From Desulfomicrobium baculatum DSM 4028 (GTDB lineage: Bacteria > Desulfobacterota > Desulfovibrionia > Desulfovibrionales > Desulfomicrobiaceae): a DNA stretch of 64,000 bases. The DNA lies in contig NC_013173.1 of assembly GCF_000023225.1 (NCBI RefSeq), forward strand, positions 1,118,501 through 1,182,500, given 5' to 3'. Both the position numbers and the translations under genes were made by a program. The notes beneath the pieces were generated by a model. It did not search any database and was not told where the DNA came from. It was given only the letters and a program-made list of their open reading frames with translations. Positions 1 to 64,000 of the stretch are shown here, in pieces; position 1 is the stretch's first letter, and each line of letters opens with the position of its first letter.

Positions 1-2
1 CT

Positions 3-461
3 CCCCAAGAGACTGCGACTCCTGTGTCTCCGCCAGCGGTCGTCGAGCCCGACAAAGGGCATTTTGTCGCGGATATCGGTGTGATGTATATGGATGAGCC
101 GGTCACCTATCTGCCGGTTCGCGTCGGGTATGACTATTGGTTTTGCGATTATTTCTCGCTCTTGGGACTGGTCGGATATGCTCCGGTCATCCATGGCAAA
201 GGCGGAATTGATGACGGCGCGATAATGGCCGATCTGCTAGGTGTTTTCCGCTATGGGCGAATGTTTCTCGGTGCGGGTGCGGGTTACTGGCATTCCGATC
301 TGAGTGAGCATGTGGACGGTATCGCAGAGCTTGGATATATTATTTTCGGCGAACCGGCGGAGCAAAATGTGTCTCTTTTCGTTGAAGGCCGGTCGGCATT
401 TGATGAATTTGATCATTTAGAAAAGGGCCGTATCGGCGCAGGCGTGCGTTTTCAGTTCTGA
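3..461 (+). CDS. Outer-membrane beta-barrel protein, C-terminal part (5' end outside window)
   Basis: The reading frame is open to the left edge (codons from base 3), so the true start lies upstream; the GTG at 24 is only an internal codon. The visible part of about 150 residues starts with a Pro/Thr/Val-rich linker and continues as alternating aromatic and small residues typical of amphipathic beta strands. It ends in Arg-Phe-Gln-Phe, and a C-terminal Phe is the usual BAM recognition signal of outer-membrane barrels. Glycine-rich turns (GAGAGYW) fit a small opacity or OmpA-like barrel. The exact family cannot be named from this fragment. A strong terminator follows 33 bases after the stop. 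Confidence 0.6.
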   Translation, partial: PQETATPVSPPAVVEPDKGHFVADIGVMYMDEPVTYLPVRVGYDYWFCDYFSLLGLVGYAPVIHGKGGIDDGAIMADLLGVFRYGRMFLGAGAGYWHSDLSEHVDGIAELGYIIFGEPAEQNVSLFVEGRSAFDEFDHLEKGRIGAGVRFQF

Positions 462-493
462 TACAGAGGGAAACACAAGCGAAACGTGCTATC

Positions 494-534
494 GAGGGGG
501 TTAAGGTCAAACGGTCTTAACCCCCTCTTTCTTT
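494..534 (+). terminator. Rho-independent terminator after the barrel gene
   Basis: A 12-bp perfect stem (GAGGGGGTTAAG at 494-505, complement at 516-527) with a 10-nt loop is followed by a T-rich run (TTTCTTTT). It separates the + strand barrel gene from the convergent gene ending at 542. Confidence 0.85.
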
Positions 535-541
535 TCCGACT

Positions 542-3500
542 TCAGTTCGGGACGCCCTCGGAAACTGCTTGGCGAATCATGTCCCCGGCATCCCCCGGAG
601 CCATGGGTTTTGAGAACATGTAGCCTTGGGCGCGGTCGCAGTTGATGGATTGCAGGCGCTCAAGCTGCTCCTGCGTCTCCACGCCTTCGGCGGTGACTCT
701 GAGGCCCAGGCTGTGGGCCATGTCCACGATGGAGCGGACGATCTCGGCGTTCTCCTTGGGCGTGTCCGTGCCGCTGATGAAGGAACGGTCGATCTTGAGG
801 ATGTCCATGGGAAACTGGCGCAGGTAGCTCAAGGAAGAGTAGCCGGTGCCGAAATCGTCCACCGCCAAGAGCACGCCGATCTCCTTCAAGCGGCGCAGCT
901 TTTCCGCTGCGGCGGCGGGGTCGAGGATGATGGCGCTCTCGGTGATTTCCAGCTTCAGGCGCGGCGGGGCGATGTCGTTCTCGCGCAGCGCTCTTAAGAT
1001 CATGTCGACCAGGGTGTGCTGGGCGAACTGCTTGCAGGAGAGGTTGACGCTCATGGTCAGGCCGTATTCGGCGGTCCCGCTCTCGTCGTCCCAGCTTTTG
1101 AGCTGCCTGCAGGCCGCGTTGACCACCCACTGTCCCAGGGGCACGATCAGCCCGGATTCCTCGGCCAGGGGAATGAAGCGGTCGGGCATGATCATGCCGT
1201 GCTCCGGGTGCCGCCAGCGCACCAGCGCCTCGAACCCTTCGAGTTTGCCGCCGTCGACATCGAAAATCGGCTGATAGTGGAGTTCGAGGCTATTTCCTTC
1301 GATAGCCCTGCGCAGCTCGTTCTCCATGTTGATGACCTCCAGCACCTCCTGGCGCATACGGTTGTGGAAAACGAGATGTCCGCGTCCGCGCTCCTTGGCC
1401 TTGTACATGGCGATATCGGCGTCCCGCAGGATGTCCTCGGCCCCTGCGCAGTCGCGCGTTTGCAGCACGATGCCCACGCTGGCCCCGGAGACGATCTCCT
1501 TACCGTTCCAGAGAAAGGCGCGGCGCACCTCGTTCTGGATGCGGCTGGCCACAGAGATGACCTCCTTGTTGGTCCGGAATTCTTCGAGCAGGATCGCGAA
1601 CTCGTCTCCGCCCAGTCTGGCCACGGTGTCCACGCTGCGCACGCACGACTTCAGGCGCGAGGCGATTTCCACCAGCAGGGCGTCGCCGGCCTGATGTCCG
1701 AGGGAATCGTTGACCCATTTGAACTTGTTCAGATCGATGAGCATGGCGGCGAAGTGATAGTCGGGCCGCCTTTTTGTTCTTTCCACGGCCCGTCCGAGGC
1801 GTTCCCGGAAGAGGGAGCGGTTCGGCAGGCCTGTCAGGGAATCGTGGAAGGCCTGATGGGTGATCTGCCGCTCGAATTCCTTGCGTTCGGAGATGTCCTG
1901 GTAGATCCAGAAGATGTTGGTGATCTCGCCGCCGATGCGCACCGGATGACCCAGAAGGTTGACCGGGACGATGTCGCCCCGACTGGTCCGCCGGAGCGTC
2001 TCCCGCTGCACCGTCTCGCCGTCGAGGATGCGCTGGCGGATGCTGTTGATCTCGGACAGCTGTTCCTCGGGCACGATGAAGAGCCTGTTGTCCTTGCCCA
2101 GAATCTCGGCGCGCTTGTAGCCGAAAAGGGTCTCGAAGCCGCCGTTGACTTGGGCGATGCGGCCCACGGTGTCCACCAGGGCGATGGCCAGGGGGGAATC
2201 CTCGAACAGCTGCCCGAAGAGGGCCATCTGCCGGTCCAGGGCCTGCTGCATGGCGCGGCGTTGGGTGATGTCCATGACCGTGCCCTCGTAGCAGACGACA
2301 TTCCCCGCCGCGTCCTTCACTGCCCGCGCATTCTCCGAAATCCAGATAACGGAGCCGTCCTTGCGGCGTATGGCCGATTCGAAGTCAAAAATCTCCTCCT
2401 TTTCCCCCAGCAGCCTGATGAACTCCTCCCTGCGGCCAGCTTCGACATAGAGCTGGCGACTGATGTCGTCGTAGTGGCGCATGAGTTCGGCCGGGCTTTC
2501 AAATCCGTAGATTTTCGCCAGCGCCGGGTTGGCCTGCAGGTAGCGCCCATGGGGGGTGGTCCGGAACATTCCCTCGACGGCGTTTTCAAAGATGCCCCGG
2601 AAGTTCTCTTCGGCCTTGCGCAGCTCGTTCTCGTAGCGCTTGCGTTCGGAGATGTCGCGGAAGGTGCCGATGAAAAAGTCTCCCTGGCGCCCGCTCGACT
2701 GCGTGATCACCGCCTCAAGTGTCACCTGAGAGCCATTGGCCCTGCGCCCCGTGACCTCCACCTGATTGCTTGAGCGCATGGCGTGCAGCAAAGAGGCTTC
2801 GTTGTCGCCTGAACCGGGAATTCCCCAGGCGGGCAGCAGCTCGGGGATGGTCATCCCTTCCAGACGCAGGGCGGGATGCCCGAAGATGAAGCTCGCGCCG
2901 GGGTTGGCGGAGATGATGCGCAGCGTGTCCGTGGTGAAGACAATGATTGCGTCGGCGGCGCTTTTGACGATGGCTTCGGTCTTGGAGACGGCGTCGTGCA
3001 GGGCGTCCAGCACGTGGTTGTAGCGGTGGGCGATATGCCCGACTTCCGTGAAGGGTTCCTCGGGGGCGCGCAGGCTGAAATCCCTGGTGGCGGCCTGCCT
3101 GTCGAGAATTTCGAAGAGGTCGTGGATGTCGGTGTGCGCACCGTGCTCGCTCACGTTCAGCCCTGTATCCTCGTCCTCGGGAGCCACGCGCAGGGGGAAC
3201 AAGGGGTCAATGAATCTGAGCACGACAAAGGGCACCACGAAGGCTACGCCAAAGGCGGCGAAAATGCCCAGGCATTGCACCCAGAGCTGTCCAGTCATGC
3301 TCAGCCCGGTTTGCAGTACGGCCGGGTCGCCGAAGAGAGCCACGGCGAGGATGCCCCAGATCCCGCACCCCAGATGCACGGGTACGGCGCCGACGGCGTC
3401 GTCGATCCGCAGGCGCACCAGCAGCAATTCACAACCGAGACAAACCGCGCCTGCCACCAGGCCGATGCACACGGCGTCGAAATTGCTCACGGCATGGCAG

Positions 3501-4330
3501 CTCGCGGTCACGGCCACGAGGCCGCCCAGGACGCCGTTGACGAGATACGTGATTTTGGGCGTCCGGGTGGCCATCCAGCCCAGCAGCATGTTGCTTGCGC
3601 CTCCGGCGATCCCGGCCAGCACGGTGCGCACGATGATGTGCGGCACGGTCTGGTTGAGCGCGAGGGTGGAGCCGCCATTGAAGCCGAACCAGCCCAGCCA
3701 GAGCAGGAATGCTCCGAGAACGGTCAGGGGCAGGTTGCCGGCGTTAATCTCGCGCGGCGGGCCGTCCGCCGGAAATCTGCCCTGGCGCGGCCCGACCACG
3801 AGTAGCGCCGCCAAGGACAGCCAGCCGCCAACGCCATGCACGACCATGGAACCCGCGAAATCCACGAAGCCCATCTCTCCGAGCCAGCCCGTCAATTGGC
3901 CTGCGTCCATTCCATGCCATGCCCAGTGTCCGAAAAGCGGATAGACAAAAAGGGAAAAGACGAGGGCGACGATGAGGTAGGAGGAGAAGCGCATGCGCTC
4001 GGCCACGGCGCCGGAAAAAATCGTCGTGGCCGTGCCGCAGAACATGACCTGGAAAAAGAAGAACGCCGCCTTGAAGCCTGTCGCGTCCTCCAACGTGGGG
4101 GCAAAACCCGTGGCACGAAAATACTCCCACGAAATATCCCCGAACATGAGTCCGAAACCCAGCAGCCAGAACACGCCCGCCGAAAGTACAAAATCGGCAA
4201 AATTCTTGATGGCCACGTTGATGGAGTTTTTCGATCGGGTCATTCCTGATTCAAGGCACATGAATCCGGGTTGCATCAGAAATACCAGGGAGGCAGAGAT
4301 GATTATCCACAACATGTCAACATTGTTCAT
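542..4330 (-). CDS. Ammonium transporter-PAS-GGDEF-EAL fusion protein
   Basis: A 1262-residue membrane protein. Residues 1-380 are a full Amt/Rh ammonium channel: about 11 hydrophobic segments and both pore histidines in place (H165 in VVHGVGG, H319 in PVHLGCG). A linker (about 380-450) leads to three PAS domains (about 450-565, 570-695, 700-815), a GGDEF domain with intact GGDEF (907-911) and a product-inhibition RxxD site five residues before it (R898-D901), and an EAL domain with EAL at 1034-1036 plus NLS, ITES, DDFGTGYSS and EGVET motifs. By family knowledge both cyclic-di-GMP synthesis and hydrolysis residues are intact; which one dominates is not predictable. The inference is an ammonium sensor (or transporter-sensor) coupling nitrogen supply to c-di-GMP. 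The PII-type glnK gene usually linked to amt is absent. The start at 4330 directly precedes the first membrane helix. Confidence 0.93.
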   Translation of the reverse strand: MNNVDMLWIIISASLVFLMQPGFMCLESGMTRSKNSINVAIKNFADFVLSAGVFWLLGFGLMFGDISWEYFRATGFAPTLEDATGFKAAFFFFQVMFCGTATTIFSGAVAERMRFSSYLIVALVFSLFVYPLFGHWAWHGMDAGQLTGWLGEMGFVDFAGSMVVHGVGGWLSLAALLVVGPRQGRFPADGPPREINAGNLPLTVLGAFLLWLGWFGFNGGSTLALNQTVPHIIVRTVLAGIAGGASNMLLGWMATRTPKITYLVNGVLGGLVAVTASCHAVSNFDAVCIGLVAGAVCLGCELLLVRLRIDDAVGAVPVHLGCGIWGILAVALFGDPAVLQTGLSMTGQLWVQCLGIFAAFGVAFVVPFVVLRFIDPLFPLRVAPEDEDTGLNVSEHGAHTDIHDLFEILDRQAATRDFSLRAPEEPFTEVGHIAHRYNHVLDALHDAVSKTEAIVKSAADAIIVFTTDTLRIISANPGASFIFGHPALRLEGMTIPELLPAWGIPGSGDNEASLLHAMRSSNQVEVTGRRANGSQVTLEAVITQSSGRQGDFFIGTFRDISERKRYENELRKAEENFRGIFENAVEGMFRTTPHGRYLQANPALAKIYGFESPAELMRHYDDISRQLYVEAGRREEFIRLLGEKEEIFDFESAIRRKDGSVIWISENARAVKDAAGNVVCYEGTVMDITQRRAMQQALDRQMALFGQLFEDSPLAIALVDTVGRIAQVNGGFETLFGYKRAEILGKDNRLFIVPEEQLSEINSIRQRILDGETVQRETLRRTSRGDIVPVNLLGHPVRIGGEITNIFWIYQDISERKEFERQITHQAFHDSLTGLPNRSLFRERLGRAVERTKRRPDYHFAAMLIDLNKFKWVNDSLGHQAGDALLVEIASRLKSCVRSVDTVARLGGDEFAILLEEFRTNKEVISVASRIQNEVRRAFLWNGKEIVSGASVGIVLQTRDCAGAEDILRDADIAMYKAKERGRGHLVFHNRMRQEVLEVINMENELRRAIEGNSLELHYQPIFDVDGGKLEGFEALVRWRHPEHGMIMPDRFIPLAEESGLIVPLGQWVVNAACRQLKSWDDESGTAEYGLTMSVNLSCKQFAQHTLVDMILRALRENDIAPPRLKLEITESAIILDPAAAAEKLRRLKEIGVLLAVDDFGTGYSSLSYLRQFPMDILKIDRSFISGTDTPKENAEIVRSIVDMAHSLGLRVTAEGVETQEQLERLQSINCDRAQGYMFSKPMAPGDAGDMIRQAVSEGVPN

Positions 4331-4720
4331 TTTTTAAGTCACCTTGTCAGTTTTCGAGCGGGGGAGTCGCGGCCCAGGGCCGAACGGGGCAAGGTGCTGA
4401 AAAGCAAGGATGGGACCAGTGCGGCAAATATTATTTAACATGCTAGAATGACAATACTTTTAAATTTCGATTCGGCCTTTCTTGCGCATGCGGGTCCTGG
4501 ATGCTGAGCGGTATGCGTTATTTTTTACAAAAGGGTTAAATTATTGGAATTTATTTCGCGCCAATTGTGGTTTGGGCGAATCATCGATGTGACGAAGGAG
4601 CCCGCCGGTCACAGGGGAACGTGAAAGTGCGTCAGAGGAGTCCCGGCCCGCCTCTTGCCCCGTACGGGGTTTTGCCCTAGGTTTGCGCCCCTAGCGTTCA
4701 ATCCATCAGCAGGGTTTTCC
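4331..4720. other. Divergent intergenic region without a gene
   Basis: These 390 bases lie between the divergent amt fusion and cysteine synthase fusion. The middle (about 4430-4560) is AT-rich and probably carries promoters, but I see no convincing -35/-10 or -24/-12 pair. A short palindrome (CCCCGTACGGGG) followed by TTTT lies at about 4658-4673, inside the probable leader of the downstream gene. No coding signal was found. Confidence 0.4.
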
Positions 4721-7027
4721 ATGATTCATCCGACCATTCTCTCCCTTATCGGGGCCACTCCCGTTGTGTATCTGAACCGCGTCTTTCCGCATCCGCGCAT
4801 CCGCCTGGCGACCAAGCTCGAAGCCCAGAATGTGGGCGGGTCCATCAAGGACCGCGTGGCCCTGGCCATGATCGAGGCGGCCGAGGCGTCGGGCGAGTTG
4901 ACGCCGGACAAGACCGTCATCGAGGCCACCAGCGGGAACACCGGCGTGGGGCTGGCCATGGTCTGCGCGGTCAAGGGCTACAAATTGACCCTGCTCATGC
5001 CCGATTCGGCCTCGGAGGAGCGAAAGCGCATCATGCGTGCCTTCGGAGCGGAGCTGCGGCTCACTCCCGGCCGTCTGGGTACGGACGGTGCCATTGAGGA
5101 AGCCTATCGTCTGGCCCGCGAAGAGCCGCAGACCTACGTGCTCATGGACCAGTTCAACAATCCGGCCAGCATTGCCGCGCACTACATGGGCACGGGCCGC
5201 GAGATCATCGAGCAGACCGAAGGGCGGGCCACCCATGTAGTCATCAGCCTCGGCACCTCGGGCACGGCCATGGGCATCGCAAAACGCATGAAGGAATCGG
5301 CCCCCGGCATTCAGGTCGTGGCTGTGGAGCCTTATGCGGGGCACAAGATTCAGGGCCTCAAGAACATGCAGGAATCCTATCCGCCCGGCATCTATGACAA
5401 GCGCGCCCTGGACCGGATCATCCATGTCGAGGATGAAGAGGCCTTTGCCTGCGCGCGTCAGTTGGCGCGGGAAGAGGGGATATTGTCCGGAATGAGCGCG
5501 GGAGCGGCCCTGGCCGGGGCGTTACGTATCGCCAGGGAGCTGGACGAGGCCGGGGAAGAGGGGCTCATTGTTTTCATCTGCCCCGACACGGGGGAGCGCT
5601 ATCTTTCGACCACGCTTTTTTCTCCCCTTGCCCGGCACGGTCTCGGGGTGCGTAGCGTAGCCACGGGTTGCCTGGAATGTCTGGGCAGTCCTGCCGGCGG
5701 GCACGCGCTGTTCACGCCGGGGCCGAGCCTTGACGACCTGGGCGAGCTGGATGTCTGGCGGCGCATTGTCTGGCTGGACGTCCTGGCCAAGGCCCTGGTC
5801 GAGCGGGGGCAGAGCGTGCGCCTGGCCGTGGGCCTGGCGGACATGGATGACCGCGCCCTGGCGGCGGCCCGGGAGGCCAAGATCGGGTTGCAGGATTTCG
5901 GGCTGCGGGCGCGGGAGTTCATGCTCGCCCACGCGAAAGCCCTGGGTGTGTCGGATACGGTGCTCTTTCCTCTGGCCGGAGCCAGTCAGGAGCGCGCCCT
6001 GGGCCTTGCACGCAAGCTGCTGGTCAAGGGGCAGGCCTACGAGAAGCTCCGGTCCGTCTATTTCGACGTGACCCGGGACAAGACCTACGGGCAGATCTCG
6101 TGCGTGGACACGGCGGGCATGAATCTGGGTTATACCGTGGATCTGGCCGACTATGTGAAGGATAATCCGGCCGACTTCACGCTCCTCAAGAGGGCCACCT
6201 TGCAGGACCTCAAGCTCGGTGACGTGATCGAGACCGAATGGGGCAAGGTCCGGCCGAGCTGGTTTCTGCAATTGGCGGCCACCGCCCTGGACGCCCTGGG
6301 TTCGGTCTCGGTCATGTTCGCGGCCGAGTCGCATCGCTTTCCACATCTGGACAATTTCAGCGCCATCTGGAGCGCCGGGGCCGGGGTGCGTCCCATGGCC
6401 TGGATGGTGTCCCAGCCCGTGACCCCGCGTGAGCCGGGTGAGGCGGTGCCCTCGCTCGCGGAAGCCCTCGAAATCGCGGGCACAGGACCTGCCCTGCGGC
6501 TGTGGCTGCTGTCCGCGTCCTACCTCAAATCCCTGGCCTATTCGCCGGAAAGTCTTGTCATGTGGGTCAAAAATCAGAACCGGCTACAGGACGCCTATGT
6601 GTCTGCATCTCTGGGCGGCGCTGGAACGGGCGTATCCGCGGAGCTTGAGCAGGCGATTTACGACCTGAAAACCGCTTTTGCCACGGCCCTCGACGACAAT
6701 CTTGATCTGGCCCATTTTTGGCCGGCGCTCTTTGCCTTCGCCAAGACCGTCAATTCCCGGGCCGGAAAGATGAGCACGGACGAGGCCGCGCTAGTGGCCG
6801 AGCAGCTTCTGGCCTGCGACCGGGTGCTGGGTTATCTGGATCACGCGCGCCTGCCGCTGGCTGAAAAATCCTGGCCGCGCGAGGCTGCCGATCTGGTCGG
6901 GCGTCGCGAGGAGGCACGCAAGGCAAAGGATTTTGTCCGGGCCGACGCGCTTCGCGCGGAGTTGGCAGGCATGGGCCTTCGGCTTGAGGATCATCCCGCC
7001 GGAGTGCGTCTTTTCCGAAGGACATGA
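4721..7027 (+). CDS. Cysteine synthase fused to a degenerate cysteinyl-tRNA synthetase-like domain
   Basis: 768 residues from ATG 4721, chosen because AGGG sits 6 nt upstream and the cysteine synthase homology starts at once; in-frame codons back to 4655 are less likely. Residues 1-300 are a CysK/CysM-type PLP enzyme (O-acetylserine sulfhydrylase): PLP lysine K43 in GGSIKDR, ATSGNTG substrate loop, GTSGTAMG phosphate loop. Residues about 310-768 align along their length with class Ia cysteinyl-tRNA synthetase (LADMDD, RPSWFLQ for RPGWHIEC, FPHLDN for FPHHEN, the helical bundle, and a C-terminal KAKDFVRADALRAEL). The HIGH and KMSKS ATP motifs are gone and Cys/Glu zinc ligands are replaced, so aminoacylation is very unlikely. 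The first domain should make cysteine; the second may be a regulatory or tRNA/cysteine-binding domain. It sits alone, divergent from the amt fusion. Confidence 0.88.
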   Translation: MIHPTILSLIGATPVVYLNRVFPHPRIRLATKLEAQNVGGSIKDRVALAMIEAAEASGELTPDKTVIEATSGNTGVGLAMVCAVKGYKLTLLMPDSASEERKRIMRAFGAELRLTPGRLGTDGAIEEAYRLAREEPQTYVLMDQFNNPASIAAHYMGTGREIIEQTEGRATHVVISLGTSGTAMGIAKRMKESAPGIQVVAVEPYAGHKIQGLKNMQESYPPGIYDKRALDRIIHVEDEEAFACARQLAREEGILSGMSAGAALAGALRIARELDEAGEEGLIVFICPDTGERYLSTTLFSPLARHGLGVRSVATGCLECLGSPAGGHALFTPGPSLDDLGELDVWRRIVWLDVLAKALVERGQSVRLAVGLADMDDRALAAAREAKIGLQDFGLRAREFMLAHAKALGVSDTVLFPLAGASQERALGLARKLLVKGQAYEKLRSVYFDVTRDKTYGQISCVDTAGMNLGYTVDLADYVKDNPADFTLLKRATLQDLKLGDVIETEWGKVRPSWFLQLAATALDALGSVSVMFAAESHRFPHLDNFSAIWSAGAGVRPMAWMVSQPVTPREPGEAVPSLAEALEIAGTGPALRLWLLSASYLKSLAYSPESLVMWVKNQNRLQDAYVSASLGGAGTGVSAELEQAIYDLKTAFATALDDNLDLAHFWPALFAFAKTVNSRAGKMSTDEAALVAEQLLACDRVLGYLDHARLPLAEKSWPREAADLVGRREEARKAKDFVRADALRAELAGMGLRLEDHPAGVRLFRRT

Positions 7028-7048
7028 AGACGCTCGGCCGGGAGATTT

Positions 7049-7828
7049 TTATGGGTTGCCGTGATGCTGAAAGTGATTTTTGACGCTTTCCGAAGCTTCA
7101 AGGATTTTGGCTTCAATTTTTTTGTAGGCTTCTTCGATGCGCTGCACGTCTGAGGCAGAGTAACATGCCGACTCGAGTTCTTTTGCCACCCTGTTTATCT
7201 CGGTAGCGCCGATCATGAGTGATGACCCTTTGAGGCTGTGTGCGAGGCGCAGGCATTCCTTGATGTTTTTGGCCTTCAAATAGGATGAGTAGTCGGAGAT
7301 GAAAGTCGCACCGTAGCGGGGAAACTCACGCAAGATGCTGAAAAACGCGGATTCGTTCCCCAGGAAATTAGCCAGGGCCAAAGACATGTCAAAGCCCTTG
7401 ATTTTTACGGTCTGAGCAGTGACCGCTTCGGGCAGTTCTTCATTTTTTTGGGTGGAGAAGAAAGACATGACCTGAGCTTTGTCCAAGGGCTTGTGAAAGA
7501 TTCGAAGCGTGTTTCCCGCCTGTATTTTTTTCAATACGGCTTCCGGTTCTTCACCCGTCAGCAGAAAAATTCTATCTTCCGCGGCGGCGCCGCTTTCCTG
7601 CAGGAGCCTCGCGAGGTCTATGCCGTTCATGGAGGGCATGTACAGGTCGAGCAGGATCAGGTCGTAGTGATTTGCTTTTGCAAGGCATATCGCCCGACCA
7701 GCGTCCGCAGCATGGTGGACCGTAACCCCAAGGTTTTCCAGAATTTCGGAGGTGACGCAGCGGCATATTTCGTCATCATCAACCAAAAGGACCGTTTTTC
7801 GGGGACAGGACAAATTGCTTTCGTGCAT
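7049..7828 (-). CDS. Response-regulator receiver fused to an HPt domain
   Basis: 259 residues. A CheY-like receiver covers about 10-125: acidic pocket D17-D19, phosphoacceptor D61 in LLDLYMP, conserved T91 and K113. A histidine phosphotransfer domain covers about 140-245, with H197 in AHSLKGSS. By family knowledge this is a phosphorelay intermediate; it has no DNA-binding or kinase domain. It lies 115 nt downstream of a LuxR-type response regulator on the same strand, so the pair is probably one operon. The partner kinase is not adjacent. The start at 7828 has AAAGG about 8 nt upstream. Confidence 0.88.
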   Translation of the reverse strand: MHESNLSCPRKTVLLVDDDEICRCVTSEILENLGVTVHHAADAGRAICLAKANHYDLILLDLYMPSMNGIDLARLLQESGAAAEDRIFLLTGEEPEAVLKKIQAGNTLRIFHKPLDKAQVMSFFSTQKNEELPEAVTAQTVKIKGFDMSLALANFLGNESAFFSILREFPRYGATFISDYSSYLKAKNIKECLRLAHSLKGSSLMIGATEINRVAKELESACYSASDVQRIEEAYKKIEAKILEASESVKNHFQHHGNP

Positions 7829-7943
7829 TGATACGCCTTTCTGTTCGGGAAGCCCCGCGATTGTTCTTGCAGGAGTCGTTTTACGGGGTTCGACTGTTCA
7901 GGTTGTTGAAGATCCGGTTCATTCAAATGCGTGCCACGTCGTC

Positions 7944-8591
7944 TTAGTCTTCCGGCAAGAAAAGACTCCCGTGGCGCAACTGGTTGCTGCTGTTGATGCC
8001 GAGCTTGCCCAGAATGTTGGAGCGGTGTTTGTCCACCGTCTTTATGCTGATGAAGAGTGATTCCGCGATTTCCTTGCTTTTCCAGCCATCTATGATATGC
8101 CTAACAATTTCTTTTTCGCGGGCGGTGAGGTTTTTCATGGGCGGCAGGGCTTTGCGTTGCCGGTTCACAAGAAGGTAGTCCCGGACAATAACCTTGGCCA
8201 GATGAGGACTGATAAACAGACCGCCCTCCAGGGCATAGTGCACGGCCAGGAAAAGTTCATCCGGGTTCGCCCCTTTCAGAACATAGGCATTGGCGCCATG
8301 TTCCAGTGCCTCGAAGATGAAGTCGTTGTCGTCGCTGGCTGTGAGTACAATGACTTTCACGCTCGGCTCGATTTGCCTGATCCTTTGCAGAACTTCCGTA
8401 CCGGGAATATCCGGAAGGCGCAAATCAAGCAGAATCACGTCCTGCTTTTTCATTTTAAATGATCGCAGCGCGTCTTTTCCATTGGCGACGTCATCGTCGA
8501 TCACGTACTCGCCATGCAGGTCGATCATGGATTTGAGCCCCATCCGCAGCAGATGGTCGTCCTCGACCAGTAGAATTCTTTTTTTTGTCAT
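7944..8591 (-). CDS. NarL/LuxR-family response regulator
   Basis: 215 residues from ATG 8591, preferred over the upstream in-frame start because AAGGA lies 9 nt before it and the receiver begins right there (KKRILLVEDD). The receiver has phosphoacceptor D56 in LLDLRLP, T85 and K107. The C-terminal LuxR helix-turn-helix (about 150-200) shows LTAREKEIV and the recognition helix SIKTVDKHRSNI. It is a phosphorylation-controlled transcription factor of unknown target. No sensor kinase gene is adjacent; the REC-HPt protein downstream probably belongs to the same relay. Confidence 0.92.
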   Translation of the reverse strand: MTKKRILLVEDDHLLRMGLKSMIDLHGEYVIDDDVANGKDALRSFKMKKQDVILLDLRLPDIPGTEVLQRIRQIEPSVKVIVLTASDDNDFIFEALEHGANAYVLKGANPDELFLAVHYALEGGLFISPHLAKVIVRDYLLVNRQRKALPPMKNLTAREKEIVRHIIDGWKSKEIAESLFISIKTVDKHRSNILGKLGINSSNQLRHGSLFLPED

Positions 8592-9115
8592 GGGCGTGTT
8601 CCTTATGTTTTTGTCCGGGTTGCGCCTTGTCTTTTCAATCGCGAAAAGCCATGCCCGCAAACAAGCGCCCCCGCATGGGTAGGCAAACGTGTTTCCATCA
8701 GGGCGCCCCCTTTTTTTTTCAGGTGGTTGGAAATGCGTAAATTCCTTCTCCAAGGGGGGGGGACGCATTTTTACCTAAGATTTTTACAGCGCCTATTAAT
8801 GAGTTCTCCTCTTTATTTTAATAGACATCGCGCAGTATTTTTTACTTACAGATGCTTAGGCTCTTTTTCGCGTGTGAAGATGGATTGCGGAATTCAGGGC
8901 GGGACGAATGCGGGCGTATTAAATGATTTTGTCCATAAGGATGGATAGGTACGCTGAGTGGGGCCTTGCCGAGGACGCAGGTACCGGTCTGGTTATCCTT
9001 CGTACGCAGATAGCGTTCGTGGCCAGGAAAAAACTGTGCATAGCACGAGGGCGGCATCACATTTGCCACCAGGTTCGGCATTGCGGAGGGTTTGACTTTG
9101 GGCGGTGGCAAGTCC
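8592..9115. other. Upstream region of the response regulator, no gene seen
   Basis: These 524 bases lack a convincing gene. They hold a T9 run (8711-8719) after a GGGCGCC hairpin-like sequence and a G9 run (8754-8762), both in the probable leader of the regulator on the minus strand. AT-rich sequence at 8780-8860 is the likely promoter area. A frame across 8842-9225 has weak resemblance to a PilZ-like segment but no start signal, so it is not called. Confidence 0.4.
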
Positions 9116-9145
9116 AAAAAAAAAGCCGCGAGGGGCGGCTTTTTT
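9116..9145 (-). terminator. Bidirectional terminator
   Basis: A9 then GCCGC (9125-9129), a 5-nt loop, GCGGC (9135-9139) then T6. The A run pairs with the T run, so it can work on both strands. It lies just past the stop of the minus-strand zinc-finger gene. Confidence 0.85.
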
Positions 9146-9163
9146 CGGGAGGATCGCAATGAG

Positions 9164-9481
9164 TTATTTGCGTGAACTTTTATTGATTGTTTCCACAAGT
9201 TCCGCAGCGACCTGGATTTCGACATCCTGCTGGTCCTGTTCGTCGATAAGCTGGGATTTGGGCCATCTGCACCTGTGATAGGATATGGTGGCTTTTTGCG
9301 ACAACTGCTCGATCTTGGTCAGCATGATGCCCATCGCTTCCTGTGTTATGATGAAATGTCCACATTCGGAACATTTGGGGGCTGGAACATCTTCGAAGCA
9401 AAACAGGTGGTTACGGCATTCCATCTGGTAGGAGATGGTTTCATCGGTGACACTGTCGCTTCCGCATTTCTGGCAGATCAT
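9164..9481 (-). CDS. Small YgiT/MqsA-type zinc-finger protein
   Basis: 105 residues. The N-terminal half has two CxxC pairs (C3/C6 and C37/C40) separated by a segment ending in FEDVPAPKC, the spacing of the YgiT-type zinc finger in MqsA antitoxins. The C-terminal half is helical and charged. The DNA-binding helix-turn-helix of full-length MqsA is missing and no toxin gene is adjacent, so a toxin-antitoxin role is not supported. GAGG lies about 6 nt before ATG 9481. Function unknown. Confidence 0.7.
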   Translation of the reverse strand: MICQKCGSDSVTDETISYQMECRNHLFCFEDVPAPKCSECGHFIITQEAMGIMLTKIEQLSQKATISYHRCRWPKSQLIDEQDQQDVEIQVAAELVETINKSSRK

Positions 9482-9636
9482 GGCATCCTCGTATGGTCTA
9501 ATTTGAATCCGAAATAATCGTTCCTTATAAGTATGTTTTTTTGCTTTGGCAAATAATTTTTTTTCTGCTGAAATTGCAGTACACTCGAATTTTCAGTTTT
9601 ATGTGAATGCCTCCGGCTTGCGGCGGATGGCTGTTT

Positions 9637-9652
9637 TGGTTTGAGAATTGCA
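9637..9652 (+). promoter_or_regulatory. Possible sigma-54 (-24/-12) promoter
   Basis: TGGTTTG-AGAA-TTGCA: GG and GC elements with exactly 10 nt between them, but the usual CAC of the -24 box is missing. The predicted start (about 9663) leaves a short leader before the ribosome site of the dehydrogenase gene. No enhancer site was identified. Confidence 0.35.
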
Positions 9653-9680
9653 CATAGTTTGAATTAACTCTGGAGGAATC

Positions 9681-10559
9681 ATGAGCAAAATAGGCTGGGT
9701 CGGAATCGGTGTCATGGGGCGTTCCATGTGTGGTCACCTGCTTGCGGCAGGTCATGAGGTCAAGGTCCATACGCGCACCAAGGCTTCCGGCCAAAGCACC
9801 ATCGCCGCTGGAGCGCAGTGGTGCGACACCCCTGGCGATGTCGCTAAGGGGTCGGAATTCGTGTTCACCATCGTCGGTTATCCGGCCGATGTGAGAGCCG
9901 TGTATCTGGGTGAGGGCGGGCTTGTGGATCAGGCCGCGCCAGGGGCGGTGCTTGTGGATATGACCACCTCCGAGCCGGCTCTGGCCACGGAGATTTATCA
10001 GGCGGCGCGGGCTCGTGGAGTGGCCGCTCTGGATGCTCCGGTCTCCGGCGGCGATCTCGGTGCGCGCGGCGCAAGCCTGGCCATCATGGTCGGCGGTGAG
10101 CAGGAGCCATTTGACCGGACCCTGCCCCTGTTCGAGAAGATGGGGAAGAACATCCGCCTCATGGGCGCTCCCGGTGCCGGTCAGCACACCAAGATGAGTA
10201 ACCAGATTCTCATCGCCGGGACCATGATCGGAGTTGTGGAATCCCTGCTCTACGCCGTGAAGTCCGGTCTGGACGTGGACGACGTCATCGACGTCATCGG
10301 CAGCGGGGCGGCCGGGTCCTGGTCCATCAACAACCTGGGTCGTCGGATCGCCAAGGATGACTATGATCCGGGCTTTTTCATCAAGCACTTCGTGAAGGAC
10401 ATGGGTATCGCCCTGGCCGAAGCCCGCAAAATGGGCATCGCCTTGCCCGGCCTTGCCCTGGTCGAACAGCTTTATATCGCGGCCATGGCGCAGGGATTGG
10501 AAAACATGGGCACTCAGGCTCTCTATATCGCGTTGAAGAATTTAAACGCTGTAAGATAG
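9681..10559 (+). CDS. Beta-hydroxyacid dehydrogenase (HIBADH/GarR family)
   Basis: 292 residues, the usual length of the 3-hydroxyisobutyrate dehydrogenase / tartronate semialdehyde reductase family. Residues 5-15 form the Rossmann dinucleotide motif (VGIGVMG). The substrate signature DAPVSGGDLGA lies at about 119-129, and the catalytic lysine is in GAGQHTKMSNQ at about 170. The enzyme would oxidise or reduce a short 3-hydroxyacid with NAD(P). Substrate cannot be read from sequence; glyoxylate/succinic semialdehyde reductase is an alternative. CTGGAGGA is placed ideally before ATG 9681. It is a single-gene unit ended by a 21-bp terminator stem. Confidence 0.87.
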   Translation: MSKIGWVGIGVMGRSMCGHLLAAGHEVKVHTRTKASGQSTIAAGAQWCDTPGDVAKGSEFVFTIVGYPADVRAVYLGEGGLVDQAAPGAVLVDMTTSEPALATEIYQAARARGVAALDAPVSGGDLGARGASLAIMVGGEQEPFDRTLPLFEKMGKNIRLMGAPGAGQHTKMSNQILIAGTMIGVVESLLYAVKSGLDVDDVIDVIGSGAAGSWSINNLGRRIAKDDYDPGFFIKHFVKDMGIALAEARKMGIALPGLALVEQLYIAAMAQGLENMGTQALYIALKNLNAVR

Positions 10560-10565
10560 ATTTTG

Positions 10566-10618
10566 TTGAAACGGTTCGTCAAAGATCCATATATCTTTGA
10601 CGAACCGTTTCAATTTTT
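10566..10618 (+). terminator. Strong terminator, 21-bp perfect stem
   Basis: The arm at 10566-10586 pairs perfectly with 10593-10613 around a 6-nt loop (CCATAT), followed by T5. It ends only 24 bases before the GTG start of the sensor kinase, so the kinase needs a promoter overlapping this hairpin or read-through. Confidence 0.9.
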
Positions 10619-10641
10619 GCATTGAACTTTTTGGAGATCGC

Positions 10642-13600
10642 GTGCGGAATATATTTTTTTGTCTGCTCATGTTTTTATTCATCCCTCATGCTTTTGGTCA
10701 GGATGAAAAAAAGATTAATGTATTGTACATAAATTCTTACCATAACGGATATGAATGGTCCGATAGTATATTCGATGGCGTGCGCGAAAAATTCAGGAGT
10801 AGCGGGAAGAATATTTATCTTCAGATAGAATATATGGATTCGAAGAGATACTCTGGAGAAAAAATTAATGAAATACTTTTTAATTACTATAAGTTTAAGT
10901 TCAAAACGACGCATTTTGATCTTATCGTCACTTCTGACAATAATGCTTATGAATTTATTTCAGAGCACGGCGAGGATCTTTTTCCCAATGTTCCCATCGT
11001 TTTTTGCGGAATCAATGACGTGGAGGCTGGGCAGGTGCCCATGCGTTCACGCATGACCGGAGTGCTGGAAGAATTCGAAGTGCCGTGGAATATCGAACTG
11101 GCGCTTCAATTTCATCCGGGAAAGAAGCGCCTGGTGGTCATCGGTGATCAGAGCATGACCGGGGTGGCCATTGCCAATCAGGTCCGGGCGCAGGTTCCCG
11201 GCCTGCCCAAGGAGATCGAGGTCGAATTTCTGGATGAGTTCACTCTCGACGAATTGGTGGCAAAAGTGCGTTTCGCTTCTGCCGACAGCATCTTTTTCTT
11301 CATCCCCTTTTACAAGGATGTGGGCGAGGCCGTGTATTCGGCCCAGGATCTGCTTGAAATAGTATGGCGGGAAACGGGCGTGCCGCTCTACAGCGCCTGG
11401 GAGTTTTTGCTCGGCCACGGCATGGTGGGTGGAAAGATGATCAGCGGATTCAGCCACGGCCAGGCCGTGGCGGAGATGGGGCTGCGCATTCTGGACGGCG
11501 AATCCCCGGCCGACATTGAAATATCCATCAGTCCGGACGATCCGCCCAAGTTCGACTACCGCGTCCTCATGCGCCTGGGCATCAATCAGAACCTGTTGCC
11601 CGAAGGCAGCATCCTCATCAACGAGCCTTCCCCGTTCTATTCCATCAACAGGCACCAGTTCTGGACCATCATCATAAGTCTGGTCATCTTGTCGCTGGTG
11701 CTCATCCTGCTGGTGATCAACATCTGGGAGCGCAAGCAGATCGAGGTGCGGATCAAGAACCAGCTCTCGTTTCTGCGCACCCTCATGGATACGCTGCCCA
11801 TCCCCATCTATTTCACGGACCGCAGCGGAGCCATCGCTGGAATAAACCGGGCGTTCGAGCACTGGTTCGGGGTCAGCTGGGAGCATGACAAGGGTTTCGA
11901 GTCCCAGGAGCTGGCGCTGGTCGAGACGCGTTTTGCGCCCCTGCTCGACCTGCGCATGGATTCCTACGAGGCCCAGATCCGGCACGGCGACGGCACGTTG
12001 CGCCCGGCGGTGCTGCACAAGGCCACCTACGCCGACGCCCAGGGTGAGAATGCCGGGATAGTCGGCGTCATCTACGACATCTCCGATCGCAAGAAAGCCG
12101 AGGACGATCTGCGCGCAGCCGAGGAAAAATACCGCACCATTTTCGAAAATTCGGCCCTGGGCATTTTTCAGACCACGCCCGATGGCTCCTGGATGGTCGC
12201 AAACCCTGCCCTGGCCAGGATGCTCGGCTACGCGAGCCCGGAAGCGCTGATCGCGGGCAATCCGAATATCTCGTCCCTGTATTTTCAGCAAAGCGATCGG
12301 GAGAGGGTTGTCGACCTCTACCAGCAAAACAGAGGCAGTGTGGAGTTCGAGGTTCTTTTCCGCACCCGTGCCGGCGAAATCATTACCGCCAATCTGAACG
12401 CCCGTGCCGTGCGCGGATGCAATGACGATTTCTGCCATTTCGAGGGATTCGTGGAGGACATCACGGACCGCAAGGCTGCGGAGCTGGCTCTGGCCGCATC
12501 CGAGGCCATGTTGCAGCTGGTCCTTGATACCATCCCCCAGCTTGTGCACTGGAAGGATCGCGAATTGAGAATCATCGGCGCGAATCGAAATTTTCTGGCG
12601 CATGTCGGCCAGACCGAACTTTCGGTCATTTACGGCAAGAAGTACGCCGAGGTTGTGAGCTATGCCCATGAGGTGGAGCAGATTTCCAGGCTCGACCAGG
12701 AAGTGGTCGAGACCGACGAGCCGCGATTTCGACTGCGTCTGGAGACGCGCAACCTGGCCGGCGAGAACATGTGGCTGCTGGTCAACAAGGTGCCCCTGCA
12801 CGGACCGCACGGGGAGGTGGTGGGTATCCTCAGCACTGCCGAGGACATTACCCAGACCATGAACCTGGAAAAACAGCTGCTACAGTCTCAGAAAATGGAG
12901 GCGATCGGCACTCTAGCCGGAGGAATCGCCCATGATTTCAATAATATATTGACATCGATCATGAACTCTACCGAACTCGCCATGGAAGATATCCCCGAAG
13001 ACAGCCTGAACTGGAAGGATCTGGAGCGCTCTCTCAAGGCCGCTGTTCGCGGCAGCGGTCTGATCAAGCAGATTCTGACTTTCAGCAGGCCAACCCAGGA
13101 AGGATTTCTGCCCACGGACCTGCGTGAGGTCGTCAGTGAAGCCGTGGCCCTCATTCGCGTGTCCATGCCGCGCAACATCACGGTCCTGGCCGAAATTGAA
13201 GACGACCTGCCGCTCTGCCTGGCCGACCCGACACAGGTTCATCAGATCGTCATGAACCTTGCGACCAACGCATTTCAGGCTTTGGGCGAGGGCGGCGGCA
13301 ATATTTCCATCCGCTTGAGCAAAATGATCTTGGACCGCGATGACGCGCAGCTCGGCAATCTTGTCCCGGGAGTCTACAGCAGGCTGTGTATCGAAGACGA
13401 CGGTCCCGGCATCGACGAGGATATCCAGGACAAGATCTACGATCCGTTCTTCACCACCAAGGGCAAGGGCGAGGGGACCGGCCTGGGGCTGGCCGTGGTG
13501 CATGGAATCGTGCGCAACCATGGTGGCGAAATCAGGCTCGTCAGCACTGCGGGTTTCACCCGCTTCGACATCCTGCTGCCGACCATGAACGAGCTGTGCC

Positions 13601-14007
13601 TCCTGCCCGGCGAGTGTGCGGGCGCTCTGGCCATGGGCAATGAGAGGCTGGCCTTCATCGAGGACGACGAGGACCAGTTGCTGCTCATACCCCGTGTTCT
13701 TGAGCAGCTCGGCTATGAAGTGCATTCCTTTCAGAATCCTGCCGAAGCCGTCTTCACTCTTTGCGAGGAGGGCTTGCCTTTTGATCTGGTCATTACGGAT
13801 TTTGACATGCCCGGCATGAACGGCTTCGATGTTGCAGGAATTTTGCAAGAGCGTCGGCCTGATTTGCCGGTGATCATGGTTTCCGGGAGAAAGCAGGCCG
13901 AGGAATTTCTGGGCCAGGCCGGAAACATCAAATTTTTCCTGAGTAAACCGTACAATAAGGACATGCTCGGACGCGCCATCCGCGATGTTCTGGACAAGGA
14001 AGCATAA
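10642..14007 (+). CDS. Hybrid sensor histidine kinase of the lactate locus
   Basis: 1121 residues from GTG 10642 (GGAG 5 nt upstream; the frame further upstream runs into the terminator). It has a signal peptide, a periplasmic ABC_sub_bind-like ligand domain (about 25-320), one transmembrane helix (about 340-362), three PAS domains (about 375-735), HisKA with H764 in GGIAHDFNN, HATPase (NLATNAFQAL, DDGPGID, GTGLGLAVVHG) and a C-terminal receiver with D1053. It overlaps the next response regulator by one base (TAATG), so the two are translationally coupled. From memory, D. vulgaris has a similar kinase/sigma-54 regulator pair beside its lactate operon. The ligand is likely an organic acid (inference). 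The first about 120 codons are much richer in A+T than the rest. Confidence 0.9.
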   Translation: MRNIFFCLLMFLFIPHAFGQDEKKINVLYINSYHNGYEWSDSIFDGVREKFRSSGKNIYLQIEYMDSKRYSGEKINEILFNYYKFKFKTTHFDLIVTSDNNAYEFISEHGEDLFPNVPIVFCGINDVEAGQVPMRSRMTGVLEEFEVPWNIELALQFHPGKKRLVVIGDQSMTGVAIANQVRAQVPGLPKEIEVEFLDEFTLDELVAKVRFASADSIFFFIPFYKDVGEAVYSAQDLLEIVWRETGVPLYSAWEFLLGHGMVGGKMISGFSHGQAVAEMGLRILDGESPADIEISISPDDPPKFDYRVLMRLGINQNLLPEGSILINEPSPFYSINRHQFWTIIISLVILSLVLILLVINIWERKQIEVRIKNQLSFLRTLMDTLPIPIYFTDRSGAIAGINRAFEHWFGVSWEHDKGFESQELALVETRFAPLLDLRMDSYEAQIRHGDGTLRPAVLHKATYADAQGENAGIVGVIYDISDRKKAEDDLRAAEEKYRTIFENSALGIFQTTPDGSWMVANPALARMLGYASPEALIAGNPNISSLYFQQSDRERVVDLYQQNRGSVEFEVLFRTRAGEIITANLNARAVRGCNDDFCHFEGFVEDITDRKAAELALAASEAMLQLVLDTIPQLVHWKDRELRIIGANRNFLAHVGQTELSVIYGKKYAEVVSYAHEVEQISRLDQEVVETDEPRFRLRLETRNLAGENMWLLVNKVPLHGPHGEVVGILSTAEDITQTMNLEKQLLQSQKMEAIGTLAGGIAHDFNNILTSIMNSTELAMEDIPEDSLNWKDLERSLKAAVRGSGLIKQILTFSRPTQEGFLPTDLREVVSEAVALIRVSMPRNITVLAEIEDDLPLCLADPTQVHQIVMNLATNAFQALGEGGGNISIRLSKMILDRDDAQLGNLVPGVYSRLCIEDDGPGIDEDIQDKIYDPFFTTKGKGEGTGLGLAVVHGIVRNHGGEIRLVSTAGFTRFDILLPTMNELCLLPGECAGALAMGNERLAFIEDDEDQLLLIPRVLEQLGYEVHSFQNPAEAVFTLCEEGLPFDLVITDFDMPGMNGFDVAGILQERRPDLPVIMVSGRKQAEEFLGQAGNIKFFLSKPYNKDMLGRAIRDVLDKEA

Positions 14008-15404
14008 TGGCCAGGATACTCATTATCGACGATGATCCGCAGGTTTGCGAGACGCTGCAGAGCCTGAATTTGCGTCTTGGGCACGAGTGCCTCGCGGCCC
14101 ATACCTTGAAGGACGGGCTGGCCTATCTGGGACGCATGGAGTTCGACCTTGTCTTTCTCGATGTGCGTCTTCCCGACGGCAACGGCCTGGAAGCGCTGGG
14201 CCAGATTCGCAACCACGAAGCTCCGCCCGATGTGATCGTATTGACGGGCCAGGGCGATCCCGACGGCGCTGAATTGGCGATCCAGGGCGGGGTTTGGGAC
14301 TATCTGGTCAAACCCTCGCCCATCAAGCAGATTAAAGAGACCCTGAATCGCGCCCTGGCGTACCGTCAGGAGAAAAAAGCCATGGGCCAGGCAATGGCTC
14401 TGGATTTGAAAGACGTGGTGGGGGAGAGCAGCGTCATGCGCCAATGCTACGAACGCATTGCCCAGGCCAGCGGGTCGGACTCCACCGTACTGGTCACCGG
14501 AGAGACGGGAACCGGCAAGGAGCTGCTGGCCCGCACCATCCACCGCAACAGTCTGCGCTCGGCGCGGGCTTTTGTTGTCGTCGACTGCGCCTCCCTGACC
14601 GAATCCCTGCTTGAGAGCATTCTTTTCGGCCATACCAAAGGCTCGTTCACCGGCGCGGCGCGCGACAGGACAGGGCTGGTCAAGCTGGCGGATCAGGGTA
14701 CGCTTTTTCTGGATGAAATCGGGGAGTTGCCGCTTTCGGCGCAAAAAACCTTCTTGCGTGTCCTGCAGGAGCGCCGCTTCAGGCCGGTGGGTTCAAACCA
14801 GGAACTGGAAAGTGATTTCAGGCTCATCTCGGCCACGAACCGTGACCTTGCGGTCATGGTCAAGGCCGGTGAATTCAGGCAGGATCTGTTCTATCGCATC
14901 AACACCATCCAGCTGCATCTGCCCGCCTTGCGCGAACGCGAGGAGGACGTGATCATCCTGGCTCGCCACCATATCGACAAACTGTGCCGGCAAAGAAACA
15001 TACCGATCAAGGAGATGGATCCGGAGCTGGTCGAGATGCTCAAGCGATACGACTGGCCCGGCAATGTACGCGAACTATTCAATACCATTGAACAGGCGTT
15101 CGTGCTGTCGGGGGCCGAGAAAACGGTCTATGCCCAGCACCTGCCCCAGGCAGTGCGTATTCGGGTCGCCAAGACCAAACTGGGTAAAGGGAGAGCTGAT
15201 GGGGAAGCGGGGCCGGAGGATGCGTTGGATGAAGTGGAGGAGGCCCTGCCCACATTGAAGGACTTCAAAACGTCCAAGGAAAGGGAATACCTGCTTCGGC
15301 TCGTGGGCAGCCACGGCAAGGATATTCAGAAGATGCTGGCTGTTTCAGGGCTTTCCAGGTCGCACCTTTACGCCATGCTCAAAAAGCACGATATCGAAGC
15401 CTAA
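14007..15404 (+). CDS. Sigma-54-dependent response regulator (NtrC type)
   Basis: 465 residues: receiver (phosphoacceptor D52 in FLDVRLP), AAA+ sigma-54 activation domain with Walker A GETGTGKE (about 165-172) and sigma-54 contact loop G212SFTGA (a Phe-retaining variant of GAFTGA), and a Fis-type helix-turn-helix in the last about 40 residues (SGLSRSHLYAMLKK). It starts inside the stop of the hybrid kinase, its probable partner. The -24/-12 promoter at 16361 before por and the palindromes upstream of it make this protein the likely activator of the lactate operon. It converges with a 67-codon gene, sharing 4 bases. Confidence 0.93.
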   Translation: MARILIIDDDPQVCETLQSLNLRLGHECLAAHTLKDGLAYLGRMEFDLVFLDVRLPDGNGLEALGQIRNHEAPPDVIVLTGQGDPDGAELAIQGGVWDYLVKPSPIKQIKETLNRALAYRQEKKAMGQAMALDLKDVVGESSVMRQCYERIAQASGSDSTVLVTGETGTGKELLARTIHRNSLRSARAFVVVDCASLTESLLESILFGHTKGSFTGAARDRTGLVKLADQGTLFLDEIGELPLSAQKTFLRVLQERRFRPVGSNQELESDFRLISATNRDLAVMVKAGEFRQDLFYRINTIQLHLPALREREEDVIILARHHIDKLCRQRNIPIKEMDPELVEMLKRYDWPGNVRELFNTIEQAFVLSGAEKTVYAQHLPQAVRIRVAKTKLGKGRADGEAGPEDALDEVEEALPTLKDFKTSKEREYLLRLVGSHGKDIQKMLAVSGLSRSHLYAMLKKHDIEA

Positions 15405-15604
15405 TAGTCCTGTTCTTCGTCCTGCTCTTTTCCGAGCCAGTATTCTTTCCAGGAATCAACAATATATTCCGTCTTGACCAGGACGCTGTCGCCGTCGTTG
15501 ATGCGTTGCTTTTGCATGGATGTCAGCAATTGTGACAACTGCATCGTTTCGTTTTGCGACAATCCTCGAATCACGCCATTTTTTGTTATGCTTTTTCCTT
15601 TCAT
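15401..15604 (-). CDS. Small hypothetical protein, 67 residues
   Basis: The frame is longer, but the start at 15604 is preferred because GGGAGG lies 6 nt upstream and a good promoter is just beyond. The product is hydrophilic, with a Gln/Ser/Met-rich centre and an acidic tail (KEQDEEQDY). No transmembrane segment and no recognised family. Its stop overlaps the stop of the sigma-54 regulator, so the two genes converge. Lying between the regulator and the por control region, it could be part of the locus or independent. Confidence 0.55.
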   Translation of the reverse strand: MKGKSITKNGVIRGLSQNETMQLSQLLTSMQKQRINDGDSVLVKTEYIVDSWKEYWLGKEQDEEQDY

Positions 15605-15624
15605 GTTAGACCTCCCATTAACTC

Positions 15625-15654
15625 TATATATAGCAGTTTTAGCCTTCTTGGCAA
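15625..15654 (-). promoter_or_regulatory. Sigma-70-type promoter of the 67-codon gene
   Basis: On the minus strand TTGCCA (15649-15654), a 16-nt spacer and TATATA (15627-15632) stand 20-50 nt before the ATG at 15604, with GGGAGG between. Confidence 0.55.
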
Positions 15655-15813
15655 GCTGCTTGGTTACTTTGATGTGCAAAATTGCTGCCAACGCCTGTGT
15701 GGTTTGGTGTTTCCGCAGTTTGTGACGCTGGAATAAACTCGTTTTTCCAATACGTTGCCGTCGAGAACTGCCTCCTCGTATCGATTTCGGAGCGCACTGT
15801 TTCATCTGCGTTA

Positions 15814-15873
15814 TTGTGCACATTTGAAACACCGGACGCGTCAGGATGATACGATTTGTGCAATTTTGAAACA
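15814..15873 (+). repeat. Two copies of a TTGTGCA...TTTGAAACA motif
   Basis: TTGTGCACATTTGAAACA (15814-15831) and TTGTGCAATTTTGAAACA (15856-15873) are direct repeats 42 bp apart, differing at two positions. The first contains the palindrome TGTGCACA and is preceded by TGTTTCA (15798-15804), complementary to TGAAACA. A related TGTGCAAAATTG lies at 15673 in inverted orientation. They are about 490-560 bp upstream of the por -24 box, so they could be remote activator or repressor sites. Function is inference. Confidence 0.4.
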
Positions 15874-15990
15874 GCTGTGGTTCCCGGAATCGAGGCTGTC
15901 CAGAGCCCCGCATGACGACTCTGAATCGAGACTGAAGAAAAATGGTTGTTTAGTCAACCAAATTGTAATACACTTAAAAGATCAGTTCGT

Positions 15991-16143
15991 GTCCGGAAAA
16001 TCGGACGGAAACATGGGCCTGACACCTCAGGCGATCCCCCGTTGAGGGGTGGGAAAGGCGTGAATCGTGGAAGTGTGGGGCAATCTTTGTTCGGAGATCG
16101 CATTATTGAGGGAAGCCGATTTCTTTTGTCCGGAAAAATGGAC
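15991..16143 (+). promoter_or_regulatory. Paired palindromic enhancer-like sites upstream of por
   Basis: Two 16-bp palindromes share one pattern: GTCCG-GAAAAT-CGGAC at 15991-16006 and GTCCG-GAAAAA-TGGAC at 16128-16143. They are 137 bp apart, about 13 helical turns, and about 220 and 360 bp upstream of the -24/-12 promoter. This is the usual range for upstream activating sequences of NtrC-type proteins, so they are the best candidate sites for the regulator encoded at 14007-15404. Confidence 0.55.
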
Positions 16144-16359
16144 GCCGGTTTGAAATTCTCTTTTTTGACCATTAACCAGCCATTTAAGCGCGTTAACCGG
16201 ATTGAAGTTGTATGTTTGCATTCCCGAACTAACGTGCTATTTCCACGGAAAAATATATATTGTCTTTTTTTTCAGACAAACCGGAAGGGGGGCTATGACA
16301 AATATGATCAGTGTCTCATAAGTTTTCTTTATTTCAATTGGTTAGGTAGTTTTTGTTGA

Positions 16360-20097
<3,738 letters not shown>

Positions 20098-20110
20098 GTA
20101 AAGGCAAGCT

Positions 20111-20146
20111 GCCGGCCCGAAAGGGTGGGGTCCCTTTCGGGCCGGC
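20111..20146 (+). other. Intercistronic hairpin, por/permease junction
   Basis: A 15-bp perfect GC-rich stem (20111-20125 with 20132-20146, 6-nt loop) lies 13 bases after the por stop. No T run follows, so it is more likely an mRNA stabilising, processing or attenuating structure than a full terminator. Confidence 0.7.
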
Positions 20147-20177
20147 GGTCCATTCATCAGTTTTATTGGAGGGAGAT

Positions 20178-21890
20178 ATGTCAATTACTGTCTTGGCAAT
20201 GGTGGCTCTGTTGCCCATTCTGGTGGCTCTTGTTCTGATGGTCGGCATGCGCTGGCCGTCTACGAAAGCCATGCCCCTTGCGTGGCTTGTGTGTGTCCTC
20301 GGCGCAATTCTCGCGTGGAATCTGCCCGTCGGTTATGTCGCGGCCTTGTCGCTTCAGGGTATTGTGGTCGCCATCGGCGTTTTGATCATCGTCTTCGGCG
20401 CGATCATCATCCTGTACACCCTGAAATATTCAGGTGGCATGGAAACCATTCAGTACGGCATGCAGGGCATCAGCCGTGACAAGCGCATCCAGGCCATCAT
20501 CATCGGCTTCATGTTCGCGGCCTTCATCGAAGGCGCGGCCGGTTTCGGCACGCCTGCCGCCCTGGCCGCTCCGCTCTTGCTGTCCCTGGGCTTCCCGCCC
20601 TTGGCCGCAGCGGTCATCTGCCTGGTCTTCAACTCCTTCCCCGTATCTTTCGGCGCGGTCGGAACACCCATCCTGGTCGGCTTGAAGTTCCTCGGACCGT
20701 TGGCTACAGGCGCGGTCGAGGCCGGCACCGTCGGTTTGAACTTCACCGATTTCGGTTCCTTCGCCAAGGTCATCGGTCAGTGGGTTACCGTCATGTACGG
20801 TCCCATGATCTTCATCCTGCCCATCTTCATGCTCGGCTTTCTGACCCGCTTCTTCGGCAAGAACAAGTCCTGGAGCGAAGGCTTTGCCGCCTGGCAGTTC
20901 TGTGTTTTCGCCGCCGTGGCCTTCATTGTTCCTTACCTGACCTTCGCTTGGCTGGTCGGACCTGAGTTCCCGTCCCTGATCGGTGGTCTGGTTGGTCTGG
21001 GCATCATCGTTGCCGGCGCCAAGGCCGGTTTCTGCGTGCCCAAGGAAAGCTGGGATTTCGGCCCGCAGTCCACATGGGACTCTGACTGGACCGGCACCAT
21101 CGCCACGTCCACCAACACCGAGTTCAAGCCCCACATGAGCCAGTTCAAGGCATGGCTGCCCTACATCCTGATCGGCGCCATCCTGGTCGTGACCCGTATC
21201 CCCGAACTGGGCCTCAAGGCCGTCCTGGCCGCCCAGAAGCTGCCTTTCAACGACATCCTCGGCTACAAGGGCGTTTCAGCCTCCATTGATTATCTGTACC
21301 TGCCCGGCACCATTCCTTTCATGCTGGTCGCGCTGCTGACCATCCTGATCCACGGCATGAAGGGCGAAGCCGTCAAGCAGGCCTGGACCGAATCCTTCGT
21401 CAAGATGAAGGCTCCGACCATCGCACTGTTTGCCGCCGTGGCCCTGGTTTCCATCTTCCGCGGTTCCGGTGTTGCCGATGCCGTCCTGAACCCCAACAAC
21501 TACCCCTCCATGCCTCTGGCCATGGCCAAGACCGTTGCCGCTTTCGCGGGTAACGCCTGGCCGATGCTGGCCTCCTATGTCGGTGGCCTGGGTGCGTTCA
21601 TCACCGGCTCGAACACGGTCTCCGACCTTCTGTTCGCGGAATTCCAGTGGGGCGTGGCCCAGCAGCTCGAACTGCCCCGTCAGATCATCGTGGCCGCCCA
21701 GGTCGCCGGTGGCGCCATGGGCAACATGGTCTGCATCCACAACATCGTGGCTGTCTGCGCCGTGACCGGCCTCATCGGCCGCGAAGGCATGATCTTGAAG
21801 CGCACCTTCTGGCCCTTCATGCTCTACGGCATTGTCGTGGGCATCATCGCCACTTTGATGAGCTTTGTCTTCCTGCCTCACCTGTTCTAA
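20178..21890 (+). CDS. lctP: Lactate permease (LctP family)
   Basis: 570 residues from ATG 20178 with GGAGGG 5 nt upstream. The protein is hydrophobic with about 12-14 membrane segments. It carries LctP family features: the segment [19 protein letters not shown] near residue 110, [13 protein letters not shown], and a C-terminal [10 protein letters not shown]...[12 protein letters not shown]. It would import lactate with protons across the inner membrane. Its place between por and the lactate dehydrogenase supports lactate as substrate; glycolate is the main alternative in this family. Confidence 0.95.
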
Positions 21891-21898
21891 GTTACCAG

Positions 21899-21935
21899 GC
21901 GGTCCCGAAGGTTCGCGCAAGGCTTTCGGGACCGC
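21899..21935 (+). other. Intercistronic hairpin, permease/dehydrogenase junction
   Basis: An 11-bp perfect stem (GCGGTCCCGAA at 21899-21909, complement at 21925-21935) with a 15-nt loop, starting 8 bases after the permease stop. It has no T tract, like the hairpin at 20111. Confidence 0.65.
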
Positions 21936-21977
21936 ATTTCATGAGAATCCATAAGAATCTCACGCAAGGAGAGAATA

Positions 21978-23366
21978 ATGATTTCGACGAGTCTGCTCAC
22001 TGAGTTCACAAACCTGCTGGGCAAAGAAAATGTCCTCGAGAGCGAGTCCGACCGGCATTCCTATTCATACGATGCCGCAGTGCTTGACGCGGTCATCCCG
22101 GAGCTGGTTTTGCGTCCGACAAACAGCGAGCAGCTGGGCAAAACCGTGGCTCTGTGCAACGAGAACAAGCTGCCCATGACCGTTCGCGGCGCCGGCACCA
22201 ACTTGAGCGGCGGCACCATTCCCACCAAGGAACATGGCGTCGTCATTCTGACCAACGGTCTCAATAAAATTTTGGAAATCAACGAACAGGACCTCTACGC
22301 CGTGGTTCAGCCCGGCGTGGTCACCGCCAAGTTTGCGGCCGAAGTGGCCAAACGCGGCCTGTTCTATCCGCCGGATCCGGGCTCCCAGGCTGTCTCCACC
22401 CTGGGCGGCAACGTCAGCGAGAACGCCGGCGGCCTGCGCGGACTCAAATACGGCGTGACCAAAGACTACGTCATGGGCGTCAATTTCTGGAACGCCGAGG
22501 GCGAATACATCAAATCCGGCGGCAAGACCGTCAAATGCGTCACGGGCCTCAATATCGCCCAGCTCATGGTCGGTTCCGAAGGGACCCTTGGCGTCTTCGA
22601 CGAGATCATCCTGAAGCTCGTTCCGCCGCCAGTCGCCTCCAAGGCCATGCTCGCCGAATTCGACGACATCGCCAAGGCTTCCGAAACGGTCGCGGCCATC
22701 ATCGCCAACAAGATCGTACCCTGCACCCTTGAGCTTCTGGACAATGCGACCATCAACTACGTCGAAGACTTCACCAAGGCCGGCCTGCCGCGCGACGCCG
22801 CAGCCATTCTGCTGATCGAGGTCGACGGCGGGCATATCGCCCTAGTCGAGGACGACGCCGAGAAAGTGGTCGAAATCTGCAAGAAGCACGGCGCTCGCCG
22901 TGTACAGATGGCCAAGGACGCCGCCGAGAAGAACAAGCTCTGGGAAGCCCGCCGCAACGCGCTGCCCGCTTTGGCCCGCGCCCGTCCGACCACCGTGCTC
23001 GAAGACGCCACCGTGCCGCGCAGCCAGATCCCGGCCATGATCACGGCCATCAACAATATCGGCGCCAAGTACAAGCTGCAGATCGGGACCTTCGGCCATG
23101 CCGGTGATGGAAACCTGCACCCGACCATCCTGACCGACAAGCGTGACAAGGAAGAATTCCATCGCGTGGAGCAGGCCGTTGACGAGATCTTCGACGTGGC
23201 CCTGTCTCTGGGCGGCACCCTGTCCGGCGAGCACGGCATCGGTACGGCCAAGTCCAAGTGGCTGGAGAAGGAAACCTCCAAGGCGACCATCATTTACTCG
23301 CGCAGGCTCAAGAAAGCAGTGGATCCCAATTACCTGCTCAATCCCGGCAAAATCATCGGAGGCTAG
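21978..23366 (+). CDS. dld: FAD-linked D-lactate dehydrogenase (GlcD/Dld type)
   Basis: 462 residues; AAGGAG stands before ATG 21978. N-terminal FAD-binding type 4 domain with RGAGTNLSGGTIP (about 71-83) and YPPDPGSQ...GGNVSENAGG; C-terminal FAD-oxidase domain with FGHAGDGNLHPTIL and GGTLSGEHGIG. The family oxidises D-2-hydroxyacids to 2-oxoacids. In this operon lactate to pyruvate is the natural reading. It has no membrane segment; electrons should pass to the Fe-S protein encoded 2 nt downstream. Glycolate oxidase subunit D is the close homologue. Confidence 0.93.
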   Translation: MISTSLLTEFTNLLGKENVLESESDRHSYSYDAAVLDAVIPELVLRPTNSEQLGKTVALCNENKLPMTVRGAGTNLSGGTIPTKEHGVVILTNGLNKILEINEQDLYAVVQPGVVTAKFAAEVAKRGLFYPPDPGSQAVSTLGGNVSENAGGLRGLKYGVTKDYVMGVNFWNAEGEYIKSGGKTVKCVTGLNIAQLMVGSEGTLGVFDEIILKLVPPPVASKAMLAEFDDIAKASETVAAIIANKIVPCTLELLDNATINYVEDFTKAGLPRDAAAILLIEVDGGHIALVEDDAEKVVEICKKHGARRVQMAKDAAEKNKLWEARRNALPALARARPTTVLEDATVPRSQIPAMITAINNIGAKYKLQIGTFGHAGDGNLHPTILTDKRDKEEFHRVEQAVDEIFDVALSLGGTLSGEHGIGTAKSKWLEKETSKATIIYSRRLKKAVDPNYLLNPGKIIGG

Positions 23367-23368
23367 TC

Positions 23369-24658
23369 ATGACTGCAGACGTACATCAACTGGCCAAAAT
23401 GCTGCATGAACTCGACGACCAGATGGTCGCGTGCATGAAGTGTGGCATGTGCCAGGCGGTATGCCCGGTGTTTGCCGAAACCATGAATGAGGGGGATGTG
23501 GCCCGGGGCAAGATCGCGCTCCTGGAAAACCTGTCCCATGAAATGATCAAGGACCCCGAAGGCGTTCAGGAAAAGCTCAACATGTGCCTCTTGTGCGGCT
23601 CATGCGCGGCCAACTGTCCCAGCGGCGTGAAAGTGCTGGACATCTTCCTGAAAGCCCGCGTCATCGTGAATACGTACATGGGCTTGCCCGCAGTCAAGAA
23701 GGCCATTTTCCAGGGTCTTTTGACCAAGCCCGGCGTGTTCAATTCCGTGATGGACCTGGCTTCCAAGTTCCAGGGCGTGTTCACCAAGCCCGCCAACGAA
23801 GTCATCGGATCGTCCTGTTCACGTATCGATCTGGCTGCCATCGAAGGCCGCCATTTCATGCCTCTGGCCAAGAAGTCCTTGCGCAAGCTGGAGCCGTCCC
23901 GCAACACCCGCCCTGGCAAGAGCGGATACCGCGTGGCCTTTTTTCCGGGCTGCGTCATCGACAAGATATTCCCGCATGTCGGGCAGGCCGTGCTCAAGGC
24001 TCTGACGCATCATGAGGTTGGCATCTACATGCCGACAGGGCAGGCTTGCTGCGGTATCCCGGCTCTGGCTTCGGGCGACAAGGGGTCTTTTGACAAGCTT
24101 GTGAAGCGTAATCTGGAGATCTTTGAAAAAGAGAACTTCGATTATCTGCTCACTGCCTGCGCGACCTGCACGGCGACCATGCATGAACTGTGGCCGCTCA
24201 TGTCCGGGGACAAGACCCAGAGCATGCAGGATCGCATCGCGGCCATGTCGGCCAAGGTCATGGACGTGAACCAGTTCATGGTTGACGTGCTGAAGGTCTC
24301 CATGCCTGTCAGCGGACACGGGACCAAGGTCACGTATCATGATCCCTGTCACCTCAAAAAATCCATGAAGGTTTTTGAACAGCCCCGTGCGCTCTTGAAG
24401 TCCAACCCGAACGTGGAGCTTGTTGAGATGGCCGATGCGGACCGCTGCTGCGGTTGCGGCGGCAGCTTCAACCTGCAGCACTACAGCGTATCGAAGAGTA
24501 TCGGCGACCAGAAACGGGACAATATCGTTGCTTCCGGAGCTCAGGTAGTGGCCACAGGATGCCCGGCGTGCATGCTGCAGATTTCCGACATGCTTTCACA
24601 GCACAAGGATCAGATCGCAGTCAAACACGTCATGGAAATCTACGCGGAAACGCTTTAA
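23369..24658 (+). CDS. Fe-S/CCG-domain partner of the lactate dehydrogenase (GlcF/LldE-like)
   Basis: 429 residues from ATG 23369, whose ribosome site (CGGAGG) overlaps the end of dld; only 2 nt separate the genes. Two 4Fe-4S motifs lie near the N terminus (CMKCGMCQAVCP at about 20 and CLLCGSCAANCP at about 73). Two CCG domains follow (FFPGCVIDKIF...ACCGIPA, and YHDPCHLKKS...CCGCGG). These are features of heterodisulfide-reductase-like subunits that take electrons from FAD 2-hydroxyacid dehydrogenases. It should be a cytoplasmic electron-transfer subunit feeding the menaquinone or thiol-disulfide pool (inference). Confidence 0.92.
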   Translation: MTADVHQLAKMLHELDDQMVACMKCGMCQAVCPVFAETMNEGDVARGKIALLENLSHEMIKDPEGVQEKLNMCLLCGSCAANCPSGVKVLDIFLKARVIVNTYMGLPAVKKAIFQGLLTKPGVFNSVMDLASKFQGVFTKPANEVIGSSCSRIDLAAIEGRHFMPLAKKSLRKLEPSRNTRPGKSGYRVAFFPGCVIDKIFPHVGQAVLKALTHHEVGIYMPTGQACCGIPALASGDKGSFDKLVKRNLEIFEKENFDYLLTACATCTATMHELWPLMSGDKTQSMQDRIAAMSAKVMDVNQFMVDVLKVSMPVSGHGTKVTYHDPCHLKKSMKVFEQPRALLKSNPNVELVEMADADRCCGCGGSFNLQHYSVSKSIGDQKRDNIVASGAQVVATGCPACMLQISDMLSQHKDQIAVKHVMEIYAETL

Positions 24659-24672
24659 TAAGACATGGCGTC

Positions 24673-24709
24673 GGCGCAAAGGGCTTTGGCCCCGGCGTCG
24701 GCGCCTTTT
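24673..24709 (+). terminator. Possible weak terminator or attenuator before pta
   Basis: GGCGC (24673-24677) pairs with GCGCC (24701-24705), and GGGC/GCCC form an inner stem; TTTTC follows. An 11-nt direct repeat (GGCGTCGGCGC) overlaps it. The 216-nt gap to pta, with TTGACT at 24754, suggests pta-ackA may also have its own promoter. Confidence 0.35.
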
Positions 24710-24874
24710 CGATTAATAAGGCAGTTGGTTGAAATTCCGGTAAAAAAAAGGCATTGACTAATCGTTCTCTTTTTTTCACAAATAAGCGGATTGTGTAACC
24801 AACCAATTTGACGGGTCGCCGCGAATCACTCACGGTGCGCGCCCCAGAAGAAACCGGCTTTCAAGGGAAGCACT

Positions 24875-26977
24875 ATGGCCAGAAATCTATACATAACGGC
24901 AACGGAATCTCGAAGCGGAAAATCAGCCATCGTTCTGGGCGTCATGCAAATGCTCCTGCGCGACATTCGTCGGGTCGGTTTTTTCCGGCCCATCATCAAT
25001 GATGTTCCCGACCGCAAGGACCACGATATCGACCTTGTCCTGTCCCAGTTCTATCTGGGCCTGCAGTACAGCGAGACCTACGCGCTGACCATGCAGCAGG
25101 CCAAGGAACTGGTCAACGCGGGCCAGCACTCCCTGCTCATTGAAAAGGTCATCAACAAATACAAGGAACTGGAGAGCAAGTGCGATTTCGTGCTGCTCGA
25201 AGGCACGGATTTCGAAGGAACGAGCCCCGCGTTCGAGTTCGACATCAACGCAGACATCGCCGCCAATCTGGGCAGTCCGCTCCTGGTCATATCCAACGCC
25301 TGTCAGAAGACCGAGCACGAGATCATAAGCTCGACCAAGCTTGCGGTGGAATCTTTCGCCGACAAGGCCGTGGACATTCTGGGCGTGGTCATCAACCGCA
25401 CCGACGTTCCGGACCGCGAAGCACTGCGTATCGCCCTCAAGAAGTCCATGAACAAGCCGGACACCCTGCTCTACATCATCCCCGAGGTGGCCATTCTGGG
25501 CAAGCCCACGGTGGGCGACGTCATGAAGTGGGTCGGGGCGGAAGTGCTTTATGGCAAGGAGAATCTGGGCGCGCAGGTCGACGATATCGTCGTGGCCGCC
25601 ATGCAGATCGAAAATTTCCTGAATTACATTGAACGCGGCAGCCTCGTCGTCACCCCCGGCGACCGCTCGGACATCGTCGTCAGCAGCCTGGCCTCGCGGC
25701 AGTCGTCGTCCTATCCCGACATTTCCGGCATCCTGCTGACCGGCGGCATCCGTCCCGGCAAGAGCGTGGACCGGCTCATCGAGGGCTGGACCGGCGTGCC
25801 CGTGCCCGTGCTGCTCGGCAAGGAGGCCACCTTCCAGACCGCGCGCCGCCTCTACAACATGTACGGCAAGATCGAGCCGGGCGATCAGAAGAAGATCGCC
25901 TCGGCCCTCGGCGTGTTCGAAGAGAACGTGGCCACGGATGAGCTACGCCAGCGCCTCGACACCCGCAAATCGACCAAGGTCACTCCGCAGATGTTCGAAT
26001 ACGGCCTCATCGAGAAGGCCAAGAAGCACAAACAGCATATCGTTCTGCCTGAAGGCGGCGATGACCGCATCCTGCGTGCCGCCGATATCCTGCTGCGTCG
26101 CGGCGTGGTCGACCTGACGATTCTGGGCGACCCCAAGTCCATCGCTTCCATGACGTCACAGCTCGGTCTCAGCCTGACCGGCGTGAACATCGTCGACCCG
26201 GGCGTTTCTCCCGATTACAACGATTATGTCTCCACCTTCATGGATTTGCGCAAGAAAAAGGGCGTATCCAAGGAAGTGGCCTGCGATTGCATGGTCGACC
26301 CGACCTATTTCGGCACCATGATGGTCTACAAGGGCCAGGCCGACGGCATGGTCTCCGGCGCCATCAATACCACAGCCCACACCATTCGTCCGGCCTTCCA
26401 GATCATCAAGACCAAGCCCGGCGCGTCCATCGTGTCGAGTGTGTTCCTGATGTGCCTGAAAGACCGTGTCCTGGTTTTCGGCGACTGCGCCGTGAATCCC
26501 AACCCCACTGCGCCGCAACTGGCCGAGATCGCCCTGAACTCTGCCGAGACGGCCCGTATTTTCGGAGTTGAGCCGCGCGTGGCCATGTTGTCGTATTCCA
26601 CCGGCGATTCCGGGGCGGGAGGAGACGTGGACGTGGTCATCGAGGCGACCCGCATCGCTCGCGAAAAGGCTCCGAGCCTGCTTCTTGAAGGCCCGCTGCA
26701 GTATGACGCGGCCATCGACCCCGAAGTCGGCGCCAAGAAGCTGCCGGGCAGCCAGGTCGCGGGCCGGGCCACGGTCTTCATCTTTCCGGATTTGAACACC
26801 GGCAACAACACCTACAAGGCCGTGCAGCGCGCCGCCAACGCCGTGGCCATCGGGCCGGTTCTACAGGGTCTCAACAAGCCCGTGAATGATTTGAGCCGTG
26901 GCTGCTCCGTCGCCGACATCGTCAACACCGTGGCCATCACGGCCATTCAGGCCCAGGCCGAAAAAGGTTTAATATAG
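24875..26977 (+). CDS. pta: Phosphate acetyltransferase, long form
   Basis: 700 residues, the length of the three-domain Pta. The N-terminal part begins like a BioD-type P-loop domain (ITATESRSGKSAIVLGV), a DRTGG domain occupies about 220-330, and the catalytic PTA_PTB domain fills about 375-700 (ATRIAREKAP, LEGPLQYDAAID, FPDLNTGN). It converts acetyl-CoA and phosphate to acetyl phosphate, taking the PFOR product. AAGGGAAG is placed before ATG 24875. ackA starts 10 nt after its stop. Confidence 0.96.
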   Translation: MARNLYITATESRSGKSAIVLGVMQMLLRDIRRVGFFRPIINDVPDRKDHDIDLVLSQFYLGLQYSETYALTMQQAKELVNAGQHSLLIEKVINKYKELESKCDFVLLEGTDFEGTSPAFEFDINADIAANLGSPLLVISNACQKTEHEIISSTKLAVESFADKAVDILGVVINRTDVPDREALRIALKKSMNKPDTLLYIIPEVAILGKPTVGDVMKWVGAEVLYGKENLGAQVDDIVVAAMQIENFLNYIERGSLVVTPGDRSDIVVSSLASRQSSSYPDISGILLTGGIRPGKSVDRLIEGWTGVPVPVLLGKEATFQTARRLYNMYGKIEPGDQKKIASALGVFEENVATDELRQRLDTRKSTKVTPQMFEYGLIEKAKKHKQHIVLPEGGDDRILRAADILLRRGVVDLTILGDPKSIASMTSQLGLSLTGVNIVDPGVSPDYNDYVSTFMDLRKKKGVSKEVACDCMVDPTYFGTMMVYKGQADGMVSGAINTTAHTIRPAFQIIKTKPGASIVSSVFLMCLKDRVLVFGDCAVNPNPTAPQLAEIALNSAETARIFGVEPRVAMLSYSTGDSGAGGDVDVVIEATRIAREKAPSLLLEGPLQYDAAIDPEVGAKKLPGSQVAGRATVFIFPDLNTGNNTYKAVQRAANAVAIGPVLQGLNKPVNDLSRGCSVADIVNTVAITAIQAQAEKGLI

Positions 26978-26987
26978 CGAGGATATT

Positions 26988-28193
26988 ATGAAGATATTTG
27001 TAGTCAATTCCGGGAGTTCCTCCCTCAAATACCAGCTTCTCGACATGGACAGCGGCGTGGTCATGACCACCGGCCTGGTGGAGCGCATTGGCGACGCCAT
27101 GGGCAAGGTCAGCCAGAAGTCCTGGCCGGGCACCGAGCGTGAGGCCGAAGTCGAGCGCGAAGTGGCTTTCCCCGACCATCGCGCGGCCATGCACACCGTG
27201 GTCGAGCTGGTCACCGGCGCGGACACGGGCGTCATTGCGTCCTCCGCTGAAATCGACGCCATCGGGCACCGCGTTGTCCAGGGCGGCGAGACCCTGTTCA
27301 AGAGCACGCTCATCGATGACGATGTGGTCGAGAAGATCCGCGAAAACTGCCACCTGTCCCCCCTGCACAATCCGGCCAACCTGGTCGGCATCGAGGTCGC
27401 CCGCGAGCTTTTCGCCGGTGTGCCGCAGGTGGCCGTGTTCGACACCGAATTTCATCAGACCATGCCGGCCGAAGCCTTCATGTACCCGATCCCCTACGAG
27501 CTCTATGAAGAACTGAAAATCCGCCGTTACGGCTTCCACGGCACCTCGCACCGCTATGTCGCGCAGCAGGCGGCCGCCATGCTCGGCAAGGCCGAAGATG
27601 ATGTGAATCTGGTCACCCTGCACCTGGGCAACGGCTGCAGCATGGCTGCCGTGCGCGGCGGCAAGTGCATCGACACCTCCATGGGCCTGACCCCTCTGGC
27701 GGGGGTTATGATGGGCACCCGCAGCGGCGACATCGATCCCGCTATCCTTCCTTTTCTCATGAAGGAGAAGGGTCTCTCCATGGATGAGGTCGACTCCATC
27801 CTGAACAAGCAGAGCGGCCTCAAGGGCATCTGCGGCATGAACGACATGCGCGACATCCACGCCGCGGCGGAAAAGGGCGACAAGAAGGCTGCCCTGGCCG
27901 TGGACATGTTTGTCTACCGCATCAAGAAATACATCGGCGCCTACTACGCCGTGACCGGTCCCCTGGACGCTCTGGTCTTCACCGCCGGCATCGGCGAGAA
28001 TGACGAGATTGTCCGCGCCCGTGTCTGCGCAAATCTCGAGCATCTGGGTATCAGCATCGATCCCGCCCGCAACGCCGGACGCAAGAAAGTCGCCACGGCG
28101 GTACAGGCGGACGGCAGCAAGGTTGCCATCCTCGTTATCCCCACTAACGAGGAGCTGGCCATCGCCAAGGCCACGTTAAGCGTCCTGAAGTAG
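26988..28193 (+). CDS. ackA: Acetate kinase
   Basis: 401 residues, typical of AckA. Motifs: VNSGSSSLKYQ (residues 5-15), DTEFHQTMP (about 148), HGTSHRYV (about 180), LGNGCSMAAVRGG (about 208), MMGTRSGD and GIGEND (about 325). It makes ATP and acetate from acetyl phosphate, the substrate-level ATP step of lactate oxidation. It is the last gene of the cluster and is followed by a terminator. Confidence 0.97.
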   Translation: MKIFVVNSGSSSLKYQLLDMDSGVVMTTGLVERIGDAMGKVSQKSWPGTEREAEVEREVAFPDHRAAMHTVVELVTGADTGVIASSAEIDAIGHRVVQGGETLFKSTLIDDDVVEKIRENCHLSPLHNPANLVGIEVARELFAGVPQVAVFDTEFHQTMPAEAFMYPIPYELYEELKIRRYGFHGTSHRYVAQQAAAMLGKAEDDVNLVTLHLGNGCSMAAVRGGKCIDTSMGLTPLAGVMMGTRSGDIDPAILPFLMKEKGLSMDEVDSILNKQSGLKGICGMNDMRDIHAAAEKGDKKAALAVDMFVYRIKKYIGAYYAVTGPLDALVFTAGIGENDEIVRARVCANLEHLGISIDPARNAGRKKVATAVQADGSKVAILVIPTNEELAIAKATLSVLK

Positions 28194-28218
28194 AAAAAAA
28201 GTCCCTCCCCCTCCTTGT

Positions 28219-28257
28219 ACCCCCCTGGAAACTGTTTCCAGGGGGGTCATTTTGTTT
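28219..28257 (+). terminator. Terminator of the lactate operon
   Basis: ACCCCCCTGGAA (28219-28230) pairs perfectly with 28236-28247, followed by CATTTTGTTT. It lies 25 bases after the ackA stop. Confidence 0.85.
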
Positions 28258-28390
28258 CAAGGCCTGCGGCTTGATTTTGGCCGCGCTGGGAAGTGCTTGA
28301 TATGAGTTGTTTTCTTCAGCATGTTGTGCCAGCAGGTAGCATGTGGCGTTGAATGGTGACAATTTTGGGCGGAGTACGCCTGGAGGCTGA

Positions 28391-29767
28391 GTGAAAAAGT
28401 TTTTGTTTTTTTTGATCGTCCTTGCCCTTGGAGCTTATGCGGGAGCCGCATACATGTTCGGAGGCCAGGCTCGGGAACAGTATTTTTCAGCTTTGGAGAA
28501 ATATGAGCGGTATGGCTTTTTCTCACTTGCCAACCAGAGCTACGAGCGCGGCTTTTTCACCTCCACGGCGCAGACCGTGGTCGAGCTGAGAGTCCCCGAG
28601 GGGCTGGCCGATTCAAACGCAAATGAGACAGTGAGTTTTGTCGTCAGCCATGACCTGCGCCATGGTCCCTTGACCGGCGAGGGCGCGGACTTTTTTCGCA
28701 AGCCGGGACTTATGCGGGTTGTCAGCACTGTCGAACCCTTGGCCACAGACCAAATGTCGCAGGGCCTTTTCAGCCGGATTCCCGAGTTGGCGCAGGCCAC
28801 GTCGGAAGTCCTTGTCGGTTTTGACGGCGAGGTCGCGGGCGATGTGCTCGTTCCCGCCATCGACCGGACCATCGATGGCGAACATGTCGTCTGGGGCGGT
28901 CTTGCCCTGCAGGGCGAATATGTTCCCTTGACCCGCTCCGTGCGCGGCGAGGTGACCATGCCGAGCCTGATGGTGAAGACCGGGGACGGCACCATGGAAC
29001 TTGAGGCCCTGTCGTCCGATTTCGATCTGGTCGAGGTCCTGCCGCTTGTCTATGCAGGGCAGGTTGACGCCGGCATTTCGGCCATGAACTTCATCCCGGC
29101 GGAAGGGGACGCGGTCCGCGTCAGGAATCTGCGCATTTCCTCCAACAGCAGCTGTGACGGTTCTCTCTATAATTACGCGCAGGTCCTTGGCGTCGAAAGC
29201 GTAAGCGTGAGCGGGGCGACCTATGGTCCGGCTTCCTGCGAACTGGCTGGCAAGAACATCGACGCGGCAGCCATGAGCGAATTCCAGATCAGCCTGCAGC
29301 AACTCTACCACTCCATGACCGATACGGATTCAGAAATATTTTTTGATCAGGTCGGCGAACTCTATGCAGGCCTGTTCACCAAAATACTGGCCGGAAAGCC
29401 GGAGCTGCATATGCCGCTCCTGCAGGTGACCACGCCCATGGGTGAATTCACGGGTGCATTTTCAGTCAAGCTGCTGTCCCCGGTCGCGGATACGACGCTC
29501 AATCCCCTGTTGTTGCTGCAGCATCTTGAAGCCGATGCGAAGATGGCCGCGCATGAGGAGCTGCTCAAGGGCCTGTTGCGTATCGCTTTGGAAAAAGAGC
29601 ACGTTGAAGGAGATCTTGAGACCGTGGTGCAGCAGCGCTACGCTGAGCAGATCGAGCCGCTGCTGGCACGCAATCTGATCGTGCGCGAAGACGGCAGCAT
29701 CAAGACCCAGGCCATGTTCTCCCAGGGCAGGTTGACTGTGAACGGTCAGGACATGCCCCTTTTCTGA
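28391..29767 (+). CDS. DUF945 (YdgA-like) protein
   Basis: 458 residues from GTG 28391 with TGGAGG 4 nt before it. The N terminus is one hydrophobic helix (about 4-22), a signal anchor. The motif YERGFFTSTAQTVVEL and the long beta-rich body match the DUF945/YdgA family of periplasmic or membrane-anchored proteins. Function is unknown in the family. It follows the ackA terminator, so it is probably a separate unit. Confidence 0.75.
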   Translation: MKKFLFFLIVLALGAYAGAAYMFGGQAREQYFSALEKYERYGFFSLANQSYERGFFTSTAQTVVELRVPEGLADSNANETVSFVVSHDLRHGPLTGEGADFFRKPGLMRVVSTVEPLATDQMSQGLFSRIPELAQATSEVLVGFDGEVAGDVLVPAIDRTIDGEHVVWGGLALQGEYVPLTRSVRGEVTMPSLMVKTGDGTMELEALSSDFDLVEVLPLVYAGQVDAGISAMNFIPAEGDAVRVRNLRISSNSSCDGSLYNYAQVLGVESVSVSGATYGPASCELAGKNIDAAAMSEFQISLQQLYHSMTDTDSEIFFDQVGELYAGLFTKILAGKPELHMPLLQVTTPMGEFTGAFSVKLLSPVADTTLNPLLLLQHLEADAKMAAHEELLKGLLRIALEKEHVEGDLETVVQQRYAEQIEPLLARNLIVREDGSIKTQAMFSQGRLTVNGQDMPLF

Positions 29768-29843
29768 CAAGCGGACTGACACGAAGCTTCTTCAAGGATG
29801 CCGATTCTTACATACCTTACGGACACAGGCACAGGTGGACGCA

Positions 29844-32432
<2,589 letters not shown>

Positions 32433-32516
32433 CTCGAGTGCCGGGGCTTGCATCGCGGGCGGCATTACTTCATGCTTCGTCGTTGAAACGTGACCGCGCC
32501 GTAACCGGGAGATTTC

Positions 32517-33767
32517 ATGTTCCGCTTCATTCACGCCGCAGACATTCATCTGGACAGCCCCCTGCGGGGCCTTGAGTCCTATCCCGACGCGCCCGTGGAG
32601 CAGATCCGGGGCGCTGCGCGGCGGGCCTTCGACAATCTGGTCAATCTGGCCATCGAGGAGAGGGCGGCCTTCGTCCTTTTGGCCGGGGATCTCTTCGACG
32701 GGGACTGGAAAGACTACAACACCGGCCTCTATTTCACCCACCGCATGGGCCGCCTGCGCGAGGCTGGCATCCGGGTCTTTCTGGTGTCCGGCAACCATGA
32801 CGCGGCCAGTCCCCTGACCCGCGCCCTCAGCCTGCCGGACAACGTGACCCTTTTCTCCCACAAGAAGCCGGAAACAAAGACCATTGATGAGCTGGGCGTG
32901 GTCATCCACGGCCAGAGCTTCGCCGGGCGCAGCGTGACCGAGGATTTGAGCCGCGCCTATCCGCAGGCCCTGCCCGGTCTGTGCAACATCGGCCTGCTGC
33001 ACACCAGCCTGACCGGCCGCGCCGGGCATGAACCCTATGCCCCGTGCACGCTGGAAACTCTTGTCTCCAAGGGGTACGATTATTGGGCGCTGGGGCATGT
33101 GCACCAGCGCGAGGTCGTGCATGTCCATCCGTGGGTGGTGTTTTCCGGCAACATCCAGGGGAGGCATATCCGCGAAGCCGGTGTCAAGGGCTGCCAGCTG
33201 GTGACCGTCGAGGATGGGCGGATCACGGATGTGGATTTTCGCGAGCTCGACGTGCTGCGCTTTGCGCTCTGCCGGGTGGAGCTGAACGGCTGCGAGAGCC
33301 TGGACCTGGTCACGGACCGGGTGCGCGAGGCCATGGAGCGTGAGCGGCAGGGCACGGATGGCCGCCCTCTGGCTGCGCGCGTCATCCTTGAAGGCAAAAG
33401 CTCCCTGCATGAGCAGATACATCGCAACGAGGAGAAGCTGCGTGAAGAGTTCCGCGCCGTGGCCGCGGACCTTGGCGATGTGTGGCTGGAAAAATTCCGC
33501 ATCGCGACCAGTCCGTTGGCCGAAGGCCCGCTTGCAGGGGATACGCCCCTGACCGGACTTATGCAGGCCGTGGCGGAACTGCGTCTTGATTTTGTGTCGC
33601 TGACGGAGCTGGTGCCGGAATTCGAGGCTCTGCGCTCAAGACTGCCCGCCGATCTTTTGGGGGAGAATGATCCCTTCAACCCGGACGAGGAGGGGCTGGC
33701 CGTGGTGCGCGATGAGGTCCGGGACGTGCTCATGGCCAGACTGGCGGAGGGCGGCCATGATTATTAA
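32517..33767 (+). CDS. SbcD/YhaO-like metallophosphoesterase
   Basis: 416 residues. Calcineurin-like nuclease motifs are in order: DIHLDSP (about 9-15), GDLFDG (about 56), GNHD (about 95) and GHVHQR (about 190), giving the two-metal site of Mre11/SbcD nucleases. Length and domain order match YhaO-type exonucleases. The next gene starts 11 nt inside its 3' end and encodes the ATPase partner, so the pair should act as a DNA double-strand-end processing complex. Confidence 0.9.
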   Translation: MFRFIHAADIHLDSPLRGLESYPDAPVEQIRGAARRAFDNLVNLAIEERAAFVLLAGDLFDGDWKDYNTGLYFTHRMGRLREAGIRVFLVSGNHDAASPLTRALSLPDNVTLFSHKKPETKTIDELGVVIHGQSFAGRSVTEDLSRAYPQALPGLCNIGLLHTSLTGRAGHEPYAPCTLETLVSKGYDYWALGHVHQREVVHVHPWVVFSGNIQGRHIREAGVKGCQLVTVEDGRITDVDFRELDVLRFALCRVELNGCESLDLVTDRVREAMERERQGTDGRPLAARVILEGKSSLHEQIHRNEEKLREEFRAVAADLGDVWLEKFRIATSPLAEGPLAGDTPLTGLMQAVAELRLDFVSLTELVPEFEALRSRLPADLLGENDPFNPDEEGLAVVRDEVRDVLMARLAEGGHDY

Positions 33768-36700
33768 GCGCCTGGAATTCAAGGCTTTTGGTCCCTTCAG
33801 CGATCGAGGGCTGGATTTTGATTCGGCGCTGCCCGGCCTGCATATCGTGCACGGCCCCAACGAGGCCGGGAAATCCAGCGCCATGCGCGCCCTGCAGGCG
33901 CTTTTTTTCGGTTTTCCCCTGCGCACCGGCGACAATTTTCTGCACCCTTACGACCAGCTCCTGGTCGGCGGCTGCCTGCGTCACGCAGACGGCGGCGAAC
34001 TCTGTTTCTTCCGCCGCAAGAAAAACAAGAACGATCTTTTCGACGCGAAGGATCAGCCTCTTCCCTCCGACGCTCTCGCTCCTTTCCTGCAGGGATTGGG
34101 GCAGGATCTTTTTGCCAGCATGTACGGGATCAACCACGAAACCTTGGTCCAGGGCGGGCAGGGCATCCTCGATCAGCAGGGCGAGGTGGGACAGGCCCTG
34201 TTTGCCGCCGGGGCTGGCTTTGCCTCCCTGAAATCCGTTCTCGCCGGGCTTGACGCCGATGCCGACGAGCTTTTCCGGCCCCGCGCCGGGAGCAAGGCCA
34301 TTACCCAGGCCCTTGGCCATTACAAGGAATTGCAGGTCCGCCTGCGCGGCGTCAGTCTCGGCAGCCAGGAATGGCAACGGCAATGCGCCTCCCTGGCGCA
34401 GGCGGAAGACGAGCTGCGGCTGCTCACGCAGCGCAGTCAGGACCTCAGGCGTGAACTTCACCTGCTGGAAAGGCTCAGCCGGTCTCTGCCTTTTCTGACT
34501 CAGCGGCGTCTGTATCTGGAAAAACTTCAAGTGATGGGTGAAGTTGTGCCTTTGCCGGAGGATTTCGGCATGCAGCGCCGTCGGCTCGAAGAAGAATTGC
34601 GGGCCGCGCGAGCCAGGCTCCACGGCACGCAGGAGCGCCTGACCGAGTTGCACGACAGGCAGGCGGCGGTTGGCCTGAACAGGGGCGTTTTGAATCTTGC
34701 CGACGATATCGAAGACCTGCATCTGCGCCTGGGCGAATACCGCAAGGGGCTGCTGGATCGGCCACGCCTCGAAGGCATGCGCATCGCCTTCAAGACCGAG
34801 GCTTCGAACCTGCTGCGCCGCATCAGGCCGGACCTGGATGTCGAGCAGGCCGAAAGCCTGCGGCCCGGCCTGGCCAAGCGCAAGACCGTGCAGGCGCTGG
34901 GGCAGCGGCATGAGGCCGTGCGCCAGGAGGTCCGGCAGGCCGAGGATCGCTTGCGGGAAGTGCGCCGTGAGTTGGGCGGCAGGCAGGCGGAGCTGGCCTC
35001 GCTGGGCCAGCCTGTCGACGCCGTATCCCTGCTGCGGGCTGTGAACGAGGTGCTTAAAAAGGGCGATCTCGACGCCGAACTCGGGTCGCGCCAAGACGAT
35101 CTGCTGCGCATCGAAACCGGCTGTCAGGCCGCCTTGCAGAGGCTCGGGCTTTGGAACGGAACCCTTGAGCAGGCGCTGTATATCGCCCTGCCCCTGCCGG
35201 AAACCGTGAACGAGTTCGAGGCTGCGCTGCAGTCGGCGGACGAGGAGCTGCGGCTGCTCTCCTCGGAAGAGGACAGGACGGTCCAGGCTTTGACCGTCCT
35301 ACACAGGGACCTTCGCGCCATCGAGCACGCCGCCGTGGTGCCCTCCGAGACGGAGCTTCAGGCCTGCCGCGCCCGCCGCGAACAGGGCTGGACGCTTTTG
35401 CGCAGGCAGTGGCTGGACGGGGAAGACATGGCAAAGGAAAGTTCTCTCTACGCCCCAGATCATCCCTTGCCCGAGGCCTATGAGCACAGCGTGACCCTGG
35501 CCGACCGGACCGCGGACCGGATGTACCGGGAGGCGGATCGGGTTCAGAAGCATGCCCAGCTCCTGGCCGGGATCGAAGCCGCAGAGGCCGCGTTGGCCGG
35601 GCTGCGGCAAAGACGGGAAGCTGCGCAGGCCGCGAACGAGGAATTGTTTGCCCGCTGGCTTGAGCAATGGGCCGGGGCGGGGATCGTTCCCCGTGGTCCG
35701 CGCGAGATGCGGGCCTGGATCGTCAATTTCGAGGCCTTGCGCTTGCAGGTCGAGGAGCTGGGCAGGGCAAGGGCCGAGATCAACGCCAAGCAGCGGGGGC
35801 GGCAGGAACTGCGCGCGTTGCTGGACCAGGAGCTGGCCCTGGTCGGTGAAGGGGCGGAGCTGCCCGGAGCCGGGCTGGGGGAGGCGCTGCGCAGGGCCCA
35901 GGCCGTGGCCGAGCGGCTCCGCGACGGCAATGCCCGGCGCGAGACCCTGCAAAAAGCCGTGCGTGAACTGGAGGCGGCGGCGGAGCGGGCCGAAGCGGGC
36001 CTGGAGACTGCCCGGCGTAACCTGGAGGAATGGCGGGCGGCCTGGGAAGAGGCGCTTAGCTTCATGGGGCTGTCCGGCAACTCCTCTCCGGCCGAGGCCG
36101 CCGATTATGTGGACACGGTCCAGGAATGCCTGGCCAAGCTGCATGAGGAGTCCGAACTGCGCAAGCGTCTCAAGGGCATCGATCGCGACGGACAGACCTT
36201 CGAGAATCGGGTGCGCGAACTGGCCGCGATGGTCGCTCCGGACGCGGCCCGGCTCGATGCGGCCCTGGCCGTGGCGCAGATGAAGGGCCTTTTGGGGCAG
36301 GCCGTGCGGGAACACGCGGTCTGGTCGCGGCAGGAAGAGGAAATTGCCGCCCTGGACAGGCAGGCCCTCGTCGACCGGGAGGAATTGCGGATTCTGGAGG
36401 AGGGCAGGGCCGCGTTGCGCGCCCAGTCGCGCTGCGACGACGACGAATGCATGATCCTGGCAGAAAGGCGTTTTGCGGACTATGCCCAGGTGCGGAGCAA
36501 GCTCGACGAGGTCGAGTCGAACCTTGCCGCCATTGCCGAGGGCGGCACCCTGGATGATCTGGAAGCCCTGGCGGCCGGACAGGACGCCGACGCCCTGCCC
36601 GGAAAGATCGCGGCCTTGCGCATGGAGCTTGAAGAAGAGATCGAGCCGCGCATCCGTCCTCTCGCGGAAAAGGTCGGGCAGGAGAAGAACGAACTGGCGC

Positions 36701-37260
36701 GCATGAACGGCGATGACGCCGCCGCCCGCATCGCCGAGGAAATGCAGGAGGTGCTGGCCCGCATCTCGCGCATGACCGACCGCTATATCCGGCTGAAGCT
36801 CGCCTCCAGGGTGCTGCGGGCGGAGATAGAGCGTTTTCGGGCCGCCAACCAGGGGCCGCTTTTGGCCATTGCCTCCGATCTGTTCGCGAAATTGACTTTG
36901 GGCTCTTTTGCCGGTCTGCGGGCGGACATCGACGAGGCCGACCGGCCCGTTCTCATCGGCGTGCGTGCAAACGGTTTGCTGGTGAAGGTCGAGGGCATGA
37001 GCTCCGGGACCAGGGATCAGCTCTACCTGGCGCTGAGGCTGGCCAGCCTGGAGCTGCGTTCAAAAACCACGGAGCCGATGCCGTTCATCGTTGACGACAT
37101 CCTGATCAATTTCGATGAAGAACGCTCCCACGCGACTCTTGAAGTGTTCGCCGCCATGGCCGAGCGCACCCAGATAATCATGTTCACCCACCAGGCCCGC
37201 ATTGCCGAACTGGCTCATTCCCTGGGCCGGGAAGACCGGGTGTTCGTGCACGGGCTGTAG
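33757..37260 (+). CDS. SbcC/YhaN-like SMC-type ATPase
   Basis: 1167 residues from ATG 33757; the longer frame upstream is the out-of-frame end of the nuclease gene. Walker A is near residue 30 (GPNEAGKSS). The middle about 800 residues are Arg/Glu/Ala/Leu-rich coiled coil. The ABC signature (SSGTRDQLYLALR) and Walker B (FIVDDILINFD) are in the last about 90 residues. The N-terminal fold (RLEFKAFGPFSD) and weak zinc-hook evidence fit YhaN more than SbcC. It is translationally coupled to the SbcD-like nuclease. No other repair or defence genes are beside it. Confidence 0.88.
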   Translation: MIIKRLEFKAFGPFSDRGLDFDSALPGLHIVHGPNEAGKSSAMRALQALFFGFPLRTGDNFLHPYDQLLVGGCLRHADGGELCFFRRKKNKNDLFDAKDQPLPSDALAPFLQGLGQDLFASMYGINHETLVQGGQGILDQQGEVGQALFAAGAGFASLKSVLAGLDADADELFRPRAGSKAITQALGHYKELQVRLRGVSLGSQEWQRQCASLAQAEDELRLLTQRSQDLRRELHLLERLSRSLPFLTQRRLYLEKLQVMGEVVPLPEDFGMQRRRLEEELRAARARLHGTQERLTELHDRQAAVGLNRGVLNLADDIEDLHLRLGEYRKGLLDRPRLEGMRIAFKTEASNLLRRIRPDLDVEQAESLRPGLAKRKTVQALGQRHEAVRQEVRQAEDRLREVRRELGGRQAELASLGQPVDAVSLLRAVNEVLKKGDLDAELGSRQDDLLRIETGCQAALQRLGLWNGTLEQALYIALPLPETVNEFEAALQSADEELRLLSSEEDRTVQALTVLHRDLRAIEHAAVVPSETELQACRARREQGWTLLRRQWLDGEDMAKESSLYAPDHPLPEAYEHSVTLADRTADRMYREADRVQKHAQLLAGIEAAEAALAGLRQRREAAQAANEELFARWLEQWAGAGIVPRGPREMRAWIVNFEALRLQVEELGRARAEINAKQRGRQELRALLDQELALVGEGAELPGAGLGEALRRAQAVAERLRDGNARRETLQKAVRELEAAAERAEAGLETARRNLEEWRAAWEEALSFMGLSGNSSPAEAADYVDTVQECLAKLHEESELRKRLKGIDRDGQTFENRVRELAAMVAPDAARLDAALAVAQMKGLLGQAVREHAVWSRQEEEIAALDRQALVDREELRILEEGRAALRAQSRCDDDECMILAERRFADYAQVRSKLDEVESNLAAIAEGGTLDDLEALAAGQDADALPGKIAALRMELEEEIEPRIRPLAEKVGQEKNELARMNGDDAAARIAEEMQEVLARISRMTDRYIRLKLASRVLRAEIERFRAANQGPLLAIASDLFAKLTLGSFAGLRADIDEADRPVLIGVRANGLLVKVEGMSSGTRDQLYLALRLASLELRSKTTEPMPFIVDDILINFDEERSHATLEVFAAMAERTQIIMFTHQARIAELAHSLGREDRVFVHGL

Positions 37261-37302
37261 GAACCGGAAATGGATAACGTTTCTTCCTGGTCAAGTCGGT
37301 GG

Positions 37303-37485
37303 GCGCGCGGGCGGGGCTGGCCGGAGCCGGAGGGTCGACTGTTTGACCGATCCTGGCATCGTTTGTTTCTCCGCTGCTGCAACGTACGCAGCGCAGGCCG
37401 ATGTTCACTGCACGCAGCGGGGAAAGATTACGAGGCCGGTGAGGGAGTTTCGACACTCCGGCTCCGGCCAGCCCCGCCCGCGCTC
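37303..37485 (+). repeat. Structured repeat element, copy D
   Basis: 183 bp. The outer stem pairs 37303-37338 with 37450-37485 (36 positions, only two or so unpaired). Inside, motif 1 reads CTGTTTGACCGATCCTGG then CATCGTTTG (about 37339-37365), and motif 2 reads TACGAGGCCGGTGAGGGAGT (about 37430-37449). An inner stem, TTTCTCCGCTGC with GCAGCGGGGAAA, has one T.G pair. It lies between the convergent ends of the SbcC-like gene and the ABC adaptor gene. Not coding. Confidence 0.85.
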
Positions 37486-37524
37486 GGAGACAGTGTTGAG
37501 GTAAGTGCTGTCTTCTCCTCTTCT

Positions 37525-38727
37525 TTATAGTTTTCCCGCCTCAACCCGCATCCCGTCCTTCAGCGTATCCGGCGGGTGGAGGATGACCGTTTCGCCTTCG
37601 GCCAGGCCTTCCCGCACCTCTGCTTCCAGTCCGTTCTCACGTCCGACGGCAAGTTTTCGCAATACCGCCTTGCCCCCTTCGAGCACGAAAGCCCGCCATT
37701 CGCCGCCGTGCCGGAAAAGGGCGCCTGTGGGCACTTGCAGCACGTTCTCCCCCTGCCAGGTCACGATGCGGGCCTGCACTCCGTAGCGGTCTCCCAGCAG
37801 CACTCCCGGCGGCGGGGCGTCGACGAGCTCGGCCCGCACCGTGACCCGTTGCTCCTCCACGCCGATGGCCGAGACCTTGGTGAATCCGCCGGGTTCCACC
37901 ACCGTGATCCTGGCCGCAAGGCTGCCTTCGCCGCCCCAGTGCTCGATGCGGGCGTGCGCTCCGGGAGCAACCGCCACCGCGTCCGTGGACAACAGTTCGA
38001 TTTCGATCTCCAGGTCACTTGGGTCGCCCACTTCCATGATGGGCGTGGACGCGGTCACGGCGCGGGCGTTTTCCTCCATGACGGCCAGCACGTATCCGTT
38101 CACCGGGGCCAGGATGGGCACGCTCTCGCCGTTCTCCGGTATCGCGCCCTTGGTCAGCACGGCCCTGGCGGCTGCGGCCTCATGTTCGGCCACCTGCAAG
38201 GCAAAGGCCGCGGCCTGCACCCCGCGTTCCAAAACTCGAACCTGATTTTCGGCCCGGTCCCATTCCTGGCGAGCCACGGCCCCGCTTTGAAGCAGCGCGT
38301 CCATGCGCCCAAGCTCCGTGCGGGCCAGTTCCAGGCTCACGCCCACGCGCTGGGCCTCGGCCCGTCGGGCCTTGACTGCGGCCTCGGTCGCGTCCACCCG
38401 TGCCAGGGCCTCGGCTCTGGCACGCGAATTCAGGAAGGTCGAAGCCTCCGGAGTGAGCACGGCCAGCACGGAGCCGGCTTCCACACGCGCCCCGGCGCGG
38501 AGCTCCACGCGCTGCAGGTGTCCGGCCGTGGGCGGGTAGACAAGGTAGCGGCTGTGGATGCGCGTCTTGCCCTCCTCGGTCACGCTGACGGTCATGGGTC
38601 CCTTGGCCACGGAGGCTGTCTGCACGGGCAGGGGGCTTGGCCAAAATCCGTAGGCCAGCAGGGCGGCCAGGATCAGGAGAACGGGGATGAGGATGCGCCA
38701 CGGTCGGCGCTTGCGTGCGGTGTTCAT
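37525..38727 (-). CDS. Efflux periplasmic adaptor (HlyD/MacA-like)
   Basis: 400 residues from ATG 38727, which overlaps the permease stop (ATGA). A short basic N terminus is followed by one membrane anchor (about 12-30). Biotinyl-lipoyl-like halves surround a coiled-coil hairpin (about 95-185, Ala/Arg/Glu-rich), then beta-barrel and C-terminal membrane-proximal domains (LLGDRYGVQARI, NVLQVPTGALF). It should link the inner-membrane ABC transporter to an outer-membrane channel. No TolC-like gene is adjacent. Third gene of the operon 41806 to 37525. Confidence 0.9.
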   Translation of the reverse strand: MNTARKRRPWRILIPVLLILAALLAYGFWPSPLPVQTASVAKGPMTVSVTEEGKTRIHSRYLVYPPTAGHLQRVELRAGARVEAGSVLAVLTPEASTFLNSRARAEALARVDATEAAVKARRAEAQRVGVSLELARTELGRMDALLQSGAVARQEWDRAENQVRVLERGVQAAAFALQVAEHEAAAARAVLTKGAIPENGESVPILAPVNGYVLAVMEENARAVTASTPIMEVGDPSDLEIEIELLSTDAVAVAPGAHARIEHWGGEGSLAARITVVEPGGFTKVSAIGVEEQRVTVRAELVDAPPPGVLLGDRYGVQARIVTWQGENVLQVPTGALFRHGGEWRAFVLEGGKAVLRKLAVGRENGLEAEVREGLAEGETVILHPPDTLKDGMRVEAGKL

Positions 38728-41083
38728 TCGGGAGCCTTCAGCACGGAGAGCAGTTGCAGGTTTTTGATGCGGCGGCCGACCACCAGAAAAGACGCCAGGG
38801 AGGATGAGAGAACGATGAGCACGGCCGTGGCGTAGGCGCGGTCCGTCAGCACCAGCGGCATGCGCACGGACTCGGTGTTGGCCGTCATGACCAGGATGCG
38901 GGCCAGTTCGGTCCCGATCCACAGGCCGGGCAGCAGGGCCGCGAGGGTCAGCACCGCGAGTTCGGAAAGCAGGACGACCGTAGTCTCGGCCTCGGAGAAG
39001 CCCAGTACGCGCAGCGTGGCCAGGTCGCGGGTGCGTTCGGACAGGGCGATGCGCGCGCCGTTGTAGACCACTCCGCAGGACACGATGATGGCGAAACCGA
39101 AATACACGGCCTGGACCACGCCCATCATGTCGCCCATGGCCGACTGGAAGCTCTCCCGCGCCGAGGAGGTGAACACGGCCGAGGCGATGGCTGGAGTGTC
39201 CGACACCTCGTGCAGAAAACGGTCCCGGCGGCTCTCGTCGAGGACGAGATGCGCCCCGCTTATGACCCGTTCCTCGCCCATGAGGCGCCCCAAGGCGTCA
39301 AAGTCCATGTACGCGCCCACCCCGGCGAAATCGGTGATGGTCCCGGCCACGAACGTTTCAAGCACGGGACGCCGTCCTTCCTGGACCTCGATGCGCACCG
39401 GGTCGCCGGGGACGAGTTCCAGCACCTCGGCCAGCTTTTCGGACAGCAGCAGGCCCGACAGGGGCAGGTCCACGGTCCGGCCTTCGGCGTCGAGGAGGAG
39501 GTTCAGGCGCGCTCCTGGCAGGCGGCCGGTCAAACCGACGCGGCGTTCGAGCAGGCCGCTGACGATGCGTCCCTGCACCACGCGGAAGGGCTCGGCATGC
39601 ATGACTCCGGGCATGGCGGACAATGCGTGCAGGGCGGACGGGGAGCCGGGTTCGATGAGAGTCACGGTGGCATCTTGGCGCTGGGCCAGGCGCCACTGGA
39701 AGTCCATGAGGTAGTCGATGCCGTCGCCCATGGCCCCGGGCACGATGGGGATGGCCGTGGCCATGGCCAGGCCCAGGGTCGTGAACAGGGCCTGCCAGGG
39801 TTTGCGCTCCAGGTTGCGCAGAGCCATGCGCTGGGTCGGGGAGAGCAGGCGCAAGAGGCCCATGCGTTCCAGCAGCGACGGCCCGAAATGCGCCGGAGGC
39901 TCCGGTCGCATGGCCTCGGCCGGAGGCAGGCTCACGGCCTGACGCACCGCGCCCAGCACCCCCGCGAAGGACGCCCCGGCGCTGGCGGCCAGGGCCAGGC
40001 CCAAAGCCCACCAGTCGGGCCTGAAGACAAGGTTCGGGAACTGGAAGAAGCGGTGGTAGATTTCCACCAGATTTTGTCCCAGCCACAGACCGACCACGGA
40101 GCCCAGCAGCGTTGCGGCCAGCACCGCAGCCAGGGCGAACTGGAAATAGTGCCAGCCCACGGCCGCCGAGGAGTAGCCGAAGGCTTTCAGCTGCGCGATC
40201 TGCTCGCGTTGCAGGCGCACCAGCCGTGTCAGGGCGGCGCTGGTCATGAAGGCGGCGATGGACAGGAATATGACCGGGAAGGCGATGGCGAAGCCTTTCA
40301 GCATGGCGATGCGGTCGTCGATGAGCTTGGTCGAGACGTGTTCCGAGCGGTCGAAGGCCACCAGTGCGCCATACGGGGCCAGGATGCGGTCCAGTTCTTT
40401 CTTCACGGGCCCGGTTTCAGCTCCCGGGGCCAGGGTCAGGATGACGCTGTTGAAGGCTCCGCTCAGGTCGTAGGCTTCGGCCAGAGCGCCCTCGCTCATC
40501 CAGAAGGTGCCGTAGCGGCGGCTGTCGGGTACGGTCTCGCCGGGCCTGGTCTCGTACACGAACTCGGGCGAGATGCCCACGCCGACGATGCGCAGCGTGG
40601 TCCGCGCCCCGTGCATGGTGGCCTCCAGGGTGTGACCGGGCATGAAGCCGTGGGCCTTGGCGAAGGGCACGCTGACCACGACCTCGTGCGCGCTGTACGG
40701 CTCGGGCAGGCGGCCCAGGCGCAGGTGCAGGCGATTGACCTCGGTCTCCCGGCCGTCGGGCAGGGACAGCACCAGCCCGTCGCCGGGTTCGCGCAGGCCG
40801 GGCAGGTGCAGGGTCAGGGTGCCCTTGATCCGCGTCTCCAGAGCCGCCGTGCCATCGATCATCCTAAGGCGCTGCTTGATGGCGTTCGGTGCGCGTTTGA
40901 GGTCGCAGAAGACATCCGACAGCAGGTGTGAAGAGTAGTATTTGTCCCGCGCGGTTTCCAAGGACATGACCAGTCCGCGGGCCATGATCATGACCATGAG
41001 CCCGCAGGCCATGACCAGGGACACCGCGGCCATCTGCCCCTTCATGGACCACAGGTCGCGCCGGAGTTTCACGTTCAGGGCGC

Positions 41084-41087
<4 letters not shown>
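38724..41087 (-). CDS. ABC transporter permease (FtsX/MacB-type, duplicated)
   Basis: 787 residues. One N-terminal helix (about 18-40) precedes a large extracytoplasmic domain; two FtsX domains (about 265-385 and 660-780) each have three to four helices. This double-FtsX form is common in lipoprotein or peptide export systems. It overlaps the ATPase gene upstream and the adaptor gene downstream by ATGA, giving tight coupling. Substrate unknown. Confidence 0.9.
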
Positions 41088-41806
<719 letters not shown>

Positions 41807-41932
41807 GCTGGAACTCCGTGTATTTGGTACGGAATTACTGAAGCACAATGGGGGGTGGAGGTCAATTTTTGAGGATTATGATTGTGCAGGATGAAGGGGC
41901 TTGAAGAAGAATTTGGGGCTGTGCAGGGCGTC

Positions 41933-42103
41933 GCATTCCGGTTCGCTCCGGAAAGGTCTCTCGAAACTCCTTCGCGGGCCTCGTAAGGTTTACCCGTCGC
42001 GTGCAGGGCGATTGAGCGTGGAAAAGTGGGGGGCGACGGGAAAACCAACGATGCCTGGCTCAGTCAGACAGTCGAGAGCCCTTTCCGGAGCGAACCGGAA
42101 CGC
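41933..42103 (-). repeat. Structured repeat element, copy A
   Basis: 171 bp. 41933-41964 pairs with 42072-42103 (32 positions, two mismatches). Read on the minus strand, motif 1 is CTGTCTGACTGAGCCAGG then CATCGTTGG, motif 2 is TACGAGGCCCGCGAAGGAGT. The inner stem is GGTTTTCCCGTCGC with GCGACGGGTAAACC. It lies about 130 bp upstream of the ABC operon start and abuts the tandem repeats at 42101. Confidence 0.85.
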
Positions 42104-42310
42104 TTGGGTTTGAGTAATTGGTGATGGGAATCAGTTTGGCAGGTGTGGGAGCCGCTAGGCACGAACTGGAGCGTTTTGGTTTGAGTAATGGTGGTGGAAA
42201 TCGGTTTAACAGGCATGGGAGACGCCCGAGGCGTTCAGGCCGCTTTGGCTTGAGTCATGGCGTTGAAAATCATTATAGCAGGCATGGCAAGCCGCCAAAA
42301 TCATTCCGCC
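42101..42310. repeat. Three degenerate 70-bp tandem repeats
   Basis: Units begin at 42101, 42172 and 42241 (periods 71 and 69). Each starts CGYTTKGGYTTGAGT, continues with a GGTGRTGRAAATC-like block, and has CAGGYRTGGSA before a GC-rich end. Units two and three are the most alike. They fill the space between the 5' ends of elements A (minus) and C (plus). No open reading frame of interest was found. Confidence 0.65.
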
Positions 42311-42323
42311 AGTGCGTCAAGGG

Positions 42324-42492
42324 CCGTTGTCGATGTGGTCCTCAGCCTCGTCGGCTGTTTGACTGAGCCAGGCATCGTTTGTTGAATCGTTGCCTGGAGG
42401 GCTGTCCGGATTTTGCGCCCTGCACGCAACGATTCAACTCTACGAGGTCGGTGAAGGAGTTCCGGCGGGGCTGAGGACCGCATCGACAACGG
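42324..42492 (+). repeat. Structured repeat element, copy C
   Basis: 169 bp. 42324-42354 pairs with 42462-42492 over 31 positions; the three non-Watson-Crick positions are all T.G on this strand. Motif 1 is CTGTTTGACTGAGCCAGG then CATCGTTTG; motif 2 is TACGAGGTCGGTGAAGGAGT. The inner stem of 13 perfect pairs joins 42381-42393 to 42426-42438. It lies downstream of the cytochrome c3 gene. Confidence 0.87.
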
Positions 42493-42551
42493 GCCGCGTC
42501 CCGCACATCTCAAAGTTTATGAAGCTCCAACGGGGGTTAGAGCCACAAAAT

Positions 42552-42956
42552 TTACTGCACGTGACAGCTGTTGCAGGCCAGGGGGGCGTCGCTGGGGCCC
42601 TGGCGCTTGAGCTCGCGGTGACAGCCCACGCAGCTCTTTTCCTTGTCCTGGGTGGTGTGGAAGGTCCGGTAGACCGAGGAAACTTCCGTGCGATCCTTGA
42701 TGTTGTCGTGACACCCTTCGGTCATGCAGCTTTCGATGGTGTAGGTGTCGGCCACGGTGTGGTGGCACTGCTGGCAGGCGATATCCATGTGTGAAGCATG
42801 ATTGAAGGTCACATCCCCTTTCTTGGGCGTGTAGCCTTCAAATTGCTGCGGGCTCATGGTCACGCTCTCGGGAATCTCGAAAGTTTCGCTCAGGGCGATC
42901 GTGGCGCTGCCAAAAAGTATCAGTCCTACCAGGGCCAGCGTACGAAGACGGTTCAT
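42552..42956 (-). CDS. Tetraheme cytochrome c3, periplasmic
   Basis: 134 residues from ATG 42956, 5 nt after AAGGAGG (the ATG 3 nt earlier is possible). The signal peptide covers about residues 1-22 (LALVGLILFGSATIALS). Four heme c sites: CQQCHH, C-x4-CH (CMTEGCH), CVGCH and CNSCH, plus extra axial histidines (FNHASH, FHTT). Length and spacing are those of class III cytochrome c3, the periplasmic electron carrier between hydrogenases or formate dehydrogenases and membrane complexes in sulfate reducers. It is divergent from fdhD. Confidence 0.95.
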   Translation of the reverse strand: MNRLRTLALVGLILFGSATIALSETFEIPESVTMSPQQFEGYTPKKGDVTFNHASHMDIACQQCHHTVADTYTIESCMTEGCHDNIKDRTEVSSVYRTFHTTQDKEKSCVGCHRELKRQGPSDAPLACNSCHVQ

Positions 42957-42959
42957 CAT

Positions 42960-43286
42960 TTCCTCCTTGAATGTTCCAGATCTGGTTCCCGTGACCCTTT
43001 TTTCATCTTCCACAGGGGGAAATAAAAGAGTCAGGGCGTCCCTCGGGTTGATTTTTTCCCTTATATTCTTACCTGCTGGAGGGCAAGGACTCAAATGTGA
43101 ACTTTGTCACGAAGAGGCCCCTCACGCGATATTTCCATTTAACCCGGCGGGAAGGCTATTCTTCGCCTTGACAGGAGGCGGGCTGCAAGTAGGACATTCC
43201 CGTGCCTGGCGATCTTGTCTCGCCTTGCCGCTGTGTCTGCCGCAGTCGATGCCGGCGGCGTTCACCATTTTTTTCAAGGAGTCCCC
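42960..43286. other. Divergent control region, cytochrome c3 / fdhD
   Basis: About 330 bases with the ribosome sites of both genes at its ends. I see no gene in it, and no promoter good enough to name. Confidence 0.4.
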
Positions 43287-44081
43287 ATGGCAGATCCCCA
43301 GCCTTTGGAACCTCTGGTGCAGATGGATATAGTCAAGGTTACGGCCGCCGGTTTCGCGCAGGAGACCGATGTCGTGGCCACGGAAGTGCCCGTGACCATC
43401 ATGGCCGGTGCCACGGAGATCGCCACCCTGATGTGCACGCCCGAACATCTGGACGATCTGGCCCGGGGCTTTCTGCATACCTCCGGGCTGCTTGGCAATC
43501 CGGACGATTTTTTGTCCTGCGAAGTCGATCCGGCGGTTTGGGCCGTGAACGTGCGTCTGGCCGTGGCGGTAGAGCCGGAGCAGCTCTCTCGCCGCACCTT
43601 CACCTCCGGCTGCGGCAAGGGCGTCATGTTCGCCAGCGCTCTGGAACTGGCAGGGAGCGATCCGCTGCCCGCCGGGTTCACTTTGCCCGCCGGGCGCGTG
43701 CAGGAGCTTGCCAACTGGTTTCGTCGCTATTCGGACCTGCACCATGCCACGGGCGGCGTGCACACCGTGGCCCTCAGCGCAGAAGGAGAGGACCCGGAGC
43801 TGATCCGCGACGATGTCGGCCGCCACAACGCCGCCGACAAAGTCGTGGGACGGGCCCTGGCCCAGGGCGTGGACCTTGCGCGTACGGTCATGATCACCTC
43901 GGGGCGCATCTCCTCGGAGATCGTGCACAAGGGCAGAAGGGCCGGTATTCCCGTGCTGGTTTCCCTGGGCGCGCCGACCCACCAGGCCGTGCTCTTGGCC
44001 CGGGACATGAACCTGACCCTCATCGGGTTCGCACGCCAGAACCGGTTTTCCATTTTCTCGGCTGCGGAGCGAATCCTGTGA
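43287..44081 (+). CDS. fdhD: Formate dehydrogenase accessory sulfurtransferase FdhD
   Basis: 264 residues from ATG 43287 with AAGGAG 5 nt upstream. FdhD moves sulfur from a desulfurase to the molybdenum or tungsten bis-MGD cofactor of formate dehydrogenase. Family blocks: ETDVVATEVPVTI near the start, HTSGLL, the active loop TSGCGKG (about 110), RDDVGRHNAADKV (about 178), and SSEIVHK near 215. The E. coli loop has two cysteines (CxxC); here only one is left. Formate dehydrogenase itself is outside the window. A rhodanese gene follows 26 nt later. Confidence 0.93.
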   Translation: MADPQPLEPLVQMDIVKVTAAGFAQETDVVATEVPVTIMAGATEIATLMCTPEHLDDLARGFLHTSGLLGNPDDFLSCEVDPAVWAVNVRLAVAVEPEQLSRRTFTSGCGKGVMFASALELAGSDPLPAGFTLPAGRVQELANWFRRYSDLHHATGGVHTVALSAEGEDPELIRDDVGRHNAADKVVGRALAQGVDLARTVMITSGRISSEIVHKGRRAGIPVLVSLGAPTHQAVLLARDMNLTLIGFARQNRFSIFSAAERIL

Positions 44082-44107
44082 ACAGGCGTCCGACTCGGGG
44101 TGTGGCC

Positions 44108-44503
44108 ATGCGATTTGCGGTGGTGGCCGCCTTGTCCATCATGCTGCTGTTCTCGGCTGCGTGCCGGGCACAGGACGAGCGGCTGCTCGAACCCTCTGCA
44201 GCCGCCGATCTCATGCGCGTGAACCGGGACAATCCCGATTTTCTGATCCTCGACGTGCGCACCGCGCAGGAATTCGGGCAGGGCTCCATTGAAGGAGCAG
44301 TCCTGCTTGACTACTACGCCTCGGATTTTCGGGAACGTTTCGCGCAGCTGGACCGCGATGCGACCATCCTCACATACTGCCGCAGCGGCAATCGCAGCTC
44401 GCACGTGCTGAAAATGGCTGATGATCTCGGATTCAAGAATGTGTATGACCTGCGCGGCGGGATTCTGGCCTGGAGAGAAGCTGGATTGCCCTTGATCAAG
44501 TGA
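44108..44503 (+). CDS. Periplasmic single-domain rhodanese
   Basis: 131 residues from ATG 44108; GTG 44078, overlapping the fdhD stop, is an alternative start. A hydrophobic leader (about 3-20) ends in SAAC, so secretion is likely and a lipoprotein is possible. The rhodanese domain includes ILDVRTAQEF and the active-site loop TYCRSGNRS with the catalytic Cys. It probably carries sulfane sulfur or persulfide outside the cytoplasm. It forms an operon with fdhD, another sulfur-transfer gene. Confidence 0.85.
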   Translation: MRFAVVAALSIMLLFSAACRAQDERLLEPSAAADLMRVNRDNPDFLILDVRTAQEFGQGSIEGAVLLDYYASDFRERFAQLDRDATILTYCRSGNRSSHVLKMADDLGFKNVYDLRGGILAWREAGLPLIK

Positions 44504-44560
44504 AGCGCGAACCCGGGAATTGTTCCGGGTCCGCGTGCGTGGTTCGGAAAAACGGGATTG

Positions 44561-45181
44561 TTATAACGTGATGACTTTGTCGGCCACCTGCTGGCTGGTG
44601 ACCACGTCGAGCATGTTGGTGACCTGGCCGACTTCCTTCTGATCCATGAGCTTGAAGAACTCCAGACAGGTGCCGCAGACCAGAATGGACACGCCGGCTG
44701 CTTCGAGTTTTTTGAGCGCCTCTATGGCCGGGTTTGTCGCCGTGGCCAGCTTCACCGCGCCGTTGACCATGATGATGCGCCACAATGCCTCGCCAAGCTC
44801 CGGCAGGGTGTTCAGGAAATTGCCCATCAGCCGGGAGCCCAGCGTGTCGTCTCCCTGTCCCACGGTGTCGGAGGTCAGAAAGACCAGAATCTTTGCGGTG
44901 CCGCCCTGTTTGGGCTCTGCTTGCGCCGGTGGCGTCTGAACGGCAGGGGAGGCGTCCGCGGAACCAGCCTGCGAGGCCTTGATGGTCCACAGTTTCCCGT
45001 CCTTGTTCGTCTCGTCTACGCGCATGCCCTTGCTGGCCAGATAGCGGCTGACGTTGTCCATGGCCGCCTCGTTGTCGACGATGACTTCCATTTTTTGAGG
45101 CGTTTGCTCGTCCAGAAGCCGCTTGCAACGCAATACGGGGTTGGGGCATGGTTCGTTTTCGCAATTGAGGACGATGGGCAT
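44561..45181 (-). CDS. yedF: YedF-type sulfurtransferase-like protein (TusA + DsrE domains)
   Basis: 206 residues from ATG 45181 (GGGAG 8 nt upstream). The N-terminal TusA/SirA domain (about 1-75) has the CPNPVLRCK motif; a Pro/Ala/Gln linker joins it to a DsrE/F-like domain (about 95-206) with VCGTCLEFF. This architecture is the selenium-metabolism-associated YedF family. It converges with the fdhD-rhodanese operon, fitting a locus for selenocysteine/molybdenum formate dehydrogenase maturation (inference). Confidence 0.88.
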   Translation of the reverse strand: MPIVLNCENEPCPNPVLRCKRLLDEQTPQKMEVIVDNEAAMDNVSRYLASKGMRVDETNKDGKLWTIKASQAGSADASPAVQTPPAQAEPKQGGTAKILVFLTSDTVGQGDDTLGSRLMGNFLNTLPELGEALWRIIMVNGAVKLATATNPAIEALKKLEAAGVSILVCGTCLEFFKLMDQKEVGQVTNMLDVVTSQQVADKVITL

Positions 45182-45310
45182 GGTGAGACTCCCTTTTTTT
45201 TTTTCGGATGATTGACGCGACCGCGTGATCTGGTCAAATCGTTTAAACCTATACATTTTTTATCTTTCCATCGAAAAAATCGATTCTATTCCGATCCGAT
45301 AAGGAGTTGC

Positions 45311-45955
45311 ATGGTGCGGGTTCCCGTTTCTCCCAGGTTTTTAGGCACCGCTTTGGCCTGGCTTGTGCGTCTGTGGCACCTGACCCTGCGTGTTGAGCGT
45401 ATCAATACCGCTGTCTTCACGGACCCGCAGCTTCGCGCCAGGCGGCCCGTGATCATGCTCTGGCATGACGAGATTTTTCCGCTCATCCCGGCCCATGCCG
45501 GTGAGCGTATGGCCTGCGTGGTCAGCCAGAGCAAGGACGGGGAAATCCTGGCTGCGGCGCTGAAGAGTTTCGGCTTCATGAGCGTGCGCGGCTCCAGTTC
45601 GCGCGGCGGCATGCGGGCCCTGATCGCGGCCAAGCGGGTCATGGACGAGCAGGGCGTGGGCGTCATTTTCACCGTTGACGGGCCGCGTGGTCCGCGCCAC
45701 AAGGTCAAGCCCGGAGCGCTCTTTTTGGCCAGGCTCGCCGGTTCGCCCATTGTGCCGGTGCGGGCCGTGATGAGCCGGGCAAAAGTCTTTCATCGCGCCT
45801 GGGATAAATTTCAATTGCCGTGGCCGTTTTCCAGATGCACCATCATTTACGGCGATCCCATCGTCTTGCCCGATCCCGGAGATGATCCTGCGGAAATGCA
45901 AAGGCAGTGTGAATATCTTGAACAGATCATGAACTCTCTTGGAAAAAACGCGTGA
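45311..45955 (+). CDS. DUF374 lysophospholipid acyltransferase-like protein
   Basis: 214 residues from ATG 45311 directly after AAGGAG. DUF374 signatures: MLWHDEIFPL (about 51), VSQSKDGEI, RGSSSRGG (about 91) and TVDGPRGPRH (about 124). The family is often found with lipid A or cell-envelope genes and is thought to be an acyltransferase. A membrane-proximal N-terminal hydrophobic stretch is present. It overlaps the next acyltransferase gene by GTGA. Confidence 0.88.
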   Translation: MVRVPVSPRFLGTALAWLVRLWHLTLRVERINTAVFTDPQLRARRPVIMLWHDEIFPLIPAHAGERMACVVSQSKDGEILAAALKSFGFMSVRGSSSRGGMRALIAAKRVMDEQGVGVIFTVDGPRGPRHKVKPGALFLARLAGSPIVPVRAVMSRAKVFHRAWDKFQLPWPFSRCTIIYGDPIVLPDPGDDPAEMQRQCEYLEQIMNSLGKNA

Positions 45956-46821
45956 GACATATAGCCTACAATGCTTTTTTGCCCTTGGGCACGTCCTTAT
46001 CGCTTGCGCGGTTGCATGCCCTCGGGAACGGAATCGGCAAACTCATCTGGGCCGTTTTGCCTTCTCGGCGCAAAGAAACCACGGTCTGCATGCAGGAACG
46101 CCTCGGCCTGGATGAGCGTGAGGCCAGAGCGATGGCCAAGGCCAGTTTTCAGCACAGCGCCTGCTCCTTTCTGGAGCTTTTTCACGCCCGCTACATGGAC
46201 CACCGCTTTTTGGAAGAGCGCATCGAATACGAAAATCCGGATCTCTTTGTCCGGATGGGCTCCACATTGCGACCTGTCGTGGGCGTGACCGGGCATCTTG
46301 GATGCTGGGAACTTTTAGGCGGAGTGCTCAAGCGCTTCAATACCAAGACCGATTGCCAGGTCGTGGCCCGTTTGCCCAAGGACGTCGCTCTGGCCGACCT
46401 CTTGATGCACATGCGCACTCAAAGCAAAATCCGGGTGCTGCCCCATCGCGAGGCCGCGACCGAAGCCCTGGGAAAACTGCGTAGCGGTGGACTCTGCGCA
46501 TTTCTGGTCGACCACAACTGCAAGAGAGCCGAGGCGCAGTTCCTGCCCTTTCTGGGCAAGGTCGCCGCAGTGAACAAGGGGCCGGCCATCCTGGCCTTGC
46601 GCGCCAAGGCCGAGGTCTGGCCCTTTTTCCTCATTCGTCTGCCCGAGGGCCGATTCCGGGCCGTGACCCTGCCTTGCCTGGATACGGCGACGCTTGAAGG
46701 CAGCAGGGCGGAACGCATCGAACAGATCTGTCGTTTTTATACCGAAGCCGTGGAAAAGATGGTGCTGCGCTATCCGGAACAGTGGTTCTGGATGCACAGA
46801 CGCTGGAAAACGCGGCCCTGA
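45952..46821 (+). CDS. Lipid A acyltransferase family protein (LpxL/HtrB type)
   Basis: 289 residues from GTG 45952, overlapping the upstream stop. The HxxxxE catalytic motif is TGHLGCWE (about 105). Further family blocks are the FLVDHN segment (about 184) and the C-terminal PEQWFWMHRRWK. It should add a secondary acyl chain to lipid A or a related lipid at the inner membrane. It is coupled to the DUF374 gene; adenine deaminase starts 29 nt after it. Confidence 0.9.
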   Translation: MRHIAYNAFLPLGTSLSLARLHALGNGIGKLIWAVLPSRRKETTVCMQERLGLDEREARAMAKASFQHSACSFLELFHARYMDHRFLEERIEYENPDLFVRMGSTLRPVVGVTGHLGCWELLGGVLKRFNTKTDCQVVARLPKDVALADLLMHMRTQSKIRVLPHREAATEALGKLRSGGLCAFLVDHNCKRAEAQFLPFLGKVAAVNKGPAILALRAKAEVWPFFLIRLPEGRFRAVTLPCLDTATLEGSRAERIEQICRFYTEAVEKMVLRYPEQWFWMHRRWKTRP

Positions 46822-46850
46822 CCGGATTTTTCCTACAAGACGAGGTGAAT

Positions 46851-48560
46851 ATGCCCATGAACAGCCTGCTGCATGCCGCCCGGGGCGAGGCCCCTGTGGA
46901 TTTGCTGGTTCGTAACTGTCAGGTGGTCAACGTCCTTTCCGGGGAGATTCATCCTGCAAGCGTTGGCGTCAAGAACGGGACCATCGTTGGTTTCGGCGAA
47001 TATGAGGCTCTTCAGGTCGTCGATGCCTGCGGGCGATACCTCTGCCCGGGGCTGATCGAGGGGCACATCCACATCGAGTCCACCCTGCTCGATCCCGTCC
47101 GCTTCGCGCAGGTGGCGGCGGCCCACGGCACGGCCGTGGTCGTCTGCGACCCGCACGAGCTGGCCAATGTCCTCGGACTGGACGGAATCAGGTGGCTGCT
47201 TGAGATCACCCGCGACCTGCCCCTTGATATCCGCTGCATGATGCCTTCCTGCGTGCCGGCCACGCACTTGGAGACCGCCGGAGCGACCATCACCGCCCAG
47301 GACATCGCGGCCATGTTCAAGGAATATCCGGATCGCATCCTGGGCCTTGCGGAGATGATGAACTATCCCGGCGTATTATATCAGGACCCGCAGGTCATGG
47401 GCAAACTCGTCGCGGCCGGGGACCGTCCCGTTGACGGGCACGCCCCGGGTCTTTCGGGTTTCGACCTGAACGCGTACATCCTGGCCGGGCCGGGCAGCGA
47501 CCACGAAGCCTGCCATCTGGACGAGGCCCGGGAAAAGCTGCGGGCGGGCATGCATGTCATGATCCGCGAGGGCAGTTCCGAAAAGAATCTCTTCGACCTG
47601 CTGCCGCTCATAAACGATTTCAACAGCCAGAACTGCTCCCTGGTCACCGACGACCGCCACTGTGACGACCTCTTGCGCGACGGACACTTGGACCACACCA
47701 TCCGGCTGGCCGTGAGCCGTGGCCTCTCGCCCTTGCGGGCCATCCAGATGGCTTCCATCAACACCGCCCGCTATTTCGGCCTGCGCCGCAGGGGGGCCGT
47801 GGCGCCGGGCTACCGGGCGGATTTTGTGCTGCTTGATGACCTTGAGTCGTTTTCCATTTTTCAGACATATCTGGACGGAAAGGTGATAGCGCCCGCTTCC
47901 TGGCGGCCCGCCGCGACGGACCTTGTCGTGACACGAAGTGTGCACCTGGGCGAGACTGGACCGTCCTGCCTCAAAATGCCCGCCCCGGCTCCCGGGAAGA
48001 AAGTGCGCGTCATCCGTACTGTCCCCGGGCAGATCGTGACCGAAATGGACATGGTTCGGCCGTTGGTTCAGGATGGCCGGATCATGGCGGACCCCGAAAG
48101 CGATGTGGTCAAGCTGGCCGTCTTCGAGCGCCATCACGGCAGCGGCGGCGTGGGGCTCGGACTGGTGCGGGGCCTGGGACTGAAAAGCGGTGCCATCGCG
48201 AGCACCGTGGCCCACGATTCCCACAATCTGATCGTGGCCGGCGTCTCGGACAGCGATATGCTCCTGGCCGTGCGCGCCCTGGCCGACTGCGGCGGGGGAT
48301 TTGTGTGCGTGCGCGACGGCTGGGTGCTCAACCTGGTGCCCTTGCCCCTGGCCGGGCTGATGAGCGATCAGGATCCCGAAATCATTGCGACCGGGCTGGA
48401 TCACTTGAACGCCAGTGCTCGCGAACTCGGCTGCCCGGAAAACATCAACCCTTTCATGCAGCTCTCTTTTCTTTCCCTGCCGGTCATCCCAAGGCTTCGC
48501 TTGACGGACAAGGGCCTGGTGGATGTGCAGGACTTCGCTTTTACGCCGCTATCTGAATAA
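46851..48560 (+). CDS. ade: Adenine deaminase
   Basis: 569 residues from ATG 46851 with GAGG 6 nt upstream. An amidohydrolase with metal motif GHIHIES (about 65-71), CDPHELANV (about 99), GHAPGLSG (about 199), and DDRHCDDLL (about 269). The C-terminal adenine-deaminase-specific domain includes HHGSGGVGLGLVRG (about 425) and AHDSHNLIVAG. It hydrolyses adenine to hypoxanthine and ammonia in purine salvage. It probably shares a transcript with the acyltransferases. Confidence 0.95.
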   Translation: MPMNSLLHAARGEAPVDLLVRNCQVVNVLSGEIHPASVGVKNGTIVGFGEYEALQVVDACGRYLCPGLIEGHIHIESTLLDPVRFAQVAAAHGTAVVVCDPHELANVLGLDGIRWLLEITRDLPLDIRCMMPSCVPATHLETAGATITAQDIAAMFKEYPDRILGLAEMMNYPGVLYQDPQVMGKLVAAGDRPVDGHAPGLSGFDLNAYILAGPGSDHEACHLDEAREKLRAGMHVMIREGSSEKNLFDLLPLINDFNSQNCSLVTDDRHCDDLLRDGHLDHTIRLAVSRGLSPLRAIQMASINTARYFGLRRRGAVAPGYRADFVLLDDLESFSIFQTYLDGKVIAPASWRPAATDLVVTRSVHLGETGPSCLKMPAPAPGKKVRVIRTVPGQIVTEMDMVRPLVQDGRIMADPESDVVKLAVFERHHGSGGVGLGLVRGLGLKSGAIASTVAHDSHNLIVAGVSDSDMLLAVRALADCGGGFVCVRDGWVLNLVPLPLAGLMSDQDPEIIATGLDHLNASARELGCPENINPFMQLSFLSLPVIPRLRLTDKGLVDVQDFAFTPLSE

Positions 48561-48639
48561 TTTCCTGCGGTTGCTGGTTGTGAGAGAGTTATTTTCCCAG
48601 TGATCCTCATTGTTCCTTTAAATGCATTTCGGAGAGAAT

Positions 48640-50361
48640 ATGTGGTATCGTCTCAGCCTGACCTGGAAGGTGCTTTTGATCATCCTCTGTGGTCCCATCG
48701 TGCTGGCCGTCATCATGGCCTATCTGCACATCAGCGACATCCAGGAGGCGGCGATCAACGGGCGTCTCAAAGAAAGCCGGTCCGTGGTCATGATGGCCGA
48801 ATCAGTACGCGAGGACATGGCGCACAAGCATAAGGTCGGCGTGCTCCGGCCCCTCGACGAACTGCGTGATGATCCTGCGAAGCTGCTGCAGGCCGTGCCC
48901 ATAGTGACAGCCATGAACACGGCAGCGGCCAAGGCGGCGGAGGCGGGCTACGAATTCAGAGTGCCCAAGGAGAATCCGCGCAACCCTAAAAACGAGCCTG
49001 ACGCTTTGGAGAGGGAGGTCCTGTCCGAGTTCTCGCGCACGGGACTGCCGGAAAAAGTCATCGTCGAGAAGGACAGGCTGCTGTATTTCAAACCGATCCG
49101 TCTTTCCGAAGACTGCTTGTACTGTCATGGCGACCCCAAAGGTGAAAAGGATCCGACGGGCGGCGTGAAGGAAGGCTGGAAGGCGGGCGAGGTGCACGGA
49201 GCCTTTGTCATCATCTCTTCCCTCAAGGAAGCGAACGAAGCCGTGACCATGGCCGCGCTCAGCGTGGGGGGATGGACTTTCGGCATTTTGGTCCTGCTCG
49301 GTTTTTGCGGGTGGATGCTGGTCAGGGCCAACCTGCTCAAGCCCCTCAAGGCCACCGGCGATTTTTTGGAGCGCATGGCCACCGGCGACATGAGCGGGCA
49401 GGTCGAGGTTCGCAGCGGCGACGAGCTGGGTCAGATGCAGATGCATTTGAACAAAATGGCCGGCAGTCTGAGAGGCATCGTGACCGACATTGCCGAAAGG
49501 GCCAAAGTGCTCATGGGGTCTTCGGTCGAGCTTGAGACCATGTCCGACGGACTGCTCAGAAACGCCGAAGAGCTGTCGCACAAGTCCAACACCGTGGCCA
49601 CGGCTTCGGAAGAGATGAACGCGAACATGAACACCGTGGCTGCCGCCATGGAACAGGCTTCCATCAATGTGGGCACCGTGGCTACCGCAGCCGAGGAGAT
49701 GAGTTCGACCATCCACGAGATCGCCGGAAACACGGACAAGACCCGCGAGGTGACCATGCGGGCCGTGGACAAGGCCACCTCCGCTTCGGAGCGCGTCGAT
49801 AAACTGGGGATCGCGGCCAGGGAGATCGGCAAAGTCACCGAAGCCATCAACGCCATTTCCTCCCAGACCAACCTCCTGGCGTTGAATGCCACCATCGAGG
49901 CTGCGCGGGCCGGAGACGCGGGCAAGGGATTCGCCGTGGTGGCCAATGAGATCAAGGAACTGGCCAACCAGACCGCCACGGCCACCGACGATATTCGGCA
50001 GCGCATCGAGGGCATCCAGAGTTCCACCGCCGCCACCGTGGAGGAGATTGCCCAGGTCATGGCCGTCATCGGGGAAGTGCGCGACTTCGTTGCCACCATT
50101 GCCGCCGCCGTGGAACAGCAGTCCGCCGCCACCCGCGAGATTGCCGAGAATGTCGGCCAGGCGTCACTGGGCATCCAGGAAGTCAATGAAAACGTGGCTC
50201 AGGCCTCCACGGTCACCGGCGAAATCGCCAAGGATATCGTGCAGGTCAGCGAAGCATCCGGACAGATCTCGGGCAACAGCACCGAACTCAAGCAGAGCTC
50301 CGAGAACCTGTCCCTTTTGGCCGAGGCCCTGGAACAGCTGGTGAAGAAGTTCAAGCTTTAG
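48640..50361 (+). CDS. Methyl-accepting chemotaxis protein with periplasmic heme-c sensor domain
   Basis: 573 residues from ATG 48640 (CGGAGAG 5 nt upstream; the frame start at 48622 is less likely). Helix 1 is at about 10-30. The periplasmic domain of about 170 residues is Tll0287/DUF3365-like and contains C159-L-Y-C162-H163, a c-type heme site, after LLYFKPI. Helix 2 (about 204-229), HAMP (about 230-285) and a long signalling domain with the hairpin [24 protein letters not shown] follow. The inference is redox or gas sensing. D. vulgaris DcrA is the known precedent for a c-heme chemoreceptor. Ends in a terminator. Confidence 0.93.
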
Positions 50362-50392
50362 GAAGAACGTTTATCGTGAGTTGTTTTTTCAG

Positions 50393-50418
50393 ACGCGCCT
50401 TTCGGGGCGCGTTTTTTT
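50393..50418 (+). terminator. Terminator after the chemoreceptor
   Basis: ACGCGCC / GGCGCGT stem (50393-50399, 50406-50412) with loop TTTCGG, then T7. Confidence 0.9.
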
Positions 50419-50465
50419 ATTGTGATGCCTTGGAGAGAAGAGGGGGAATGGTTGGCTGGGCGGCC

Positions 50466-50639
50466 GCGTTCCGGCTCGTCCCGGTCAAGGCCCGCCGAAA
50501 CTCCTTCGCGGGCCTCGTAGAGTTTATCCGTTTTGCGGCAGCGCGGGAGGCCGGGGCAATACGACCGGCAACGGATCAACAAACGATGCCTGGCTCAGTC
50601 AGACAGTCGGCGAGCATTGACCGGGACGAACCGAAACGC
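50466..50639 (-). repeat. Structured repeat element, copy B
   Basis: 174 bp. 50466-50498 pairs with 50607-50639 (33 positions, four non-Watson-Crick; three are G.T on the minus strand, none on the plus). On the minus strand motif 1 is CTGTCTGACTGAGCCAGG then CATCGTTTG, motif 2 is TACGAGGCCCGCGAAGGAGT. The bases next to its 5' end (CGCTTGGTTCAGAG at 50637) resemble the flank of copy A. It lies between the chemoreceptor terminator and the repressor promoter. Confidence 0.85.
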
Positions 50640-50717
50640 TTGGTTCAGAGTTTTGGGCAGTATTTTTGTTCTGCTGTGCTGGAGGACGCATTTTTTGAGG
50701 CCACAGCATAAAAAGAT

Positions 50718-50745
50718 TTGACAAGATATTAACTTTTGTTAATTA
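50718..50745 (+). promoter_or_regulatory. Repressor promoter with embedded operator
   Basis: Perfect -35 TTGACA (50718-50723), 16-nt spacer, -10 TAATTA (50740-50745). The palindrome TTAAC-TTTT-GTTAA (50729-50742) fills the spacer and touches the -10. The expected start point (about 50751-50753) coincides with the ATG, and no ribosome site is present, so a leaderless mRNA is likely. Confidence 0.75.
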
Positions 50746-50752
50746 TCCGCAC

Positions 50753-51382
50753 ATGAAATTTGACGACTTCTTCCAGAGGGTGGCCAAGACCACGGGTATC
50801 AGCACTCAAAAAGAGCTGGCCGGTTTGCTTGGCATCGAGCCGGCCGCCATCACCATGGCGAAAAGCAGGGGCGTGCCGAAGTCCTGGGGACTCAGCATCG
50901 CCGCAGCGTTCGGGGTCAATCCGGTCTGGTTGAAGACGGGCTCGGGGCCGGTTTATCAGAATGAGCAGGCGAGCACCGTGCTCGTTCCCAAGGTAGCCGC
51001 CAAGGCCTGCGCCGGAGGCGGTTCGTTCGAGCTGAGCGATATGATCGTCGACGAGTTGCCGTTTGACCGCTCTTGGCTGAGCAAAAAGGGCAACCCCGGG
51101 CGCATGGTCGCCATGGAAGTCATTGGCGACAGCATGTCTCCGGAGCTGGAACCGGGCGACAACATCCTTATCGACCAGAGTCAGAATCAGGTTGCGGACA
51201 ACAATCTCTATGTTGTCGGCCTTGCGGACAACATCCAGGTCAAACGCGTGCAGATCCGTCCTGGCCTGGTGGTTCTGTTCAGCACGAATCAGCGTTATTC
51301 ACCCGTCACCCTTCAAGGCGACGAGATTGATACTCTTCGAGTCATCGGCCGTGTTTTGTGGAGCAGCCGGGCGTACGCGTAA
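50753..51382 (+). CDS. CI/LexA-type repressor with S24 peptidase domain
   Basis: 209 residues. An N-terminal helix-turn-helix of the Bac_CI_repr type (about 1-65: STQKELAGLLGIEPAAITMAK) is joined to an S24 LexA-like autoprotease domain (about 80-205), with catalytic Ser in GDSMSPEL (about 126) and Lys in VKRVQ (about 164). A candidate self-cleavage site is Ala-Gly in KACAGGG (about 85). Such proteins repress until RecA-stimulated cleavage or another signal. The promoter palindrome points to autorepression. No phage structural or integrase gene is nearby. Confidence 0.9.
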   Translation: MKFDDFFQRVAKTTGISTQKELAGLLGIEPAAITMAKSRGVPKSWGLSIAAAFGVNPVWLKTGSGPVYQNEQASTVLVPKVAAKACAGGGSFELSDMIVDELPFDRSWLSKKGNPGRMVAMEVIGDSMSPELEPGDNILIDQSQNQVADNNLYVVGLADNIQVKRVQIRPGLVVLFSTNQRYSPVTLQGDEIDTLRVIGRVLWSSRAYA

Positions 51383-51391
51383 GAATTTTTT

Positions 51392-51420
51392 TTGTCGGGC
51401 TGGTTAACATAAGTTAATTC
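51392..51420 (+). promoter_or_regulatory. Promoter of the zinc-ribbon gene with the same operator
   Basis: -35 TTGTCG (51392-51397), 17-nt spacer, -10 TAATTC (51415-51420). The palindrome TTAAC-ATAA-GTTAA (51404-51417) sits at the same place as in the repressor promoter, 11-12 nt after the start of the -35. Confidence 0.72.
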
Positions 51421-51441
51421 TCAATAAAGAGGGGGCATTCC

Positions 51442-51600
51442 ATGCAACAGCGATTTTGTGAATGTGGACATCCGGTTCTGGTGGCGTACGTGATCACGAA
51501 AAATGGAATTCTGCACGTGTACCGGATCAATGCTCGCTTCGGTTCCCCGATGCGCTGTCCTGCGTGCGGGAAGCATGTGGATATCAACGAATTGAGATAG
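51442..51600 (+). CDS. Small zinc-ribbon protein, 52 residues
   Basis: Found by translating by hand: ATG 51442, stop TAG 51598-51600. AGAGGGGG lies 6-12 nt upstream and an operator-bearing promoter before that, which supports it as a real gene. Cysteines come as C6-x-C8 (RFCECGHPV) and C39-x2-C42 (RCPACGKHV), a zinc-ribbon layout reminiscent of the phage Mu Com family (weak inference). The centre is hydrophobic. It is probably under control of the repressor encoded just upstream. Function unknown. Confidence 0.72.
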   Translation: MQQRFCECGHPVLVAYVITKNGILHVYRINARFGSPMRCPACGKHVDINELR

Positions 51601-51675
51601 GCGCGATTATTTGGGCTGGTCGTGAGGGGTATGACGCCACATTCCGTGCGTGTCTTGAGGGGCATTCGAAAGGGC

Positions 51676-51705
51676 AAGAAAAAAGGAGCAAACAGTGTTT
51701 GCTCC
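51676..51705 (-). terminator. Terminator of the tRNA-Arg transcript
   Basis: GGAGCAAAC / GTTTGCTCC stem (51697-51705 and 51685-51693) with a 3-nt loop; on the minus strand it is followed by T6 and CTT. Confidence 0.88.
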
Positions 51706-51718
51706 CTTGTTTCTCAAA

Positions 51719-51795
51719 TGGTGCGCCCGGCATGATTCGAACATGCGACCTACTGATTCGTAGTCAGGCACTCTATCCAACTGAGCTACGGGCGC
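51719..51795 (-). tRNA. tRNA-Arg (anticodon ACG)
   Basis: 77 nt with CCA encoded. The acceptor GCGCCCG pairs with CGGGCGC; D arm GCTCAGTTGGATAGAGT; anticodon loop CTACGAA giving ACG (reads CGU, and CGC/CGA after deamination to inosine); T arm GTTCGAATC. The first anticodon-stem pair is a C.T mismatch; all other pairs form. Promoter and terminator flank it. Confidence 0.96.
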
Positions 51796-51808
51796 GTCGA
51801 GAAGTCGG

Positions 51809-51837
51809 TGTCTATGGACAAGTAGGCTGAATGTCAA
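51809..51837 (-). promoter_or_regulatory. tRNA-Arg promoter
   Basis: On the minus strand TTGACA (51832-51837), a 17-nt spacer and TAGACA (51809-51814), 14 nt before the tRNA 5' end. Confidence 0.7.
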
Positions 51838-52045
51838 CAGTTTTGCTTGAAAAAATCATGGCTGTGGCATTTTTTTGAGCTTGTCCGGTTCATTTTATGA
51901 AGATCGCCTTGTCCGGATGGTCTGATCGGGTTTTCACGGCTGCTCCGGTGCCTGACAGGCGTTCCCTCCTGCCGGGCATCAGGGGAAATATCGTGCTCCA
52001 CGGGGTAAAACCCAGCGGAAGTTGCCCATTCATCCGGCACATCTT

Positions 52046-53572
52046 TCAATCCGCAGCCAGGAGCGCATCTTCATTTTCCTCTTCAAGCGGCAATGAAAGA
52101 AGGACTGAAGACTCGGCGATGGGCATCTCCTGGACACTTTGCAGCTTGCGGCCGATGACCCGCGTCCTGACTTTGGCCTTCTCGATGGTCTCGGACGCCT
52201 GATGGATTTTTTTCTGCACCGCATCCAGAATCTCGCCGTACTTGCCCCATTCCGTCTTGACGGCGCCCAGCAGATTCCAGACTTCGCTGGAGCGTTTCTG
52301 GATGGCCAGGGTGCGAAAGCCCATCTGCAGACTGTTCAGAATGGACCACAAGGTCGTGGGCCCGGCGATGACGATCCTGCAGTCGCGCTGAATGCTCTCG
52401 GCCAGTCCCGGACGCCGGATGACCTCGGCAAACAGGCCCTCGATGGGCAGGAAGAGAATGCCGAAATCGGTTGTGCTTGGGGGGCTTACATATTTGTCGC
52501 GGATTTCCTTGGCGCAGGATTTGACCCGAGTCTCCATCTGTTTTCCCGCACTTTCTATGGCCTCCAAATCGCCGCGATCCTGAGCTTCGAGCAGGCGCTG
52601 GTAGTCTTCGATGGGAAATTTTGCGTCGATGGGCAGCAGGACGGGCGCTTCATTGTCCTGGCCCGGCAGCCTGATCGCGAATTCGACCCGCTCCTGGCCG
52701 CCTTTTGTGGCGACGTTCTTCGCATACTGCTCGGCGCTGAGCACCTGCTCCAGAAGAGCGCCAAGCTGCACCTCGCCCCAGGTTCCGCGCGTCTTCACGT
52801 TGGTGAGGACTTTTTTGAGGTCGCCGACACCCGTGGCCAGGGACTGCATCTCGCCAAGGCCTTTGTGGACCTGCTCAAGGCGCTCGCTGACCTGCTTGAA
52901 GGATTCCCCCAGCCGCTTTTCCAGAGTTCCCTGAAGTTTTTCATCGACTGTCTGGCGCATGGTTTCAAGCTGCCTGGCATTGTCTGTCTGCAGCATGTGC
53001 AGCCTTGTCTCCACGGTGCTGCGGACCGTTTCCAGTTTGGCGGCGTTGGTTTCGGAGAGGGTGGCGATGGCGGCGACCATGGCATCCAATTGCGATTTTT
53101 GCGTTTGTCCCAATTCGCTCACGGTCTTGGTGGTGGTCTCTGAAATGCCGCTTAAGGTGACCAGTATTTCCTCCCGTAACGCTTTGGAGTTGGCGGAGGA
53201 TTGCTTCCCGAGGCTATCGAGTTGAGTCAGGTTCGCTGTGGCGAACGAGGCGAAATTTTGCGCCAAAGTGTCGAGCTGCCTTGATTGCGCGCAGCCGGCG
53301 TCAAAAATTCTCTGCATGAGATTGCCGCCCAGTTCCTTGAATGCGACGATCACCTCGCGGCGTTGCTCAAGCAGCAGTCGTCCGGTTTCATCCCGGTTTT
53401 GGCTGATCTCGTCATGCAAAATCCGTTCGGTCCGTTCCAAGGACTTTTCGATGGCATCCAGCCGGGCGCTCTGGAGCAGGGTGTTTTTTGACGTGCGCAG
53501 CATGAAGGCCAGCAGCAGGAGCAGCGTGAGAGCGGGGAGCGCGATGGGGGCATAGAGGAGGAGTTCGTGCAC
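52046..53572 (-). CDS. rmuC: DNA recombination protein RmuC
   Basis: 508 residues. An N-terminal membrane anchor (about 7-25) precedes a long coiled coil (about 35-225). The RmuC nuclease-like domain (about 240-470) has RGTWGEVQLGALLEQ, FAIRLPG, LPIDAKFP and the segment around EGLFAEVIRRPGL. RmuC limits inversions and is thought to process DNA ends; PD-(D/E)XK relationships are known. It is monocistronic as far as visible. Confidence 0.93.
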   Translation of the reverse strand: MHELLLYAPIALPALTLLLLLAFMLRTSKNTLLQSARLDAIEKSLERTERILHDEISQNRDETGRLLLEQRREVIVAFKELGGNLMQRIFDAGCAQSRQLDTLAQNFASFATANLTQLDSLGKQSSANSKALREEILVTLSGISETTTKTVSELGQTQKSQLDAMVAAIATLSETNAAKLETVRSTVETRLHMLQTDNARQLETMRQTVDEKLQGTLEKRLGESFKQVSERLEQVHKGLGEMQSLATGVGDLKKVLTNVKTRGTWGEVQLGALLEQVLSAEQYAKNVATKGGQERVEFAIRLPGQDNEAPVLLPIDAKFPIEDYQRLLEAQDRGDLEAIESAGKQMETRVKSCAKEIRDKYVSPPSTTDFGILFLPIEGLFAEVIRRPGLAESIQRDCRIVIAGPTTLWSILNSLQMGFRTLAIQKRSSEVWNLLGAVKTEWGKYGEILDAVQKKIHQASETIEKAKVRTRVIGRKLQSVQEMPIAESSVLLSLPLEEENEDALLAAD

Positions 53573-53696
53573 GAGAACCTCGGGAATTTTTTACTGGTCA
53601 AAATTACAGAGCTGCGTCGTTGACAAGATTGCAGACATCCATTTGTGCAGGTTCTTTTTTGATTTTATCTCGGCCGTAGGGGGGCAAGATCGATCT

Positions 53697-54272
53697 TCAC
53701 TGACCGGATTTAAGGATATATCCGAGCCAGACATCCCTGTTGCCGAGCAGGGATCGGCTTCGCGAATGTTCAAGGATAGTCAATTCCTGCCGGTCGAATT
53801 CCCGCCGCAGTTCCGAATCCGACCAGAGCTGGAAAACCCGCCCGTCCTCGCTCTTTTCGCTTCCGCCCCAGGCTTTCATGCTCAGATACATGATCCCGCC
53901 GGATTTGAGCATGCGCATGACGCTGCGCAGCGCTTGCGGGAACTCGGGTTTAGTGAGGTGGACCAGCGTGCCGATGAGGAGGATGCAGTCGTAATGGATG
54001 GGGGGCTGATATTCGAACAGGTCCGCGATGGAGACCGGGCAGTCCGAATGCTCGCTGGCCATGATCGCCAGGGACGGGGAGCGTTCCAGTCCTGATGGTT
54101 TGAAGCCCTTGCCTTTGAGCCATTTGAGGTCCCGCCCCGAGCCGCAGCCGATGTCGAGGATCGTGCTGCCGGCGCGCAGGTGACGCAGCAGGGGCGTGAG
54201 GATGGGAGCCGGGTCGACGCGGTTGGTGCGTTCGAAGTAGGCGCGGGCGTTTATTTCGTAGAAATCAGGCAT
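53697..54272 (-). CDS. Class I SAM-dependent methyltransferase
   Basis: 191 residues from ATG 54272; residues upstream in the frame to 54365 have no family look and neither start has a clear ribosome site. Motif I is ILDIGCGSGRD (about 38-48), followed by GLERS, and a motif IV-like DCILLIGTLVHL (about 94). Typical small methyltransferase fold; substrate unknown. The neighbours rmuC and katG give no hint. Confidence 0.8.
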   Translation of the reverse strand: MPDFYEINARAYFERTNRVDPAPILTPLLRHLRAGSTILDIGCGSGRDLKWLKGKGFKPSGLERSPSLAIMASEHSDCPVSIADLFEYQPPIHYDCILLIGTLVHLTKPEFPQALRSVMRMLKSGGIMYLSMKAWGGSEKSEDGRVFQLWSDSELRREFDRQELTILEHSRSRSLLGNRDVWLGYILKSGQ

Positions 54273-54492
54273 GGGCAGGTGACTTTTGAAGGATAAGGTG
54301 TGGATGACTTTTTGAAAAGTCCCGAACTGTCGGGTGTATGGAGTCTTGTAGCGCAGGTGGTGCAAAAAGTCACCATAAGCAATTCCCGCGGAACGTGGCG
54401 CGTCTTGTGGTCATCGGACTGACCAGGCAGTTTGTACCGGCGGCGTCCCGGGTCTTGAGAGCCTCAGTTCGCATGTGCGATGTTTACAAGGT

Positions 54493-54530
54493 CCGGTTCA
54501 GCGGCGGCATTGCGCCGTCCGCTGAACCGG
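54493..54530 (-). other. Strong hairpin downstream of katG
   Basis: CCGGTTCAGCGG (54493-54504) pairs perfectly with 54519-54530, and an inner CGGC/GCCG extends it with one bulged base. It is about 60 bases past the katG stop on the minus strand. The T tract is poor (CCTTGT), so it may be a weak terminator. The rest of the 318-nt gap 54273-54590 shows no gene. Confidence 0.55.
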
Positions 54531-54590
54531 TTGAAAGCTTGGGGTTTTCCGTCCTCAGCCGTGAATTCTTGTATGCATCGTTGCCAAGGA

Positions 54591-57142
<2,552 letters not shown>

Positions 57143-57178
57143 AAAAAAACGGCCTGTGCTTCAGCGCAGCGGCCGTTT
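57143..57178 (-). terminator. Terminator of the P-type ATPase gene
   Basis: AAACGGCC (57171-57178 on the minus strand) pairs with GGCCGTTT (57147-57154), with an internal GCGC-rich extension; T7 follows on the minus strand. Confidence 0.8.
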
Positions 57179-57250
57179 GGGAGTGACAGAAAATTCGGCA
57201 CTGAGAGGCGGAAACTCTCCTATCCTTCGTTTTTGTGCTTGTTCACATCC

Positions 57251-59958
<2,708 letters not shown>

Positions 59959-59962
<4 letters not shown>

Positions 59963-60153
59963 GAATTTTTCCTTTTCGGATTCGCATTCAGCCAGCCACG
60001 GGCCACCGCTTCTAGCTTTTTCGACTCCCATCCAAAGTAATCTTTGTTCTTTTCATCTTTCTGGCGCATCGGTTTATGCCGAAATACGATGTCCGGATAC
60101 AGCTTCTGATGTTCCAGATTATAATGCCACGCGAACGTATCGATGGCCAGCAC
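59959..60153 (-). CDS. Unrecognised 64-codon fragment before the ATPase
   Basis: The frame is open further upstream to about 60200 without a start, just where jetA homology stops, so this may be the 3' end of another lost gene joined by deletion. The translation from GTG 60153 is Lys/Asp/Trp-rich (AIDTFAWHYNLEHQKLYPD, DYFGWESKK) and matches no family I know. Its TGA overlaps the ATPase ATG, so it could serve in translational coupling even if the product is not functional. Confidence 0.35.
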
Positions 60154-60155
60154 AG

Positions 60156-60374
60156 TTACGGGAAATTTGTAAGAGTCGGGACGAGGTCCGGTAAGATGAA
60201 GAGTTCGTCTTCCAACGCCTCAACCAGTTCTGCCTGAGACAGATTGCGAACATTGGACGTGGTGAACACCCGGTGCAGAAATCCGGCCACCAACGGTGCA
60301 TGATGGGCGCACAGGAGTCGTCAGGCCGTGCGCTTCTGGTGGAGCAATTTTAATGTGGCGTAGTTCTGTGCCAT
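60156..60374 (-). pseudogene. jetA (Wadjet DUF3375) 5' remnant
   Basis: From ATG 60374 the frame reads MAQNYATLKLLHQKRTA, then TGA (60321-60323) where DUF3375 proteins have Trp, then RLLCAHHAPLVAGFLHRVF and NLSQAELVEALEDELF, and stops at 60156. This is the characteristic N terminus of DUF3375/JetA, the kleisin-like subunit of Wadjet plasmid-defence systems (about 480 residues when intact). About 60 codons remain. jetB, jetC and jetD are not in the window. The match is from memory of the family and should be checked by search. Confidence 0.7.
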
Positions 60375-60389
60375 ATCGTCAGCTCAGGG

Positions 60390-60663
60390 TTAGTTGTCCC
60401 TTTGTTGCTCCATCCACGGGAGGCCCTTGGCGGTCAGGCGGTATTTCTGCAGGCGGCTGTTGGGTTTGTGGGGATGGTCATTTCGATCAGGCCGTCGGTC
60501 AGGGCCGGTTTGAGGTAGCGTGCGCGAAAGGATTTGCGGTCCGAGAGGCTCATGGAGAATGCAGTGTCTCGCGGTCCATCTCGCCCTGGAGCGCCGCCAG
60601 CAGTTCGCCGACTTGGGGGCTGACTGAGGGCTGACTTGGGGGGTGGGTGGTATCCAGGCTCAT
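60390..60663 (-). pseudogene. Frameshifted RecG/AlbA/Fic-type C-terminal domain
   Basis: From ATG 60663 (overlapping the upstream stop as ATGA) one frame gives VGELLAALQGEMDRETLH. A second frame gives LSDRKSFRARYLKPALTDGL and IEMTIP, and a third gives NSRLQKYRLTAKG and ends at TAA 60390. The three join into the winged-helix C-terminal domain common in putative ATP-dependent RecG-like and Fic proteins. So there are two frameshifts (the second fits loss of one G after ATCCC), and the catalytic N-terminal part is absent. Confidence 0.65.
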
Positions 60664-61148
60664 GTCTCGTCACCTGCCTCCAACTGCTTCATCATCCGGT
60701 CGAAGTCGCTTTCAAACAGCCGGTCCTGCACGATGCGGTATTTTTCGAATTCGCTTTCGGCATGGGCCTTGGCAATTTTGGCAGTCACCTTACCGACATC
60801 CTGCAGGATTTCGCGGTCGGTGTAGCCCACGGCGATAATGGCGGGAAGCTTGTAGTGTTTGGTGTTGTAGCGTTTGCCGTCGGCGGCAGTTATTCGAAAA
60901 TTTCGAATAACTGAATCTTCCTGCAACTCACTGTCGGAGAACACCTTTTTCAGGTGGTAGTTGATGGTGTGGGTTTCCACATCATAAAGCGTTCCCATCA
61001 TTTTCTGGGTCAGCCAGATGCTTTCGTCGGCGTAAACCGCCTCGACGCCATCCGTGCCGGTGGCCGCGACAAAGGTCAGGTATTCCGCTGCCGAAGAGCG
61101 GAGGAGGGAAAGCCCATTCTTCCTGGAATTTTTTGGATTTTTGCTCAT
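60660..61148 (-). pseudogene. Internally deleted RhuM-family protein
   Basis: 162 codons from ATG 61148 (AAGGGG 6 nt upstream), open throughout. Residues about 28-105 are the RhuM N-terminal domain (DESIWLTQKMM, HTINYHLKKVFSD, VIRNFRITAADGKRYNTKHY). After AIIAVGY the usual region (about 150 or more residues) is missing, and the text jumps to a C-terminal RhuM-like segment (AESEFEKYRIVQDRLFESDF). Intact RhuM is about 330 residues, often next to type I restriction genes. The deletion is in frame, so a short protein may still be made. Confidence 0.65.
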
Positions 61149-61185
61149 TCGTGCCCCTTTGATCTGTCCACGCGAAGGCAGCATG

Positions 61186-61653
61186 TCATATTCCCTTTTG
61201 AGCCAACAGCACATTCTTGGACCAGCCGAACTTGCGGGTCATGCGAATGTAGAACTCCCGCTCCAAATGATCCTTGCAGCGCTGAAGGATGACCAGATTG
61301 TGGCTCCAGCCGATTTGTGCAACCAGTGGTTGCACTCGTTCGTCATCGCGGTAGAGCAGGTAAAATTCCCGCATGTAAAAAACGTTGCGCCGGGAAAACC
61401 CGCTGATGCCGGGGAACTCGGATCGCAGATCCTGGGATAGCTGGTCTGCTATGGACGCGCCGTGTTCGGCGTCCGCCTGCCGCTCCACGATCAGTCGGCT
61501 GATATCCCCGTACAGACCGACCAACTCCTTGTTGACCGCCTTGAGGGCTTCGTATTGAGCGGAGCGGATGCGCTCTTTGATCTCGGAAAGCAGATGCGGG
61601 TAATCGCCCGGTTTTGCCATATCCTGCTTGCGGCGGGTGTCAGTCGGTTTCAT
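61186..61653 (-). pseudogene. Truncated DUF1016 (YhcG-type) nuclease
   Basis: 155 codons from ATG 61653 (AAGGGG 8 nt upstream). It carries the DUF1016 N-terminal domain: LLSEIKERIRSAQYEALKAV, LYGDISRLI, FPGISGFSRRNVFYMREFY, and IGWSHNLVIL. It stops right after FGWSKNVLLAQ, where the PD-(D/E)XK nuclease domain should begin (about 200 further residues in intact members). The nuclease part is lost. DUF1016 genes are common beside type I restriction and other defence loci. Confidence 0.75.
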
Positions 61654-61695
61654 CCATGTTCCCCTTGGCATCGATTGCCTCACCCAACATCTGTA

Positions 61696-61875
61696 TCAGC
61701 CCAAATACCCCTTTTCACCTTTTCGGATCAGGCCGTGCACAGCAAGGCTCTGGGCGACGCGTTCAATTTTTGCGGCGGATGCGCCTTTGATCCCAGCCGC
61801 GATTTCATTCGTGGTGGCCTCGCGGCCAAATGAATTCCGCGATATCCACCATGGTTTTTCCTGGTATTCAAGACG
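61696..61875 (-). pseudogene. Start-less helix-turn-helix remnant
   Basis: An open stretch of 59 codons between stops, without a start codon, contains NEIAAGIKGASAAKIERVAQ and HGLIRKGEKGYLG, a winged-helix segment. It lies 42 nt before the DUF1016 fragment on the same strand. It is likely the 3' end of another lost gene of the island. Confidence 0.5.
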
Positions 61876-62272
61876 TTACTTCATGCCCGAGTTTCGCGAG
61901 TGGAATGACCGGAACATGGAGTGCACCATGTACCCTGGGCTGAGCCGCGGTATTGCTTCACACTGCTCATGGAGCGCTGGCTATAGATGTGCTCACACAG
62001 ATGTCGCAGATGGGTCTAGCCAGATGCGCGCATCGCAAGTGCTGGAACTGGGGCTCGTGATCGTCACAAGACGGTGCGGCAGAAATTGTGGGAAAGGTGC
62101 AGCAGGTAGCCAAGTCCGAATAAATGACGGAATATAAGCGGTTGTCCATGCCAGGCCTTGCCGTCGGGCGAGTTTTCTGGGATAAATCCATAGGTTAGGT
62201 ATGTAGTTTTCTGATTTTCCTGAGTCATATACGTACGTAGTTTCGGATTCCCAAACGACATAAGGGCTGCCA
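61876..62272. other. Gap between the degraded island and the sigma-54 activator
   Basis: 397 bases. Frames on both strands are short and without family resemblance. The part from about 62170 is AT-rich and includes an ACGTACGT palindrome (62231-62238), probably the promoter area of the activator gene. Confidence 0.4.
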
Positions 62273-64000
62273 ATGGACGATATCTTCAATCTGCAAAAAC
62301 TGACATCCGCAATATCGGCCTCCATGGTCATGGCTTCATCGGAGAGCCTTGACGGCGTGATCAATCGTGCTCTTGATAGTATGCTCTCTTTCCTTGAGAT
62401 CGCCCGCATTGGGTTGCTTGCGGTCGATGAAAGCAGCCCGGTGATTAATGTCGATTATGCGAGTTATGCCAAAGACGCTCCCCATGTTTCGAAACAGATC
62501 AACCTGGCGGCCTTGTTTCCATGGACCTACGATCTGGTCATCGGCAGAGGGCAAACCATGGTCATGGCCAGCCTGGACGACCTGCCGTCCGAAGCCGAGG
62601 AAGATCGGCGGTCGCACACGATGCTTGGCAACAAATCCGCCTTGATTATCCCTCTTTTCATCGGTTCCAGGGTGCATCACCTGCTGACTCTGGACGCCCG
62701 CAAGACAGAGCGCGACTGGCCCGAGGAGGTCGTCGTCCAGGGCCGGCTGCTGGGCGAAATTTTTGTCAGCGCCCTGCAACGCCGTGAGGCGGAATCCAGC
62801 CTGCGACGCACCAAAGAACGGCTCGATATTGCGGCGCTTTCGGCGGAGATCGGGTTGTGGGAACTCAATCTGGATACCGGCAGCTTGTGGGCCACACCCA
62901 AGGCCAAGGAGCATTTCGGGTTTGATCCGGACACGGAATTGACTTTGTCACGGTTGCTGGACGTGATCCATCCTGAAGACCATGGGCTGATCAGCGCCAA
63001 GGTGGAGGAGTCGCGCCATACCCGCGAGGAACTCATGGTGGAGTACCGTGTTCGGGCCGGGGACGGATCTTTGCGCTGGATGATCTCACGCGGTCGGAGC
63101 CTCTGGGAGAATGGGCATGCCGGCCTCCTGCTCGGGGTTACCGTAGATGTCACGGCGCGCAAGGAGATGGAACTGCAGCTTCAGACGCACATACGGGAGA
63201 TCGAGAGCCTCAAAGTGAAGCTGGAAAGGGAGAACCAGTATTTGCGCCTGGAGGTGGCGGCGGCCGAGGGACAGGGGGAGATTCTGGGCTCCAGCGAAGC
63301 CATGCGAGCCATCATGTCGCAGGTCAGGATGGTTGCGCAGACCGGGAGTACGGTGCTTCTGCAGGGGGAAACCGGAACGGGGAAAAATCTGGTCGCAAGC
63401 ACCATCCATCGTTTGAGCGGTCGCGGTAAAAAGGCCATGATCAGGGTCAACTGTGCCGCGCTGCCTGGTCCTCTGGTCGAGAGCGAACTGTTCGGTCGCG
63501 AGAAGGGCGCCTACACCGGGGCACTGAGCCGCCAGGCCGGGCGTTTCGAGCTGGCGGACGGCTCCACCCTTTTTCTCGACGAAATTGCCGAAATGTCTCT
63601 CGAAACCCAGGCCAAGCTGCTGCGCGTGATTCAGGACGGCGAGTTCGAACGCCTGGGCAGTTCCAAGACCATCAAGGTCAATGTGCGGATCATTGCGGCC
63701 AGCAACAGGGATCTGGCCAAGGAAGTCGAAGCGGGGCGCTTTCGTGGCGATCTCTTCTACCGGCTGAATATTTTCCCCATCCGAGTTCCCCCGCTGCGGG
63801 AACGTCCCGAGGATATTCCGCAACTGGTCATGGAGTTCATCAGGGAATTCGGCGATCGCATGGGCAAGCGGATTCTGCGCGTCGCCCACAAGGATATGCA
63901 GCTGCTGACAAACTACTCCTGGCCCGGCAACATCCGCGAGCTGCGCAACGTGATCGAGCATTCCCTCATCATCACCCCCTGCGACACCTTGGTATTGCAG
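62273..64000 (+). CDS. Sigma-54-dependent activator with GAF and PAS domains (3' end outside window)
   Basis: 576 codons without a stop to the window end; ATG 62273 has AAGGG 8 nt upstream. A GAF-like domain (about 20-175) is followed by a PAS domain (about 185-300), a short coiled coil (IESLKVKLERENQYLRLEV), and the AAA+ domain with Walker A GETGTGKN (about 364), G412AYTGA (sigma-54 loop with Tyr for Phe), LFLDEIAEM and NIRELRNVIEH. The Fis-type DNA-binding domain should lie beyond base 64000. No receiver domain, so control is through ligand or redox sensing by GAF/PAS (FhlA-like layout). Confidence 0.92.
   Translation, partial: MDDIFNLQKLTSAISASMVMASSESLDGVINRALDSMLSFLEIARIGLLAVDESSPVINVDYASYAKDAPHVSKQINLAALFPWTYDLVIGRGQTMVMASLDDLPSEAEEDRRSHTMLGNKSALIIPLFIGSRVHHLLTLDARKTERDWPEEVVVQGRLLGEIFVSALQRREAESSLRRTKERLDIAALSAEIGLWELNLDTGSLWATPKAKEHFGFDPDTELTLSRLLDVIHPEDHGLISAKVEESRHTREELMVEYRVRAGDGSLRWMISRGRSLWENGHAGLLLGVTVDVTARKEMELQLQTHIREIESLKVKLERENQYLRLEVAAAEGQGEILGSSEAMRAIMSQVRMVAQTGSTVLLQGETGTGKNLVASTIHRLSGRGKKAMIRVNCAALPGPLVESELFGREKGAYTGALSRQAGRFELADGSTLFLDEIAEMSLETQAKLLRVIQDGEFERLGSSKTIKVNVRIIAASNRDLAKEVEAGRFRGDLFYRLNIFPIRVPPLRERPEDIPQLVMEFIREFGDRMGKRILRVAHKDMQLLTNYSWPGNIRELRNVIEHSLIITPCDTLVLQ

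Follow-up and report, generated by a model that had tools for sequence, protein, structure and literature searches.

An apparently undescribed family of strand-specific hairpins in Desulfomicrobium baculatum, oriented with respect to replication

The window analyzed here, that is, the whole 64,000-nucleotide stretch of the Desulfomicrobium baculatum DSM 4028 genome from position 1,118,501 to 1,182,500 of NC_013173.1, contains four copies of an intergenic element of about 175 nt. In this element, two conserved motifs lie between covarying stems. The copies are given below with window positions; C is the copy so named in a preliminary description of this DNA, and the letters A, B, and D were assigned from the statements made there.

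42321-42495, plus strand: element C, a hairpin of 175 nt
42321-42354, plus strand: 5' arm of element C
about 42355-42381, plus strand: motif 1 of element C
42381-42438, plus strand: inner stem and apical loop of element C
42441-42461, plus strand: motif 2 of element C
42462-42495, plus strand: 3' arm of element C
41931-42105, minus strand: element A (5' arm, 42072-42105; motif 1, 42045-42070; motif 2, 41965-41985; 3' arm, 41931-41964)
50465-50640, minus strand: element B (5' arm, 50607-50640; motif 1, 50580-50605; motif 2, 50499-50519; 3' arm, 50465-50498)
37305-37483, plus strand: element D (5' arm, 37305-37338; motif 1, 37340-37365; motif 2, 37429-37449; 3' arm, 37450-37483)

In the complete genome (one contig, 3,942,657 bases), motif 1 was matched 39 times with at most 3 mismatches, and a reversed-motif control pattern gave no match under the same limit. 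Motif 2 followed at +80 to +84 from motif 1 in all 39 cases, and a 40th copy adjoined one of the pattern matches, so that the genome carries at least 40 elements. Read on the strand where motif 1 precedes motif 2 (the motif1-first strand), the element is laid out as a rod-like hairpin, in which a variable outer stem of ~34 bp leads to a conserved core, an 11-bp inner stem that is likewise variable, and an apical loop. The core, as read from alignment A2, contains a tandem G.A step (columns 33-34 with 126-127). It is almost invariant, yet one pair beside this step, 32-128, covaries (UA in 25 copies and CG in 10). At columns 19-138, G.U is the most frequent state.

When element C was folded as RNA (42316-42500), the plus strand reached -120.6 kcal/mol (z, -12.6) and the minus strand -95.8 kcal/mol (z, -8.6), whereas element A folded equally on both strands (-97.0 versus -97.4 kcal/mol). 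Over the 39 copies, the motif1-first strand was the better folder in 34 with RNA parameters and in 38 with DNA parameters. The 5' arms of these copies are poor in A and the 3' arms poor in T. On the motif1-first strand, the GC skew of the 50 nt on each side is about -0.35, whereas more distant sequence has values of -0.02 to -0.17. Between two of the elements in the window (42091-42290), a sequence of about 71 bp is repeated directly in degenerate form.

With genes predicted by our own codon-usage gene finder, any overlap between a gene and one of the 39 copies was at most 40 nt. Convergent settings were favored (16 of 39 copies versus 9 of 82 background gaps of at least 175 nt, sampled from 20 windows of 20 kb) and divergent promoter regions were avoided (2 of 39 versus 31 of 82); the remaining 21 copies lay in tandem settings (9 sense and 12 antisense), as did 42 of the background gaps. 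Such enrichment at gene 3' ends would suit a transcription terminator or a 3' untranslated region stabilizer for the adjacent genes. This function is nevertheless very improbable, as antisense and sense orientations are similarly frequent among tandem copies (12:9), and at least 6 T's in 8 nt were found within 15 nt after the stem in only 1 of the 39 copies. Within 60 nt, a T-tract occurred downstream in 8 of 39 copies and upstream in 7 of 39, and orientation tracks replication, not genes, as described below. In addition, a separate terminator-like hairpin (50391-50414) lies in the space that divides the element at 50465 from the upstream gene. Motif 1 alone is able to fold into a small hairpin with a T-rich stretch after it (42070-42052 and 50605-50587, both on the minus strand). 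These mini-hairpins were picked up in two of the four window copies by a scan for terminator-like sites, whose total of 17 sites was near the 12.2 expected by chance.

For a palindromic repeat, the kind of mismatch left in the stem can tell which strand is folded, since G.T on one strand reads as A.C on the other. The preliminary description had noted that the imperfect stem positions of the four copies were mostly G.T on the motif1-first strand and had pointed out that a consistent bias of this kind would be expected from folding and selection of the RNA or of one single DNA strand. Its details were borne out, with some additions. In copy C, the outer stem (34 pairs, ungapped) has the listed T.G at pairs 3, 6, and 18, and also a G.G at pair 31 near the stem foot, which was absent from the earlier count. 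Three of the four departures of copy B are T.G on the minus strand (T.G, T.C, T.G, and T.G), with a further A.G at the outermost pair. Copy A has the one G.T on the minus strand, and its other departures are a G.A (pair 7) and, at the stem foot, two non-pairs. Copy D has the T.G in its inner stem on the plus strand, and its sole outer mismatch is a G.A.

The equal split between strands that would have spoken against this idea did not occur when all genomic copies were counted. With strand-neutral pairing, the outer stems of the 39 copies held 82 G.T versus 14 A.C on the motif1-first strand. Under a stricter rule, pairing beyond the mismatch was required, elements lying too close to the end of a locus were left out, and identical cores were removed. 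The counts of distinct elements under this rule are given below; the three Desulfomicrobium sets (D. baculatum, its congener G010, and other Desulfomicrobium) have loci in common, and the Desulfonatronum set represents a separate family.

D. baculatum, 40 elements: G.T:A.C, 78:7; G.A:C.T, 25:7; G.G:C.C, 14:4; A.A:T.T, 2:5; G-type mismatches exceed C-type in 38 of 40
G010, 49 elements: G.T:A.C, 99:15; G.A:C.T, 25:3; G.G:C.C, 17:4; A.A:T.T, 1:3; G-type exceed C-type in 43 of 49
Other Desulfomicrobium, 45 elements: G.T:A.C, 88:15; G.A:C.T, 22:3; G.G:C.C, 11:6; A.A:T.T, 3:2; G-type exceed C-type in 35 of 45
Desulfonatronum, 23 elements: G.T:A.C, 23:5; G.A:C.T, 19:2; G.G:C.C, 8:1; A.A:T.T, 5:1; G-type exceed C-type in 21 of 23

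Because the copies are related, change events between orthologs weigh more than raw counts. Among 30 ortholog pairs, single-sided changes between a Watson-Crick pair and a mismatch comprised 51 G.T, 6 A.C, 14 A.G, 3 C.T, 4 G.G, 0 C.C, 2 T.T, and 1 A.A. The excess of G.A over C.T and of G.G over C.C, the ortholog changes, and the Desulfonatronum set all agree with the claimed strand bias. In the inner stem, 9 G.U and 2 A.C were found within the 11 consensus pairs; a count of 11:14 (G.T:A.C) obtained with strand-neutral pairing was set aside because pairing could extend into the apical loop. Judged from these comparisons, it is the fold of one strand, the motif1-first strand, that is selected.

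Selection on the pairing was also apparent from covariation. In the 39-copy alignment, both sides had changed in 31 of the 45 consensus pairs (19 of 22 modeled outer pairs and 10 of 11 inner pairs), while consensus pairing was kept in 95.8% of cells. The covariation score was 0.648, versus 0.206 after shuffling and at most 0.175 with the partners slid. The arms are mostly unlike between loci, and the pairing is preserved. Within loci, the picture was different. For 33 of the 40 elements, a counterpart was found beside the same gene or genes in G010. Pairs with summed arm identities of at most 1.5 and any second match to a partner were excluded, which left 30 of these 33 elements in one-to-one ortholog pairs. 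Their identities were 93.5% and 93.4% for the arms and 98.0% and 96.7% for the motifs, versus 79.3% and 71.1% for the flanks, and the arms exceeded the flanks in 29 of the 30 pairs. These pairs contained 17 double changes, of which 14 were compensatory, with about 4 doubles expected. Arms that are conserved within a locus and differ between loci would be expected under selection on pairing at each locus and not from an inert relic. The best-supported conclusion is that the family consists of strand-specific hairpins that appear to be under selection locus by locus.

The orientation of the copies was then compared with that of replication. By GC skew in 20 windows, replication starts near 3.5 Mb and terminates near 1.6 Mb, and the one 16S gene found was on the strand expected from this assignment; the D. 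baculatum genome paper, in the part available, gives two rRNA operons (PMC3035215). The motif1-first strand was the leading-strand template, that is, it had the lagging-strand sequence, in 34 of 39 copies regardless of gene context, which is new here. The bias was seen in convergent (14 of 16), sense (8 of 9), antisense (10 of 12), and divergent (2 of 2) settings, so that orientation follows replication and not gene context in this genome. In G010, the same orientation was found for 42 of 51 motif-2 matches, a number that excludes two 3-mismatch hits (574142 and 3541297), and the loci fetched from it comprised 49 distinct elements oriented 40 to 9. As the loci of the two genomes are mostly shared, their bias is largely one event set, and these counts are not two independent tests. 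In Desulfonatronum, the motif1-first strand was the leading-strand template in 22 of 28 copies when GC skew was taken over the 20 kb around each copy (almost zero in one case) but in only 13 of 28 by the TA skew of the same stretches. The support from this genus for the replication bias therefore depends on GC skew being the appropriate proxy there. The leading strand carried 145 of 331 kb of coding sequence in 20 sampled 20-kb windows of D. baculatum, a low share that was obtained with a rough gene finder and may reflect sampling. The idea that the five oppositely oriented copies of this genome are tolerated because their hairpins are weak was unsupported; if anything, they are more stable (-70.6 versus -66.0 with DNA parameters).

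Since most copies share one replication orientation, the mismatch polarity might be taken for an artefact of mutation, in which the asymmetry between replication strands acts on a palindrome that is otherwise idle. However, the same G-type polarity is seen in copies of the minority orientation, with G.T:A.C ratios of 9:0, 13:2, and 5:1 in 5, 9, and 6 elements, respectively. Although these elements are few, the polarity is thus a property of the element and not of replication-linked mutation. Together with arm conservation well above that of the flanks, this contradicts the artefact, which we consider scarcely credible.

Which molecule folds is a more difficult question. A multicopy structured RNA, transcribed from the motif1-first strand, with a rod that binds a protein or is processed in the manner of RNase III substrates, is a serious possibility that nonetheless falls short of an even chance. 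The covarying stems around a conserved internal core, the GT/AC polarity, the predominance of G.U at columns 19-138, and the abundance of C and scarcity of G in the 50-nt flanks on the motif1-first strand would all suit such a family, and the replication bias could then be a side effect of a DNA hairpin that is less harmful that way round. However, the 40 nt before the stem held no positionally conserved promoter (at most 0.52 bits at columns -74 to -36), none of the four window copies had a consensus promoter-like site just upstream, and a T-tract within 15 nt after the stem was present in 1 of 39 copies. A sense gene upstream was lacking in 14 of 39 copies, and tandem copies were divided between sense and antisense (9 and 12). 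Like the structured RNAs of Rfam, the element has covarying helices around a conserved core, but no Rfam family matches it. Over the whole window, only a tRNA reached the gathering threshold, and below it, element C gave three hits, all far under threshold and none meaningful.

The mismatch spectrum provided a further means of comparison. In these stems, the cost gaps with RNA parameters were 4.18 kcal/mol for A.C minus G.T, 0.09 for C.T minus G.A, and 2.50 for C.C minus G.G, whereas those with DNA parameters were 1.82, 1.44, and 2.49 kcal/mol. The observed log ratios of the three classes were 1.93, 1.80, and 1.20. G.A is thus as polar as G.T, unlike the expectation from RNA energies. In a one-parameter fit, the DNA parameters gave the better likelihood for the ortholog events (lnL, -29.4 versus -33.6 for RNA), for the distinct position-types of Desulfonatronum (-22.4 versus -24.8), and for the raw counts, which are not independent (-227.7 versus -248.3). 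For the distinct position-types of D. baculatum, RNA was slightly ahead (-38.05 versus -38.64). RNase P RNA from the same order served as a yardstick under the same rule; from 30 loci fetched among 73 matches, 5 truncated loci were excluded, and the other 25 sequences gave 71 G.T, 0 G.A, and 1 G.G, versus 59, 26, and 14 for the element. The ratio of G.T to G.A plus G.G was accordingly 71:1 in RNase P and 59:40 in the element, although RNase P is only one RNA and its stems are shorter than those of the element. G.A mismatches outnumber C.U in real RNAs and are not rare there. On the strength of the mismatch spectrum and the replication orientation, we lean moderately to a folded single-stranded DNA as more likely than an RNA, which is not proof, given that the element copies are related and that one RNA served as the yardstick.

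Our main reading, to which we assign a probability of about 45%, is that the elements are strand-specific folding sites that act as single-stranded DNA hairpins, placed mainly in the leading-strand-template orientation, with a protein-recognized core. The motif1-first strand would form the rod-like hairpin, and selection, as the sequence comparisons show, preserves its pairing by compensatory change and retains G-type mismatches on that strand. A candidate structure-specific DNA-binding or recombination protein may recognize the conserved core on single-stranded DNA or on an extruded strand. Copies would persist mainly where the folding strand is the leading-strand template, which may limit hairpin formation per fork passage, as has been described for sedentary chromosomal integrons, and local tandem duplication would produce extra copies. 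What the elements bind and do is something that we only infer. Two features sit uneasily with a single-stranded DNA. The leading-strand template is the strand that is least often single stranded, which is awkward for a function that depends on folding, and both the G.U wobble (columns 19-138) and a conserved core within the hairpin would be ordinary for RNA. In Escherichia coli, according to the part of PMC3315005 that was available, SbcCD cuts the hairpin of a 246-bp interrupted palindrome on the lagging-strand template, a reaction that was seen only when artificial palindromes exceeding natural ones in length were used. It is thus a weak guide for a 34-bp stem.

Chi and KOPS are polar sites on bacterial chromosomes. 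The elements could be a dispersed, folded-strand analogue of such sites, often located at gene ends where replication meets transcription. The folding strand would be kept on the leading-strand template on purpose, the hairpin would then form only at an uncoupled fork that exposes this template, and it would load a restart or priming factor or mark a gap. We regard this replication-linked role as unlikely.

The resemblance to integron attC sites deserves comment. As described in the accessible part of PMC5371416, attC sites of sedentary chromosomal integrons are imperfect hairpins with one functional strand in short arrays, and the folding strand is mostly the leading-strand template (25 of 30), all of which is similar to the present element. 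However, an integron integrase (TIGR02249) over the cut-off was found in none of the 16 genus genomes that were searched, nor in any of 14 control genomes, so that the search had no positive control; sub-threshold tyrosine-recombinase hits were obtained in all 16. Moreover, the conserved motifs of the element lie inside the hairpin, beyond the 34-bp outer stem. Its array spacers (L060, L061, L062, L064, and L074), by reading, duplicate one another and are not distinct gene cassettes. As partner genes, a Y1 transposase, a reverse transcriptase, and an integron integrase were considered, and none fits in the loci and genomes covered here. A reverse transcriptase (PF00078) was absent from the D. 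baculatum genome and present in 5 of the 16 genus genomes.

Numerous dispersed intergenic copies that avoid divergent regions and favor convergent ones, a hairpin, and a replication-strand bias are also features that a nonautonomous mobile element of the IS200/IS605-REP type would have, once moved as single-stranded DNA by a Y1 transposase and now mostly fixed. Y1_Tnp genes were indeed found in 9 of the 16 genus genomes, including that of D. baculatum. Such an origin is improbable all the same, because none of the 10 Y1_Tnp loci fetched among 29 places carries a copy, and G015 has 26 motif matches without Y1_Tnp. The presence of 33 of 40 copies at orthologous loci under purifying selection is unlike a relic. 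In addition, IS608 and ISDra2, as stated in the available part of PMC6006769, target the template of the lagging strand, whereas the folding strand of the element lies on that of the leading strand. The one presence/absence locus (L022) has the element in D. baculatum and G013, a remnant in G010, and other spacers in five genomes; the remnant may argue against a clean insertion. A RAYT-like Y1 transposase (334-amino-acid frame; G000:C1:1116095-1116433) is encoded about 2 kb to the left of the window, and the fetched locus is without an element. Phage sequences gave no blastn match, and an IMG/VR pattern scan gave 0 matches. Against plasmids, blastn gave three weak hits, all in plasmids of Streptomyces clavuligerus and covering 28 nt of one arm, which were judged to be chance.

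Among known repeats, the stem-loop families that include ERIC/IRU and YPAL are close in form. The portion of PMC2267715 that was available describes them as intergenic, palindromic, and foldable, 100 to 170 bp long, with tens of copies per genome, and the present element is likewise intergenic, with many copies and a fold that consists of one long stem-loop. Those families were built by sequence similarity, with folding generally common to both strands, according to that portion. The element differs from these descriptions in that its arms vary by locus without loss of pairing, selection acts on one strand, and the copies are oriented according to replication. The text of PMC2267715 has no occurrence of Desulfo, covariation, or compensatory.

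REP/BIME sequences with RAYT (the GTAG and CGTC superfamilies) are dispersed intergenic palindromes as well. REPs measure 20 to 40 bp and carry a GTAG or CGTC tag, as given in the available part of PMC3733652, and the element is set apart by its size of about 175 nt with internal motifs and by the 10 copy-free Y1 loci. A CGTC-REP-like short palindrome was seen within 600 nt of some elements in D. baculatum and G010, upstream in 36 and in the same orientation in 29 of the 39 cases listed. It occurred 4 times in 90.7 kb of element loci versus once in 400 kb sampled in D. baculatum, and 13 times in 90.6 kb versus 12 times in 400 kb in G010, which are rough figures from overlapping loci. None was found in the window.

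The elements appear to be an undescribed family of folded, strand-specific hairpins, and in the open-licence literature on Desulfomicrobium or Desulfovibrio repeats, structured RNAs, and palindromic repeat families, no listed title or abstract opening describes them. Palindromic repeats are usually treated as strand neutral; here, selection on one strand is measurable. Mismatch polarity can reveal the folded strand of such a repeat from sequence alone and may help to separate DNA folding from RNA folding. The family adds to the dispersed bacterial hairpins one that is conserved by locus, covarying over nearly the whole stem, and oriented to replication. If the selected molecule is DNA, the family would offer a naturally occurring and testable example of single-stranded hairpins with a function on a bacterial chromosome.

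Beyond D. baculatum, the exact motif pattern was found in 41 stretches of named genomes, titled Desulfomicrobium, Desulfonatronum, Desulfovibrionales bacterium, and, for one metagenome bin, Proteobacteria bacterium. An element model found copies in 24 of the 247 genomes of the order, where copy numbers are lower bounds because at most 12 candidates were scored per genome. In a phylum sample of 395 genomes, with at most 7 candidates scored in each, copies were found in D. baculatum only. Among the congeners, no element was found in G004, G006, G011, and G012 (2.3 to 3.2 Mb), and G002 has 53 motif matches. Tandem arrays were present in G002, G007, and G014, with a spacing of mostly 270 to 400 bp. 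Two loci of G002 (L063 and L065) hold arrays of half elements, in which tandem 5' halves with motif 1, in units of about 97 to 168 bp, end in a single 3' half. These arrays look as if duplication had repeatedly halted inside the hairpin.
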